From Apostichopus japonicus (taxonomy: Eukaryota; Echinodermata; Holothuroidea; Aspidochirotida; Stichopodidae), in contig NC_092582.1 in NCBI RefSeq assembly GCF_037975245.1, forward strand, positions 4,690,001 to 4,754,000: DNA of 64,000 nt. The letters are read 5' to 3'. The translations under genes and the position numbers were made by a program. Below are positions 1 through 64,000 of the stretch, one piece after another; within the stretch, counting starts at the first letter, position 1, and the number at the start of each line of letters is the position of its first letter. The notes beneath the pieces are model-generated. The model did no database searches. It worked only from the letters and a program-made list of their open reading frames with translations, and had not been told where the DNA came from.

Positions 1-2216
1 AAAAAGAGATGAAGTTTAAAACCATGAACACCCATCATAAAAAACAGATGACTTCACAGTCCATGTAAACAAAATTAATTCAAATATCCTCCAAAGTTGA
101 CGCTGAGCAGTTTCGGTGAAGTATTTCTGATAGAAAATATATGATCAAGCCTATGCCAAAGAAGATGCTCTCTGTCTGCTATTGAGTCTGCTTAGTTGCG
201 CTCTGGATGAACGTACTACATAATAACACTATAAATAGCAGACGACCAATGTACTAGCCATGTGTGCGTGCAACCACGGAGATTACCTAATGTAAACAAA
301 GTTCCATGGGACGCGCAAAGGGTTTAACCGCATCGATGTTTACGTTATCAATCAAACGTGAAAATGGTAACTGAACACGTAACAATCACAAACATTTAAA
401 CATAAAGTATGTATAAATTTCTGTCGTAACATTGTACACAATGAACAAGTTTGTGAAAATGTGAATTGCTGACAGGTTCTCGATAAATGGGCAACAGTGG
501 CGTGCACAGGTCTTGAAAGGTAGGGAGGGGGATTTAGATAGGAGAGAACTTTCATTGAAGAACCAGAGGCGAATGAAGGATTTCGTAAAGGAGGGGTTGG
601 TCCTTGGGCTATTGAGGGCGACATTGAAGCCAACATAAGGTCATATAACCTGATTCAATATTTTATATTCAGCAAATTCAAAATCCATCTCTAATATGTA
701 TAGAAAAAAAATAAGAAAATAAACACATGTGGCTTGATGATGCCATAATTAGCTTTGATCAAGTCTTCCGCCTTACATTAGGAAAACACTTGAAATCTGT
801 GATAGTTTCCCAAATGGAATGAGAGTGTTCTTTGCAGTTTGGGGAAGTTATTGATGAAAGTTATCTCAAAGATCGAACATGATGTTTGGGATGGTGGCTG
901 TTTTAACTTGCTCCCACAATCTGGAATGAAATTTTCTGTCTATGAGGGATGTAAGTGGGAGTCGACTTGAATGGACTTATTACAATACTTTGTATTTACT
1001 CTGTATCATAATTAGGCTATCATTGTAGTTGTATGGGGCCATCTGGACGAAGCAAGTTTGGTTAGGTCAATGTCATTTACTTCATAAATTATCTGTTCAA
1101 CATAAAAGCGATCATCTTTTTCACTTTCTGTTACCATGCATGTCTCTTACTACTTGTATGGATTCACATCCAGTTGAAATTTGTAGGAATAAACTCAGTT
1201 ATAGGGGGATACCATTCATATCACATCTCCTATCAACAGAATGAGATTATACGGGCGAATAGAGGGCGCTCTTTTTCTTGAAAGTAAAACAAAAATTTAA
1301 ACCGCTGACGGAGCCTACCATCACAGTAGGTCACTGCAAAATACTACAAAATAGTGCTACGCGGCTTACTAGTTGAATTTAGATGAAGTTTTCGACATCA
1401 TTCGCTATCAAAATCCTATCTCGATGCAGTTCATAAAATTATGAGTAGGCTACTAACGTTTCATGCCATGCTGTCCAGAAAATATCTCACATTCTTAACC
1501 GAGTTCAAATCGAATAAGCTTGTACTGTTCTTCCTATGATGACATTGGTAGAACTTTTAGACTCTAATTATTTGTACAGTGATCTGTCGAAATGCAAATC
1601 AGCACAACGAAAAGGTTATGTAGATTTTACAACATGTCATATCAAAGGAATGCAGAACGTTTTAAGTTCCTGATTGATCACTCCTTTGATGAAAGGAATA
1701 ATCCAGTGGAAAACAATGTTAACACTAATCTTATTAAAGACGAAAATATTCCAAACCGTTTAAATGAACACCCCATATCGATATAATTTCCTTATAACAC
1801 AAAATTCAATGGGGAAACAAGCCTTTTTATTGCTCGAAATGACCAGTTTTACAATGTGTTACAAATTTGTCATGAACAAAATGATGTTGATCTCTATGTA
1901 CAGCGCTGATAGTTAGCAGACCAAAAGATCTGAGAAGTAGAGGGGGTGTATTACAAACATACGACTGTCATTATTTTTGGACCCCCCCCCCCCAGAGACG
2001 TTATTATCATACAACATTCAAAACAGTCAGAATTGTATTTAGGGTATTCGTTTCAAATCTTAAATTTGTATAGTAAACGAACACCAGGCACGTTCAACTT
2101 TCAAAAAGGTCGATTTTAAATGCCTCCTTCAAAGAATTCCTTCTCCGGTACTGGAAAAAATGTCTAAGTAAAAAATCCTTCATGTCTGACAAACTCAGAA
2201 CTCTCTCTCTCCATCT

Positions 2217-2218
<2 letters not shown>

Positions 2219-2266
<48 letters not shown>

Positions 2267-2276
2267 CATATATATA
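2219..2276. repeat. (TA)n microsatellite
   Basis: An uninterrupted run of TA dinucleotides changes into TACA/TATA units at the right end. Confidence 0.9.
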
Positions 2277-2420
2277 CGGTTCCGATGGTTCAGGAATCCC
2301 CAATGTCCAGGGCCCCCAAGGATGGTTCCGACATTGTGAGCAAACGTATCACAACTGTTAGTCAATAGTCATCTTTCTGTCAGTTTTATAATTTTACAGG
2401 GATTTGTGTCAAGTGCTGTT

Positions 2421-2500
2421 TAGATTATTATTATGACAATATTTCTATAGCGCCATGACTAAAAAGATATTCTATGGCGCTTTACAAAACATATAGCTAA
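2421..2500 (-). repeat. Retroelement 3'-tail fragment
   Basis: Read on the minus strand the segment has GCGCCATAGAA followed by GGCGCTATAGAAATATT and an ATAATAATAA tail. This is the tail type seen at the end of the SINE at 49996-50256, so it is likely a 5'-truncated SINE or LINE end. Confidence 0.4.
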
Positions 2501-3831
2501 ACACAAGATGAAGTAAAGATGAAGGTCCCGGCTAGTTCAGACACTTGAAGCGGTGACATTGGTACCCTACAGTTACGCAACTGACAAAGAAGTAACTTGG
2601 GGAAAACTAAGCATGTTCTAGAATGCTTGAACTTGGAAGAACGCTGATGACGTCAGTCCAGACGACCCACAGAAACCGCAGTTAACCCACAAAACCAGTG
2701 TTTTTTCATTGTGTGTGTGGCAAGTTCTACCCCGTAACGATGTGTAAATTTATCATTATATACGTATGTGAGGGAATGTGGCGTAATCCATATTCACGAA
2801 CTCTCCCTGCAACAAATAACTTTTCTGACCTATGACCCGACAATTTGCCTGTATCTACGCACAACGAACAGTAATCCCTATTGTTTTGATGTGGAGCACC
2901 CTTCATTTTAAGCTATCGAATTAGCGTTGCTTCTGCACACCCGCCGTCTAACCACTGTAAGAACAACTCGTATTTGAACTTCTTAACCATTATTATTTCT
3001 ATTCATTTTGACGTAACAATCGAGTTCGAGATGTGGGACCTGTAAAGTTCTCAGGGCTATCGAATCCGTCCGATGGCCGTTGTACCACCGTCCTCTTTAA
3101 CGTCCTCTTTAACGTCCTCTTTTACATGCTCTAGTATTATGTGCTTTTATTTACTTTACTGGCCCAAATACCCAGTAATGGCCCTACGACCCCAATAAAT
3201 TGGAGCAGAACAAGCCATAGGTTTTGACTCTTCTTTCGTGTTGTGGGTACGGCATCACACTAATGTTTAATAGTAATTTTATGGTTTCGTACGTCATGGC
3301 ACATGGTTGCTTTGTTGGTTTTCCGAGGGTATTTAAGCCTATCGGTACTTTGTAAGTTGATATTGCGTTGGTGTCCTCTAATGTACCATGTACTGTGATT
3401 ATATATTGTGTCTTCCGATTCAAGTTCTATGGTTGTTGTTATAATTAGCTTCGGCAATGATTGTTATTGGCTTAATCTGGTTCATTTCTTCCAGTTTCAC
3501 CGTGGTTTTATGGCACGAGTGCAAACTCAAAAGGAGGAAAATCGCCAACCCCTCCTGGTTCGTTAGTTAGAGACACATACAGTGACACATTGCGTACGTG
3601 TGATAACCGACCCTCAATTACCAATTCCGTTACGGTTTGATTCAACTTTTCTCCCTCCAGTTTGTATATACAGTTAAAAATAACCAAAAATCGGAACGAA
3701 AGTGATCCTTTCCAATGATAAAATACCAAACCTGAAAAAAAAGTTTAACTGGTTCGTATAACATCATACACTATACTCAATCTGAGATGGATAATAAAAA
3801 ATAAAGGAGAAGAAGCGTCCGTAAAGTTCAA

Positions 3832-3861
3832 CCAGGGAGTTGTTCCATAACAACTCCCTGG
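3832..3861. repeat. Short hairpin (CCAGGGAGTTGTT family), copy 1
   Basis: The arms CCAGGGAGTTGTT and AACAACTCCCTGG form a 13-bp perfect stem around a 4-nt loop. The hairpin is flanked on both sides by TTCAA (3827-3831 and 3862-3866). A second copy lies at 58418-58445. Confidence 0.7.
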
Positions 3862-4360
3862 TTCAACCCAGTAGAGGACCTTCACTATACCTGAAACATA
3901 CACGTACACGCTGATTTCACAATTGCCCCTCTACTCTACACTTTGATTAAGTTCGCTCGTGATCACCACATCTCATGTGCTATTCTGGCATGTGATATAT
4001 AATAATGTAAACATGAAAACGTTTACAAATTACCTCCGTTATCGGTGACCATTTTGCATTTTTATCATCTTTGTTTTATGATGATATTTCCCCTCCCCTC
4101 CCCCAACCCCCACCCCATTCCCGTTCTACTTTCGAAAACAAGGAATGGGCTGCGCAGTTTAAAGAAGAAGCAATGTACGCAGTCTAATCTGTCATATGAC
4201 CAAACTCATTGAAAGATGACTAACAAAAACAATTTACCACTGTCGTTGTCATCAGATTCAGCTCGGATCGTACCGGTCGACCATATACGATAATACTGAG
4301 GCCGATATCATAACAATCCAGTAATATCACAATTACTATTTGGGTACAAATACTGGTCAA

Positions 4361-4432
4361 ATGGAAGCTAAGGGCCTTATTTTCGTCATCCTCCTTTCGT
4401 CTTTATGCCTTTCGTATGGAGCGGAATTTCAG
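4361..4432 (+). CDS. NEU1: NEU1-like exon 1 (signal peptide)
   Basis: This exon encodes residues 1-24: MEAK, a hydrophobic core (LIFVILLSSLCLSYG) and AEFQ, a typical secretory signal peptide. It ends CAG|gtcagt in phase 0. No in-frame upstream ATG is needed. Confidence 0.9.
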
Positions 4433-7400
4433 GTCAGTGCTTTTCCTGTAAATCTTGTTCTATAATGATCGAAAGGCTAACAAAAAATTACGGCTACTGT
4501 AGTGCTATACTTCCTTTCGGAAGTTTTGGTTAGGTCTAAGGTTGATGTATGCGATAACTCGCATCGTTAGGCTACTACTAGTACTAGCCTAGTAGTATTA
4601 ATTTTAATACCGATTACGCCGGGTCTCATGATGAATAAGTATCCATCGCCTTTTCGGTCACAATCGTACCTTATCAGGATTAAAACAGACTTTCCAGATT
4701 ACTTCGCCAAATCGACATTAAAATACACCTAAAAGTTCAAGTTAGTCACTGCTGACAAGTGACTGGATTTACTTTAATTTTTTTTTATTTATAATACTAC
4801 TGAGCACTACTACTACTCTAGGCTAATGTTTGGCTAAGTTTTTTAAGAGGGCGGGGGGGGGGGGGGGGGCAACGAGGCTGAATTTAAGGTTTGTCAGTAC
4901 CACACAAGTTAAATAATGTCAGGGAGTTTTCTATTTATAGGTGACATTGACAAGTTTGCTATAGCCTAGGTTTGCAATTGTATCTTCATGAAGTTCATGT
5001 AGCAACTTTACTGTTCACATCCTCTGAAACTGAAAGCAAGCTGTCAGTGTTATTGTTTTAGTGATCTGTGACGTTAGGTCTAATGTTAGTTTTGATTCCT
5101 ATCATAGTTTGTCACAAACTGTGGAGCTGTTATCAACATCATTTGTTTTTCATTATAAGGATATATGCTTATGTCTTCATGATTCACTGAGATTTTGCTT
5201 GAAAAGCCAACAATACTTCTGATATTGAGAACCCAATTGAATTGGAATTAGCTAGGCCTAGTAAGCAGTAGTTCTGTGTTGAAGGGTGTGTTGAAAGGGT
5301 AAGCACAAATATAACATCACCTCATCAATTAATATGACTCACTACCATTGAGGTCTATTTTAGCTAGGAATTCAGCATGTTGTTCAGACTTTCATCTTGT
5401 TATTTTATATATTATAGCTTAGAAAACCCCCAAAAACCAAGCCTGTCTAGGCTAGTAAGAAATGTGGCCAAAAATGTGGTAAGAATGTGGAAACCCTATA
5501 TTACCTGCAATGAAGTAGATGGACGAAATTATAAACATGTTCTCTGTAAGATTTCAGAGAGAAAATTGATGATTTTGTTCTTTATGACAGGTCAGCCCCT
5601 TGATTGTGGAGGAGCAACTATTATGGATGAATAATATAGAGTATGTGACAATGTACAGGTGTCCTCTGATCACTTATACACCAAAGGGTAACTTGCTCGC
5701 TATTGTAGAAGGAAGAAAGTCTTCTACCGGGGATGCCAGCAGCAAGTTCATCGTAACCAAACGATCGACTGATGGAGGTACAGTACGTCCTTGTAAACAG
5801 GGAGATTAACTATTTGCTTCATACTCCATAGTGTACTCTGCTTAATAGTCAACCCACTCAGTTGTATCTGTTTGCCCCCAAAACTGTGATGTTTGTGTCA
5901 CCAGCTACTTGTCTATTCTTCCAACTCTACCCTTCTGAAGTTTTGTAGGTTACCAATTCAGCCTTCATCTTCTTTTCACATGTATAACTTTGACCATCTG
6001 CCTCTCTCTCTCTCCCTTCCCTCGCCCCCCCCCCCCACATCTCACAGAAACATGTACACAATGAGACACACGAAGTATAGGCCACCTACAGTTCAGGGAC
6101 AAAGCTGTGGTAATAGGTATGGCAATGTTTAGAGGTGTGAAGATAACCTCTTAACCAGTAACTTAAATTGAAAGTAATACACCAGTATCAAGAAAAAATG
6201 ACATGGAAAATTTAGTTTAATGGAAGTCAATTTGCACATTTCCCCAAAAATGATATCTTGAACCTTGAGAGTATAGAATACTGTAGTTCCTACCCTTTTG
6301 CTTCGCAATTGTAGCATGTAATAAAGGAAAAAGTATACATGAAAGTTGAGCTACATTGCATTTAGCAAGTCTTTTAGGTTGAATGGATATATCGGCCATT
6401 CTGTACGGTGATAATCATCGAAGCAAACATGGGTCGTCCTCCTATGGCACCAATTGTGTAGTTCCCACTGATTGCCTCTCCAAACTAAATAACTTGAACC
6501 TTCTGCCCTTTTCAGGATCTGAATGGAGTGAAGAATCTTTCATCTATGACGATGGTAAGGTCGTGGACGGTGACAATCTGGGTGCGATCTTAGTCGATGA
6601 CGATACAGCTAGTATCTTCCTCTTCTTCACGCTCTGTCCTCATCACAAGAACTGTACCATTACGTCCATGATGTACATGAAAAGTGTAGACGACGGAATC
6701 TCCTGGCAGAAACCAGTCAACATAAGTGCGTCCATGAAAGGGGATGGATTTCCGATGCCGTTCGGCCCAGGTCGAGGTATACAGGTAGGCGTCAATTCAT
6801 TCAATGCTTTCAAACGAGTAGCAGGGCTGATCTCCGAGTTTAGGACGGTCTTAAAATACAACAACTGGGATCAGAGACTGACCGATCGATGTTGGTTCTC
6901 TTTGATGTGTTGTGAATCTTGATTGTAGGTGGAATTTACACTTACTCACACTTACATTGTGCGGATGCTACTTGCATGTGTAGTGTCACCTGGAATGGAA
7001 GTGGGATAACTTCTAAGTAGATTTAAAATTGAAGATTGCTGGGAAAATTAGAAATTAATATAAACCTTAATTAATATGTTGAAACATAAGAGTGGGTATT
7101 AACAGTAAGTTCCAACATGTTATCTGCTGTAAACATCAGACCTTCGATGGATATTTTTTAGTTGTACAGTACCAAACAGATGAACATAATCAAGATGTAA
7201 CACTTTTACAGATATTTTGGTGCTGAGTAAGCATATATATTTCATTATTTGAAGTTTGTGGATAATTTTATGCCGACTTCATTTTACATAACATTGTGAT
7301 ATTTAACACTATAATCTCATATTTCTCATTTTTTATCATACTGTATTTGTACATTTTAGTATTAGGGTGACCCATGCTTGTATCGTACAATGTATATCAT

Positions 7401-10400
7401 ACAAGTCAGTGTATAGTCACAATGCACTGTACACAGGCAGCCTAACAACAAGATGGCCTCAGTCAGTGAGAATTATCCAAGCTGACCAAGGACTATCACC
7501 AAAAGGGTGAAAATAGGTGTCCTCCAGGGACCGAAAGGCCCCCATAACTTGAGTCTAATTTGGCCCGCATATAATTCACAAAGTGTTCCAGCAAAGATTT
7601 ATTTCACCCTACACAGATGATACACAGATTGTGTAGTATTAAAAGTACATGTACATATTCGTAGACTCAATCACACAATATTCATACTGAACACTTGTAC
7701 CGCAGCAGACACACAGTGCACAGTAGCAGAACTGTGGACTTGATTATATTAAGTTGGATACAACAGGTTTTCTTTGCCAGGATTTGGTACAGTAGTATCA
7801 TGGCATTGCTTGGGTGCCTTATCACACTGCACTCAGGTACAATTTCAGTAGCTGCAAAGAATTTCTGTAACCAGTCGTTGGGTGTTGCAAGGTGACAATG
7901 TCCTTTTTTTTTTAACCACGAATAGCCAAGATTTGTGTCAAGTCATCGATTATGAATTTGTTAAGCTCTACTCAAGCCAGGATGTGTCGAGCCCTAGACT
8001 CTGAATGTGTTTAGCTCTACTCAAGCAAGGATGTGTCGAGCTCTAGACTCTTAATGTGTTAAGCTCTAATCAAGCATGGATGTGTCGATCTCTAGACTCT
8101 GAACGTGTTAAGCTCTATTCAAGCAATGATGTGCCGAGCTCTAGACTCTGAATGTGTTAAGCTCTAGTCAAGCAAGGATGTTGAGCTCTAGACTCTGAAT
8201 GTGTTAAGCTCCATTCAAGCAAGGATGTGCCGAGCTCTAGACTCTGAATGTGTTAAGCTCTAGTCAAGCAAGGATGTGCCGAGCTCTAGACTCTGAATGT
8301 GTTAAGCTCTAGTTAAGCAAGGATGTGCCTGAATGTGTTAAGCTCTACTCAAGCAAGGAAGTGCTGAGCTCTAGACTCTGAATGTGTTAAGCTCTATTCA
8401 AGCAAGGATGTGTCGAGCTCTAGACTCTAAATGTGTTAAGCCCTTTCCAAGCAAGGATGTGTCGAGCTCTAGACTCTGAATGTGTTAAGCTCTAGTTAAG
8501 CAAGGAAGTGCCGAGCTCTAGACTCTGAATGTGTTAAGCTCTACTCAAACAAGGATGTGCCGAGCTCTAGACTCTGAATGTGTTAAGCTCTATTCAAGCA
8601 AGAATGTTGAGCTCTAGACTCTGAATGTGTTAAGCTCTATTCAAGCAAGGATGTGTCGAGCTCTAGACTCTGAATGTGTTAAGCTCTATTCAAGCAAGGA
8701 TGTGTCGAGTTCTAGACTCTGAATGTGTTAAGCTCTGGTTAAGCAAGGATGTGTCGAGCTCTAGATTCTTAATGTGTTAAGCTCTATTCAAGCAAGGATG
8801 TGCCAAGCTCTAGACTCTGAATGTGTTAAGCTCTACTCAAGCAAGGATGTGCCGAGCTCTAGACTCTGAATGGGTTAAGCTCTAGTCAAGCAAGGATGTC
8901 GAGCTCTAGACTCTGATTGTGTTGAGCTCTAGTCAAGCAAGGATGTGCCGAGCTCTAGAAGATCTAGTTAAGCAAGGATGTGTGCGAGCTCTAGACTCTG
9001 AATGTGTTAAGCTCTAGTCAAGCAAGGATGTCGAGCTCTAGACTCTGAATGTGTTAAGCTCATCCTCGTCCGATATCTCGAACCTTCGTAAAGATACAAC
9101 GGGCGAATTTCTATATTTTCTTTGTACAGTTTTGTTGTATGCATCATTGATGATAATTTTGTTGCCTCTCTCCAAATAGCTCAAAAATGGGAAGTACAAA
9201 GGAAGGTTGTTGGCCTGCGGTCATCGTAACAGCTACGTCCAGTGCATCTACAGCGATGACCACGGTAAAACTTGGAAGTACGGACTTACAGTGGAAAGCA
9301 TTCCTTCCACTGGCCTTAAAAAGGGAGACTTTGCACCGAATGAAAACCAGGTAATTTGTTTACATCTCTTTTTTTCCCCGTTTTTTTGGTCCCTTTTATA
9401 CCCTTTTACAAGTTTTTGGGTTAATATTTAGTTAATTTCAGACTCTCTGCGACTTATTCTGAGGGGTGAAGGCTTTATAATGTAGGGAGTAATAAGTGTT
9501 ACTCATAAATCCATAGTAATTTTGTGTACTAACTACTAACATAATCACTAAAAATCATTGGCCAGTTTTCTAGCCATGTAAAATGCCAAATTAATATCCA
9601 AACAGTGCTTTCTCTATAGCCAGCAACTAAAAAAAAACAAATCTAGCATTCTGGTCATGAAAAATACTGGAACACAGGAAGACAAAAGGACATGTTCAAG
9701 AAAGTGGTACAGTTGTTCGACAAAAATCGCAATCCTAGATTGCCTTCAAAATTTGTGTACATGCTGCCGTTGGTGCGACTATCCCTCCCACTTTTTCTAA
9801 CTAGCTTTCAAAATGATAAACGACTTCCTTCTTGGATCAAATTTCTGAGTAATGTATTTATTTATAGACTGACAGTTTTCTTCTTCTTCTTCTTCTTGTG
9901 TCTTTCTCTGTTGTTGGCTTATAGCCCGAGGAATTACCAGACGGTACGGTCATGCTCAACATCCGAAACGAATACAGTTACCATTGCAAGTGTAGGATTG
10001 TTGGCCTCAGCACGGATGGAGGAGAGAGTTTACCGACATCCAACATTAAATTTGATGCGGCGTTGGTCGACCCAGTGGTCTCGGCACACATCTTAATGTA
10101 CCAAGGAATCCTCTTTTTCTCCAACCCAGCTGATACACTTGGCCGTAAGTTGATGTTCATGTCGTGTGATTATTCGTTTGACCTTCCTTCTCACCATCAG
10201 ATATGCCTCTCAACTTTCGTCGGTATTTTCCAGAATTCGAACACGATGACAGGGGTAAAATTCTGAACACCTTCATTTACCTATCAACTGCATGCATGGC
10301 ATCACAGGACAAAGGTTTTCTCATAATTTTCATCTGGTCGTACGAGATGGTCGAATCTCTGTTTGGACGACCGAGATGAGCTTAGAAGTTTGTTCGGCGG

Positions 10401-11012
10401 ACAACTTGTTGTGCAAATCAAATTCGTATTGCATTGTAACTGAAATACCCCAAATAGGTGAAGTGGTAGTTTGGTATCACCTCCAAAGCTAATGTTATAT
10501 TCACCAAACCTATACATATTTCTTACAGTAAGCAAATTGGTCGTTGTTATTTTGCTACATGTCTTCGGAAGACCAAATTTGCTGTAGGAACGACCAAAAA
10601 GTATGGCCTAGCCATCCGAGTGACAACCAGACAAAAATCCTTAAAAACTTGGACTACATATTTAATGTTACTGTTTGACCCTCGATATTAACTTTTTGCA
10701 TCGAGATGCAAAGTAAAAAAAAGAGAAAATAGTATTAATATTTTGACAGCCTCCTGAAACGAGTACTTGTCTTTGTCTCTTCCGATAGGTCTGAACATGA
10801 CTTTACGATGGAGCTACGACAACGGGAACACCTGGGCCGGTGCCAAACAGATCTGGAAGGCAGCCAGCGGCTACAGCTGTATGACCGCCATTCCAACGAG
10901 CTTGTCGAAGACGAACCAACAGAAGTATATATATCTAATCTTCGAGAAGGGAGCCATCATATCTACCGCCAGCGTTAGTATTGTCAAGATCAGTATTGAC
11001 GGAACCATGTGA
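4361..11012 (+). CDS. NEU1: Lysosomal sialidase-1-like protein (exo-alpha-sialidase, GH33), six exons
   Basis: Joined exons 4361-4432, 5591-5777, 6516-6784, 9180-9350, 9925-10144 and 10789-11012 give an open 380-residue protein; every junction is GT-AG and in phase. The enzyme removes terminal sialic acids from glycoproteins and glycolipids, in NEU1 orthologs within the lysosome. Residues 1-21 form a signal peptide. YRCP at 46-49 holds the first triad Arg (R47); R247 (LNIRN) and R307 or the adjacent SNPADTLGR region complete the triad. D72 (TGD) fits the acid/base, E236 and Y335 (SGYSC) the nucleophile pair. Asp boxes are STDGGSEW (83), SVDDGISW (143), SDDHGKTW (201), a degenerate STDGGESL (262) and SYDNGNTW (315). 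Sequons lie at N132, N155 and N309. Overall pattern and the six-exon layout match NEU1 rather than the cytosolic NEU2-4. The C-terminus reads DGTM where human NEU1 ends YGTL. Human NEU1 is 415 residues, so the N-terminus is shorter here. Neighbouring lipocalin is convergent. Confidence 0.95.
5591..5777 (+). CDS. NEU1: NEU1-like exon 2 (YRCP motif, Asp72)
   Basis: Residues 25-86. The acceptor is tgacag|GTC and the donor GGAG|gtaca, phase 1. It contains EEQLLW, the catalytic-Arg motif YRCP, the EGR turn, catalytic D72 and the start of the first Asp box, which is completed across the intron. Confidence 0.94.
6516..6784 (+). CDS. NEU1: NEU1-like exon 3 (two Asp boxes)
   Basis: Residues 87-176. 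The acceptor is ttcag|GA and the donor ACAG|gtaggc, phase 0. It completes the first Asp box, carries the second (SVDDGISW) and ends with the conserved FGPGRGIQ stretch. Confidence 0.94.
7952..9062. repeat. 49-bp minisatellite in sialidase intron 3
   Basis: About 22 head-to-tail copies of a roughly 49-bp unit containing GAGCTCTAGACTCTGAATG and TTAAGCTCTA, with point differences and a few shortened units (for example near 8180 and 8330). It ends about 120 bp before exon 4. Confidence 0.95.
9180..9350 (+). CDS. NEU1: NEU1-like exon 4 (third Asp box)
   Basis: Residues 177-233. The acceptor is aatag|CTC and the donor CCAG|gtaatt, phase 0 on both sides. It contains GRLLACGH and SDDHGKTW. The preceding intron carries the 49-bp minisatellite. 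Confidence 0.94.
9925..10144 (+). CDS. NEU1: NEU1-like exon 5 (second Arg, Glu236)
   Basis: Residues 234-306. The acceptor is atag|CCC and the donor GGCC|gtaagt, phase 1. It carries EELPDGTVMLNIRN (E236, R247), the degenerate Asp box STDGGESL and LVDPVVSA. Confidence 0.93.
10789..11012 (+). CDS. NEU1: NEU1-like exon 6 (Tyr335, C-terminus)
   Basis: Residues 307-380 and TGA stop. The acceptor is gatag|GT. It has R307, NMTLRW with a sequon, the Asp box SYDNGNTW, the SGYSC nucleophile-Tyr motif and KISIDGTM at the end. Confidence 0.94.
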
Positions 11013-12785
11013 AGTTAAATGTCTTATATTGTCAGATCCTTTAACTTCATTCGAGTTATGGCATTATTTGATGTCAATGTCTTTCAAAACTCAAGTATTT
11101 CTCAGAGTCTCATAATTTTGTTTTGCTTCATATAGAAGTAATTTAAGGAAAGAAAAGTGCTGGTCAGAAATTTGGAGGGTATTAAAACAATTCTAAAATT
11201 ATTGAAATTATTGAGCGGGCTCCTCATTCATCTGGCTTCACTCACTCTTCTTTTGCACTCCTACATTAGCCACCCTGCTGCACCTATGTAGCATCCACCC
11301 TTATTTCATGGTTTGAGTGTTAAGCACTCAAATGTCATATGAATCTTTAAACCCACAAGTTTGTTGGGAAGTTTAACCAAGGTGGTTTCATCCATTTTGT
11401 TTTATTAATGTTGTCATTGTTTAGTTAGATAATTTCATTTCATTTATAGGTAGGATGTAGTAAGTAATGCTTAGTAGTATCTGACTATTAAGCATTAATA
11501 TAGACCAAGGGAAGTTAATCCACATGAACAACAAGTATGAAGGGTGTTGGAGGGGTGGGGGGAGGGGGAAGGGAAGAGAGGTGAAGTTGTGACCTACCAG
11601 GAAAGAGTGTCAAATATCCTTGTAATTGCCATGTTATTTTTTATTTTATTTTTGTTTTGTTTTTTTATTATTATTATGCTAAGGTATTGTTACTGCAGAT
11701 TGCCGCCACAGTAAGTATATTTGATTTTACTTCATGTAGAAATCCTATTATAACAGTGAATCTATTGTGTATCCTTGGTGCTGGAACCATACTGTTTGAA
11801 GGGGAAGTGGTGGGGGTCAGGGGGGGGGGAGGAGGTGAAGTGGTGACATTTCAAAAAGTCTCAGTTTTGGTGTTAAAATTAAGCAGTAAAGAGGATTTAT
11901 TTGTGTCGGAATGCAATGTAAGATATATAAAGATTTATATAAATTATTCTAAAATTTAAGAAAAAAACATTTTGGAGGGTTATTACTTATCAGACAAAGT
12001 GAAAACATATTTCAATCAAATATTTGAGGTATATGGTTGAGTTTGTACTACTTTTGGTGTCCACCTGAATTTCCTTTTGTAAAACAGTGAAGAGTCACAT
12101 AAAGATCACAATCAACCGTAGGGAAATATGCACATTGACAGCGAAGGAAAACTCCAGAGAAGTAGCTTATAGTCAGAATGTCTTAATTTACTGAAATATA
12201 TATCTGTTTTGATTCACCAATGTGTGATTTTTACTCATAATCTATATGGATTTTTTTTAAATTTCCCCAAATTATGAGAAATAGTGTCTGGGTTGAGCAA
12301 ACAAAAACTCAAACAGAACTAGAATTCCAATGGAGTGAATGATCAAATACCCATTTGTCAGGACCTGGTCTGGGTTTTCAAGGTAGACATACTGGAACCC
12401 AGGATATAATGGGAGGGGGACAGAGGGTTAGCCCTGAGGACATTGTTAACTCCTCGTTCAGGGGTTTGAGAGTGTCATCCCCACGGAAGCATTAGAATTG
12501 TTGATGTCAAAGGGTGTATTCTGACACATTAAAACCAGAAATTTTTGTGTGAGGGTGAAAAGAGGGTTCCCCTCCCCTCCCCCTCCCCCAATTCCGATCC
12601 ATGTATCAGGCTTTTTTCTTTTCTTTTTCACCTTTTTGTTATCAGTGGTTTCAGGCAGCTGTGACATCATTATGTGAGTAAGTTTGAGTTATTGAAACCT
12701 CTGGTAGCCAACAGTGAATCATTATGATCATATTATGAATATATTGTACTATAAAGGTTCATATCTTGTTTATTTCTATGCCTAA

Positions 12786-12791
12786 AATAAA
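12786..12791 (+). terminator. Candidate poly(A) signal for the sialidase
   Basis: AATAAA, 1.77 kb after the stop codon. Earlier ATTAAA (about 11181) is an alternative. No transcript evidence is available. Confidence 0.25.
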
Positions 12792-13306
12792 ACGAAATCT
12801 ACAAGTCAAGTTATCGTCATCATTGTGTCTTGCTTCAATAGAGCCTTAACTTAAAAACAGAATGAAATGTATCAAGTTAAACCATGAAATGTGAATCTTG
12901 GATAAACTTAGGGCCTTTTTTAAGTGACTGCTCCTGGGAGGGGGTGCGGGGTGGTGTAGGGGAGGGGCCGGGATGGAGCAAAGCTATAACATGTACCGGT
13001 CCAACTCGGTTGAACGCTCTCCCTCTTCAATCACCCGCGACCTTGCAGCGGGTCCTCCCTCAGAAACATCATAGTTTAGGCTTCAAATGGTGCATTCTGA
13101 GGCAAATATATATAGACTGCATATTGGGGTCTCAACACACGTTTGTGTTACATAAAATACCGTTTGGAAAAGTTGAAAATCAGCCGACTGCACATTATTC
13201 CCCCGACTGACGAAGGTTAATTTGATATATTGGTCTATATCTCAACATTTGTATTTCTCCGTTCGAATAGTACTGATGTTGAAAAAGATACATAAAAGGA
13301 AGGCGA

Positions 13307-13312
13307 TTTATT
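13307..13312 (-). terminator. Candidate poly(A) signal for the lipocalin fusion gene
   Basis: AATAAA on the minus strand, about 1 kb after the TGA at 14295-14297. It is a motif match only. Confidence 0.22.
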
Positions 13313-14082
13313 CTTCAGGAAGTATAAGTATACAAAGAAACGAAACCCATGTAACCAGTTGCGATGATTTAAGGCACAATGTATAAAAAGGTTATTACTT
13401 TAGAAATTACTCGGTGACATTTCGGTGTCCACGTTACGAACATACCACCCCACCATCCCCCACCTCCTTCAACCCAATAAAACCGCCTTGATGCAACCAT
13501 TATCCAGAATATAATTTTGCAATGGTTAAAAGAACCAGCTGATATCCAGTGAAATATCGTTTGCTCGAACACTAATGACGTTTCCACCTTTGTTACTGTA
13601 TAGTCTTACAGATTCAGAATTTGCAAAGAGGAATAATAGAAAGATAAGACATTCAAATATAGCTGTTTAATCATAAACTAATTTCTCCCTATGGATTAAC
13701 CAAGCTTGTCATAATCATGCATTTTACCAACTTTCAGAAGAATGTTTTTTGTTGTTGTAAGTTTACCATCTATTACAGATATTTGTGATGCTTATCATTG
13801 TTTAACCCTATACCGCCATCCTCCCCCCCGCCCCCCCCCCCCACCATGCAGAAAGCAGCAAAAATGACATATGATCTACAAATACATATTTGTTCGATGT
13901 GGTCGCCGGGTTTTGGATTATGCAGCATATATGGCTGGCTACTGGTAGATAATTTTTCCCACAGAATCTAAGATAAGGGGGCATTAATATTCATCGCCAC
14001 ATGTTACTCTCCCATATTAAAATATCACCATCATACGTTAAACAAATCAGGAATTTTGCAACTTTTCTGTTTTGCTTTCATG

Positions 14083-14114
<32 letters not shown>

Positions 14115-14294
14115 CATGATAGATTATTCAAAATTAGTCACGGGGTTGCTTTAATAATCTTTTCCCTATTGCCCGTGATAAGTGATTTTTAATCGGTCTC
14201 AAACTACACGTGGTAATTAGATTTTTTTTCAGCCACAATTTGTTGTTATAATCAAGCAGGAAAAGACTGAGTGTTTCAGAAGCAGGGTATAGTT

Positions 14295-14512
14295 TCAACA
14301 AGGAGGTGACTCTGGTAAGCGAGTACGTGTGTTTGGAAGTTCTTTTCCGCTTTCTTCATCAACGCACCAACAAACCACACCGTCCACGGCACACTGCAGT
14401 GGTCTATACAGGACGCCACCCTCCTCACATCGCGGTAGGAAGCTGTCATTCGAAATGTCATCCTTGATCAAGATGTCCGCCAAGTGTGTGATGCAGTTAG
14501 CATATCCTTTCT
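14295..14512 (-). CDS. Lipocalin-Tg1 exon 5 (thyroglobulin type-1 domain)
   Basis: Residues 210-281 and TGA. The acceptor is ctgcag|AG. This single exon encodes a complete Tg1 domain: YANC, PRCEEGG, YRPLQC, VVCWCVDEESGKEL, NTRTR and PPC. Confidence 0.93.
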
Positions 14513-17500
14513 CTGCAGTGGTTGAGATATAAAAACAAAAAAATGGTTACTCGGATAAATATGTCTACTGTGGCATCATATTGGCACTGCCCCCGCCCCC
14601 CCCCCCCCCGTCCCATTCCGACGCGATTCGAGGAAATGGTTCAGAGATCGTTTACAACTAAGGGCTGTTCATATACTCGGTCGGTAGCCGGAGCACGTGA
14701 CAAATAATCCTATAGTCACTGGTTCGGTCTAGCCAATAAGTTCATTGCTCTCAAAATTCATTGATGAAATCTGAGCATTCTCTTCGCAAGGTACGTACGT
14801 TATCAGTATAGAATTAGACTTGATATACGCTAATACTATAACAAGTAGTGTACTGCCTACCTCGAAACATTAGGTTTTAGTAAGCGATTCTTAATACACA
14901 GAAACTCCTCGGTCTGCGCGAATATTTTTGAGGATCAGAGAGCATCCAGGAAAAATACTTTCAATAAATATTGTAATTTTATAGCTTGTTAAATATTGGG
15001 CCTAATGTCCCTCTGTTAAATCAGCAAAATAATCAAGGACTTTGGTTAAAGTTTAACCATTTACTACGACAAATTCATACAAAAGGGATTTCCAATTTCC
15101 CCTAACACAAAACAAGAATAAAAAACGAACATTCTTACCGGAAGACAATCCAGGGACGCCCAGTTGAGCATCGCACTCTGTGGAGCGAAACATAACGTAA
15201 CATATTAACTGTTCATCGTTACAATGAGGGGTGGGGTGGGGTGTGAGCGAAGTGGTGCACACTTTGCTAATTTATAGCATATAACTTCTCAAAAAGGAAG
15301 GCGTCAGTAGCTTTCATAATTATAAAAAATACTTCTAGTTGTAGTTTCTCCCTGGTTCCTCTTTTCATATGCTGTCACAACTTAATTATGATTGCTTGGA
15401 TAAGAAACAAGAAATTGCCAGCGTTACAAGTATAAACCACGACTAGGTAAAATATTGGTTGGTGTGCTATGAGCAACTATTGTGATGAAATTATTAGGCG
15501 TTTCTATTCACAAAGGCCAGATCCCCTCAAATCCAAACTAGCTGTTAAGTAATTTTTGTGAAGCATTCCCCCATCATATGTCGTGCAGCATCCTCCCCTA
15601 TTACCCATCCCCGCCTCTCGTTCACTGCAACGAAGAAAGGAACAAAACAAAATAAGCGAATGTCAACAAACAATCTTGCATCAAGTTGAGTTTTAAAGTT
15701 GGTTTGGCCTAGTAGCAGTGGCGGAGATTTCTTGTCAGAAGTGGGGGGGTTGCAGGCCATTGATGAAATAAAAAGTCATAACTGCTGGCTCACTATCTAA
15801 GTGGAGCGCCACCATAAGTTGGCGCGAAGTGCACAAGAATTTTTTGGCAAATATTGCCTCCCAGATTGCAGTAAATGACATTGCCCAGGCCTTGAAAAGC
15901 TGCATTTAACCAGGGGCGTTTGCAGGATTTTCTAACCCGGGGGGAGCGTATTACTATCTAAGCGGAGCGCCACCATTGGTTGGCGCGCAGCGTACAAGCA
16001 AATTTCTGGTTTTGGTACCCCCAGATCACCGGAAATGGCACTTCTCGGGCTTGAAACTGACCAACCATAATATGTACACTTTTGCCTGAGAACCAAGTTT
16101 TTTCCAAATACTTTTTCTCTCATCTATAACCTTTTTGAAGATTGTCACCAGTCACACATCATGTTCGACTTCATCACATATCCTGTGGATCATTGCTTTT
16201 GTAGGTGATTCTTCATCGCGGCCCACAATATCCGTCAGCCCCACTTTTCAGAATTTGAAAATTCACAATTCTCGTGAATAAATTCACTTCAAAACATACC
16301 CATAATGTTGCACAAAATATCATCTATGGACAACCGATATAGAAAAACCTCCTTCAAACCCTAACAGACGGGTCAAAATTGCACGAGTATGATGAAGTAT
16401 GATGAAGAATGTTGGTTAGGGAATTTTCGAAAATTCAGACGGCTACTAAAAAATTTCGTTGAAGGAAATAAAAATATACCAGATATTTCCGAAACCGAAC
16501 ACTACACACATCGACAGTTTTGAGCATGGGCGCAGATCAGTCTTGGATAATGGTGGGGACACGTGTCTGTTCTATGACACTATCTAAGCGGAGCGCGACC
16601 ATGGGTTCGCGCGTAGCGTACGATTTTTTTGGGCAAATATACCTCCCAGATCGCCGGAAATAACACTTCCCAGACCTAATGATGCTCCTAAACCTCCTTA
16701 AGTTTTAGATCTCATGGCTTAGAAATTTAGTTTGGAGAAATACATGGGCGTCTGCAGAAAGAAAATCAGGGGACAAATAATCCAAGTAGACTTTTGTATA
16801 TACGATGGGTCTGGTGTCCTCTCCCAGAAAACAAATATAGACTGCCGCAAATGCGATTTCCGTCCTATATTTAACAACTGTGGATAAAATACAATAAAAT
16901 GAGAACTGCTGCATGTCAATTGCACAATGCTGGATCAAACTGCGCCAAAGTTCAATACAGGGGAACTTGAAATGCAGCTATTGGTCAAGACAAATTGGTG
17001 GGGACACGGTATATCATGTCCCCACTACTGAAAAAGTTGGTGGGGACGCGTCCCGCTGTCCTCACCAGGATCTGCGCCCATGGTTTGGAGGCTGTTTATC
17101 GTGGAACGCCATTTTCATGCTCACTGATATGATGTGATATCTGCTGTTTGCTTTACAAATTCGAATAATTTTGTCACTGTTCCTCTTTCTCTTCCCGTTT
17201 TCTTGCCGTATTTTCTACTCCATCCTTTTCTCCTTTTCTTCTTTTTCTTTTCCTTCCTTCACCTCGTTGAAGTTGGCAAGTGTATACAGTTCCAAAGCTA
17301 TTCAACAGCAAAACGTTATTTTGTGTATGTCTGTTGTGGAGTGAAGTTAGCGCTATGAGCTACTGTACAAGTTCCAATGCGCAAGGTGGGGGAAAGGGGC
17401 TAGAAATAATGTGTGGGTCAATTCTAACTCGGTTTTCTATCGTTAATTGTTGATGTAGCCTACCAGGTAAAAGGTTGAAATGACTTTAACAATTTCAAAT

Positions 17501-20060
17501 TTAATAATATGATTAATTATGCCATTTGGAGCACATAACATAGGCCATAACATAACATTACTGGCAAAATCTAGGGGGGGTTGATTGTGTGGGCCAACCC
17601 CCCCTCTTCAAAAAGTGGGGGGGTTAAAACCCCCCCAACCCCCCCTGTTTCTCCGCCACTGCCTAGTAGGCTGTACTTAGTGTAAGCGTACCTGTTGGTA
17701 TCTCGGTAATACGGTCGATGTGGAGACAGAGTTCATTTAACATTTTATTTGCGACCACTTTATTGCTTCCTTGATCGAGAGGCTGACCGGACCTGCTCAT
17801 AATCCACGCATGCGTAAGAGCAGGATCACACGTTCCATCGTCTTGAACCTGACCACAGCTGTATACCAACGCGTAGTTAACGTAGTCCGTTGAAATAACC
17901 CAATAGTCCTCTACAAGGCAAAAAAAAAACAGAAAAATGAGGAAATGGACAGTTTTTGAAATACATGAAAGAGCCTTTGGAAATCCTACGACTTGAATGA
18001 TCATGTACATTAGGCCAAATCCTCAACTGGAACGAGCGCTGGGGTGCCAGTGTGTGTGTGGAAGGGAGGGGGGGGGCGGTCAGTAGAAAGTTTTACACAA
18101 ACTATGTTTACAATCACGTGACCATAGTCCTATTGACGGGGATATGGCGCAGATAACGACTCCTGCCAATGGCGAACTCATGTTTCAGTAAACACGTGTG
18201 TCCGCCACTCAGGTGAAGTCATGCAGGGACCATAGAAAACTCCCTGAAACATGTGTGGTAGCTAATCTATTTCGACATCGTTTTAGTCATGATGTTTTGA
18301 TGAAACAACATTTCAAGGATAAAAAAAATTTATCAAGTCGATCTACCTTGAACAGTAGCCACGAATTCGTGAGAAATATGTTGTGTGTGTTTTTCACGAT
18401 AGCCTCAGTATAATGTTTGATTTCAGATTACCTTAAAGGGTGTGAAGACTCGCGCAAAAAGAAACGTCTAATGCAGGTAATCTGACCTAGTTTAGAATGA
18501 GGTGTAACAGAAGTGTTAAACACCACCATCGATCCCAGAAAATAATGCACACACAGCTTGCTACCGTCGTTAAGTTAGACACTAGTGTACAGCCAGTACA
18601 TACAGCTGCGGTGAATACCCACAGCACAGTGTATAAACGATACAGCGATGGACATCTCAGGTCCAGCTAAAGAAAACAAGGTATTCACGTTTCATTACTG
18701 TCTGCATTTTGTAGCGACACGAACAAAACGTCACTTGCAAGCAACGGAAAGTTAACTTTTTCAGATGGCCGCACGCGGTTTGGGCGAGTCTTCAATGCCT
18801 TTAAATTTCCCTCAGTTAAATAGATTACCTGGCTCCACTTCAAGGTTCTCAATGTTTGGTCTGACAAGCATTTTGGCCGGTTGTGTTGCATCTGGACTCC
18901 ATCCAGTTACCTCGAAATGCCATGGCTCTTCACAACCTGCTGGTTCCACAATTCTCTGTGTTGCCATGGAGAACGTCATATCACTGTTTAAATGGTAGTG
19001 TGATCTCCGCTGGTAAGGATAGACGCCATCTTGGATGTGAGCGACGATATACCACGTGCCAACGTACTATAGAAAAGGAAATTAACATGAGATTTCGACG
19101 TTTATGTATAGTATATAATGTAGAACTTACGAAATTGTCACATTGAGGAAAATTCATTGAGTGGAGCTTTGTTGGAGAAGTGAAATGAAAGAGGCATCGT
19201 AAGGGTATGGCCGTGCAAAACCAGTCATGTACTCCAGCTATATCGACCCAACATCAGTAATAACTTCTATAACTTCTAGCTTTGGTTTGCCCTGTGAGGT
19301 TCGATTGACATCAATAATATCACAATAACTGACCTTAAACTAGAAATAACCCCCCAGATCACAATCCTTAGATAAAATACAGGGATGGGGGTAATGGTGG
19401 GGGGGCTGGTTAATTACTTATTATCTTTAATCAGAGATGTTTATACTTGTAATGTTGACCTTTTTTTATACTGTTACCACTATTACCTTCTGTGCCGCTG
19501 TTTTGGTAGCAAAGTCGGTATCCATAGAGATGTCCCGCCTGAGCCACCCTTTCCTAGAAATATTTGATCCACCAATGTTAAGATTAAGGCCATTAATATG
19601 GGTAGAGGGGTAGCGTGCAAGTAGGAGCGAGGTGTGTTTGGACTTTGGGGTCGGTAGCAACTTTGTAAGACTGAAAGTGAGTGGTGTAGAGGTAGGCGGT
19701 TGAAACGTGGGCTACTCGAAGTAATAAATGATGTCTAACGTAGTCTAAACAACCACGTTCATTTAGGTCTATATTATGGACAAGAATAGCGATTAATCAA
19801 GTCAACGTTGCACTCAATAGGACGAAGTAGAGTTAAAGAACGTAAGTATATCCGAATTATAGTCTACACTCATAAAATTACAACAGAAACAATAACATAG
19901 AGTATCCTAATTGTAAACTGTTTCTTACCTTTTGAGGACTAAAATCATTCTGCAACGAAATCTCGGAGACTAAACATGTCTGAGCAGAAACCTCAGAAAT
20001 CACAAGAAAGCAAACAGCGACTGCAGCAAAACGAAACATTTTTTCGCTTCTTGAGTTCAT
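14295..20060 (-). CDS. Secreted lipocalin (apolipoprotein-D-like) fused to a thyroglobulin type-1 domain, five exons
   Basis: Minus-strand exons 19929-20060, 18829-19066, 17692-17910, 15139-15177 and 14295-14512 join to an open 281-residue protein. The lipocalin part has a signal peptide (core FAAVAVCFLVI, cleavage near SEVSA|QT), the first structural motif YVGTWY at 45-50 (GxW), and the second motif STDYVNYALVYSC at 130-142, as in apolipoprotein D. Such proteins carry small hydrophobic ligands. A 13-residue linker exon leads to a thyroglobulin type-1 domain, C216 to C281: cysteines 216, 238, 250, 257, 259, 281 with the signature QC (249-250) and CWCV (257-260). Known members of that family bind or inhibit cysteine proteases, or act as extracellular modules. 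The protein ends on the last domain cysteine. The last three introns are phase 1, the pattern expected for exon shuffling. Transposons occupy introns 2 and 3. Ligand and protease targets are unknown. An alternative start at codon 8 (MFRF) is possible. Confidence 0.92.
15139..15177 (-). CDS. Lipocalin-Tg1 exon 4 (39-nt linker exon)
   Basis: Residues 197-209 (ECDAQLGVPGLSS). Its acceptor is tccacag|AG and its donor TCCG|gtaaga. It is symmetric (phase 1-1), so skipping it would keep the frame. C198 probably belongs to the lipocalin C-terminal disulfide. Confidence 0.8.
15792..15900 (+). repeat. Internal repeat copy 1 of the hAT-like element
   Basis: About 105 bp beginning ACTATCTAAGTGGAGCGCCA and ending near CCTTGAAAAG. 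Similar units start at 15953 and 16579. Confidence 0.75.
15953..16055 (+). repeat. Internal repeat copy 2 of the hAT-like element
   Basis: Begins ACTATCTAAGCGGAGCGCCA, then GTTGGCGCGCAGCGTACAAG; it shares the CCCAGATC-CCGGAAATGGCA core with the other copies. Confidence 0.75.
16579..16680 (+). repeat. Internal repeat copy 3 of the hAT-like element
   Basis: Begins ACTATCTAAGCGGAGCGCGA, with GCGCGTAGCGTACGA and CCCAGATCGCCGGAAATAAC, followed by CTTCCCAGACCT. Confidence 0.75.
17692..17910 (-). CDS. Lipocalin-Tg1 exon 3 (TDY motif)
   Basis: Residues 124-196. The acceptor is ttgtag|AG and the donor ACAG|gtacgc, phase 1. It contains DYWVISTDYVNYALVYSC and a helix-like stretch ending HIDRITEIPT. 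The cysteines C142, C151 and C185 are candidates for lipocalin disulfides. Confidence 0.93.
18437..18800. mobile_element. TTAA-flanked MITE, copy 1 (lipocalin intron 2)
   Basis: A 364-bp element flanked by TTAA at 18433-18436 and 18801-18804. Its ends are AGGGTGTGAAGACTCGCGC and the complement of AGGCATTGAAGACTCGCCC, imperfect terminal inverted repeats of about 19-26 bp. TTAA duplications suggest piggyBac-type mobilisation. There is no coding capacity. Copies 2 and 3 lie at 35397 and 44772. Confidence 0.85.
18829..19066 (-). CDS. Lipocalin-Tg1 exon 2 (GxW motif)
   Basis: Residues 45-123. The acceptor is ctatag|TAC and the donor CCAG|gtaatc, phase 1. It starts YVGTWYIVAHIQDG, the lipocalin strand-A signature, and includes C89. 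Confidence 0.93.
19929..20060 (-). CDS. Lipocalin-Tg1 exon 1 (signal peptide)
   Basis: Residues 1-44, ending FSPQK with donor AAAG|gtaaga, phase 0. The hydrophobic core begins at F11. The second Met (residue 8) gives a more conventional signal-peptide N-terminus. Confidence 0.88.
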
Positions 20061-21761
20061 TAAAAGATACGGAAAACAATGTATACAATTGCAGTCAACA
20101 ACTTGGTTTTTTGTTGTTGTACTTGAACCTATAATGTATGTATTGCTGCCAGTGTGAACGCTAGCACGATCAAAGCACTGTTTTCAATTACCATGGAAAG
20201 GGTTCTTTCAATCAAAGTTCATTTGTGGTAAACAATCACGATGGTTTATTTATTTACATTTCCCTTATATTTGTATTCTATCGCTTTATAGGCCTATGCC
20301 AATCGACCAATATTGTATCTATAAATTTGAAAGAATAGATAAGATTAAATAGCTTTGCCAAACTGTTCTTTAGACTCCCGGCTTTATCAAGATAACCGTA
20401 CAAGAAAGGAGAGTCGAGGCGTCGAGACTACAAGAGTGGAGACATGGAGCACTCCGGACTAGAGGAGGGGGGGGGGGGGGAGGGGCGAGGGGAAGGAAAA
20501 GCAAAGGGGATGGGATACTGCCCCGAGATCGATAAGGGGCCCGGGCGTTGTGTTGCGTTTACAGTACCCACTCCTATTCGTTTCTCGTCAGATGGCAAGT
20601 TGAAGTGGCGGTCCCGGGAATGGCTGCGAAATTTATTCGCCTGGCTCATAATTCTCTGAGCACCCATCGAAAAAAGGCTTGATATAACCCGGTCTTTTTC
20701 CGTCCATGATCATCACAGATATAGGGTTTCAAATCAATTTCTGTTGGTTTCCTAACCCTTGGGAATAAGTAAACCCAACTGCAACTAGAACTTCATTTGC
20801 CTGCAATGATACGCAGTATTGTAATGCGCGTGGAGTCGGCTTGCATTATTAGGTAGAACTTTGCAAATACGCAGTATTGTAGTGCGCGTGGATCGGAGTG
20901 CTTGCAATATTCAGGAAGTACTTTTCGGTTGAGCATGGTGTTATATTTTGGGCGGACAACACACCAGGGAGTATAGTCATGTAGGTACCTACAAAGTGAG
21001 GGCTCTTTTGAGCACCGTGACAGGCTCAGAATAATCTGCCTACACAGCTAGCCTCTGAAACTGCAAATGTACAGAGACTATATGACACTTTAAGTTGCAA
21101 CGTCCAGTCATGTAGGTATCGTTCACTTGGCAAGAACTGTCAATATTGTAGAGCGCATGCGCACTACAATAAATACCCAAGCGGAATTTTCAATATAAAA
21201 GCAGAGAGATTGAACGTACCGATCTTCTTATCTTGAAAATCCTTTCTCTGTGATTGAATCATAAAACAAAGTCAGAGCAAATATAAAATGTTTCACTTTA
21301 CTTTGTCGAGTAGTAAGAGGAGTCCTAAAGTTAACATGCTAATACTTTAGTAGAGGTCTTGAACCTCCCCCCCCCCCTTTTATCAGAAAAGGGAAGGTCG
21401 TATTATGTGTCAATATCCGTTTCGTTTCGTTTATTTGACTTTTTTTCTTTTTTACAGTTACATTTACCATAATGAATAATACCAATGTCAAAGAAAGAAA
21501 AAAAGCATGGAAAATCTGAAAAAGCTATGCTTGCACACTCATTATTTGCGGCTAGTTCGTACAAGGGAAGGATTAGACTCTCGATTGATTTGTGATAGTT
21601 TCAATTAATAATATAAAATACGATTGAATTTATGATGGAAATGTGACATTATGGTTTCATAATGTATTCCGTATATCTACCAAGTCTGATAAAACTATTT
21701 CAATATCTGTTCTCGGTTTCTAAAATGTATTTCTGGCTCTTCTATCATTTGTCATTGTGGG

Positions 21762-21805
21762 AGGGGAGGGGGAGGGGAGGGGAGGGGAGGGAAGGGGAGG
21801 AGAAG
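21762..21805 (+). repeat. (GGGGA)n purine tract
   Basis: A short G-rich pentanucleotide-like run of GAGGGG units that could form G-quadruplex structures. Confidence 0.8.
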
Positions 21806-23689
21806 AAATCAAGGTTAACAGCTATGACTCATGGAAAACATTAACACAACATACAACTCTTTTCTTTGTGTGAACGTTTTTATTTCACTTGTACAATAGA
21901 AACAATTGATTTGGGTATTAAATTGTTAATATAACTTTTAATATTCAAATATGTGCAATGCAGACCAATCAGCCAAGTAATTAATAAAATATTCTATAGA
22001 GGATAATATGTTTATATATATAATGATATAACCATATGTGTGTATTAAGACACTGACCATGCTCTTCCCACACTAAAGGCACATATCTCACTACTATGCT
22101 TTAAGTATACATATACCATGCATCAAAGTCATACAAAACTATCTATCAAATTCATGCAAAAAATCATATAATTGAAGCTTCTAATGAAATTCTTTGTACC
22201 CTGCGCCATGGGATAAGGTCTTCTAGATAGATGGCTTATTGAAAGTGCTGTATTATTATGAAAAGCTGTTTTAGAATAATTGACTACTATAATATCAGTT
22301 ATAAACTAACAATAATGACATCTTGGTACATGAGTTATAAGGTTACATGAACTACTTGTTAGACATAAAGTATACCAAGAAATCGTTGTATGATAATATA
22401 TCACATATACATTATATTGTATCATCATATATATTATAATGTAGCATCACTTATATTTGCTTGGGCCCCTGAGGTCAATTATGGCCCCTTTAACATTTTC
22501 CCAGTCTCGCCATGTTTTATCAGGCCCCCAACTTTACCCTTGGTGCGGGACTATAGCCCCTGACACTCCGCCCCCCCCCCCCCTCCGATCAGGCTTGCTT
22601 ACATATATGTCAGTCATAACAGAAGGTCTGATGAATCAGGGTGGTGTTAATTAATAACGTAAAAGTGGAGTACAGCTTATGCTGCATTTCAAAACCTTCA
22701 GGGTAGAGGTTTGTCACTCTGTATAAACATTCACACAAGAAATATGACTTCTTAAAAAAAAACTGAGCTATACAACTGTGCTATAATATCAAAAAGTTCA
22801 AGATTTTCATGATTTTTATCCTCAAATACGGGAACAGAATGGATTGATTTCAATGACAGCATGCAGCCTATATGTACTCTGATTATGTACTGAAAAAAAA
22901 GTAAGAAGGACTTGTCCTGAGATAACTAACTAACCACAATAACTTTATGATCATCATAACTACATGGTCAAAGAAGCAGCTCCCTGATTATGCTGCAATA
23001 ATGTCCAGATGGAATATGATCTTTGCATGACAGATGTAAATCATTCATAAGTTCGGAGGTTAAGTCACATTGATGAACTGTTAAATATTCCCAGCATTTT
23101 TAGCTTTATACATCGTTGATGATATTGATAGCACACTGGTTTAAAAATATGACATTATAGATGATACAAAAATTACTTATACTTAAATAAGATTAATTAA
23201 ACCTGGCTCTTAACTAAAAATATCAACCACCTACCACCTCCACCCCCCACCCCCAAAAGAAAAAGAGGATAAGATTAAAAACAAAATTTAAAAATGGGAG
23301 GCTTGTGGAACCTTGAAATCTGTTTGTTCTTTTTTGAAAGACAGCAAATGGAATAGCGAAATAATATTTTTTCTCATTTTGCGCAAAATATGTAAATTGT
23401 GCATAATAAAAAATGACCGAAGAATACACTGTGCATATAAACATGAAAAACCGATTTCACTAATTACAAAACATGAAACCAAGCAATTGATATAATTAAC
23501 TCTCGTATAAATCATGAAAGCTCTTTCCTTTTATTACTTCGTTTTTAATTTCTCTTTTCAAAAAGTGGATCCTTAACAAAGACACAATGTACTCCACGAT
23601 GCGCCGCCGCTGCAATGCAAACACCACATTTACAGATCCTTCAGTCTCCGTTTACCAGAGACTGAGCAAATCATATTCAAGTACCATGT

Positions 23690-23893
23690 CAATGGTAAGA
23701 AGCTGAGGGGGCTGCAGCATAATGCAGCCTGGCTGCATAGTAGGACATAGTTTGTTTGGGCGCTGCAGTTTTCACACAATAGGCGCTGCAGGTGCTCACA
23801 GACAATACCTATTGTTTTGGATATTGATTCATCCTAGCTGAGCAGGATTTTGCAGCTGCAGCAACATTTCTTTACGACTCAGTGCCTTACAAT
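23690..23893 (-). repeat. Dispersed CTGCAG-rich repeat, copy A
   Basis: About 200 bp with GGGGGCTGCAGCA, GGCGCTGCAG, GATTCATCCTAGCTGAGCAG and the end ACTCAGTGCCTTA. It matches loci at 39830-39992, 47993-48183 and, inverted, 56091-56282. Confidence 0.7.
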
Positions 23894-25679
23894 AACATAA
23901 TAACATTATAAAGACATCAATTACATAACTTTCATTTTAATAACACAGAAATCATAAAGAAATCAATACTAGTAAATTACAATAAAATTTACTGAGATGG
24001 AAATAAAAAGTAAAAATCATGTAATCTTTTCATTCTTTGGCTGCAGAATCTATTTAAACTCCTAAAAAAAATTAAAAGAAATAAACCTGGATTCGTTGGA
24101 TAATTATCATCTAATCCATGTTTCCTTTCTCCTATATATTTGTGAGTGTGGCAGCATATAAACTTTTTGCTCTCATAACTGAAATATTATTTACAGAATC
24201 AATTCCAGTTCTTTCTTTCTTTATTTATTTGTTTCTCTTAAGGCAGCGTGATGCAATATATTTTAAGGTTGTGCAACAATTCCCACCTCAAACCCACCCC
24301 CGCAAACCCACCTTCATTCGGTACCGATTACTGATCGATCAATTTTTGCAAGAGATCAATCAATAGAAGACATCCAGCTAGCTTTGTACAATTTACACTC
24401 ATTGGAAAGATTAAACATTTTTGTTCCAGAAAAACTCAAAATCTTTCATGACTGGAATGTAAAAAAAAAAATTTAAATGTTAATTTGAAGTAAAATTTGA
24501 AGGAGAGTCTTCATATTCAATTGAAAATGTTACTTTGAGAGTAATAAAAATATTATGCAAATGGGCAAATTGCTATACAAGTGCTAAGATCTCTAAGCAG
24601 TTTTTTTTGTCTATTTATGCTTTGGAACCAATAGTATATGTTTATAAGAGACAAAGTTTGGAGCTTTAAAAAAAAAAGAAGAGAAATAAAAAAGAAAATT
24701 AAAATTATACTCTTACAACAACATACAGACAGATCTTAGAACTGTAAGATTGGCTGTCAAGTATAACACTGATATACACACAGATTAAAGATTGTCTCTA
24801 AAACCCTTAATTGAAGAAACTTAATAGCAAGGATAGAAAACATGAATAAGGTTAGTAGGTAATAAATTGGTTAGTCGTAATAATGAGAGTTGCTGCGAAC
24901 AAAATTAAAAGGAAATAACTAAGATCCAACGGCACAGACTATCTTAAGGTTGAAGCTAGCAACCTAAAAGAGCAGCACAAAACTGTAGAACGTACGTTTG
25001 ATTTTGCAACTCCAATACCTTGAAATGCCATCTGATGTTTAGCCCAATGGTTGTGCTTCTAAAATCCATACTTCACAGAGAGTAAAGACTGTCAACCTTT
25101 TACTATGTGTCATTTGCTAATGTAATGGGGTCTCTTAACAATGGCCAGTGTTAGTTATATCATACATGTGTGTTGAGGGGGATCAAGGTTAACTATGAAG
25201 GTTACCTCTGTTGTCATGTGATTTAAGAACCCTCTAGAATAAACAGAATAACAGCCTAGAAAAACAAATAGAAAAAGACAATACACAAGAAAAACAACTT
25301 TAGAAAGAAAAGAAAAGAAAAGAAAAAAATCAAACCAGACCACAGCAATTTTGTTTATAATGTTTTGTTTTTGTGTTTCTTTTTTATCTTATCAATTCGG
25401 TTCATTTTCTTGTCCAATGAAGAGGGTAAAGTAATCTTGAAAAAGTTTAAATAATGCTGGTGTTTACAAAGTTCAGACATTCCACCAAGTTAAATATTAT
25501 TGAATTGTAACATTATGAGCTTTCTACTATAATCATCAAGTTAATACCAAGTGTTATTCCTTTCCTAAACTTCTCTACTTGATGGGTTACGAACAAAGCA
25601 GCGTAAGGGTTTATGAAACAACCCATTTGTATATATATCTACTTTAAAGTCAAGCCAGATTTTGTCAGACCCTAAAATC

Positions 25680-26400
25680 AAACCACCAATTTGTCAGCCT
25701 CTGCATTGAAACAATTGATATATCAGTCGCACCAGCCTCTAAAATGAACAATTTACACTCTCATCACTGTATGAGCCTCTGCATTCAAACAATTGATTTA
25801 TTATTCTCACCAGCCTCTAAAATGAACAATTTACACTCTCATCACTGTATGAGCCTCTGCATTCAAACAATTGATTTATCATTCTCACCAGCCTCTTAAA
25901 TGAACAATTTACACTCTCATCACTGTATGAGCCTCTGCATTCAAACAATTGATTTATTATTCTCACCAGCCTCTAAAATGAACAATTTACACTCTCATCA
26001 CTGTATGAGCCTCTGCATTAAAACAATTGATATATCAGTCGCACCAGCCTCTAAAATGAACAATTTACACTCTCATCACTGTATGAGCCTCTGCATTAAA
26101 ACAATTGATATATCAGTCGCACCAGCCTCTAAAATGAACAATTTACACTCTCATCACTGTATGAGCCTCTGCATTCAAACAATTGATATATCAGTCGCAC
26201 CAGCCTCTAAAATGAACAATTTACACTCTCATCACTGTATGAGCCTCTGCATTCAAACAATTGATTTATCATTCTCACCAGCCTCTTAAATGAACAATTT
26301 ACACTCTCATCACTGTATGAGCCTCTGCATTCAAACAATTGATTTATCAGTCTCACCAGCCTCTAAATTGAACAATTTACACTCTCATTCCACATTCACA
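25680..26400. repeat. 78-bp tandem repeat array
   Basis: About nine copies of a 78-bp unit containing CTCATCACTGTATGAGCCTC and CAAACAATTGAT. Two unit subtypes alternate (ATATCAGTCGCACC versus TTTATCATTCTCACC). Because 78 is divisible by three, a spurious 129-codon frame stays open at 25900-26289. Confidence 0.93.
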
Positions 26401-26489
26401 GACAACCACTATATGAGCCTCTACAGTCAACAATGAATTGATTCGCATCAGTAATTTGAACAAATGATTTACCATTTCTCACTTTCTTT

Positions 26490-26495
26490 TTTATT
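26490..26495 (-). terminator. Candidate poly(A) signal for SLC44
   Basis: AATAAA on the minus strand about 260 nt after the stop codon at 26755, implying a short 3' UTR. It is a motif match only. Confidence 0.35.
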
Positions 26496-26754
26496 CTTAT
26501 TATCAATTCTTTCCTTCATCATGGTTGCAAACCAATATCCATTCTCTATAATTTGTCTGGTACTCACACCCCCCTGCCCCCTCCTATACTTATCCATCTT
26601 ACTGTCAGTCCAAACACACCCATCTCTCTCTGGTCAGCCAGCATTTTGTGCTCTTCTTTGTACCCTGAAGTTCAAATAAAGTATTGTAAAATAGTAAAAA
26701 CTCTTATAAGTAGTCCATATCCAGTTGGGTTCTGGTAAAGCCTCCGCCTCTCTC

Positions 26755-26864
26755 CTACCATTGCTCGTGACGTTTTCTGTTCTTCTTTCCAACTATCTGC
26801 ATTAAGTCTTTGTTCATGTAGTAGGGCCGCTCTGGTGAGCCATCATGTCTCTCCAGGTCCTCCA
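26755..26864 (-). CDS. SLC44A2: SLC44 exon 21 (C-terminus, stop)
   Basis: Residues 700-735: [16 protein letters not shown], then a basic tail ([10 protein letters not shown]) and TAG. The acceptor is cttcag|TG. Confidence 0.94.
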
Positions 26865-29800
26865 CTGAAGGAGAACAAAGGAGTAAGACATAGGTAAGAG
26901 TGAAGTGACCGTAAGGTACGAGGATGGGGTGAGGTGACCTTTGTAACAGTTTAGTTGAGTTTAGTTAAGTAGAAAAAGGATCAGGAGGGACACTCAAGTC
27001 CCCATCAAGGACCCTATAGGAGAGAAAAAAACTGAAGACACAAACACTCAGACCCGATTACAATGCTTAAAGTGCTTGTACAAAGCATTCTTAAACCCAT
27101 TGACACTACTTGCAAGTACAGCTTTCTCAGACAAACCATTCCACTCATTCACAATCCTATTAGAAAAAAAGTTATGCCAAATATTAATCCTTCTTTGTGA
27201 CTTTTGGAGCTTAAGACAATGAACTCTGGTACAACTACTTTTAGCAAACATGAAAAAGTCAGTGAAGGATAATTGTCAAAACCATACACAATCTTGAAAA
27301 CCTGAATCAATTCACCACGTAACCTCCTAAGCTCCAAACAGTAAGGTACAACAAGTCAAGGGGGTGTGAGGTAAGTAAAAGGTGAACCATCATATAAGGA
27401 GACTGGGTAAATGGTAGACTGCACTCAGCGGTACTACCAGATAGGATATGGGGAATGGGATATGGGGTGGTGGGGGGGGGGGGGTACAGAAGTGAAAGAG
27501 GGAGGGAGTGAGAGGAGAAAAAGTCTCATTTATGCAAATCCTTACTTCTGTATAGGGAAGGGCATGACCACCCTCTGTATATTATATATTGTATAACATA
27601 CTGATTGCTGTCTTTTTCGGTAAACTCCTGAGATACACATATATTCCATACAAAAGGTCCTGTGTTGACAAACATCCTAAGAGAAAGACATACTAACAGC
27701 CATGGAGAATGGTATCGTAAGTCAGAATAACAGACAAGGAAGTGATTCAGAAAGTAAATGAAGAAAGCCTAAAAGCCACCAAGACTTACAGAAAGATAGG
27801 AAAAGCGTATCTACTGCCATGTTGAAGACACCAAAGAATATCTGGGCCACCACAAATGTTCCGAGGCCGATCATCTGTAAATAAGTAAGAGAAGAAAGGC
27901 AAAATAAATATAAAACTTCCTTTTTGAAGTAAAAATTGTTTTCTTAAAGTCCGTCTTATTACCGACATGAACATTTCTGTTTTGTGACTTGCGTCATCTG
28001 TCAGCCCGTACTCCAAAATGATCAAACTCCAAAACTCCAAAACAAACTCCAAAATGATCTTGCCAATGTCTTCTCCGATATGTAAGAAATCAGTCATATG
28101 TTTTGCAAAAGTCAGTCATCCAAAAATTACGTATATTTTTACAAATCGAGTTTATATGTAGGTTGAGTGGTTGCTAAGGCCCTCAAAAAGTAAGTTTATA
28201 TGTAGGTTGAGTGGTCGCTAAGGCATGTGGCGAACTTACAATAATGATCACCCAGTAATAACGGACATTCGGGATCGGAAGGTACTCCGCCACGACGAAA
28301 GCGGTCAGAGAATATTCAGCACTGAACGTGAAGTAGAAGAAGGATAGCACCACCACTCCTGTGGTCACCATAGCGATGCCGATAAACAATAAGAAGTCGG
28401 TGATCTTATTCACGACAGCCACTCTGTTGGTATATTGAAATAAGAGAGTCAAAACCAACGTGTTATTCAAAAGTCAACAGGAATCGAGAAACGTTCCAGA
28501 ATTTTCCATATTTACGTAACATCTCTTTTTCCAAAATTATGATAATTTTAACATTTTCAACAAGAAAGAGTCAAGTTTGAAGTATTAACACATCCATATC
28601 TTTAGTGAGGATTGTAATTGCATTAATTTAAAATAAAAAATGGGGGGGGGGAGGAGGGGGGGGTTAAAGTTAATTTTGTTAATTTTGGCTAAAAATTCTA
28701 TCTAGTCCTTCTAATTACTTTTCTAAGCACAGGTTCATAAATTGGAGTTCAGACACAAATTTCCAAGACAACAGAATATGTTGATATCACTGACATTATG
28801 AAAGTTCAATTTACAATGGTTCTCATTGTCTCACATACTCCATGTTAGAATTCGAAGGACAAAAGAGGACAAAAAATTCTGAAAATTACCTGATGATATT
28901 TCGCATAAGAAGAAAGAAAGCATTTTGTGCCGAGGTGCAAAAATTCTTTCCATAAATGGCAATCTGAGAAGTAAAACCAAAATGTGTAAAGTGAATATAA
29001 AGATTAAAAAGACGTCACTAAATTATAGAACAAAGTTTTTACAGCAAGACGTTTTACAACACTACTATTGTGAGGCAGAAAATAAGAATAACTGACTCTT
29101 TTAAATTGCCAATGGTGTTTATACTTAATAAATAAATACATAACACATCTATGAAAAACAACCATTCAACATGGGAATGGACTACTTCTTAACCAAAGTC
29201 TGGTTTCTACTGTGTTAACATTTCTTCAGGATTCTTGAAATTTATTTTAGTAACTTGACCATTTCATAGACAATTTTCCTTCTTTTCTACATAATTCCTC
29301 ACCATGATGTATGCATTTTTGTTGATGAATTTCAAAAATTTCTCAAGGCACCAAAAAATGCATTTCAAACAGCGAAGGATGAATTTTGCCACCTTGTTCT
29401 TTCTACCTGTTTAAGAAAAAAAAAGAGTTTGGGAAAATAAAAATTTTTTAAGTCACAAACAATTCTCTATGATGTCCATTCTATATAAATTGAAAGCATG
29501 ACGTTTCCTGGACTTTTTTTTATGAGAGACCATTTTCCTGAGGTAGACAAGGGTTCATGAAAAGACTAAGCTTGAGTTTAATAGGAGGAAGAATATTTTA
29601 TGAAGATATTGAGATCAGGTTTCATGAAACAATTTTAAGTACATCCTTACTTCCTGAAGTGCTATTTACTTTTTGGGAATCATTTTGAGAGTTTAGAAAG
29701 TTTGGGGGAAATGGGGCAGCTTTTATAACTTTCAACAAATTTGGTGCTAAACTGGTGGAAAACTTGACTCATTTCAACATGCTTAAACTATTTCATGGAT

Positions 29801-32800
29801 GGTTGTGTATCTTGACGGATCATTCTTTCCCAAGGGTTACGGCTCAGGCCTAAGCTGCATGGAAGCATGGTAGGGTAGCTAACCGACAAAGACTTTTTTA
29901 TCCACTTTAAAAAGTCTTTGCAATGATTGTGATTCAATTTTTATGCTGACAATCAACTTGTAATATTAACTACACATCGTTAGTACATGAGTGTAAGGTA
30001 AAACATATGGTAACATCCACAGCTAACTTATTCTCAACACAATGGTCGGAACTACCATAAACATTTTTCTTTAAATCCTGCAATGTTTTTCAACCATTTC
30101 CTGGGTCATACAAGATACAAGGACACTTATTTGAAGATCTCCATTTTGCTATTAGAGTGTGACTGTGGTAGTAAAAAAGAAAATTATTTTGAATGAATTG
30201 GAAATCTGCTCATTAATTAAAATTCAACCGGTGAAAGCTCTACAAGGGTGCTATACTTTTCACTTAGTTGAAGTCTTACACAAACACCACACAGGTCTGC
30301 CCAAAGTTGACAACCAAACAAAACCCACTGCTACAAGGTTATGTATTGAATACAAACCACTGCTACAAGGTTATGTATTGAATACAAACCACTGCTACAA
30401 GGTTATGTATTGAATACAAACCACTGCTACAAGGTTATGTATTGAATACAAACCACTGCTACAAGGTTATGTATTGAATACAAACCACTGCTACAAGGTT
30501 ATGTATTGAATACAAACCACTGCTACAAGGTTATGTATTGAATACAAACCACTGCTACAAGGTTATGTATTGAATACAAACCACTGCTACAAGGTTATGT
30601 ATTGAATACAAACCACTGCTACAAGGTTATGTATTGAATACAAACCACTGCTACAAGGTTATGTATTGAATACAAACCACTGCTACAAGGTTATGTATTG
30701 AATAAAAACCACTGCTACAAGGTTATGTATTGAATACAAACCACTGCTACAAGGTTATGTATTGAATACAAACCACTGCTAAAAGTTTATGTATTGAATA
30801 CAAACCACTGCTACAAGTGTATGTATTGAATACAAACATTCTTGAAGTGTACCTTTCAGTTGTAATTCTATGTATTCTAGAAAGATGCGGATAAGCTGAA
30901 CGATAGCGATGATGAGAGCACCGAACGCTACAGAGCCAGTATGGTACCTGACAGGAGAAAGATAAAACAGGTAAACAAATAAAACAAGTAAACAAATCAA
31001 CAAGTAAACAAATCAACAAGTAAACAAATTAACAAACAATCAATCAATCAACCAATCAATCAATTCATCCATCAGTTAATCAATCAATCCATCCATCCAT
31101 CTATCAATCAATCAATCAGTCAATCAATCCATCAATCAATAGAATTGTACGTCATCTAAACTTTAAGGGGTCCTAATTCCAACCTGCAACATTTCTTAAT
31201 ATCTAATGTCATTCAGTTTATGTTTATTAAGTTCATTAAGGGAGGAACCATGCAATATGAGCAATATTACATACATCATATTACCAGTAATATTATCATA
31301 GTACCAGCAACATCAAACTTGATCATAGCTGGAACTCTACTCCTCTGTTACAAATGTAGTTTAATAAGGGGGTGTCCCAATTGATCACAAAAGATAGTTT
31401 TATATACCAATTAACTTTAAAGGGGTGTGTCAAAATTGATCATTTATGGTTATCCTTATCTTACTATTATCTAACTATCTAACTTAAGGGTTAAGACGGT
31501 TCGGCTCTGGTGAAAATTCAACGAGCACACGCAAAACGCTGATTAAATTTTGAAATCTTTAACTCACGTAATAGTCCAAATGAGAGACCTCAACAGCGGG
31601 AACTTTGGGAGATCTTTTTTGTCGACAGTCCAGAAATATGTGGCGAAGACACCTGCTAAGATGACCTGGTTGAGTCCGATGATGAAATTCAACACCCACA
31701 GGTAACAGAACACGTTGATGAACTGCATGTAGTTATGATACTCTGGCAGCTCGTAGGAATTGAACATGCACTCCGTGGAAGTTCCTTGAGGATCAAACGT
31801 CTACGGGAATGACAGGAAAAAAGGTGACGCAATCAAATAAATAAAAAACAGACAGATTTAGATGGATGGATGGATAAATGTAGGATGTTGTTGACAGCAA
31901 AAGATGCCACTATGACCAATGACAGAATACCATCGCTATCATATGTTTAATCATAATAATAATCATAATGGACATTTATAATGCGCCGGTGTCCGTCAAA
32001 AAAGACGCTCATGGCACAATGACACAAACAGTGCGACAGCAAAACAAAAAACAGGTAACATCTTGTAACATCAGGTAATATCTTGCACTGATTCTGTAGA
32101 TTTTTACAACACCATATTCCCACTACAGTACAAAGTCATAGACACAGCAATTCAAATTTGACTCAAGTTATCTAAAAAAAAAGAAGAAAAGTTCCATGAG
32201 GTTGTGTAATATCATGTGGGTGAACATGTACTTCAAAATAAGTGTGTACAAGCCTGTCTTTGTTAGAACTGAATCAATGCATTACATAACTCCTTCACCA
32301 AGCTTTGAGAGTGGAGCAAGCTTGTACATTGTCTGTGTTTGATATCAACTGTGGGCAATATTTGGCGCAACAATTTGAGACGTTCTTATTAAATTTCTAC
32401 AAACTTAATGACCAAACTCAAAATGCTGCTTCGAGAGTTCTTAGGTCATATATCAGATCAAGTTCAAATCATGAACATGAAATTGACCCAAAAAACAAAA
32501 AAATCAAATAGGGCCAAAGAAATTATCAAAAAAAAGGAAGAAAAAGGGGGTTGTGTACCAGCCATCTATAAATGAATACAAATTTCTTCCGACATAGCTA
32601 TCCAGCCCCTCATTTTGGCAAGAATATCTATTGACCTGTTAATGTTCGCTGGGAACGCCAGTCGGAAGTGGCAATAACCTGCCTAACATCTTGCCCACTC
32701 ACCTTTACATCACAAGGTTCAAAATTTTGAAATGTCACATTGGTTCCGTTCTCTGCAGAGTTCACCACAAAGGATTTCTCCTTGGAAGTTGCCAAATATC

Positions 32801-35800
32801 TTTAATAATTCGGGTTAAAGAATGATTCCTATAAGTCTTTGGATTGGTGATTAATTATCAGCATGCAAGGACCACTTTGCAACAGACTATTTTCAATATT
32901 TCTATTGATTTTTTATACAAGCCACAGCCCTAACTTCTGATGGAATGAAGTATTAAATTATCACCCCAGTTTTCCTTATATTATTATTTCACTCAGGAGA
33001 CATTTTTAGAACCATTTGATCACTTCACAAAATTGTGTCATATGAGGTTATAAACTTCAGCAAATGGCTTGTTTAGCACTCAACAGAAGATCCAGATGAA
33101 AATAGTACAATATGGACATTTCAAAGCCCACCGACAGTAACATCTTTCTGATAAATAAACAAATAAATAAATAAATAAAAATTTTAAATAAATAAATACA
33201 TTCTGCAATATTGTAAGCTAGTAATCATTCGCAATGATCTTATTGAGTTTATCCACACTGTAATCAAGGATACACAGCAATGGCGCACCACAGAACCGTC
33301 ACACAGAGTTGCATGCAAAATGGTATGATCGGCCAGAAGAGTGTACTCCAGAATGCAGAAACCGCTCTGAAAATGAGAAAAAATAACAAACGGCGGTTAT
33401 TAAATATATAGTTGCAGAATAATTACCCTTGAATTCACCCCCCCCCCCCTTCACTCTTATATTAATTGGTAAACCTAGGACTACAGTGGTTCAGTTTAAC
33501 AAGTACCCTCCCTGCACAAAATATTTTACTTTCCGTCCAATGACAGACTTGAAGTTATAAGATGATCACATCAAGGGGCCTTCACAATACAATCAGTATC
33601 ACACGAGCACAGATCAGTATGTTGGACGGAGACCAACTTGAAGATATAAGATGATCACATCAAGGAGCCTTCACAATACAATCAGTATCACATAAGCACA
33701 GATCAGTATGTTGGACGGAGACCAACTTGAAGATATAAGATGATCACATCAAGGAGCCTTCACAATACAATCAGTATCACATAAGCACAGATCAGTATGT
33801 TGGACGGAGACCAACTTGAAGATATAAGATGATCACATCAAGGAGCCTTCACAATACAATCACCGATAATCTATCTGGTGTTGGCGAAAATTGGCAGCTT
33901 TTTGGAAACTATTAAAAAAAATATGATATTTTGATGAACCTCACAAAATATTTTCGAGTGTTGACAGCAATTCCAGAAATAATGAAAATTTGGAATACAA
34001 AATACAAAAGTTGTATTCAAAACACAGGTGAAAACATATACAATAAAAAAAATTAAAAAATTAAAAATTAAAAAATTAAAAAAATTAAAAACTCAAGCAT
34101 GATAAATTTAATGACAGGATGGGGATCCACCTACTTGCTGGCTTCTTCGATGAGATTGATAGCGATGCGGATTCGATTGCACAGACAGAGCATGAGCAGA
34201 AGCATGATGGTAAGCAAGACAGAAAATACGATTCCTGTAAAAAAATAAACAGGTTACTATAAGACAAGACCACTCCATGGCAATCAAATATGGAATAGGG
34301 ACTATTCCATTTAGTAGTATGATGGTATATGGTAAATTCACGATAAAAAGGGGGGGGGCAATAATGTTCTTTCCAAGGATAGCGGTAATGACGATCAAGC
34401 TGATTTTACTTAGTGGTCTTATTCTATCCCTCAGCTATGTGATTTCATCAATGGTTGACCAGATTCTGTCTTTAAGAGAAAATCATACATGTAAATGTCC
34501 TGGAGGCAAACTGCTAGAAAAAAGGAAAATAGGTGTGAAGTAATTCACACAAACATCTCAAGATACATAACTGAAGTTTCCTTGTTTCACTGTGGCAATT
34601 CTGGTCATTTCCATTGAGGCTTTGTAGATAATGGTTGTGATTGAAAAAGTGGTTACAATTTGACTAACAAACTTTTGATTTGTCCTTTAACAAAGTCACA
34701 TGTTACAAAGACACTGCCACTAGAGGCTCATGCACTGACCGCCCACCCCCCCCCCCCCCTTTCAGCAGATTGAACTCTCACCCACCCACCACCCCTGACT
34801 AAAACTGTTTGAAAGATGAGTAAAATGACTGTAATCAGCTTAGATATGTGACCGAAATGAAACTAGTGATAACCTGTGCATTTCCGCACCAATGTATTAA
34901 ATGTGAAACAATTTTTAAGATGATAAGCAAAATAACTTTTTAGCAACATGTATTTGATGATCAAGTAACCTATTTGCTTTTGTCATGTGAGTTAAATCTT
35001 TCTTTCCTTCTTGGCCAAGACTGCAGTGCTAGGATAATTAACTTTGACTTGACTGTAACCAAAACACAAATCCATTATAGCACACAGACGACAGTGAAAA
35101 ATATCTGTATTATGGTTTCTTCTGCAAAGTCTCCATGCACGATCCATGAAAAGAATACAGAACTTATGATTTTGTCCTCCCCTCTGATACTTTGGAAAAT
35201 CATTTTTTGCTTTTAAAGAATCTTGTTTTGTCTTACCAGCAATCAGCCAGGTTTTCTGAAGTCTGAGATACGAATCTAAGCTGAGGGTCAAGCTGAAATC
35301 ATCTGTGGATCCTGGTATTCCCTCTAACTCTGTGTATTCATTCCAACAGAAAAAGATACCTGAGGAGGAAAATCAACCCACCTCAAAAGATATTAAAGGG
35401 TGTAAAGACTCGCGCAAAAAGAAACGTCTAATGCCGGTAATCTGACCTAGTTTCGAATGAGGTGTAACAGAAGTGTTAGACACCACCATCGACCCCAGAA
35501 AATACACACACAGCTTGCTACCGTCGGTAATTAGACACTATTGTACAGTCAGTACATACAGCTGCGGTCAATACCCACAGCACAGTGTATAAACGATACA
35601 GCGATGGACATCTCAGGTCCAGCTAAAGACAACAAGGTATCACGTTTCATTACTGTCTGCATTTTGTAGCTACACGAACAAAAGGTCACTTGCAAGCAAC
35701 AGAAAGTTAACTTTTTCAAATGGCCGCACGCGGTTTGGGGCGAGTCTTCAATGCCATTAAAAGCTGTGATTAAAACTTGAATTTTGAATCCGATCTTGTT

Positions 35801-38800
35801 ATATTAACAAGTTTGAAATGACTTTAGAGACCTCTGGTGGGTGAGATGTTACATAACCTGCTACCTCTGGTATTCATGTTAGTTCTGTATAATTTTAATG
35901 TTCATAATCACGATACCTTGATCTAAAAAAGCCAAATTTCCATTTTAATGTCAACACATACTTTTTCAGAGGAAAAATTTCTGAGCCAGCCCTATAACAA
36001 GAATGCATTTGAGAGAAAGTTTGTCATTTAAAACACATAACCATAACAATAAAACAAGAGATGAAAACAATATTAAAACTAATGTCCTCTCGGCAAAATA
36101 GTGACACATGACATGCAAATTAATGTTAGTTGACAGTATCTCTACTTAATTTACATTAATATGTTATAACTGGCACATAAGCTACTGCTGTTCATCATAT
36201 AAGTGTTAGCTAATGCAAGCCACAAAACCTTTTACCTTGATGTATAAAATATATATACATCACCAACCATAAATTAAAGAACATTTCTTAATCTCATCTG
36301 AATGAATTAAAATGTGAAATATAGACAGCCCCCCCCCCCAAATAAAAAAAAAGAAAGAAAAATGTTGAATTTTTTTTTGAATTTTATGAAATTAAAACTG
36401 TCAATTGACTTACCTCCAGCAAGTAGTACATGTAGTGCTAGTATGCTACCCCAGACCATGAAACCAGCCACATACCTCATAATGCAACACCAGACAAAAC
36501 ATAGGAGTGCACCGATGAGAATGCCACTACAATACGACAAGGAAGATTAAATTAATATTAACTCAGAGAGTTGGGACAATATTCTTATTTCATGCTAACA
36601 TCACTCTATAGTGTTCGCTCATATCCTAATTCAAGCACTTGTACTGACAGTCTGTTTAACAAAAAATATTGTCCGAACAGGGTGATCTTTCCAGAGGCTC
36701 TGATTTGTGACCAAAGACAGATATAAATGTGTAGAAAATAGACAACAATTTATGCAAATGATTGCAGTGTGAAAAAGATACAAATGAAATTAAAAACCAC
36801 TATTAAAGGCCCCATTGTACAGGGCCTGCAATTAACCTTTCATCCACCCAATCCATGTATCTTTACCAGGTATGACAAGTCTGCTTAATATGTTGACGAA
36901 TTAACTTAAGTTTGAAAACTTTGATTAATCATAGTTGTCATGGATATACAAGGGTGTGGATATGTATTGTACTTTGGGGTTACCTTATGACCAGTTAATA
37001 CTTAAATGTTGTAAATCTTTATATAAATATCATAGATGTCCTGTATTTTCTCCTGAAAATACATGCATTATTTACAACTGAAATATACTGAAAACCTTTA
37101 ACAAGAAGCATTCTCCTTGCGTGACGTCTAGTGTGGTGTGGCACTGCCTTGTTTAACTATCCTTTATTGATACTGTAATATTACTAGTACAACATGCTAC
37201 ACTTAATGGTGAAGTATATCATATTGTACTATGTCCAATGTTATACATATTATACTTGTATTTACTCCTGAAAATACAGGCTTTATATACCACTGAAATA
37301 TACTGAAAACCTTAAACAAGAAGTTGTCTCCTTGCGTGACGTCTAGTGTGGTGCGGCACTGCCGTGTAAACTATACTTTAAAGTTACTGTACTAGTACTG
37401 TAGCTACTACTAGCACAATATGCTACTCTTAATCACACACTACACAATGGTGAAGTACATCATATTGTTCTATGTCCCATGTTATACATATTATACTAGG
37501 CATTTTATACCACTGAAATATACTGAAAACCTTTAACAAGAAGCGTTCTCTGTGTGTGACTTCTAGTGTGGTGTGGCACTGCCTTGTTAACTATACTTTA
37601 AAGTTACCTGTACTATTACTAGCACAACATGCTACACTTAATCACACAGACACACACTACCCGATGCTGAAGTACATCATATTGTACCATTCACTACTTT
37701 CCCATCATATACCACAAAGTGTCCGGTACCTTAAGGAAGACCTTGTTCATCAATGTCCCTGTGTCGTTTACTAAACAGTTTTGGCATTCATCTCGTAACA
37801 AAACCCATCAAAATAGAGCGCTGTTTATCTTCACCTTGCACTAGTTTTCAATGGGATTTTGCTAAGCCCTCCAAATTACATTGGCCTACAATATTATTCA
37901 GATGTCACTCATCACCTGGGTGGCAACAATCTGCAAATTTTTAAGTGTAGTTTTAATTATCTCAAAGGGGCAAAGTTATCTTATGCAATAGGGGATATAG
38001 ATACTTAAGCAATGAACTGATTGATGCACCGCCCCCTCTTGAATGGTGGCTCTTAATTTATCAAGGATCTATGATGCAACCCATTGACAGGAAGAGGGTA
38101 GAAATAAGAGGGTAATATTGCAGTACAGATAGAGACGATAGAAATACAGTATTAAAGGGAACCAGATAGATTAGGCACACAGCTGACACTGTGGAAGTTG
38201 TGTAGAATTTTGAACTCCATAGATAAATATTTATGTATGTATGTATCTATGTATGTATGTATGTATTTTAGATCCTCCTGCAAGCAGGAACTCGCGAAAA
38301 AGCCTCATTGGCTTATCAAAGCCACAGGCTCACCGAAGTCAGTCTTTTAGATTCATATTTAACGTCCATGATTATGAATTGTCAATTGTCAACAACTCTG
38401 GACGACATACATTGATCTTGGAGTGACTCGAACTGGGGACCTTATGATTGGATTATGGGTTTGGGGGATTTGTCACTAATTTCAAGTTCCATCTTTACTC
38501 TATATATAATATTTTCTGTCTTGTTTCGTCTTCCTCTTTTTAATATTTTCAGTATTTCTGTCGAACAGTTCCATCAAGTAATTTTCTCTTAAAGGTTTAA
38601 TATGCCTTGAAGAAAGTAGTTGCATCTCATTACTAAAATATTTAAACCTCCAAATGCCCCTTATTACAGGATAGTTTTGGTTGTTTCAACCGGCTAGCTA
38701 GATATCTATATTGGCTACCTTAATGTCTCAACCTGCTTAACACTGCTTTGTTCCCACTGAATACCATGAAGTTTTTTACTTCTGATCCAAAAAGATGAAA

Positions 38801-41800
38801 ATACATCAAAGCCTCCCCTCCCCTCTCCCTTCCCCACCCCCAACCCCACTCCTTCTCCAACCCTTAACTTTATATGTAAATAGATTGAGGACTGCCTAGA
38901 CACGTTATTAAAGTGTTATTTGCCGAGAGGTCACATCGACTTTGAGAAGTAAGAGATTTTTCAATTGTTTTCATTTGACTTGTGGATCTGTCTGACAACA
39001 CAACACGTATCTTACAAATGCAAGCGGATGGATGCTGACATTTTCGGCCAATTCATGTAGTAATAATCTGAAAATGGCTTAGAAAAATATAGCCAACTAA
39101 CTTCAGGTTTCACTTCCATTGATGAATGACTAAGAACAATGACGATGAACATCATAAAAGTGACTTACATTACACTTATGTACTTCCCCTTGACTAAGTA
39201 CCCGACATTTTGGTAAATCAGTTCATACGTTAGCGCACTTAGTCAGACCTTTTGGTAAATTTCCAAGCCAATGAAACTAAACTGACATCCCCAAAAGGCA
39301 CAGGTTTTTACTTCAGAAAACTTGCAACTATTCTTCCAAAACAATCTTGGATATATATATATATATATGTATTAACATTAATGTTAATTTGTGAAGCAAT
39401 CTTCAGAAACATACAAATATAAGAAGAGCCTACTCTAGGAGGATAATATACAGATGTATCATACTTACATAATTATTATGTACCAAGCATTCAAAAAATC
39501 ATCATAAACCACTTGAAGGACACTGCCAAAGTTTAGAACAAAGCTAACAGCTCTGTAAAAGAAACAAACAAAACAACATGTAATAATTCCTCTACAAGCT
39601 TTACACAGTCTGTGTGGATTCTTTGCACATGTATAATCATCTTGCATACAGTAAGGTATCATGTTTGTAAGTAGTATGTAGATTGCTGGGGGGTGGGGGA
39701 CGGGCTGCAGCATCCCACAGCCAGGCTGCATTGGATATAATCCATTTTGTGTGCTGAAGTTTCATGCAACCTTTTGTATGGATTCTTTGCACATGTATAA
39801 TCATCTTGTATGCAGTAAGGTATCATGTCACTAAGTAGAATGCTGAGGGGGCTGCAGCCAGACTGCAGTTTCACACAGTAGGCGCTGCAGGTGTTCAGAG
39901 ATAATCCCTATAGCGTGATATATCGATTCATCCTAGCTGGGCAGGATTTGGCAGCTGCCGCAGCTTTTTTTTTGATGAAGTGCCTGATTAAGGTTTAAAG
40001 GAAGCCAACTCAAGATTACATGACATGTGAAAATGAGACTCTAATATACTGAAGCATAGAACATTGCAGCAACATATAGATCACAAAGAAACAAAGTCCA
40101 CTTTGATATTTACAACACTGCAAGGAATGTTTAGAATTTCTACAATTCTCCTAAATTAAAACATTAAACTATTGAAAGCAAATCACAACGTCAGAGAGAA
40201 GACCTTTCTTTTCCCCAGAGCAATACTTCCTAGTTCACGTCTGATATTTGTTTTCATTAGTTTTGTTTTACAAAAATTAACTGATCCAAATCCATCAATC
40301 AAGTAACAAGTGCATGGTTCTGTGAAAACCTTAACTATCTCTTCCTTAAAATGTTCTCACCTAAAATAACTCCATCTGTTAGTAAACTATTTCAATCAAA
40401 TTGATGGTTATCAAACCTTTAACCATCTATGCTGAAGGAAGTCTTTAAAATTACATATTTCAAACTTTCTACCAACCCTCCCCACCCCCCCCCCATTCCT
40501 CTCTTCCATCATTGTTGTATCCAAGTGACTTGAATCCTGTTACACACACCAGAGCTTCCCATGTTATTTTGAGAGGATGATGCTTACTTTTTGAATATTG
40601 CCACTGTCACTCCACTGTCAAAGATGTTTGACTCGGTCAATGGATCTATGATCGTTTCCTGTACATCAAAATCTGTGCTGTTGATGTCCACTGTTAACAG
40701 GAATTCGGGCACACATCGACCGTACACTGACAAAATCAAACGCAGAAATAAAAAAAGCCATGCAGAAATAACCATTCATATGCTTAAACATAACGACTTT
40801 GAAAAAATACCAGGAGAGAAGGGGGACATCGAGAGGGGGAGGTGGGGTGGGGGGCGAGGAAATTGTGAAAAGACAAAGTATCAAATAAAGCAAAGCTATG
40901 CAAAACGATAATTCTCGACAATAAATTGAAATTGACCTCACATAAAGTATCGCAATGTCACCATCACACTGGTCACCATCTCAAACCTAATGTGCATTCT
41001 TTTAATCCATTCCTCGTTCTCTCCCCTCTCCCCTCCCCCACTCCCCCCCACATACACACACCACAGTTCTCTTTTCCTGCCTCTTTGATCACTCCTGGTA
41101 CTCAATATTCTCCAATTTGTATTAAAGTTTAGTATTAAGACAAGAGTCCTTAAGTCATCTTTAAAAGTGGCTAACTTGGGTTTGTACAAACAGATTGTTG
41201 GCTTTCATTATTTAACCCATGTAATCTAGAAGGTAAGCCTGTTAAAACTATGAAAATGCTTTTTTTTTCATATTCAATAAATGTTACCCATGTTAGAATC
41301 ATCAAGCATGGTACCATGAGGCCAAAAAGTGACTCCAAAGGGCTCCTCTGAGATTTCCTGCATAATCTCAAACCTACAGTATTTTAACTTCGATCCTGCT
41401 CGTTAAAAAGGTACAGATCTCAGAAACGATGTCTCGGAAACATTTGAACATTCAAACTAGTAGGGAAAAAGCCAAATAAAACCTTGACACCCAGAACTAT
41501 ACTTCTTAGCCAACGCTATATGCTTGACCCATTTAATACTAAACAGATCCCAACTATGATGTTAAGCATACATAGCTACAACAGAGTCACATAAAAGGTT
41601 TAAAATACAGGGAGAGCTGAGGGAATAGTGATGGGATGAAACAAACAAATCAAATCAAAGAAAAAACAAAGACAAATCAAACAAATGTAACGAGTAGAAA
41701 GCTGTAAACTTATTAAAATGTTTTTTTAAAAATTGTTATGGCTGTGACAACCATCCAACTACTAAAGGCATAGTTAACAAGCATTACTGGAGGACAATAA

Positions 41801-44800
41801 TCAACCACTGATCACACTACACAATAGTTTAAACTAAAATTATCTACTCATTCATCTAGAACCTAATAGATTTGAACTCTTTCAACTTAAAATCATGAAT
41901 ATAATTTTCACAATTATGGTTACACATTCATGTTAACAATAGTCTACACTTTCAAATGCAACCAAACATGCACAGTTGCACACGCAAATACATATACATG
42001 CATACACATACAGCAGCGTGTGGGAAGTACATGCATACACATACAGCAGCGTGTGGGAAGTACATGCATACACATACAGCAGCGTGTGGGAAGTACATGC
42101 ATACACATACAGCAGCGTGTGGGAAGTACATGCATACACATACAGCAGCATGTGGGAAGTACATGCATACACATACAGCAGCGTGTGGGAAGTACATGCA
42201 TACACATACAGCAGCGTGTGGGAAGTACATGCATACACATACAGCAGCGTGTGGGAAGTACATGCATACACATACAGCAGCGTGTGGGAAGTAACTTTTC
42301 TGCTTGGAACACACACCTTAGCGGCTGAAGTGTGGTGGATTCTGAAGGATCGCAACCGCATAACCAACGCAGCAAAAGTAAACAAATCCATACATAACAA
42401 CATGTATACATGCGTGCCTGCCGGTACACTCAGTTACAACCGTGCCTGGTAAAAATACACACACCATAAAACTAATTAAATAAATTAAAAAAATGACATC
42501 GTTTATCACAACCACCGGTTGATTCCGAAACTGTGCTTGCCAAGACATACATTTACATACAATGAACTGAATTAATGAACACCGGTCCAAAGTGAGGTAA
42601 ACGTACGATAAATATCGGTGAAGGCTAAGGTTGGGTCTTGGCACGTGGCAAGGCAAGTCCTCAGAACAAGAAGAAAAATGGGCAAAAAAAAGCAACTAGA
42701 AATGACAAATTCATGTACTTCCCGCCTACATCTAACACAGACTTTGTGAGGTAACAGATAACGCTTCAAAAGCTTTGATTTTTTGAAGATCATAAATAAT
42801 CATATTTTTTTCTGAACTAGCTTTCAAAATTTCAGCCAATGAAAAGAGACAATATATGCTCTGTCACTTCATACCATTCAATCACAGTATCTGATTGGCT
42901 CCCTTGCCATTGACAAAAAACAATTAAACAAGCTGTTGGAAAAGCTCTGGAACCTTCTACTTCTGTGGTAACATTCATTAGTATATCGCAGTATGCTGGG
43001 TTGTACTGCAGCCTATCATACAGTTTAGAAGAAAGTTGTAACATTAGGCCACATAGTCACACTCTTGTCATGACGAAATAAAGACAGTCTAAGGCATTTG
43101 TTTTTCTCCTTACGTTTTATAGGACATATGAGTTATGAATTCTGTTTAAGGAGTGTCAGTTCCAGCTTTTGGAAGTTATATGTATGATATAGTCAATTTT
43201 CTCCCATCAAAGTTTCTTTTGTGACTAGGTGAATAGCATTAACTAGGATTTATTGCTTGTGTGGACCAAACAATGGACCTCTGCGGATATGAATAGACTT
43301 AAATGCATTCATTGCAGGGATTACGCTCTCAGATAAACAGTTTACCTCGATAATTGCAAATCCTAGACAAAAGGAAATGGGCGCAATATAACTGCCGTTA
43401 TTGCATCCCACACAGCTGAAAAGTAAGGATACTTCCACACGGTACTGTACATACATACACACATACAAACACACATATGCACATATAGATCAATACATAT
43501 ACATACACACACAGACAGACATATACACACATACAGACATACGTACATACCTGGCCTACTCGCTAAATAATATGGAGCACATTTTTGTTGATTGACAAGA
43601 TCTGCTCTTTCTGTCATAGACTGAAAAGAAAAGAAAAGAAATAATGATTGACCGACCACAAAGGGTTCAAAACTTTGCTGCCAAACTAATATTGAATAAA
43701 ACAAAGTATGATATTAGTACGGCTTGTCTCAGGTATCTCCACTGGCTTCCTCGTTACGTACAGAATATTATTTAGCTTACTCTGCATATATTTTTAATGT
43801 GTAAACCTAACCAGGCACCTAATGTATTAAATGGGTTACTTTAGAGTTAGGGAATCATCTGGGTATAGTCTTAGGTCAGCCTCTGGTTCTTCTTCCTTGT
43901 GCCTAAGACTAACATTTTATTATTATTTCTCAGTTCCTGGACCACAGGAATGAAGTAAACTACCAACTAAGGTTCAAAGCATTGATAGTTTCAATGTGTT
44001 AAACAAGAATTATAAGACACACCTAGTGTTCCCTGTCGTTTTTAATGTATAATTTGCCGCAGTGTTAGGTTATTAAGTGCCATTGGATACTACGTTGTTC
44101 TGTATTTGCGAGCACTATATAAAGCTTTGTAATAATAATAAACTTAAACTAGGTTTTTACATAAATTTGTAAAATCATTAACAGGTTATATGCATAATAA
44201 TATGGCAGTTGATCAAATAAAGACATCCTACTTGATTTTTTTTTTCCCCCCCCAAAGTGAAAGTTAATGAGTTGTTTACATTCAGTTGTCGTCACCATTT
44301 CATTGCCAAAACACATTTGATATTTTGAACTTTCTTTTTTTTATTAAATTATTAGTCAAAGATCAAAATGAAACCTGGAAAATATAAAACATTACAAATT
44401 TCACTTCATTATTTGAAATGAAGAAACTGCATTCTCCTTTTTTAAATTTTAACCTTTGACATTGAATTTTCCGGTTGATTAAACTTTAATGTGTACTGCT
44501 CAAACTTCGATAAATATCAATTGATAGCTTTGACCATTATTTTTGAAGAAAGTAGCTAAATACTTACTAGGTCTTCTGTCATATTGACATTGTCGACACA
44601 AATGAGATCAAAAACGCTGAGAACGATCATGGAAAGTGGAAAATAGTAATAATCAGGACACTCCTCTACACAGACCTATAAACAGAAGAAAAAGAAACAC
44701 AAAGAAATGTTGGTCAATTCTTTCTACAAGTTCTTCAGAATTGTCAAAGGTTATCTCTCTCTCTCTCTTAAAGGCATTGAAGACTCGCCCAAACTGCGTG

Positions 44801-47800
44801 CGGCCATCTGAAAAAGTAAACTTTCCATTGCTTGCAAGTCAAGTTTTTCTCTTGTCGCTACAAAATGCAGACAGTAATACCAGTGATACCTTGTTATCTT
44901 TAGCTGGACCTGAGATGTCCATCGCTGTATCGTTTGTTCACTGTGCTGTGGGTATTGACCGCATATGTATGTACTGACTGTACACTAGTGTCTAATTACC
45001 GACGGTAGCAAGCTGTGTGTGTATTTTCTGGGATCGATGGTGGTGTTTAACACTTCTGTTACACCTCATTCCAAACTAGGTCAAATTACAGGCATTAGAC
45101 GTTTCTTTTTGGGCGAGTCTTCACACCCTTTAAGGTGGTTGTAACTGGAGTGTAAGGTGTAAACTAACAGTCTACAAGTTATGCGGCACAACCCAACTTG
45201 CTCATTTATCATACCTTTTTCGGGGAATGAATTTATTCCACACAGTAATAACTATGTATATGGACTCACCATAATTTATTGGTATCCCATAATATTAGTC
45301 TCCATCAAGCTATAGGGTCAGTTGGGGTAGAGCCACTGGACCCTTTGGTCTGAAGTATTGGTCACATCAGAAGATCTCTTGATCAATATTTATTTGCCAG
45401 TGGTGAAATTTTGCTCATTTATAATATACATTTTTTAGGGTATGAATTTATTCCAAACAGTAATAACTCTGTATCTGGAATCACCATAATTTATTGGTAT
45501 CCCATAATATTAGTCTCCATCAAGCTATAGGGTCAGTGAGCCACTGGACCCTTTTGGTCTGAAGTATTGCTCACATAAGAAGATCTCTTGATCAATATAT
45601 ATTTGCCAGTGGTGTAATATTGGTCAATTATAATATACCTTTTTAGGGGTATGAATTTATTCCACTGCAGTAATAACTCTGTGCCAGTGGCGTAATTTTC
45701 CCGATGAGACTGAAGTTTGCAATGACTATATATTCATTAATCATTTGATAGTAATTGTGAGAATAAATTGAACAAGATATCTCGACTTTCTTCAAAATAT
45801 TGCTGTCTTGCCATGACCATGTTTATTCCTTACGAAGTCTTGTCGCAATTTACACAATAACAACATCATTTCAGATACTCCTGTACTTTGCAATGGAGGA
45901 TACTTCCAGTCTTAATGCAAGCTTTCCCTGCATGGGCAACTCCCCTGCAAAATGAATACATGCACTTTACACAGTGGACATGTTTCCATGTAAATGGAAA
46001 TGTTGTCAACACCCTCTCTGGAAATACAACCTAAATTCTTTGTATTAAATAAGTGAGTATTTATGAAGAAGTCTATTGGACAGCGACAACGTGTCTGTAG
46101 AGACCTGTGTGAACAATCAGGCAGTATGATAAATGTTTACTAAAAATTGAATTCACCAGGTTGATAATGTAGTCAAACAACGTTACCGAAAAACAGAGGA
46201 CGTATGCCTACCTGCGTTGTTGGGCAATTTAAGTTGGTAAGAGTCTCGACTTGAATGCAATCAACAAGATTGAAGTAGAAGAGGTACGGTTTTTCCCTGA
46301 AGGAAAGGAACCAAAGATAATCAGAAATCTAGATCAGAAATAAGGATAATTTCAAAGGGTTACAGTATGCAGTCTTGGTTGTGAGGAAAACCGTTTTTTA
46401 TTTCTCCTTCGAAAATTACGAGTTAATCCAGCCAAAGAATCGCATCACATTGTTTTCCGCAAGTTTGCTAGTTAATAAACGAGACCATCACGACTACAAA
46501 ATGTAGGACACAATTTTTGTGAATGTGACATTGCAGATCTCCACAAGTTGATAGCCTGCAAAATATATAAGTAGCTGTCCAAAAAAACAAAAAAAAATTA
46601 GGCTGTATCAAGATTGTGAGAAAAAAGACCACATAGTACCTGTCGGTTAAACTTTTTTTTTTTTTTTTTAAAAAGCAGAAAATGTTGGAAACAAGTCCCA
46701 TTTTCATATTTTGGAAAAATGTGATTAATACTTAAAATGACCACAAAAAAGCATCTCAGAGAAGAACCTTTTAGTATTAGAAACATATAAATTACCAAGT
46801 AATAACCATTGATTACCAAATTAAAAAAATAGAACCTGCTTTTAAATTGGTGTAAAGGTTGGAAAGAGTTTCGTATTCTCATTTACCTGACTTCGGCATC
46901 CACTCCACAAGTTCTGCCCTTTGAATCAGTTGGCATGACCAACGATGCAGGGTTTCCCTCAAGACCAGCTGGAAAGATTAATAGGATAGGTCAATATTAA
47001 GATGAATAGGATAGGTAATATTAAGATTGGATAGGCTAGGTTATATTAAGATTAATTAATAAGGTAAGTACTCAAAAGAATGATAAGGGAGTTTATACTA
47101 TGATTACTACAATATGTAGTAAAAAAACATTGATAGGAAAAGTAATAAAATAGTGATTGGTAAAGTAGGAATTCAAAAGAGAGATAAGATAGGTATCATT
47201 AAGTTAACTAAGAGAGGTAAATGCTATGATTAATAAGATAGGTAATGTTAAGATTGATAAAGATACTAGATAATATTAAGATTGATAAGATAGGTCATAA
47301 AAAGATAAATAAGATAGGTAGCAACAAGTATAATAAGACGATATGATCACTCTTGATCCATTTACTAGGTAAAAACATGATATAGGGCCATGCTTGATCT
47401 CGGGTCACGCTTGATCTTGGGTCACAGTTGACCTAAGGTCAAGCTTGATACAAAAGCAATATTACACTACAAAACTTATTTGTAACCCAGAGTTCATTCC
47501 AGGTATATGCCCAAATGAAGCCTCTCGGATCAAAGTCTGTGTTCACGTTAGGCTTATAGTCCCGAGGTCCATGTTGATCATGGAGTATTTGCTCGATCGG
47601 ATCAAGTGTACACATGTTAAAAAAAACAAACACCAGTGTGTGAATAAATCTCACCAATCAGGCCGACAGTCAGCCAAACTATAATCGCAAGGATGAAGAG
47701 AATCAGGCAAAGAACATCAGTCAGGGTCCTGAAATAAGACAAGAAGAGTACAAGAAGTACTTTAATGGCTTGATACAAGTCTGAAGATAAGTCATTAAAA

Positions 47801-50800
47801 TCACACACGTATGTCAAGGACTTTGAGCTGTATAGTCAGGTTGTTGATCAGAATACAAAGAAAATAATGTGCTATGCCTAATAAAACCTGTAATTAATCT
47901 GTGTGTGCTGAACTTATTAAAGTTAATGTTCAAAGTTTACAGTCATGAAACACCTTTCCACATGACTTTCGGTACTATGTCAAGTCAATTTAGTAGAATG
48001 CTGAGGTGTTGAGGGGGGGGGGGAGGCATAGCACCCTCCAGCCAAGCTGCATAGGGTGTAATCCTTTGTGTGCTGCCATTTCACAACAATAGGCACTGCT
48101 GTCTGCAGGTCTGAAGAGATAATACCTATAGTTTCAGGATTTCTTGGCTGTTACAGCTTTTCTTTTTGATGAAGTGCCTTACCTTGGTCATTGGTAACTG
48201 TACCAACTCTTTAATATGAAATACCCATATAACATTGATTTTTTTCAGTACATATGTGTAATTCAATAACACAGAAATATCTCTGTGTGATTACTGAAGG
48301 GCTGGCCTCCTGCACCTTAAGCAGCATGAAGACATGACATCACAATACAATTTTCAATATCCACAGCAGTCAATTTAATAAATACCCTTTCGATTGTCAC
48401 AGATGGATTTCAGTCTGTTTAGAACTTGAGGCGCTTCTTCCTGTACATATCCAATCAACCGGTAAATGTAATGTACATACTCTAAGCCAATTTGCATTCC
48501 TGTGCAAATGTTTTCTTATGCTATCCGTGGCTTTAAAATTTTGACTTTTGATTTCGTTCGAAACAGATTTGGAAGCGTTCACAGTTTCCCTTAGTTGCAC
48601 TGTAAACAGGATGTTGTGAGTTACCATCACCTGGCCTCCATACTACATACATAAAGTCTGTCACTTGTAATTTACTGCAACGATTCTGGAAACACTTTGA
48701 CCTATAGACAGTATAGGCAAGGTTTGATGAAAAATAGCTAACTTGCTACACGATATCAGATTTATGTACATATAAAAGATATTTTACGTATGTGAGGTTT
48801 ATATGCACAAAAGCCCTAATATTTTCAGTCATTTCTACAATTTCACAAACAGTACATACTCTCTGAATAATAATGGCCCCAACATGCAACTGGATTATAA
48901 CACTTTGATCTCATTTTTCTACATGAAATTAGCTGGATCTTGACAGAAAGATTTCAATACCAGGATAAATCTGTTGGTTTGCTACGTTTCGATATATATC
49001 TGCAAATCGCACATGCGCTGATATGCAGGTATATGTATGACAGTCAAGACAGGGATCGAAAGATCAGTGGGTGCTGATTTATGCCTGCTTTATCAAACTG
49101 ACAAGGTTTTAACGAAAACTACACTGTGTACAGTGTCCCTATAGCTTTGCGACTCAACAGCACTTGTACGGACGGTATTGTGATTTGTTCATGATGACAT
49201 CATCAAGGCTTTAATTGGCACAGCTTAGATCATAATAGATCTATGTATAAAAGTAAGTTGGCCTGACGTTTCGATCCTATAGCAGGATCTTCTTCAGAGG
49301 CTAAAGATTTTTTTTTTTTTTTAGCCTCTGAAGAAGATCCTGCTAGGATCGAAACGTCAGGCCAACTTACTTTTATACATTCTCCTACACAGGCTCTCTA
49401 GTGGATAAGCAGTTTGCTAACAGTTTTATTTTATTTTAATAATAGATCTAGACGCAAAACTGGTGTCCACAGAGTATGACATACATAGGCATAGAATATC
49501 ACAACAAATTATACCGATTACTCCACAGATCAGAATTGCAATTAACAGATTTTGATCATATTTATGGAATTTTAAGTAAATACAATTGCATAATTTTCAA
49601 TGTAGCATATATCTAAGTAATCTACTGCTTTAATCAACAAAATGAATAAGGTCGTATCAAGGCCAGTCAAACTTGACAATGTTTGCTGTCTATGTAGTGT
49701 TCACTGATGGCGAACAATCATATTGCAAAATAGAGAACTATATTATAGTATATATGTTTATATATATATATATATATATTTCATTAACATATAGTCTGTT
49801 CAAAGTATCTCTTTCGAGATCCGGCTTTAGGAATCACAAATGATTTTCGAGTTGGTTAGCATCATGTTTGATCTCTAGAGTAAGGCAAAATATGTCACTA
49901 AAAACAGAACTAGTATTGTTCGATACAGGTGACAAACGCCTACAGTGGAATTACGATCTTCCTTTACCGATTTAGAACCTCTAGACATACAATCAGCGTC
50001 CATGGCCTAGTTGGTTAGGGTGTCCGCGTACAAAGCGGGAGGCCCGGGTTTGAATCCCGGTGGAGGCTGGAAGTTTATTCACTGTTCTTGATTTTCCAAC
50101 TCATTACGATTTTCATTTATATATATATATATATATATATACATGTTTATATACTAGTACTGTATAATTAATTTACTTCCTTTGCAAAGCGCCTTGAGCA
50201 GTGACTTTTGTTTACTGATTTGGCGCTATATAAGTCTCATTTATTATTATTATTATACATCCACAATGCATAAGTACCATCACAAGATCTCACGTACACA
50301 CAATTTGGTAATGAATATTCATAAACACTAGTTAATTATGATTTTTCCTCTATAATAATTAATGAAAGAATAAAAAAAGTAAATCAATGAGAAGAAAAAT
50401 AAAAAAAATCTCTCATTGTGGAATTTATACAGATAGGCCTAAAATACAAATTGACTATAGGTTCATTTGTGCAAATAAAATACAAAGTCCTGATTAGGTT
50501 GTCTTCGAAAATACAATATGAAATTTAGCATTTAGTGTCAAATGAAACCACAGAACAGAAGTCTAATGAATTTGCTGGTGCCCGTATAAATGGATGTAAG
50601 AGCAATGCAGCTGATTTTTATGCATAGCCTAATATATATATATATATACATATATACAAAAGGGTGTATTTAGTATGTCACTACGGCGATGGCAAGACTA
50701 ATCCTATGGTGATGAAATTACGGTAAAAAGCACAATGATGCCAGAGACACCTATTTGCATAGCTATCGATAAATATCCACGCTGCTCAGATAAAGTATGA

Positions 50801-53800
50801 ATAAAAAATATACAAATATATTGAAAATTTTCGAGAAATATTTATGTCTAATATTGTTGTTTTTGGTTGCAACCATTAAGTTTGTCAGATTGTTAATTGA
50901 ATAAATGTACATTATTCAAATTTTTATGACATGAGTTATGCTCCCTTACACCTGTGTTGGCCTTGTACTACAAGTAATGCAATGCAAAGCACTATACTAA
51001 ATGAACACGATTTGATATAGACCAGAGGAGGTGAAACCATCATATCTGCACTGGGGAGAGGGGGGGGGGGCAAGATGTTAATTATGTAAGTGTATCATAA
51101 TTTTCTTTAGAAAATAAAGTAATAATAATAGATGGCGTCTAAATGCAAAATGACGCTACAGTATTTTTGTTGTTGTAACTTTTGAAACAATGTTGAAGAA
51201 TTTTTCATTGTCAACTTTTTTAGGAAGTTTTTTGGCAATATTTTGTCTGCCAGTGGGGGAGGGACTGAGCCCCTTGCATTAACTCTGGGGGCTAAAGCCC
51301 TCCTCTCCTCCTGGACCTGAGCTACAGCACGTCCATTTTAATTACTAAACACTTACAGTAACACTACTAAACACTAGAATTACAGGATTCTTTCATCATT
51401 TTCACACCACAGCATAAAGCGACAGATTGCTTGCGGAAAGGGATATCCAGGAGGCAGATGATGTTACATTTATGATCTTGGAAAGCAAAATACTGCACGT
51501 ACACATGTACAAACTGTTAAATTAAAGTTGAAACAACCCGTCTCAATGTCATGTCCCTAGATCAAGTTATTTTTTTTATTGATAGTTTTACCTTAATATC
51601 AAAAGTGGATCACAGTAGGTTGTGATTGCATGTAGAGGAATGTTCAACAAAGCTTTTCTTTACTACTATGATTTTTCTCTTTGATTTATCCTTGAAATGT
51701 GATATATTTGGATTGATTGCTTTATGGAGCTGTCAATATTCTGTATATATATATATTCATAATGTCATCAAAATGAATACATATAATACAGAATGACATG
51801 AGCGTACTGCATGGTTCAGACCTAACGATGAAGAAAATTCCAGCAATTTGTTTTTTGTTTTTTGAATTAAGCAATCAACTTCAAGCATTTATAGTATCCC
51901 TTTTACACATTTATGTAATGTGACAAACCACAGCTTAAATTGCAGGGTATAGAATTGTACATGTTATCTGCATTTGTAATGAAGACTGTGACGAGAAATA
52001 AAGCAGAGAACAGGCATAATACGTTTTATGAAATGTGCAGCTCTCAAAATATAAAAGAAATACTGTTTTGTACCAGAATGAAAATGTAACATTAAATTTT
52101 TTTTTTTTTTAACAAGGTAGAATAATATTAGTGTTAAAAGCTGCTGACATTTGAAACATGCGCTTTCCTTTATGGAATGGTTAATTCGGAAGGAAGAGAG
52201 AGTGCCCGGTGACCTGTGGGAGAGGTCACCGGGGGCACAGTGCTAACATTTATACCAGTGGCGTCTAGGTAGACTAGGAATGTGCGTTAGTGTTGTAGGA
52301 GACAGGTAAGAGAGGAGTGAATTGAATACCATAAACCGATGATATTGTTGTACATAGGTTCAATTTTTAAGATATTTTGCAAATTGTCTTCATAGTCACA
52401 CAGGAGAGAAATGTCCACAAAGTTTCCTTTAAGAGGTTCCTACTACAAACCAAAGTTTACTGAAAATCAACCGGTGGTAGTTTCTCTTTTTGAGTAAATA
52501 ATTTTGGTTAATCTTATTGTACAAGGTCATCAGTAGTTATGATAATTGGAGCCATTGTGTCATATACTTGATGAACATCTCATTCACATGTATCATCTAA
52601 GAACTACTTTATTACGCACACATGTTGCATCATCCCATGTCTTATAAGCAGAAGCACCCTCTGTGCACCCTCTTTATATACCCTACCGTTGCCCCATTGT
52701 GAGTCGGAACAGTGACGCGATATAATACTCGGAACCTTCTGTACTCATTTATTTATTTACAGTAATTTTTGTCGTCTTAACACTGGATGGTCCAGAGATA
52801 TATTATACATCAGATATATCCATGTATCCATCAGTACAGTTTCTATACACAAATGTACTGTATGGGACAACAGTATGTACTGATTTGAATAGATTATAAC
52901 TTTATTGCATAATTTCAGAAAATGCAAAGAAATGCTTTGATTGGTCACTAATTTCCAAGTAGCGCTGCAACCATACACATCTAAACCCTGCTGATATGAG
53001 CAAACCGCACGTCGGGGTGTAACCATTATAACGGAAACTAGGGTTCCTTTCTGAGCCAACAACTTCCTGAAAATCTCCACGAAATTCATTTCCTGATGGT
53101 TTTATTGCTTATGGCAATGAGAGACATTTAAGGATTACGAGAAGAAACAAAAGATTACCTGAAACAGAATATATTCAGGAAGTATCTGTTCTATTGTATT
53201 CAGAAAAGGGTTCATTAAAGTTCATGACATTTACTACATAGCTAAATATCAAACGTGTTATCTCGGTTATGTCCAAGTAACAAAACAATGTAACATTTTC
53301 ATCAATTACAAAACGCAAGTGACTTGAAAACTGATGAATTTCAGACTGTTGGAAAATTTAACAGAGTAATACAGATAACATCACTGTAGACTGCATTATA
53401 CTGTTTTAATCAGGAACATTAATGTGTCACAAGAAAATAATGATTATATGATATTCTGTAGGCATATCACTGTTACTTCAGCAAAGCTTAGGAGTGGGCA
53501 AAAAACTTGATCTCGAAGGGGGCCACAGTGAAACTTTTTACCCAATCCACTGGCTACAAAACTGACAAACGTACCTGCTCCTGTGAAATGGGAATGTATT
53601 CATATATATATATTGGGAAATAAAAGATCAGAAATTTCTACGCTTATAATTGTCACAGCTGGACCCACATCACCCACAGGTTTCCCATCAGCTTCTCTCT
53701 CTGACCCATGTTGGAAGTGTGCATGATCCAGTATGCATCCTGCAAGCTGCACCTGGGCATACAATCAAGGAGTGTTAGCTCAGTGGTTAACGCCGGTGCC

Positions 53801-56800
53801 TTCCAATCATAAGGTCCCCAGTTCGAGTCACTTCAAGGTTAATGTATGTCGTCCAGTTACAGAGTTGTTGCCAATTCATAATCATGGACGTTAAATATGA
53901 ATCTAAGAGACTGACTTCGGTCAGCTTGCGGCTTTGATAAGCCAATGAGGCTTCTTCGCGAGTTCCTGCTTGCGGGAGGATCTAAAATGCATACATACAT
54001 ACATACACACACATATACAATCTGAAAGTTAGTTTTCCAGAGACCATAGAGTAGTTGAAACACGTACTGAGCAATTGTAACTTAGTAACCAGAAAACGGT
54101 CATATTATAGTTAATCTCTTAGCGCTAACAATGTTAAAAGCAAGCTGTTCATGTCGACTCATCAAGTTTGTTAAGCTTACCAAGTGTTGTTCCAATTAAG
54201 TATTACAGGCATTAATGATTTATTTTCAAGCTCAATTAACTATTAATAATCTTTGGAAAAATGATCAAAGGCAATGTTAGACACTGCCTTTAATTAATAG
54301 TGTTTGTACAAATCCGATATTATGACCTGGATAATATAGAGAGAGGTCAGAAGTGTGGGAACCTATCAAAGGTGATTCACAGGAAATTAATGTTGTCTTG
54401 ACAGGGAAATGAACAACCATAATGACCAAACTATATTTTCAATATAAAGATGAAATGTATTATAATAGCGGATTATTAAATTAATAGGATGTAATGAATG
54501 GTTCGTACACCGGCCATTTAATATCTATCCCTGAACATGAATTTGGACTGATTTCTTTCCTAAGGGTGCTTTTACAGTAGATCCGGATCAGATCTCGACG
54601 TCAGGATCTGATCCTGCCATCGAGATCAGGGCTGTAGTGTAAACCCAGTTCAGTTCCAGATCTGATCCTCCTATTTTGATGCTGGATCAGACCAGATCCA
54701 GGAAAAAAACCTGGGCACTTAAACCAAACTAACGAACGACTGATCCGCTCTCAACCCCAGTCCCCTTGCATCAAGACTGTGACTGTGTGATCATCGTCGG
54801 GTGTGAATCACCATTCCCCTCGAAAGGGAACAGATACTACACATGATCTTATCCAAAAGGCCGAAAAGGGATGCAATGCATTATATGTCATATAGTACTA
54901 GCATACTAGTATGGAGCTGCTACTATACCCTATGTATAGGAACTCCAATATAGCACCTCATGTACAGTAAGAGAGCTACTAACTTGTTACTACAACACCT
55001 CTGTACAGTTGAGGATGTGCAGTGGCTTTTATGCTGGTTGCTGCTGTTCAAAAACCGACCAGCATGGCTTAGCTACCAGCAAGAGACATAAACCAGATGG
55101 GTTTGTATTCAGTTTTACAACTATATTTATTGCTTTTGAGTATACCACCTACAATACAGGTACTGTATTCCTACTATGACATAAACCAAACACAAAGAGC
55201 CACTTTACTACACTTAACATTGTTACTTTTGAAGTCTCTGCACAGACTCTATAGACCTCTCTACAGTTGTTCAATGCAGTTTAGCTTCAGTGATTTCCTT
55301 CACAAGATTCTGTTGGATTAACCAACGGATTAGGGAGTCACACAATTTGGTTAACCCATCCATAGATGAATATACCTACTGTAGGTTACTGTGCACTAAA
55401 CCCTAGATTAATTTGGACACATCAGGACCAGAGGTTGTCAGGAAATGAAAAGAAATAGAACAATGAAGTTTCCAATATTAGACTGAATTGTAGTTTACCA
55501 CTGCAATTGTCCATACATGGTACAGTTTGTTATATGTGTGTGACAATCAGTACAGGGAATATAAAACATCTCCAAACAGGTGTTTTGCAGTTGACAAAAT
55601 CAAATTGGGGTATTTGTTAATTTATGGAATTAACAGTGCCTTGCTAGCGTGTCGGGAAAGAACATTGGTTTTATAATATACATTTGAAAACACAGGAATG
55701 GTTAAATTTGGGATTTATATATAACCGAGGACCCATATAAACAGATCCACTAGATCCCTAAGCGGTACATGGATAGATATAAATTGTGCTATCCTGGAGT
55801 GTGAAAACTCCAGTGCAGTCAAGATAACTGTTGTGAGGAGACAGGGGACAATTAAATTTTGGAATGGGATTTTGTAAGAACTAGATAAAAAGAGGTCTGT
55901 AAAATCTAGGTTATACTATGCACTTTTCTTGCACTGTCATTTAGAGAGGGCTGGCTACCATGAACAGTACAGATCATTCTAATTACCAAGTTGTAATTCA
56001 CTAACTGTACAACTTAACGATGCATTTTCTGCTCGTATGGGCTACTGGGCTTTGATTACTTGAATGCCAACAGTGGGCAAGATTATGGTAAGGCACTGTG
56101 TCAAGAACAGAAGAGCTGTAGCAGCAAACAATACCCAGATCTGCTAACAATGCCTATTGTGTACAACTGCACAGTGCCTATTGTTCTGAAGCTGCAGCAC
56201 ACAAAGGATTGCACCCTATGCAACCTTGCTGTGCAGGATGCTGTAGGTCCTCCCTAAGTTTCCTACTTTTGACACAGTGCCTGCCAAAGGTAGCTCGGTC
56301 AGCAAGCTTTACCAAAGCTACCAAGTATTGAGTCTATACTGACAACAACGTTGTTATTGATTCAAAAATAATTACAGCCTCCAAGATCATTTACAAGAAT
56401 ATTAATTACTATTTACACAAACTAAAGATTGAATTGTAAAATATTTTTCTACGTTTAACTTCTACTGGAACATCATCGAGACGTTTATATTTAAGCTATA
56501 AAAATGCTGCTTTGAGAACTGTATTTAAGTTCAGCTACACACCGCATGTACTGTTTGTCATGGCTGCTACAATTATACTATTGTTCATCAAAGTCTGTGA
56601 CTGGAGTCTGGAAAAATGAAACCATTTCTTCACAGGGAATTTGCATTCCTTTTGACTACAAATATCTCCAGAATCTTGACCTTTTTGTGATCCCGACAAC
56701 TTCAAGTAACACAGGAAAGCTAAATAGAGTCTTGTATTTGTTTAATCCTCTCCTTCAGGATACAAGCATCATTAACCTTCAAACCAATAACAGTCTACAA

Positions 56801-59800
56801 GTTGTGAATTTATATATCTTTTTTTTTTTTAATTCCTTTGGGAAATGCTGTCACATTATGGATCATTAGAGATGGGTAGATGTTGTTTTCTGTTTATCTT
56901 AGCGGCCCGTTTGTTACATGTTCCTAATGAAATGAAAACGACTATTGGCGTCCAACATTGTAAAGTAGGTAGAAGCATACAGTAGGATATGTTATTATTA
57001 CTTTGTAGTACTGCATGGACCCCCCCTCCATCCCCCTACCCTCCAGAGAACACTGAATGATGTGGTTAGCAGCAGTATACTGCCATTCCCAATCTTGCGC
57101 AGGCTGTTAAATTTGTAATCCTACAACTTTTAATTTAATTTAAGGGACAAATTTAACAATATCTGGTGATTACCATTATCTTCCCATCGGACAATGAAAG
57201 TTGCTTTAACTGTTGGCAACCAGGCAATTTTTAATGTTGTTCAGCCAAATTCAATGTTTACATTGGGCTTTGCCCAAGCTATAGCTCCAACAGCACCCTA
57301 CAAAGTTACCACCCAATACCATATCTGGATCAACAATTTGGAGAGAATAACTTGACTGTTGCATAATTTATGGTACGAAAATCGCTACACAGCACTTTTG
57401 ACTGTTTGTTGTACAATCATTCATACCACTACTGTAAATACAATTTACCTTAAACCTAAGATGGAGAAACTATATAAATAATCTTTTGCTTCGACTTGCA
57501 GTATGTGGCAAACCCCTCGCAATCCCCATTCCCCAACCCACCTGCACCCCCACCCACCTGCTCCCCCACCACCACCTATTCTTCTCAACTACATTGTTTC
57601 AAAAATCCTAATCTGTTCAAATAATTCCAAACAAATGCAAAGCCCCATTTAGCCAGCTATGAACAATGAACATTGTTGATTCATTAACTTTCATGACAGC
57701 AATCAATAACAATTGAGTCCAGCCTTTGCCAAATAAACTCCACTCATGGGGCAACAGCATGTGACATCAATGAATGTAATTAATTCTTTGCTCATCACTG
57801 GTAATTAAATGTCATATATTATAAAGTACAGTGTGTATATTATTCTGTTCTGTATACATTAGTACTCTCTGATATATGTGTCACCTCGTACTTATACTGC
57901 AAAGGTGAAAATCAATACACTGTTTGATTCCTACACTCGGTGTACAGTGAGTTAGGTGGTAACATGAAACTATATACAGCAATGGACAATACAGAGCTGC
58001 AATTTGATATTTCACTGTTGTGCAGGGAATAATTTATCTTGTATCGCAACGCAAAATACTATGCAAACTGATCACATTGCTACACAAGTGTCAAGATGTG
58101 TAGCAGTTTGTGTACACGGGAACCTTAGCATTTTGCATGGTGGACAAAATTCAGGGGCTTCAAAATGGCTATGTACACAAAATATGAACACTAAATTATT
58201 TCCTTGTTGAAAGTTGTCATAAAAATACCATTGAGAATGCTATTGTATGACATATATTTCTGTGAACTACAACCTAATTTAAATGACCTTTGTTATAAAA
58301 AAAAAATGGATAAATATGATTAAGTGATATCAGGTTTCTTGACAGTTTTCATACAAACAAATCAAAGCAATTTTGTTGTTCCTTCCCTGTTCACACCCAG
58401 CTAACATCTCAGTTAAGCCAGGGAGTTGTTATGGCAACTCCCTGGTTAAGCATACTGTACATGTACCAAATATGTACAGTATGCTATTACCACAGGCATA
58501 GAAAATGTGTGATATTTCTTTCCTATATGTTTTGCAATTGATTTTATTTTTTGAGGGTTAATTATTGTTACAAAGCAGAAGTCATCTAGATAGTTGTCCC
58601 GGATAAAAATATATATCCAGATGGTTTTTATAGATAACAGAGATTTGTAGAGCATTTCATAATTTAAGCTCAAAATGGACGTACAGTAGTACTTTCATGA
58701 GGCAACAGTATTATAGGCAAAAACAGAAGACAGGTAAAATACATACAAACTAAGTACAAAACCGTACTTTTAGTTTAAGTTTCACAGTGGATGTAAATTA
58801 GTAAAATACTAAGAGAAATTAGTCAGTTACTCTTCCTGAACAGATTTAACAAATTTTTCAAAACAAAATACCAACACTTAAATCGATATGGATACTTTTC
58901 GACCTTATTAGCATCTAGATATAACGATCCAAATTTTGCCATATAAGTCGTCCACTGATAAGACTAAATTTGATCAACTTTGATTTTGCATCATTTTCAA
59001 GATTTCTTTTTTTAACCCTATAAACATATTTTTCATTCTTCATTCACTTTAAAACACCGTAACATGACTCAAATGTGACCCTTGACCTCCCACCAAAAGA
59101 AAAATTACTTAAATTCCATACACTTCACCAATTAGCCTACATAGCATATTGGTATGGCATATCTGTACAATATATATATCTCGGATATCAAATTTTTATG
59201 TCTTTCGGGGAATCAACTGGCCTTTCACCTTGCCAAAGAACATCATGGTTCTATACCTCCATAATGCTAGACAGTAACAATCTATATGATATGTGCTCAC
59301 ACTGTTCAATTTGGGTTATCCTGTTTACTAGCCAAAATCACCACATACACTCACACATGCATACACACACTACATACACACACACAAACCTACTGTCCAT
59401 ACTGGACACAACATGATTGCAATGATTCCTCTAGCTCTTTACACAACTCAACTCAACAACAAGAGAATCTAGTGGTCTAGGTTACATATATATTGACAAT
59501 AGTAGAGGGTAGCTTTCTAAAGTTATATCAAAGTATTTCTTGTGAGGAAGAGGGAAGGTATGCTACTGTACAATATCATGATTTGTGAAATGCATAGTCA
59601 GACCACATGTAGCTTTAAATTTGTTAAGTTTCTGAAAGTGAGAGCCTCTTTTAGTATTTCAAGAGTGTTCAATTGTCCAAAAGCTCTTGACAATTTACAA
59701 GAGAATGATGTCATAAGATGACTGGAGGAATATTGCCTGTTATATTGGCACTAGGAACATATTGCAATAGTACATATCAGACATACAAATTAATGCAATA

Positions 59801-62800
59801 TTGACCCAAAATATGCACCAAAGTAGAGCACAAATGGTGCAGATGGAAATACTCAATGATGAAATCGAATGGTTCTTTACAACAACCTTCCTGAGTTTAT
59901 TTAGTGAATATTTTGTCTATATTTCTGTGGATGACAAAATTATTTATTCATATCTAGGTCATATTAACCCCTAGATGACCTTTAAGTGCAAATTCAAGAA
60001 AAGTTTCCATATTTGAACTGACCCCAAATGACATTTGACCTCTTAATTTCACCCTTAAATCACCACTAACAGATCCATATAAATGTCAAAATTTTCACAA
60101 ATGAGGTATTTTAAAATTGTGAGATAAAGAATGATTTTGTCAGTTGCTCACAGACAGACATACTCAGAGACAGACAGATTGAAAGATCTATGCAAGTTGA
60201 ATTCTGACCAGTTGGCCTGTTGACCTTTTGGTACAAACTTAAAGTAGACACTTGTGTATATGGTGTAAGAGGGAGGGTTGTAGAGAGCAATCTGGGTTCT
60301 CACCTGTCTAAAACTGGTCCATGAAAGTGAGGTTCGTACACTCTTGGTGGACCTGTACAGAAAAAAATACAGATAGTAATACAAATTACTCCAAATTTTA
60401 TCCTCAAGGGGATGCATGTTTTAATTACTGCCCTTTGTCAACAACTTAGAAAGAGTGATTTAAACATCTTAACGAGTTCTGATTAATTTTGCTCCTCATT
60501 CATTGATTCTTGCCAAGCTGTTCATTTTATTTCAGTCTTCTACAGTCAGATGAGATAAGCATTCGCAATTTTAAAATCCCCACTTTACAAGAAATTACAT
60601 CACCAGACTGAGGCCTTTTTGCAAATGGCTGGCATTTTTTGTCAAAGTTTGCATCAAAGTTTCACTCAAAACAAACTGAACCGATCAATCTATGATAACT
60701 GTTAGCGTACGTATGCTTCTACAGTAAAAAACTAGCCTGCTGAAGTATGCAGTTTTCATGACCACGGCTTTGCAAGTTACTCCGTCGTTGTCGTTTGCGT
60801 CAGGCTAGGCATATAAACTGTGTACAAGCTACAACATAGTACTCATGATCACAGACTAGATAGTGCTTGTGCAGGCGGAGGCCCCTGGCAATTTGGTTTG
60901 TCAAGTTTAGTTGACTGACACATTCGGTCAGTAAAATTCTTAATAAAAATTAATTTAGAAGTTGTAAAACATGTACCATGTATGGCGATATGTAACATTA
61001 TGTTCATTAATTTATGTGAATGGTTTATTTACTCCACATATCTCCTTTTTCTGTTTTAAAGTAAAATGTATTGACACACTAAAGGCAAGTGCCATGTGTT
61101 TGATCACATTGATTTTTATTCAGAGAATGTGTCTGATTGCCAACTAGCCACCCCCTTAGGTACCGGTGCTGTGGCCGATTGGATAAAGGTGGTGGCATTT
61201 AAAGCAATGAGGCTTAGCAATTTCTTCTCACAACTACTTAAAGCATCTGCTTATCATTCTCTTTCTTGTTTTTTGTTTGTATATTGAACCTGTGATATTT
61301 TGAAATGATTGAAGGAGTATTGCAAATCACTTGCACAGTCAAAACCAGTACCCTGCCCAATGATAGGAAGTGTACCAGCAATAGCGTCCACATAAGCACT
61401 ACGTAGAAGGAAAATTTACATGTACGATACAGTGCATCAAATAGGTACTAAAATTGCAAAGCCTGTTATCATGGTCCAGGGTTTGTACAGCTGAGGACAC
61501 TTGTCATATCTGGATAATAATCTGGTAATTTGAACATGTTTATAAGTCTCTGCAGCAGTCACACAATGAAGGTGATTATGCTTACAAGCAGGCTGAATTT
61601 GTATTCAGATATATGCTCCACTAACACACACACACATTTCCACTTTAATACAAGTGTAGTTTTCATAAAACACATAACATGTGCTTAAAACCGTTTTCTG
61701 CCTCCAAAAATTGCCACACACGTTCGGTCAATGAACATGTTCTTTAAAAAATTACAAAACCAAAATGTACTTCTGGTAATCAAGTGCCATACTGCTGATG
61801 GATTCCATGACAACAACAGTAAAACTCTCAGCTCAACAGCTACTTGTCAAGTATTGTGAAATTTTATAAGAATGGCCTACAGTACTAAAACTTAAAATAA
61901 GTACAAAAGGTCTGGAATAGGCTATATGTCATTCAAATGTTTGGACAATTAAAAAAATTCCAGAAATTCTGTATTTTAAGAGCTCTACCGTTGTGATATA
62001 TGCCAATGCTGCTAAATAACAATTAATTCATTGAATTAGGTCAGGAATAAATACACAGTATGTGACAAGCTATAGATAGTCAAACTTACTGAATAGCTTG
62101 TCTTATGCCTACTGAGATTACTGTTCTATAAAAATGAATAATAAAACAAATGTTTCAAAATATTGTCATAAAAGCTTCAGGAAACTTAAATTCTGAAGTA
62201 AGGCCTATCAAATTTCTTCCACTGTGGAATAATTTAGCAATGGAAAATTCCTTACATCAGAGGGGTGTTACTAAAACGAATGACAATTGCGTTACACATA
62301 ACAAATGACAATATGTTGAACACTATAAAAAATTGCGTTGACTAAAACGAATGACAGTGAATGACAGCACAGACATTTGCTTCAAAAGTTGACCAGTGAA
62401 TGTTTAAATATTATTAGCAATTTTAAGGTCAAGTTCTCCTCAAATTATTTGTGAAATTATCGATTCTCTCATTCCACCGACCGACGTTCTTTTCCCCGAC
62501 TGATCATAAAGGTGGGGGCCGTCCCCACCCCCCCCCATTTGGGCATGCCACTGCTCGAACGCCATGTATTCATTCCTAAGTTCCCTACATGAAAAATGTA
62601 TATATATAGGGGCCTATATAAGTTGCCGGATGATTCATCTCATTGGATTTTTTGGATTGCAGCCAAACGTTCCTAGAAAATTTTCGAGAAAACAGTCGTT
62701 GCGACTACAATTTTTATACTTTCATAGTACGATATCATAGCATTTTCCACCCAAATTAATCGTGGATATATCAGTTTCAACCATACCAATTAGCCAGCAC

Positions 62801-63778
62801 CTAACAATTACTTCAGTTATCTTTTCATATAAATCTGCAGATGTCAAAAGCATAGCACTCAGGCGCATTCTCACACAAAAACTTTCCCTGTGGTTTCTAT
62901 CCGTAAATTACACCAAAACCCTGCAGCCACGTAACATGTGATTTAACTCAAATCATTTTTGTGCAGAAAACCAATAACCGAATTTAATCATTGTATCTCT
63001 TCTCACCACCGTCCTTTGTTGTCATTTGGTGTCATTCGCTGTCATTCTCGAATGATAATTAACCCTGTACAAAGTCAATTGTCATTCGTTTTAGTTTTGT
63101 CCTCATCAGAGTATCTCTCAAACTAGTCCGGTCCCTAGGTTGTATTTTCATGTTTGTGCTCTAGCATGGTTCTCATCATGTAGACTAGGCCTAACAGTTA
63201 TGCCTAAAGGGCTTAATTTTCACTATGTTGTAAGTTTAACAGCATTTTTGTGATGTTATTAGTAGTATGCTCCCTGGACCACAGTCAGGACTTAATTGTG
63301 TTCACCCTCGACCACGGTGCTTGTTGTGTTTACTCATCCTAGTTGGTTAAAACCTACAGTTATAGGTCACGTCAAATTTAAAAGTAGGCCTTGGTTAGGC
63401 CTAGGTCCAACACCCACCTGTAACTTATTAGCCAAAGTTATCTAACTTATGCCAAAGTTGCACAGGTGTAACATTATGCCATACAGTGACATGACTCCAC
63501 CTAGCCGAAGTCAGGTTAATAGTAAGCTAAAGTTAGTGCAAACTGTTACTGTTAGTCTATGCAAAGGCTACAATACACTCATTTCTTCGATGGACCTAGG
63601 CCTACAGTATCACTTCAGGGGATAGGCCTAACCTGGCCTAGGTAGTTCATAAATCATAGTCACGCCAATTACCATATTTTTTCATCCTCATTTCTGCATC
63701 TGGATCGTCCAAGTCATCAAAAGATTCGCTGTGGAGCCCATTTGCATCACTAGCTTCTGACTCATTCTTTCTTCCCAT
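26755..63778 (-). CDS. SLC44A2: Choline transporter-like protein (SLC44 family, CTL2/4/5 clade), 21 exons
   Basis: Twenty-one minus-strand exons, each listed separately, join to 736 codons (735 residues, stop TAG at 26755-26757) with all phases consistent. SLC44 proteins are multi-pass plasma-membrane or mitochondrial transporters for choline and related substrates. Family landmarks appear in order: cytosolic N-terminus with YEPHFHGPV (about 40-50); first membrane helix 55-77; a long extracellular loop with cysteines and sequons N163, N207; helices near 250-300; [13 protein letters not shown] and YLRLQKTW (310-341); [17 protein letters not shown]; an extracellular loop with N426 and N429; FATYFW and [61 protein letters not shown]; and [16 protein letters not shown] near the C-terminus. 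Length is close to human CTL2 (706). The symbol marks the closest clade as I recognise it; A4 or A5 orthology is not excluded. The gene spans 37 kb because of repeat-filled introns (intron 2 is 12.6 kb). Confidence 0.93.
27048..27340 (-). pseudogene. Degraded non-LTR retrotransposon, reverse-transcriptase 3' end
   Basis: In two minus-strand frames the translation gives [19 protein letters not shown] and then [15 protein letters not shown] with FKNALYKHF, the conserved C-terminal tail of CR1/RTE-type LINE polymerases (RR-x-RGDLI..., FFSNRV-x-x-WN-x-LP). A frameshift lies between 27149 and 27251. The copy is 5'-truncated in SLC44 intron 20. Confidence 0.75.
27790..27874 (-). CDS. SLC44A2: SLC44 exon 20
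   Basis: Residues 672-699: last membrane helix, [16 protein letters not shown] (family FFSVY-x-MCVDTLFLCF). The acceptor is ttacag|ATG and the donor TTTCT|gtaagt. Confidence 0.94.
28147..28224. repeat. Tandem duplication next to the SLC44 exon 19 donor
   Basis: Two nearly identical ~27-bp segments (GTTTATATGTAGGTTGAGTG then GT-GCTAAGGC) sit about 50 bp apart, just past the splice donor of exon 19. Confidence 0.75.
28240..28423 (-). CDS. SLC44A2: SLC44 exon 19
   Basis: Residues 610-671: [15 protein letters not shown], a hydrophobic helix, and RYYWVIII before the last helix. The acceptor is caacag|A and the donor TTATT|gtaagt. Confidence 0.94.
28890..28963 (-). CDS. SLC44A2: SLC44 exon 18
   Basis: Residues 586-609: [20 protein letters not shown], nearly invariant in the family. 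The acceptor is tctcag|ATT and the donor ATCAG|gtaatt. Confidence 0.95.
29303..29406 (-). CDS. SLC44A2: SLC44 exon 17
   Basis: Residues 551-585 with [19 protein letters not shown] and AYIM, the conserved cysteine-rich cytosolic segment. The acceptor is aaacag|GT and the donor ATCATG|gtgagg. Confidence 0.95.
30325..30835. repeat. 32-bp minisatellite in SLC44 intron 16
   Basis: About 16 nearly identical copies of a 32-bp unit containing CCACTGCTACAAGGTTATG and TATTGAATACAAA. The last few units carry substitutions. It is a direct head-to-tail array with no spacers. Confidence 0.96.
30853..30947 (-). CDS. SLC44A2: SLC44 exon 16
   Basis: Residues 519-550: [20 protein letters not shown], then [10 protein letters not shown], diagnostic of the family. 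The acceptor is tgtcag|G and the donor AAAG|gtacac. A 32-bp minisatellite begins about 20 bp past the donor. Confidence 0.95.
30970..31142. repeat. AAGTAAACAAATC and (CAAT)n simple repeats
   Basis: Copies of AAGTAAACAAATCAAC pass into CAATCAAT/CCAT tetranucleotide repeats in SLC44 intron 15, just upstream of exon 16. Confidence 0.85.
31568..31800 (-). CDS. SLC44A2: SLC44 exon 15 (largest coding exon)
   Basis: Residues 442-518: [35 protein letters not shown] and [11 protein letters not shown], all conserved CTL core positions. The acceptor is ccgtag|ACG and the donor TTAC|gtgagt. Confidence 0.95.
31950..32040 (-). repeat. Retroelement tail fragment with ATT tail
   Basis: On the minus strand GTGCCATGAGCGTC, GCGCATTATAAATGTCC and then ATTATTATTATG resemble the LINE/SINE tails at 2421 and 50200. 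Confidence 0.35.
32703..32799 (-). CDS. SLC44A2: SLC44 exon 14
   Basis: Residues 409-441: [10 protein letters not shown], sequons N426 (NGT) and N429 (NVT), and EPCDVK in an extracellular loop. The acceptor is taaag|A and the donor AAAG|gtgagt. Confidence 0.9.
33274..33366 (-). CDS. SLC44A2: SLC44 exon 13
   Basis: Residues 378-408, membrane segment [21 protein letters not shown]. The acceptor is ttcag|A. Donor chosen as GCTGT|gtatcc so that the frame continues into AVYLATS of exon 14. Confidence 0.88.
33546..33866. repeat. 89-bp tandem repeat (about 3.5 copies)
   Basis: The units share CTTGAAGATATAAGATGATC, ACATCAAGGAGCC and CAGTATGTTGGACGGAGACC; copies are almost identical, with the first slightly diverged. 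Confidence 0.92.
34135..34234 (-). CDS. SLC44A2: SLC44 exon 12
   Basis: Residues 345-377: a leucine-rich membrane helix then [14 protein letters not shown], a hallmark of the family. The acceptor is ttacag|GA and the donor AGCAA|gtaggt. Confidence 0.94.
35237..35359 (-). CDS. SLC44A2: SLC44 exon 11
   Basis: Residues 304-344 with [13 protein letters not shown] and [13 protein letters not shown], strongly family-like. The acceptor is cctcag|GT and the donor TGCTG|gtaaga. A TTAA MITE ends 34 bp from this acceptor. Confidence 0.94.
35397..35756. mobile_element. TTAA-flanked MITE, copy 2 (SLC44 intron 10)
   Basis: A 360-bp copy flanked by TTAA at 35393-35396 and 35757-35760, in the same orientation as copy 1 at 18437. 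Its ends are AGGGTGTAAAGACTCGCGC and GGGCGAGTCTTCAATGCCA. It lies immediately upstream of exon 11. Confidence 0.85.
36414..36526 (-). CDS. SLC44A2: SLC44 exon 10
   Basis: Residues 266-303, two hydrophobic segments around [13 protein letters not shown] (family R-x-VAG-x-MVW). The acceptor is ttgtag|T and the donor GGAG|gtaagt. Confidence 0.93.
37030..37690. repeat. About 215-235-bp tandem repeat (three imperfect copies)
   Basis: Each unit contains ACTGAAATATACTGAAAACC, AACAAGAAG, GACGTCTAGTGTGGTG and TATCATATTGTACTATG, starting near 37065, 37280 and 37505. Confidence 0.85.
38230..38455 (-). mobile_element. tRNA-derived SINE, family 2, minus-strand copy
   Basis: It matches the copy at 53769 in reverse: AATCATAAGGTCCCCAGTTC (B-box region), GTATGTCGTCCAG, TAACGTCCATGATTATGAATT in reverse and a (CATA)n tail (38230-38265). 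The 5' A-box part is missing or diverged. Confidence 0.75.
39469..39552 (-). CDS. SLC44A2: SLC44 exon 9
   Basis: Residues 238-265, [14 protein letters not shown], matching the family DF-x-x-SWYWI segment that enters the second membrane helix. The acceptor is ttacag|A and the donor TTAT|gtaagt. Confidence 0.9.
39600..39992 (-). repeat. Dispersed CTGCAG-rich repeat, copy B with internal duplication
   Basis: Two units share GGATTCTTTGCACATGTATA and AGTAAGGTATCATGT, about 170 bp apart. Each is followed by a CTGCAG-rich block; the second ends GATTCATCCTAGCTGGGCAG and AAGTGCCTGA as in copies A and C. Confidence 0.7.
40588..40726 (-). CDS. SLC44A2: SLC44 exon 8
   Basis: Residues 192-237: GRCVPEF, sequon N207 (NST) and a variable extracellular stretch ending VAIFK. 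The acceptor is ttgtcag|TG and the donor AAAAA|gtaagc, phase 2. Confidence 0.9.
41992..42293. repeat. 33-bp minisatellite in SLC44 intron 7
   Basis: Nine copies of a 33-bp unit (TACATGCATACACATACAGC then AGCGTGTGGGAAG), almost identical; one unit has CATG in place of CGTG. As 33 is divisible by three, several frames on both strands stay open across the array. Confidence 0.96.
43444..43550. repeat. (CATA/CACA)n microsatellite at the exon 7 splice donor
   Basis: A CA/TACA-rich simple repeat whose edge is the SLC44 exon 7 donor. On the gene strand the intron starts GTATGTACGTATG. Confidence 0.88.
43551..43620 (-). CDS. SLC44A2: SLC44 exon 7
   Basis: Residues 169-191 with [13 protein letters not shown], matching the C-x-PYY family motif. 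The acceptor is tttcag|TCT. The donor CCAG|gtatgt lies directly in a GTAT/GTGT microsatellite. Confidence 0.9.
43645..44141 (+). pseudogene. Degraded LINE reverse-transcriptase end with AATAAT tail
   Basis: The plus strand reads [17 protein letters not shown]..., LRYLHWLP and VQNII followed by a stop, the R-x-QN-x-AA...LHWLP signature of the CR1/L2/Rex-type LINE polymerase C-terminus. A GCACTATATAAAGCTTTGTA end and an AATAATAATAA tail close the copy. It lies antisense in SLC44 intron 6. Confidence 0.75.
44568..44675 (-). CDS. SLC44A2: SLC44 exon 6
   Basis: Residues 133-168, begins [13 protein letters not shown] (family VCV-x-x-CP) and ends NMTEDL with sequon N163. The acceptor is ttatag|GTC and the donor GACCTA|gtaagt. 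Confidence 0.9.
44772..45129. mobile_element. TTAA-flanked MITE, copy 3 (SLC44 intron 5)
   Basis: A 358-bp copy inverted relative to copies 1 and 2, flanked by TTAA at 44768-44771 and 45130-45133. Its ends are AGGCATTGAAGACTCGCCC and GGGCGAGTCTTCACACCCT. Confidence 0.85.
45215..45690. repeat. About 210-bp tandem repeat (2.3 copies)
   Basis: The units share GAATTTATTCCA, CAGTAATAACTCTGTAT, TCCATCAAGCTATAGGGTCA and GAAGATCTCTTGATCAATAT; the third copy is truncated near 45690. Confidence 0.88.
46212..46296 (-). CDS. SLC44A2: SLC44 exon 5
   Basis: Residues 104-132: [13 protein letters not shown] and LNCPTTQ, matching the KPYLxYFN and CPTPQ family motifs. The acceptor is cttcag|G and the donor CGCAG|gtaggc. 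Confidence 0.93.
46887..46968 (-). CDS. SLC44A2: SLC44 exon 4
   Basis: Residues 77-103, start of the first extracellular loop, with [10 protein letters not shown] matching the CTL pattern P-x-DS-x-G-x-x-CG. The acceptor is ttccag|CT and the donor GTCAG|gtaaat. Confidence 0.92.
46975..47335. repeat. Degenerate GATAGGTAATATTAAGATT repeat
   Basis: An AT-rich irregular array of GATAGGT, TATTAAGATTGATAAGAT-like units in SLC44 intron 3. Confidence 0.75.
47655..47728 (-). CDS. SLC44A2: SLC44 exon 3 (first membrane helix)
   Basis: Residues 53-76, [18 protein letters not shown]..., the first transmembrane segment after the family RxxTDV motif. The acceptor is tttcag|G and the donor ATTG|gtgaga. Confidence 0.92.
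47993..48183 (-). repeat. Dispersed CTGCAG-rich repeat, copy C
   Basis: It contains TAGTAGAATGCTGAGG, AGCCAAGCTGCATAGGG, TTTGTGTGCTG, AATACCTATAGTTT and the end GATGAAGTGCCTTA, matching copies A, B and D. Confidence 0.7.
49243..49380. repeat. Near-perfect 60-bp-arm foldback palindrome
   Basis: The left arm 49243-49304 and right arm 49321-49380 are reverse complements except for one TA indel (CCTATAGCAGG versus CCTAGCAGG), separated by a poly-T stretch. The arms contain CTGACGTTTCGATCC and CTTCTTCAGAGGC. Confidence 0.95.
49996..50256 (+). mobile_element. tRNA-derived SINE, family 1
   Basis: The head resembles a tRNA with A box TGGCCTAGTTGG (50003-50014) and B box GGTTTGAATCC (50047-50057). 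A unique middle, a (TA)n stretch, GCGCCTTGAGCAG, TTTGGCGCTATATAAG and a (TTA)n tail follow. A functional tRNA is unlikely because of the fused body and tail. It lies in SLC44 intron 2, antisense to the gene. Confidence 0.8.
52202..52238. repeat. GC-rich hairpin with AGGTCA half-sites
   Basis: The arms GTGCCCGGTGACCT and AGGTCACCGGGGGCAC pair with a 2-nt bulge around a 7-nt loop, standing out in AT-rich DNA. Confidence 0.7.
53769..54012 (+). mobile_element. tRNA-derived SINE, family 2, plus-strand copy
   Basis: The head has A box TTAGCTCAGTGG (53775-53786) and B box AGTTCGAGTCA (53820-53830). A body of about 150 bp ends GGGAGGATCTAAAATGC, followed by a (CATA)n tail. The minus-strand copy at 38230 shares the body. 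Confidence 0.82.
54565..54720. repeat. GATC-rich inverted repeat cluster
   Basis: Ten or more GATC words occur within about 150 bp (for example GATCCGGATCAGATCTCGA, CAGGATCTGATCCTGCC, CAGATCTGATCCTCC), partly self-complementary. It could be a MITE-like foldback or an internal expansion. Confidence 0.5.
56091..56282 (+). mobile_element. Dispersed CTGCAG-rich repeat, copy D, with terminal inverted repeats
   Basis: This 192-bp copy starts AGGCACTGTGTCAA and ends TTGACACAGTGCCT, a 14-bp perfect inverted repeat. Internal AGCTGTAGCAGC, CAATGCCTATTGT and GCACCCTATGCA match copies A-C in reverse. No convincing target-site duplication was found. Confidence 0.65.
58418..58445. repeat. Short hairpin (CCAGGGAGTTGTT family), copy 2
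   Basis: CCAGGGAGTTG and CAACTCCCTGG form an 11-bp stem around TTATGG. TTAA flanks it at 58413-58416 and 58446-58449. It is related to the hairpin at 3832. Confidence 0.7.
60304..60352 (-). CDS. SLC44A2: SLC44 exon 2 (49 nt)
   Basis: Encodes [15 protein letters not shown], the conserved N-terminal cytosolic motif of CTL proteins. The acceptor is tgtacag|GT and the donor GACAG|gtgaga. Confidence 0.9.
62270..63095. mobile_element. Putative DNA element bounded by 20-bp inverted repeats
   Basis: ACTAAAACGAATGACAATTG at 62270-62289 is perfectly inverted at 63076-63095. The subterminal regions hold further GAATGACA/TGTCATTC motifs (62341-62364 and 63020-63050). No transposase frame and no clear target-site duplication are seen. 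It lies in SLC44 intron 1. Confidence 0.55.
63673..63778 (-). CDS. SLC44A2: SLC44 exon 1 (start codon)
   Basis: Residues 1-35: [14 protein letters not shown] then an acidic stretch ([12 protein letters not shown]). The donor is AATATG|gtaatt, phase 1. There is no family similarity before the YG, but this ATG is the only one that joins in frame to exon 2. Confidence 0.82.
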
Positions 63779-64000
63779 TGTTGTAAAACTTGTTTCTAAA
63801 ATTAAAGGCTAATGCAAAATAATTCAAAACTTGGGCACAACTATGCGCCAGACCTCAACCCGTAACACTAACAGTACTAACACCTAACGTTGAAGTTGAG
63901 CAATAAACACTAAAGTGGCACCCAATGTACGTTATTCTTTGTTGAGGCTTGAAGGTTCTAACTAATTTATCGCAAAGTAGTGCTTCTCTTTCCTTTGATA
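63779..64000 (-). promoter_or_regulatory. SLC44 5' UTR and upstream sequence (partial)
   Basis: The 222 bp upstream of the SLC44 start codon reach the window edge. No TATA box is apparent. A spliced 5' UTR or a further upstream promoter outside the window is possible. Confidence 0.35.

Follow-up and report, generated by a model that had tools for sequence, protein, structure and literature searches.

Within the window (the whole 64,000-nucleotide stretch of Apostichopus japonicus DNA analyzed here), five minus-strand exons were spliced from the sequence into a coding region of 825 nt, which encodes 274 amino acids and ends at a TGA stop directly after the last cysteine of a thyroglobulin type-1 (Tg1) domain (Table 1). 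An upstream in-frame ATG at position 20060 would add seven residues (281 amino acids); judged by eye, the start context is better at the ATG at 20039. The sequence-only reading had joined the same exons without a frame break into a signal peptide, a lipocalin, and one complete six-cysteine Tg1 domain running to the last residue, and our reconstruction bears this out: all introns have GT-AG borders, and their phases (0, 1, 1, and 1) fit. Its motif positions (GTW at residues 47 to 49 and STDY at residues 130 to 133) are correct in the numbering of the 281-residue version. Scored with a rough weight matrix, the donors of the four introns fell at percentiles 99.9, 98.7, 99.0, and 99.5 among all GT dinucleotides on the window's minus strand; acceptors were judged by eye. 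The donor of exon 4 is a consensus site (CCG/GTAAGA) and leads in phase into exon 5.

Table 1. Window positions of the exons and a candidate 3' signal of the lipocalin-Tg1 gene
Feature	Position	Strand	Content
Exon 1	19929..20039 (..20060 from the upstream ATG)	-	Signal peptide and lipocalin N terminus; ends in phase 0 at AAG/GTAAGA
Exon 2	18829..19066	-	Lipocalin, GTW motif and C82; begins in phase 0, ends in phase 1
Exon 3	17692..17910	-	Lipocalin, EDYWVISTDYVNYALVYSC...DGTC...ELCL with C135, C144, and C178; phase 1 to phase 1
Exon 4	15139..15177	-	39 nt, symmetric (1-1), codes ECDAQLGVPGLSS; E190 spans the junction; C191
Exon 5	14295..14512	-	Tg1 domain, cysteines 209 to 274, CWCV; N224-D-S sequon before C231
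ATTAAA	14188..14193	-	Possible polyadenylation signal about 100 nt past the stop; pattern only

The 274-residue protein has one cysteine in its signal peptide (position 10), six in the lipocalin part (22, 82, 135, 144, 178, and 191), and six in the Tg1 domain (209, 231, 243, 250, 252, and 274). The hydrophobic core of the signal peptide reaches 3.31 on the Kyte-Doolittle scale, and the product would be secreted. Its only dibasic pair is an RR at residue 57 and there is no multibasic site between lipocalin and Tg1, so furin release between the domains is not expected. The mature protein would comprise about 255 residues. A second ATTAAA, again a pattern match only, begins at 14155 on the minus strand.

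The lipocalin domain and its closest solved relative

Both lipocalin motifs sought are present, GxW as YVGTWY (residues 38 to 43) and TDYxxYA as STDYVNYALVYSC. A sequence search of the PDB with residues 20 to 202 returned retinol-binding protein 4 (RBP4) as the best match (7e-14, and 1.9e-13 in a separate search) over 159 residues, 21 to 179. Sandercyanin (2e-8), apolipoprotein D (2.6e-6), insecticyanin (1.5e-5), and crustacyanin (5e-4) followed, with the rest weaker than 0.01; this ranking covers solved structures only and consists of pairwise matches rather than a tree. The domain had been labeled apolipoprotein D-like from sequence alone, a label we drop: apolipoprotein D is also a lipocalin, one with two disulfides, but the E values (7.3e-14 for RBP4 versus 2.6e-6) rule it out as the closest solved relative. 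Among Pfam models, Triabin, a lipocalin family, scored over its cutoff (9e-7; 29.3 bits versus 21), whereas the general models Lipocalin (0.004) and Lipocalin_2 (2.9e-4) stayed under theirs (PF00061 and PF08212, 17.8 of 23 bits and 21.3 of 24 bits, respectively). Reaching the cutoff of a general model is not a defining trait of the lipocalin fold, and the sequence does pass the model of the related Triabin family.

The likeness to RBP4 extends to the TDYxxYAxxYSC...DGTC signature and to the cysteines. In the local alignment, four cysteines (C22, C135, C144, and C178) fall on cysteines of RBP4, and two more come in similar order: C82 lies near RBP4 C70 but is shifted by about five residues, where the alignment has gaps, and the local alignment ends before it reaches C191. 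Twelve residues separate C178 from C191, compared with 13 between C160 and C174 of RBP4. RBP4 pairs its cysteines as C4-C160, C70-C174, and C120-C129. The C135/C144 pair would then be the counterpart of the third RBP4 disulfide, if paired as the alignment suggests. This third disulfide has been described as a distinct feature of RBP4, and the three-disulfide pattern as common to APOM (PMC8420045).

By spacing, C191 most likely corresponds to the final cysteine of RBP4, and exon 4 most likely completes the lipocalin. Exon 4 had earlier been taken for a 13-residue linker; it does have 13 codons, but because it holds this probable lipocalin cysteine, it is not purely a linker, and only its remainder serves as connector. 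Most likely, the true connector is the 17-residue segment that separates C191 from C209. Besides the C-terminal Tg1 domain, the shifted C82, and the echinoderm host, the protein differs from RBP4 at two pocket positions: where RBP4 has H104 and Q117 (the latter replaced by His in the chicken chain), the aligned residues here are Tyr and Val, so retinol is not assured as the ligand.

The Tg1 domain, its L1 segment, and its origin

Pfam Thyroglobulin_1 (PF00086) matched residues 223 to 274 at 2e-13 (50 bits versus a cutoff of 20.6), and the domain has all six cysteines (C209 to C274) together with the QC and CWCV core. The E values exclude chance for each of the two domains. Exon 5 matched thyroglobulin (2e-30, a value that sums its many repeats), followed by saxiphilin (1e-12) and by the p41 invariant-chain fragment (1.6e-7), a thyropin (MEROPS I31) that likewise is a single Tg1 domain but is not attached to a lipocalin. 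Much of the domain is p41-like, including SF-P-C, CWCV, and ELPNTRTR (EVPNTRSR in p41). The predicted fold of exon 5 alone, a helix followed by strands, was a weak model (mean pLDDT, 54.7; pTM, 0.39).

The L1 segment is where the two part, reading PGSFRPKC in p41 and NDSFLPRC here. We compared this segment with p41, both saxiphilin domains, and 9 of the 10 other genomic Tg1 matches; thyroglobulin domains were left out, and p41 and saxiphilin domain 2 were compared over their aligned part only. Six residues before the second cysteine (C2-6), the domain has Asp, whereas all three thyropin domains have Gly, as do seven of the nine other Tg1 exons of the genome (four of these seven being near-identical copies in one cluster); the remaining two have Asn and Gln. 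The Asn-Asp-Ser sequon at N224 (C2-7) is unique to this domain among the 13 compared. Three loops of p41 contact cathepsin L (PMC7863939, PMC10889554). We take the Asp and the sequon as a warning against easy inhibition, which is doubtful here, although one loop residue and a sequon are not decisive.

Our search for Tg1 across the 671.6-Mb assembly (35 contigs) recovered at least 11 Tg1 exons, exon 5 included. A candidate phase-1 acceptor precedes the domain in six of the nine other exons considered (L014, the second exon of L016, three exons of L017, and L020), and in two of these a phase-0 candidate lies farther upstream; acceptor phase was ambiguous at L018, and no candidate was seen at L012 or at the first exon of L016. 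Under a strict pattern, a phase-1 donor was present in three of the nine (L014, L018, and L020). These phase-1 acceptors, and the 1-1 symmetry of exon 4 itself, support exon shuffling through phase-1 introns, an origin already proposed from the phases of this gene. Most likely, a phase-1 exon encoding Tg1 was inserted behind the exon that ends the lipocalin.

We searched for further lipocalin-Tg1 genes by tblastn against 10-kb stretches around the other ten Tg1 exons (L012 to L021) and against L001 to L011. Apart from the gene itself, none gave a lipocalin match better than an E value of 1.9, itself only 20 residues long and at L012; diverged lipocalin exons could escape such a search. Nor did the 234 kb around the gene (contig positions 4,600,001 to 4,834,000) yield a tandem lipocalin paralogue, with no non-self match better than 0.32. 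A sialidase-1-like gene adjoins the locus.

A proposed carrier with a Tg1 tail

We suggest that one gene encodes a secreted RBP4-type carrier with a Tg1 tail that would serve for binding or stabilization and was probably gained as a phase-1 exon, a reading to which we give roughly even odds (about 0.5). Under this model, the RBP4-type barrel would carry a small hydrophobic ligand (a retinoid, carotenoid, or lipid), and one Tg1 module would be tethered to its C terminus by the connector between C191 and C209. Outside the cell, this compact module, locked by disulfides, would most likely serve the carrier for binding or stabilization. The exons with their frame and phases, the identities of the domains, the number of cysteines, and the sequon are seen in the sequence; we infer a single transcript, secretion, disulfide pairing, ligand binding, and the use of the tail. 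Inhibition of cathepsins by the tail may occur but would be less likely, because the loop that p41 inserts into the cathepsin cleft lacks its Gly here and offers a glycosylation site.

The strongest alternative is that the Tg1 tail is an active thyropin that inhibits papain-like cathepsins or shields the carrier, coupling delivery to protease control, with AMBP (the alpha-1-microglobulin/bikunin precursor) and saxiphilin as convergent parallels; the sequence-only reading had proposed such a coupling. The domain is complete, with CWCV and the p41-like segments, a likeness that favors inhibition, and both parallels lend this idea some weight. Like the present protein, saxiphilin is a carrier bearing Tg1 modules, and it inhibits papain and cathepsin L (PMC7863939); however, it is a transferrin with two embedded Tg1 domains (PMC10889554), in contrast to a lipocalin with a single C-terminal one. 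AMBP likewise unites a lipocalin and a protease-inhibitor module, the proteinase inhibitor bikunin, in one chain (PMC8420045). Against an active thyropin stand the change from Gly to Asp at C2-6 and the sequon in L1, and inhibition has been confirmed for few Tg1 proteins (PMC7863939). On balance, we consider this reading possible but less probable than a binding or stabilizing tail.

Identity with AMBP itself could be ruled out. The inhibitor modules of AMBP are Kunitz domains, and AMBP is cleaved between lipocalin and inhibitor, whereas no multibasic site lies between the domains here. We found no Kunitz match in the 274-residue protein among five Pfam families at E values up to 1. The disulfide count also differs, since alpha-1-microglobulin forms a single disulfide, C72-C169, and leaves C34 unpaired (PMC11050150), compared with the six lipocalin cysteines here.

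A bolder account would have an old three-disulfide RBP4-type retinoid or carotenoid carrier in an echinoderm, predating the vertebrate RBP/STRA6 system, gain its Tg1 domain by shuffling and so link ligand carriage to cysteine proteases, either by controlling these enzymes or by protecting against them; vertebrate AMBP and saxiphilin would be parallel cases. We regard it as speculative and rather unlikely. One review places the RBP/STRA6 system with the vertebrates and mentions no earlier mechanism dedicated to carrying vitamin A over long distances (PMC3546623). An RBP4-like barrel in an echinoderm is relevant to dating the origin of dedicated retinoid carriers. An echinoderm host is also what a 16,099-base contig of the assembly suggests: its first 2000 bases contain COX1 and, behind it, a probable ND4L frame. 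Among mitochondrial code tables 9, 5, and 2, table 9 yields the COX1 residues expected (STNHKDIGTLY and LLTDRN), whereas table 5 places Lys there and table 2 interrupts the frame. Flatworms use table 9 as well as echinoderms, but the gene order (COX1-ND4L) and the COX1 sequence favor an echinoderm.

A lipocalin-Tg1 fusion did not appear in our search of the open-access literature, which covered titles, the starts of abstracts, and some passages; a database entry may well exist. Three candidate precedents were considered and rejected on the excerpts of their sources. Caenorhabditis elegans MLT-11 has a thyroglobulin domain, but the source mentions lipocalins only among the remaining proteins of the precuticle (PMC13181417); two sea cucumber papers deal with retinol-binding proteins of the cellular type or RBP2 (PMC3735544, PMC13403383); and for a brittle star thyroglobulin-methyltransferase gene, no lipocalin is named (PMC11310086). 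The excerpt of a further source makes no mention of the fusion (PMC5673224). The architecture would be a new pairing of known parts. If the transcript is confirmed, it would represent a domain pairing for which that literature search found no description, and would add to AMBP and saxiphilin a further example in which a carrier of small ligands is fused to a module of the protease-inhibitor type.

One transcript or two

Intron phases and splice sites, together with the position of C191 in exon 4, argue that lipocalin and Tg1 share a single transcript. The competing possibility is two transcripts or genes, in which a retained intron or an undetected terminal exon closes the lipocalin no later than exon 4 and the Tg1 exon is part of another transcript. 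In its favor, intron 3 spans 2,514 bases and contains repeats. Were intron 4 kept in the transcript, translation past exon 4 would add 28 residues and then meet a stop (frame 15053 to 15271), making an isoform without Tg1 possible. Nevertheless, all phases fit across the gene and the donors are strong; exon 4 combines the likely last lipocalin cysteine with a consensus donor in phase to exon 5; and the reading frame stops exactly at the last Tg1 cysteine.

A separate Tg1 gene would also need a start of its own. We scanned positions 14550 to 17691 for start exons (an ATG, a hydrophobic stretch, and a loose donor) and obtained three weak candidates and no good one, whereas the same scan recovers the real exon 1 with AAGGTAAGA. 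Only the candidate at 15171 (TTTGTATGA) has a phase-1 donor, and it overlaps exon 4 in another frame. Within the stretch scanned, we therefore rejected the idea that intron 3 or 4 supplies a signal exon to an independent Tg1 gene, and we consider two transcripts or genes improbable. Least probable is an assembly artifact or a decaying gene, for which we saw no positive sign, given the intact frame, the six lipocalin and six Tg1 cysteines, and the position of the locus inside a 26.8-Mb contig.

Pfam searches of the window were run on 10 open reading frames chosen from its 29 of at least 100 amino acids, and Rfam across the window returned tRNA only.

Tg1 exons elsewhere and repeats in the lipocalin-Tg1 introns

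Elsewhere in the genome, five exons encoding thyroglobulin type-1 (Tg1) domains were clustered at C13:5,713,643-5,721,206 (within the 10 kb stretches L016 and L017), and four of the five were nearly identical to each other. This cluster likely represents one multi-Tg1 gene. Within the lipocalin-Tg1 gene itself, a 53-base repeat occurred three times in intron 3 (see table). In addition, a peptide stretch of 23 residues was common to the stop-to-stop frames 18685-18906 (-) and 44621-44974 (+), indicating a repeat copy within intron 2.

Neighboring features of the window

Judged from sequence matches, two regions on the plus strand are predicted to be exons of one sialidase-1 (NEU1)-like gene. 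The first of these also matched BNR_2 in Pfam (1e-6, below the family cut-off). Among the long open frames listed, at least one crossed the 78-base tandem array, and several ran across the 33-base array. The tRNA-Cys-like gene is possibly a tRNA-derived element. Its anticodon was given by ARAGORN as ACA, which is unusual for Cys.

Features located in the window, with supporting matches or repeat statistics
Feature	Position	Strand	Detail
Sialidase-1 (NEU1)-like gene, predicted exon	6383-6919	+	PDB match 8du5, 1.8e-22
Sialidase-1 (NEU1)-like gene, predicted exon	9925-10263	+	PDB match 8du5, 3e-17
Tandem array, 49-base unit	7953-9061		~20 copies; separates the two sialidase-like exons
53-base repeat, first copy	15792-15844		intron 3, lipocalin-Tg1 gene
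53-base repeat, second copy	15953-16005		intron 3, lipocalin-Tg1 gene; 83% identity to first
53-base repeat, third copy	16579-16631		intron 3, lipocalin-Tg1 gene; 75% identity to first
Tandem array, 78 bases	25696-26388		96% matches
Tandem array, 32 bases	30325-30837		98% matches
Tandem array, 33 bases	41995-42293		99% matches
tRNA-Cys-like gene	49995-50069	+	ARAGORN
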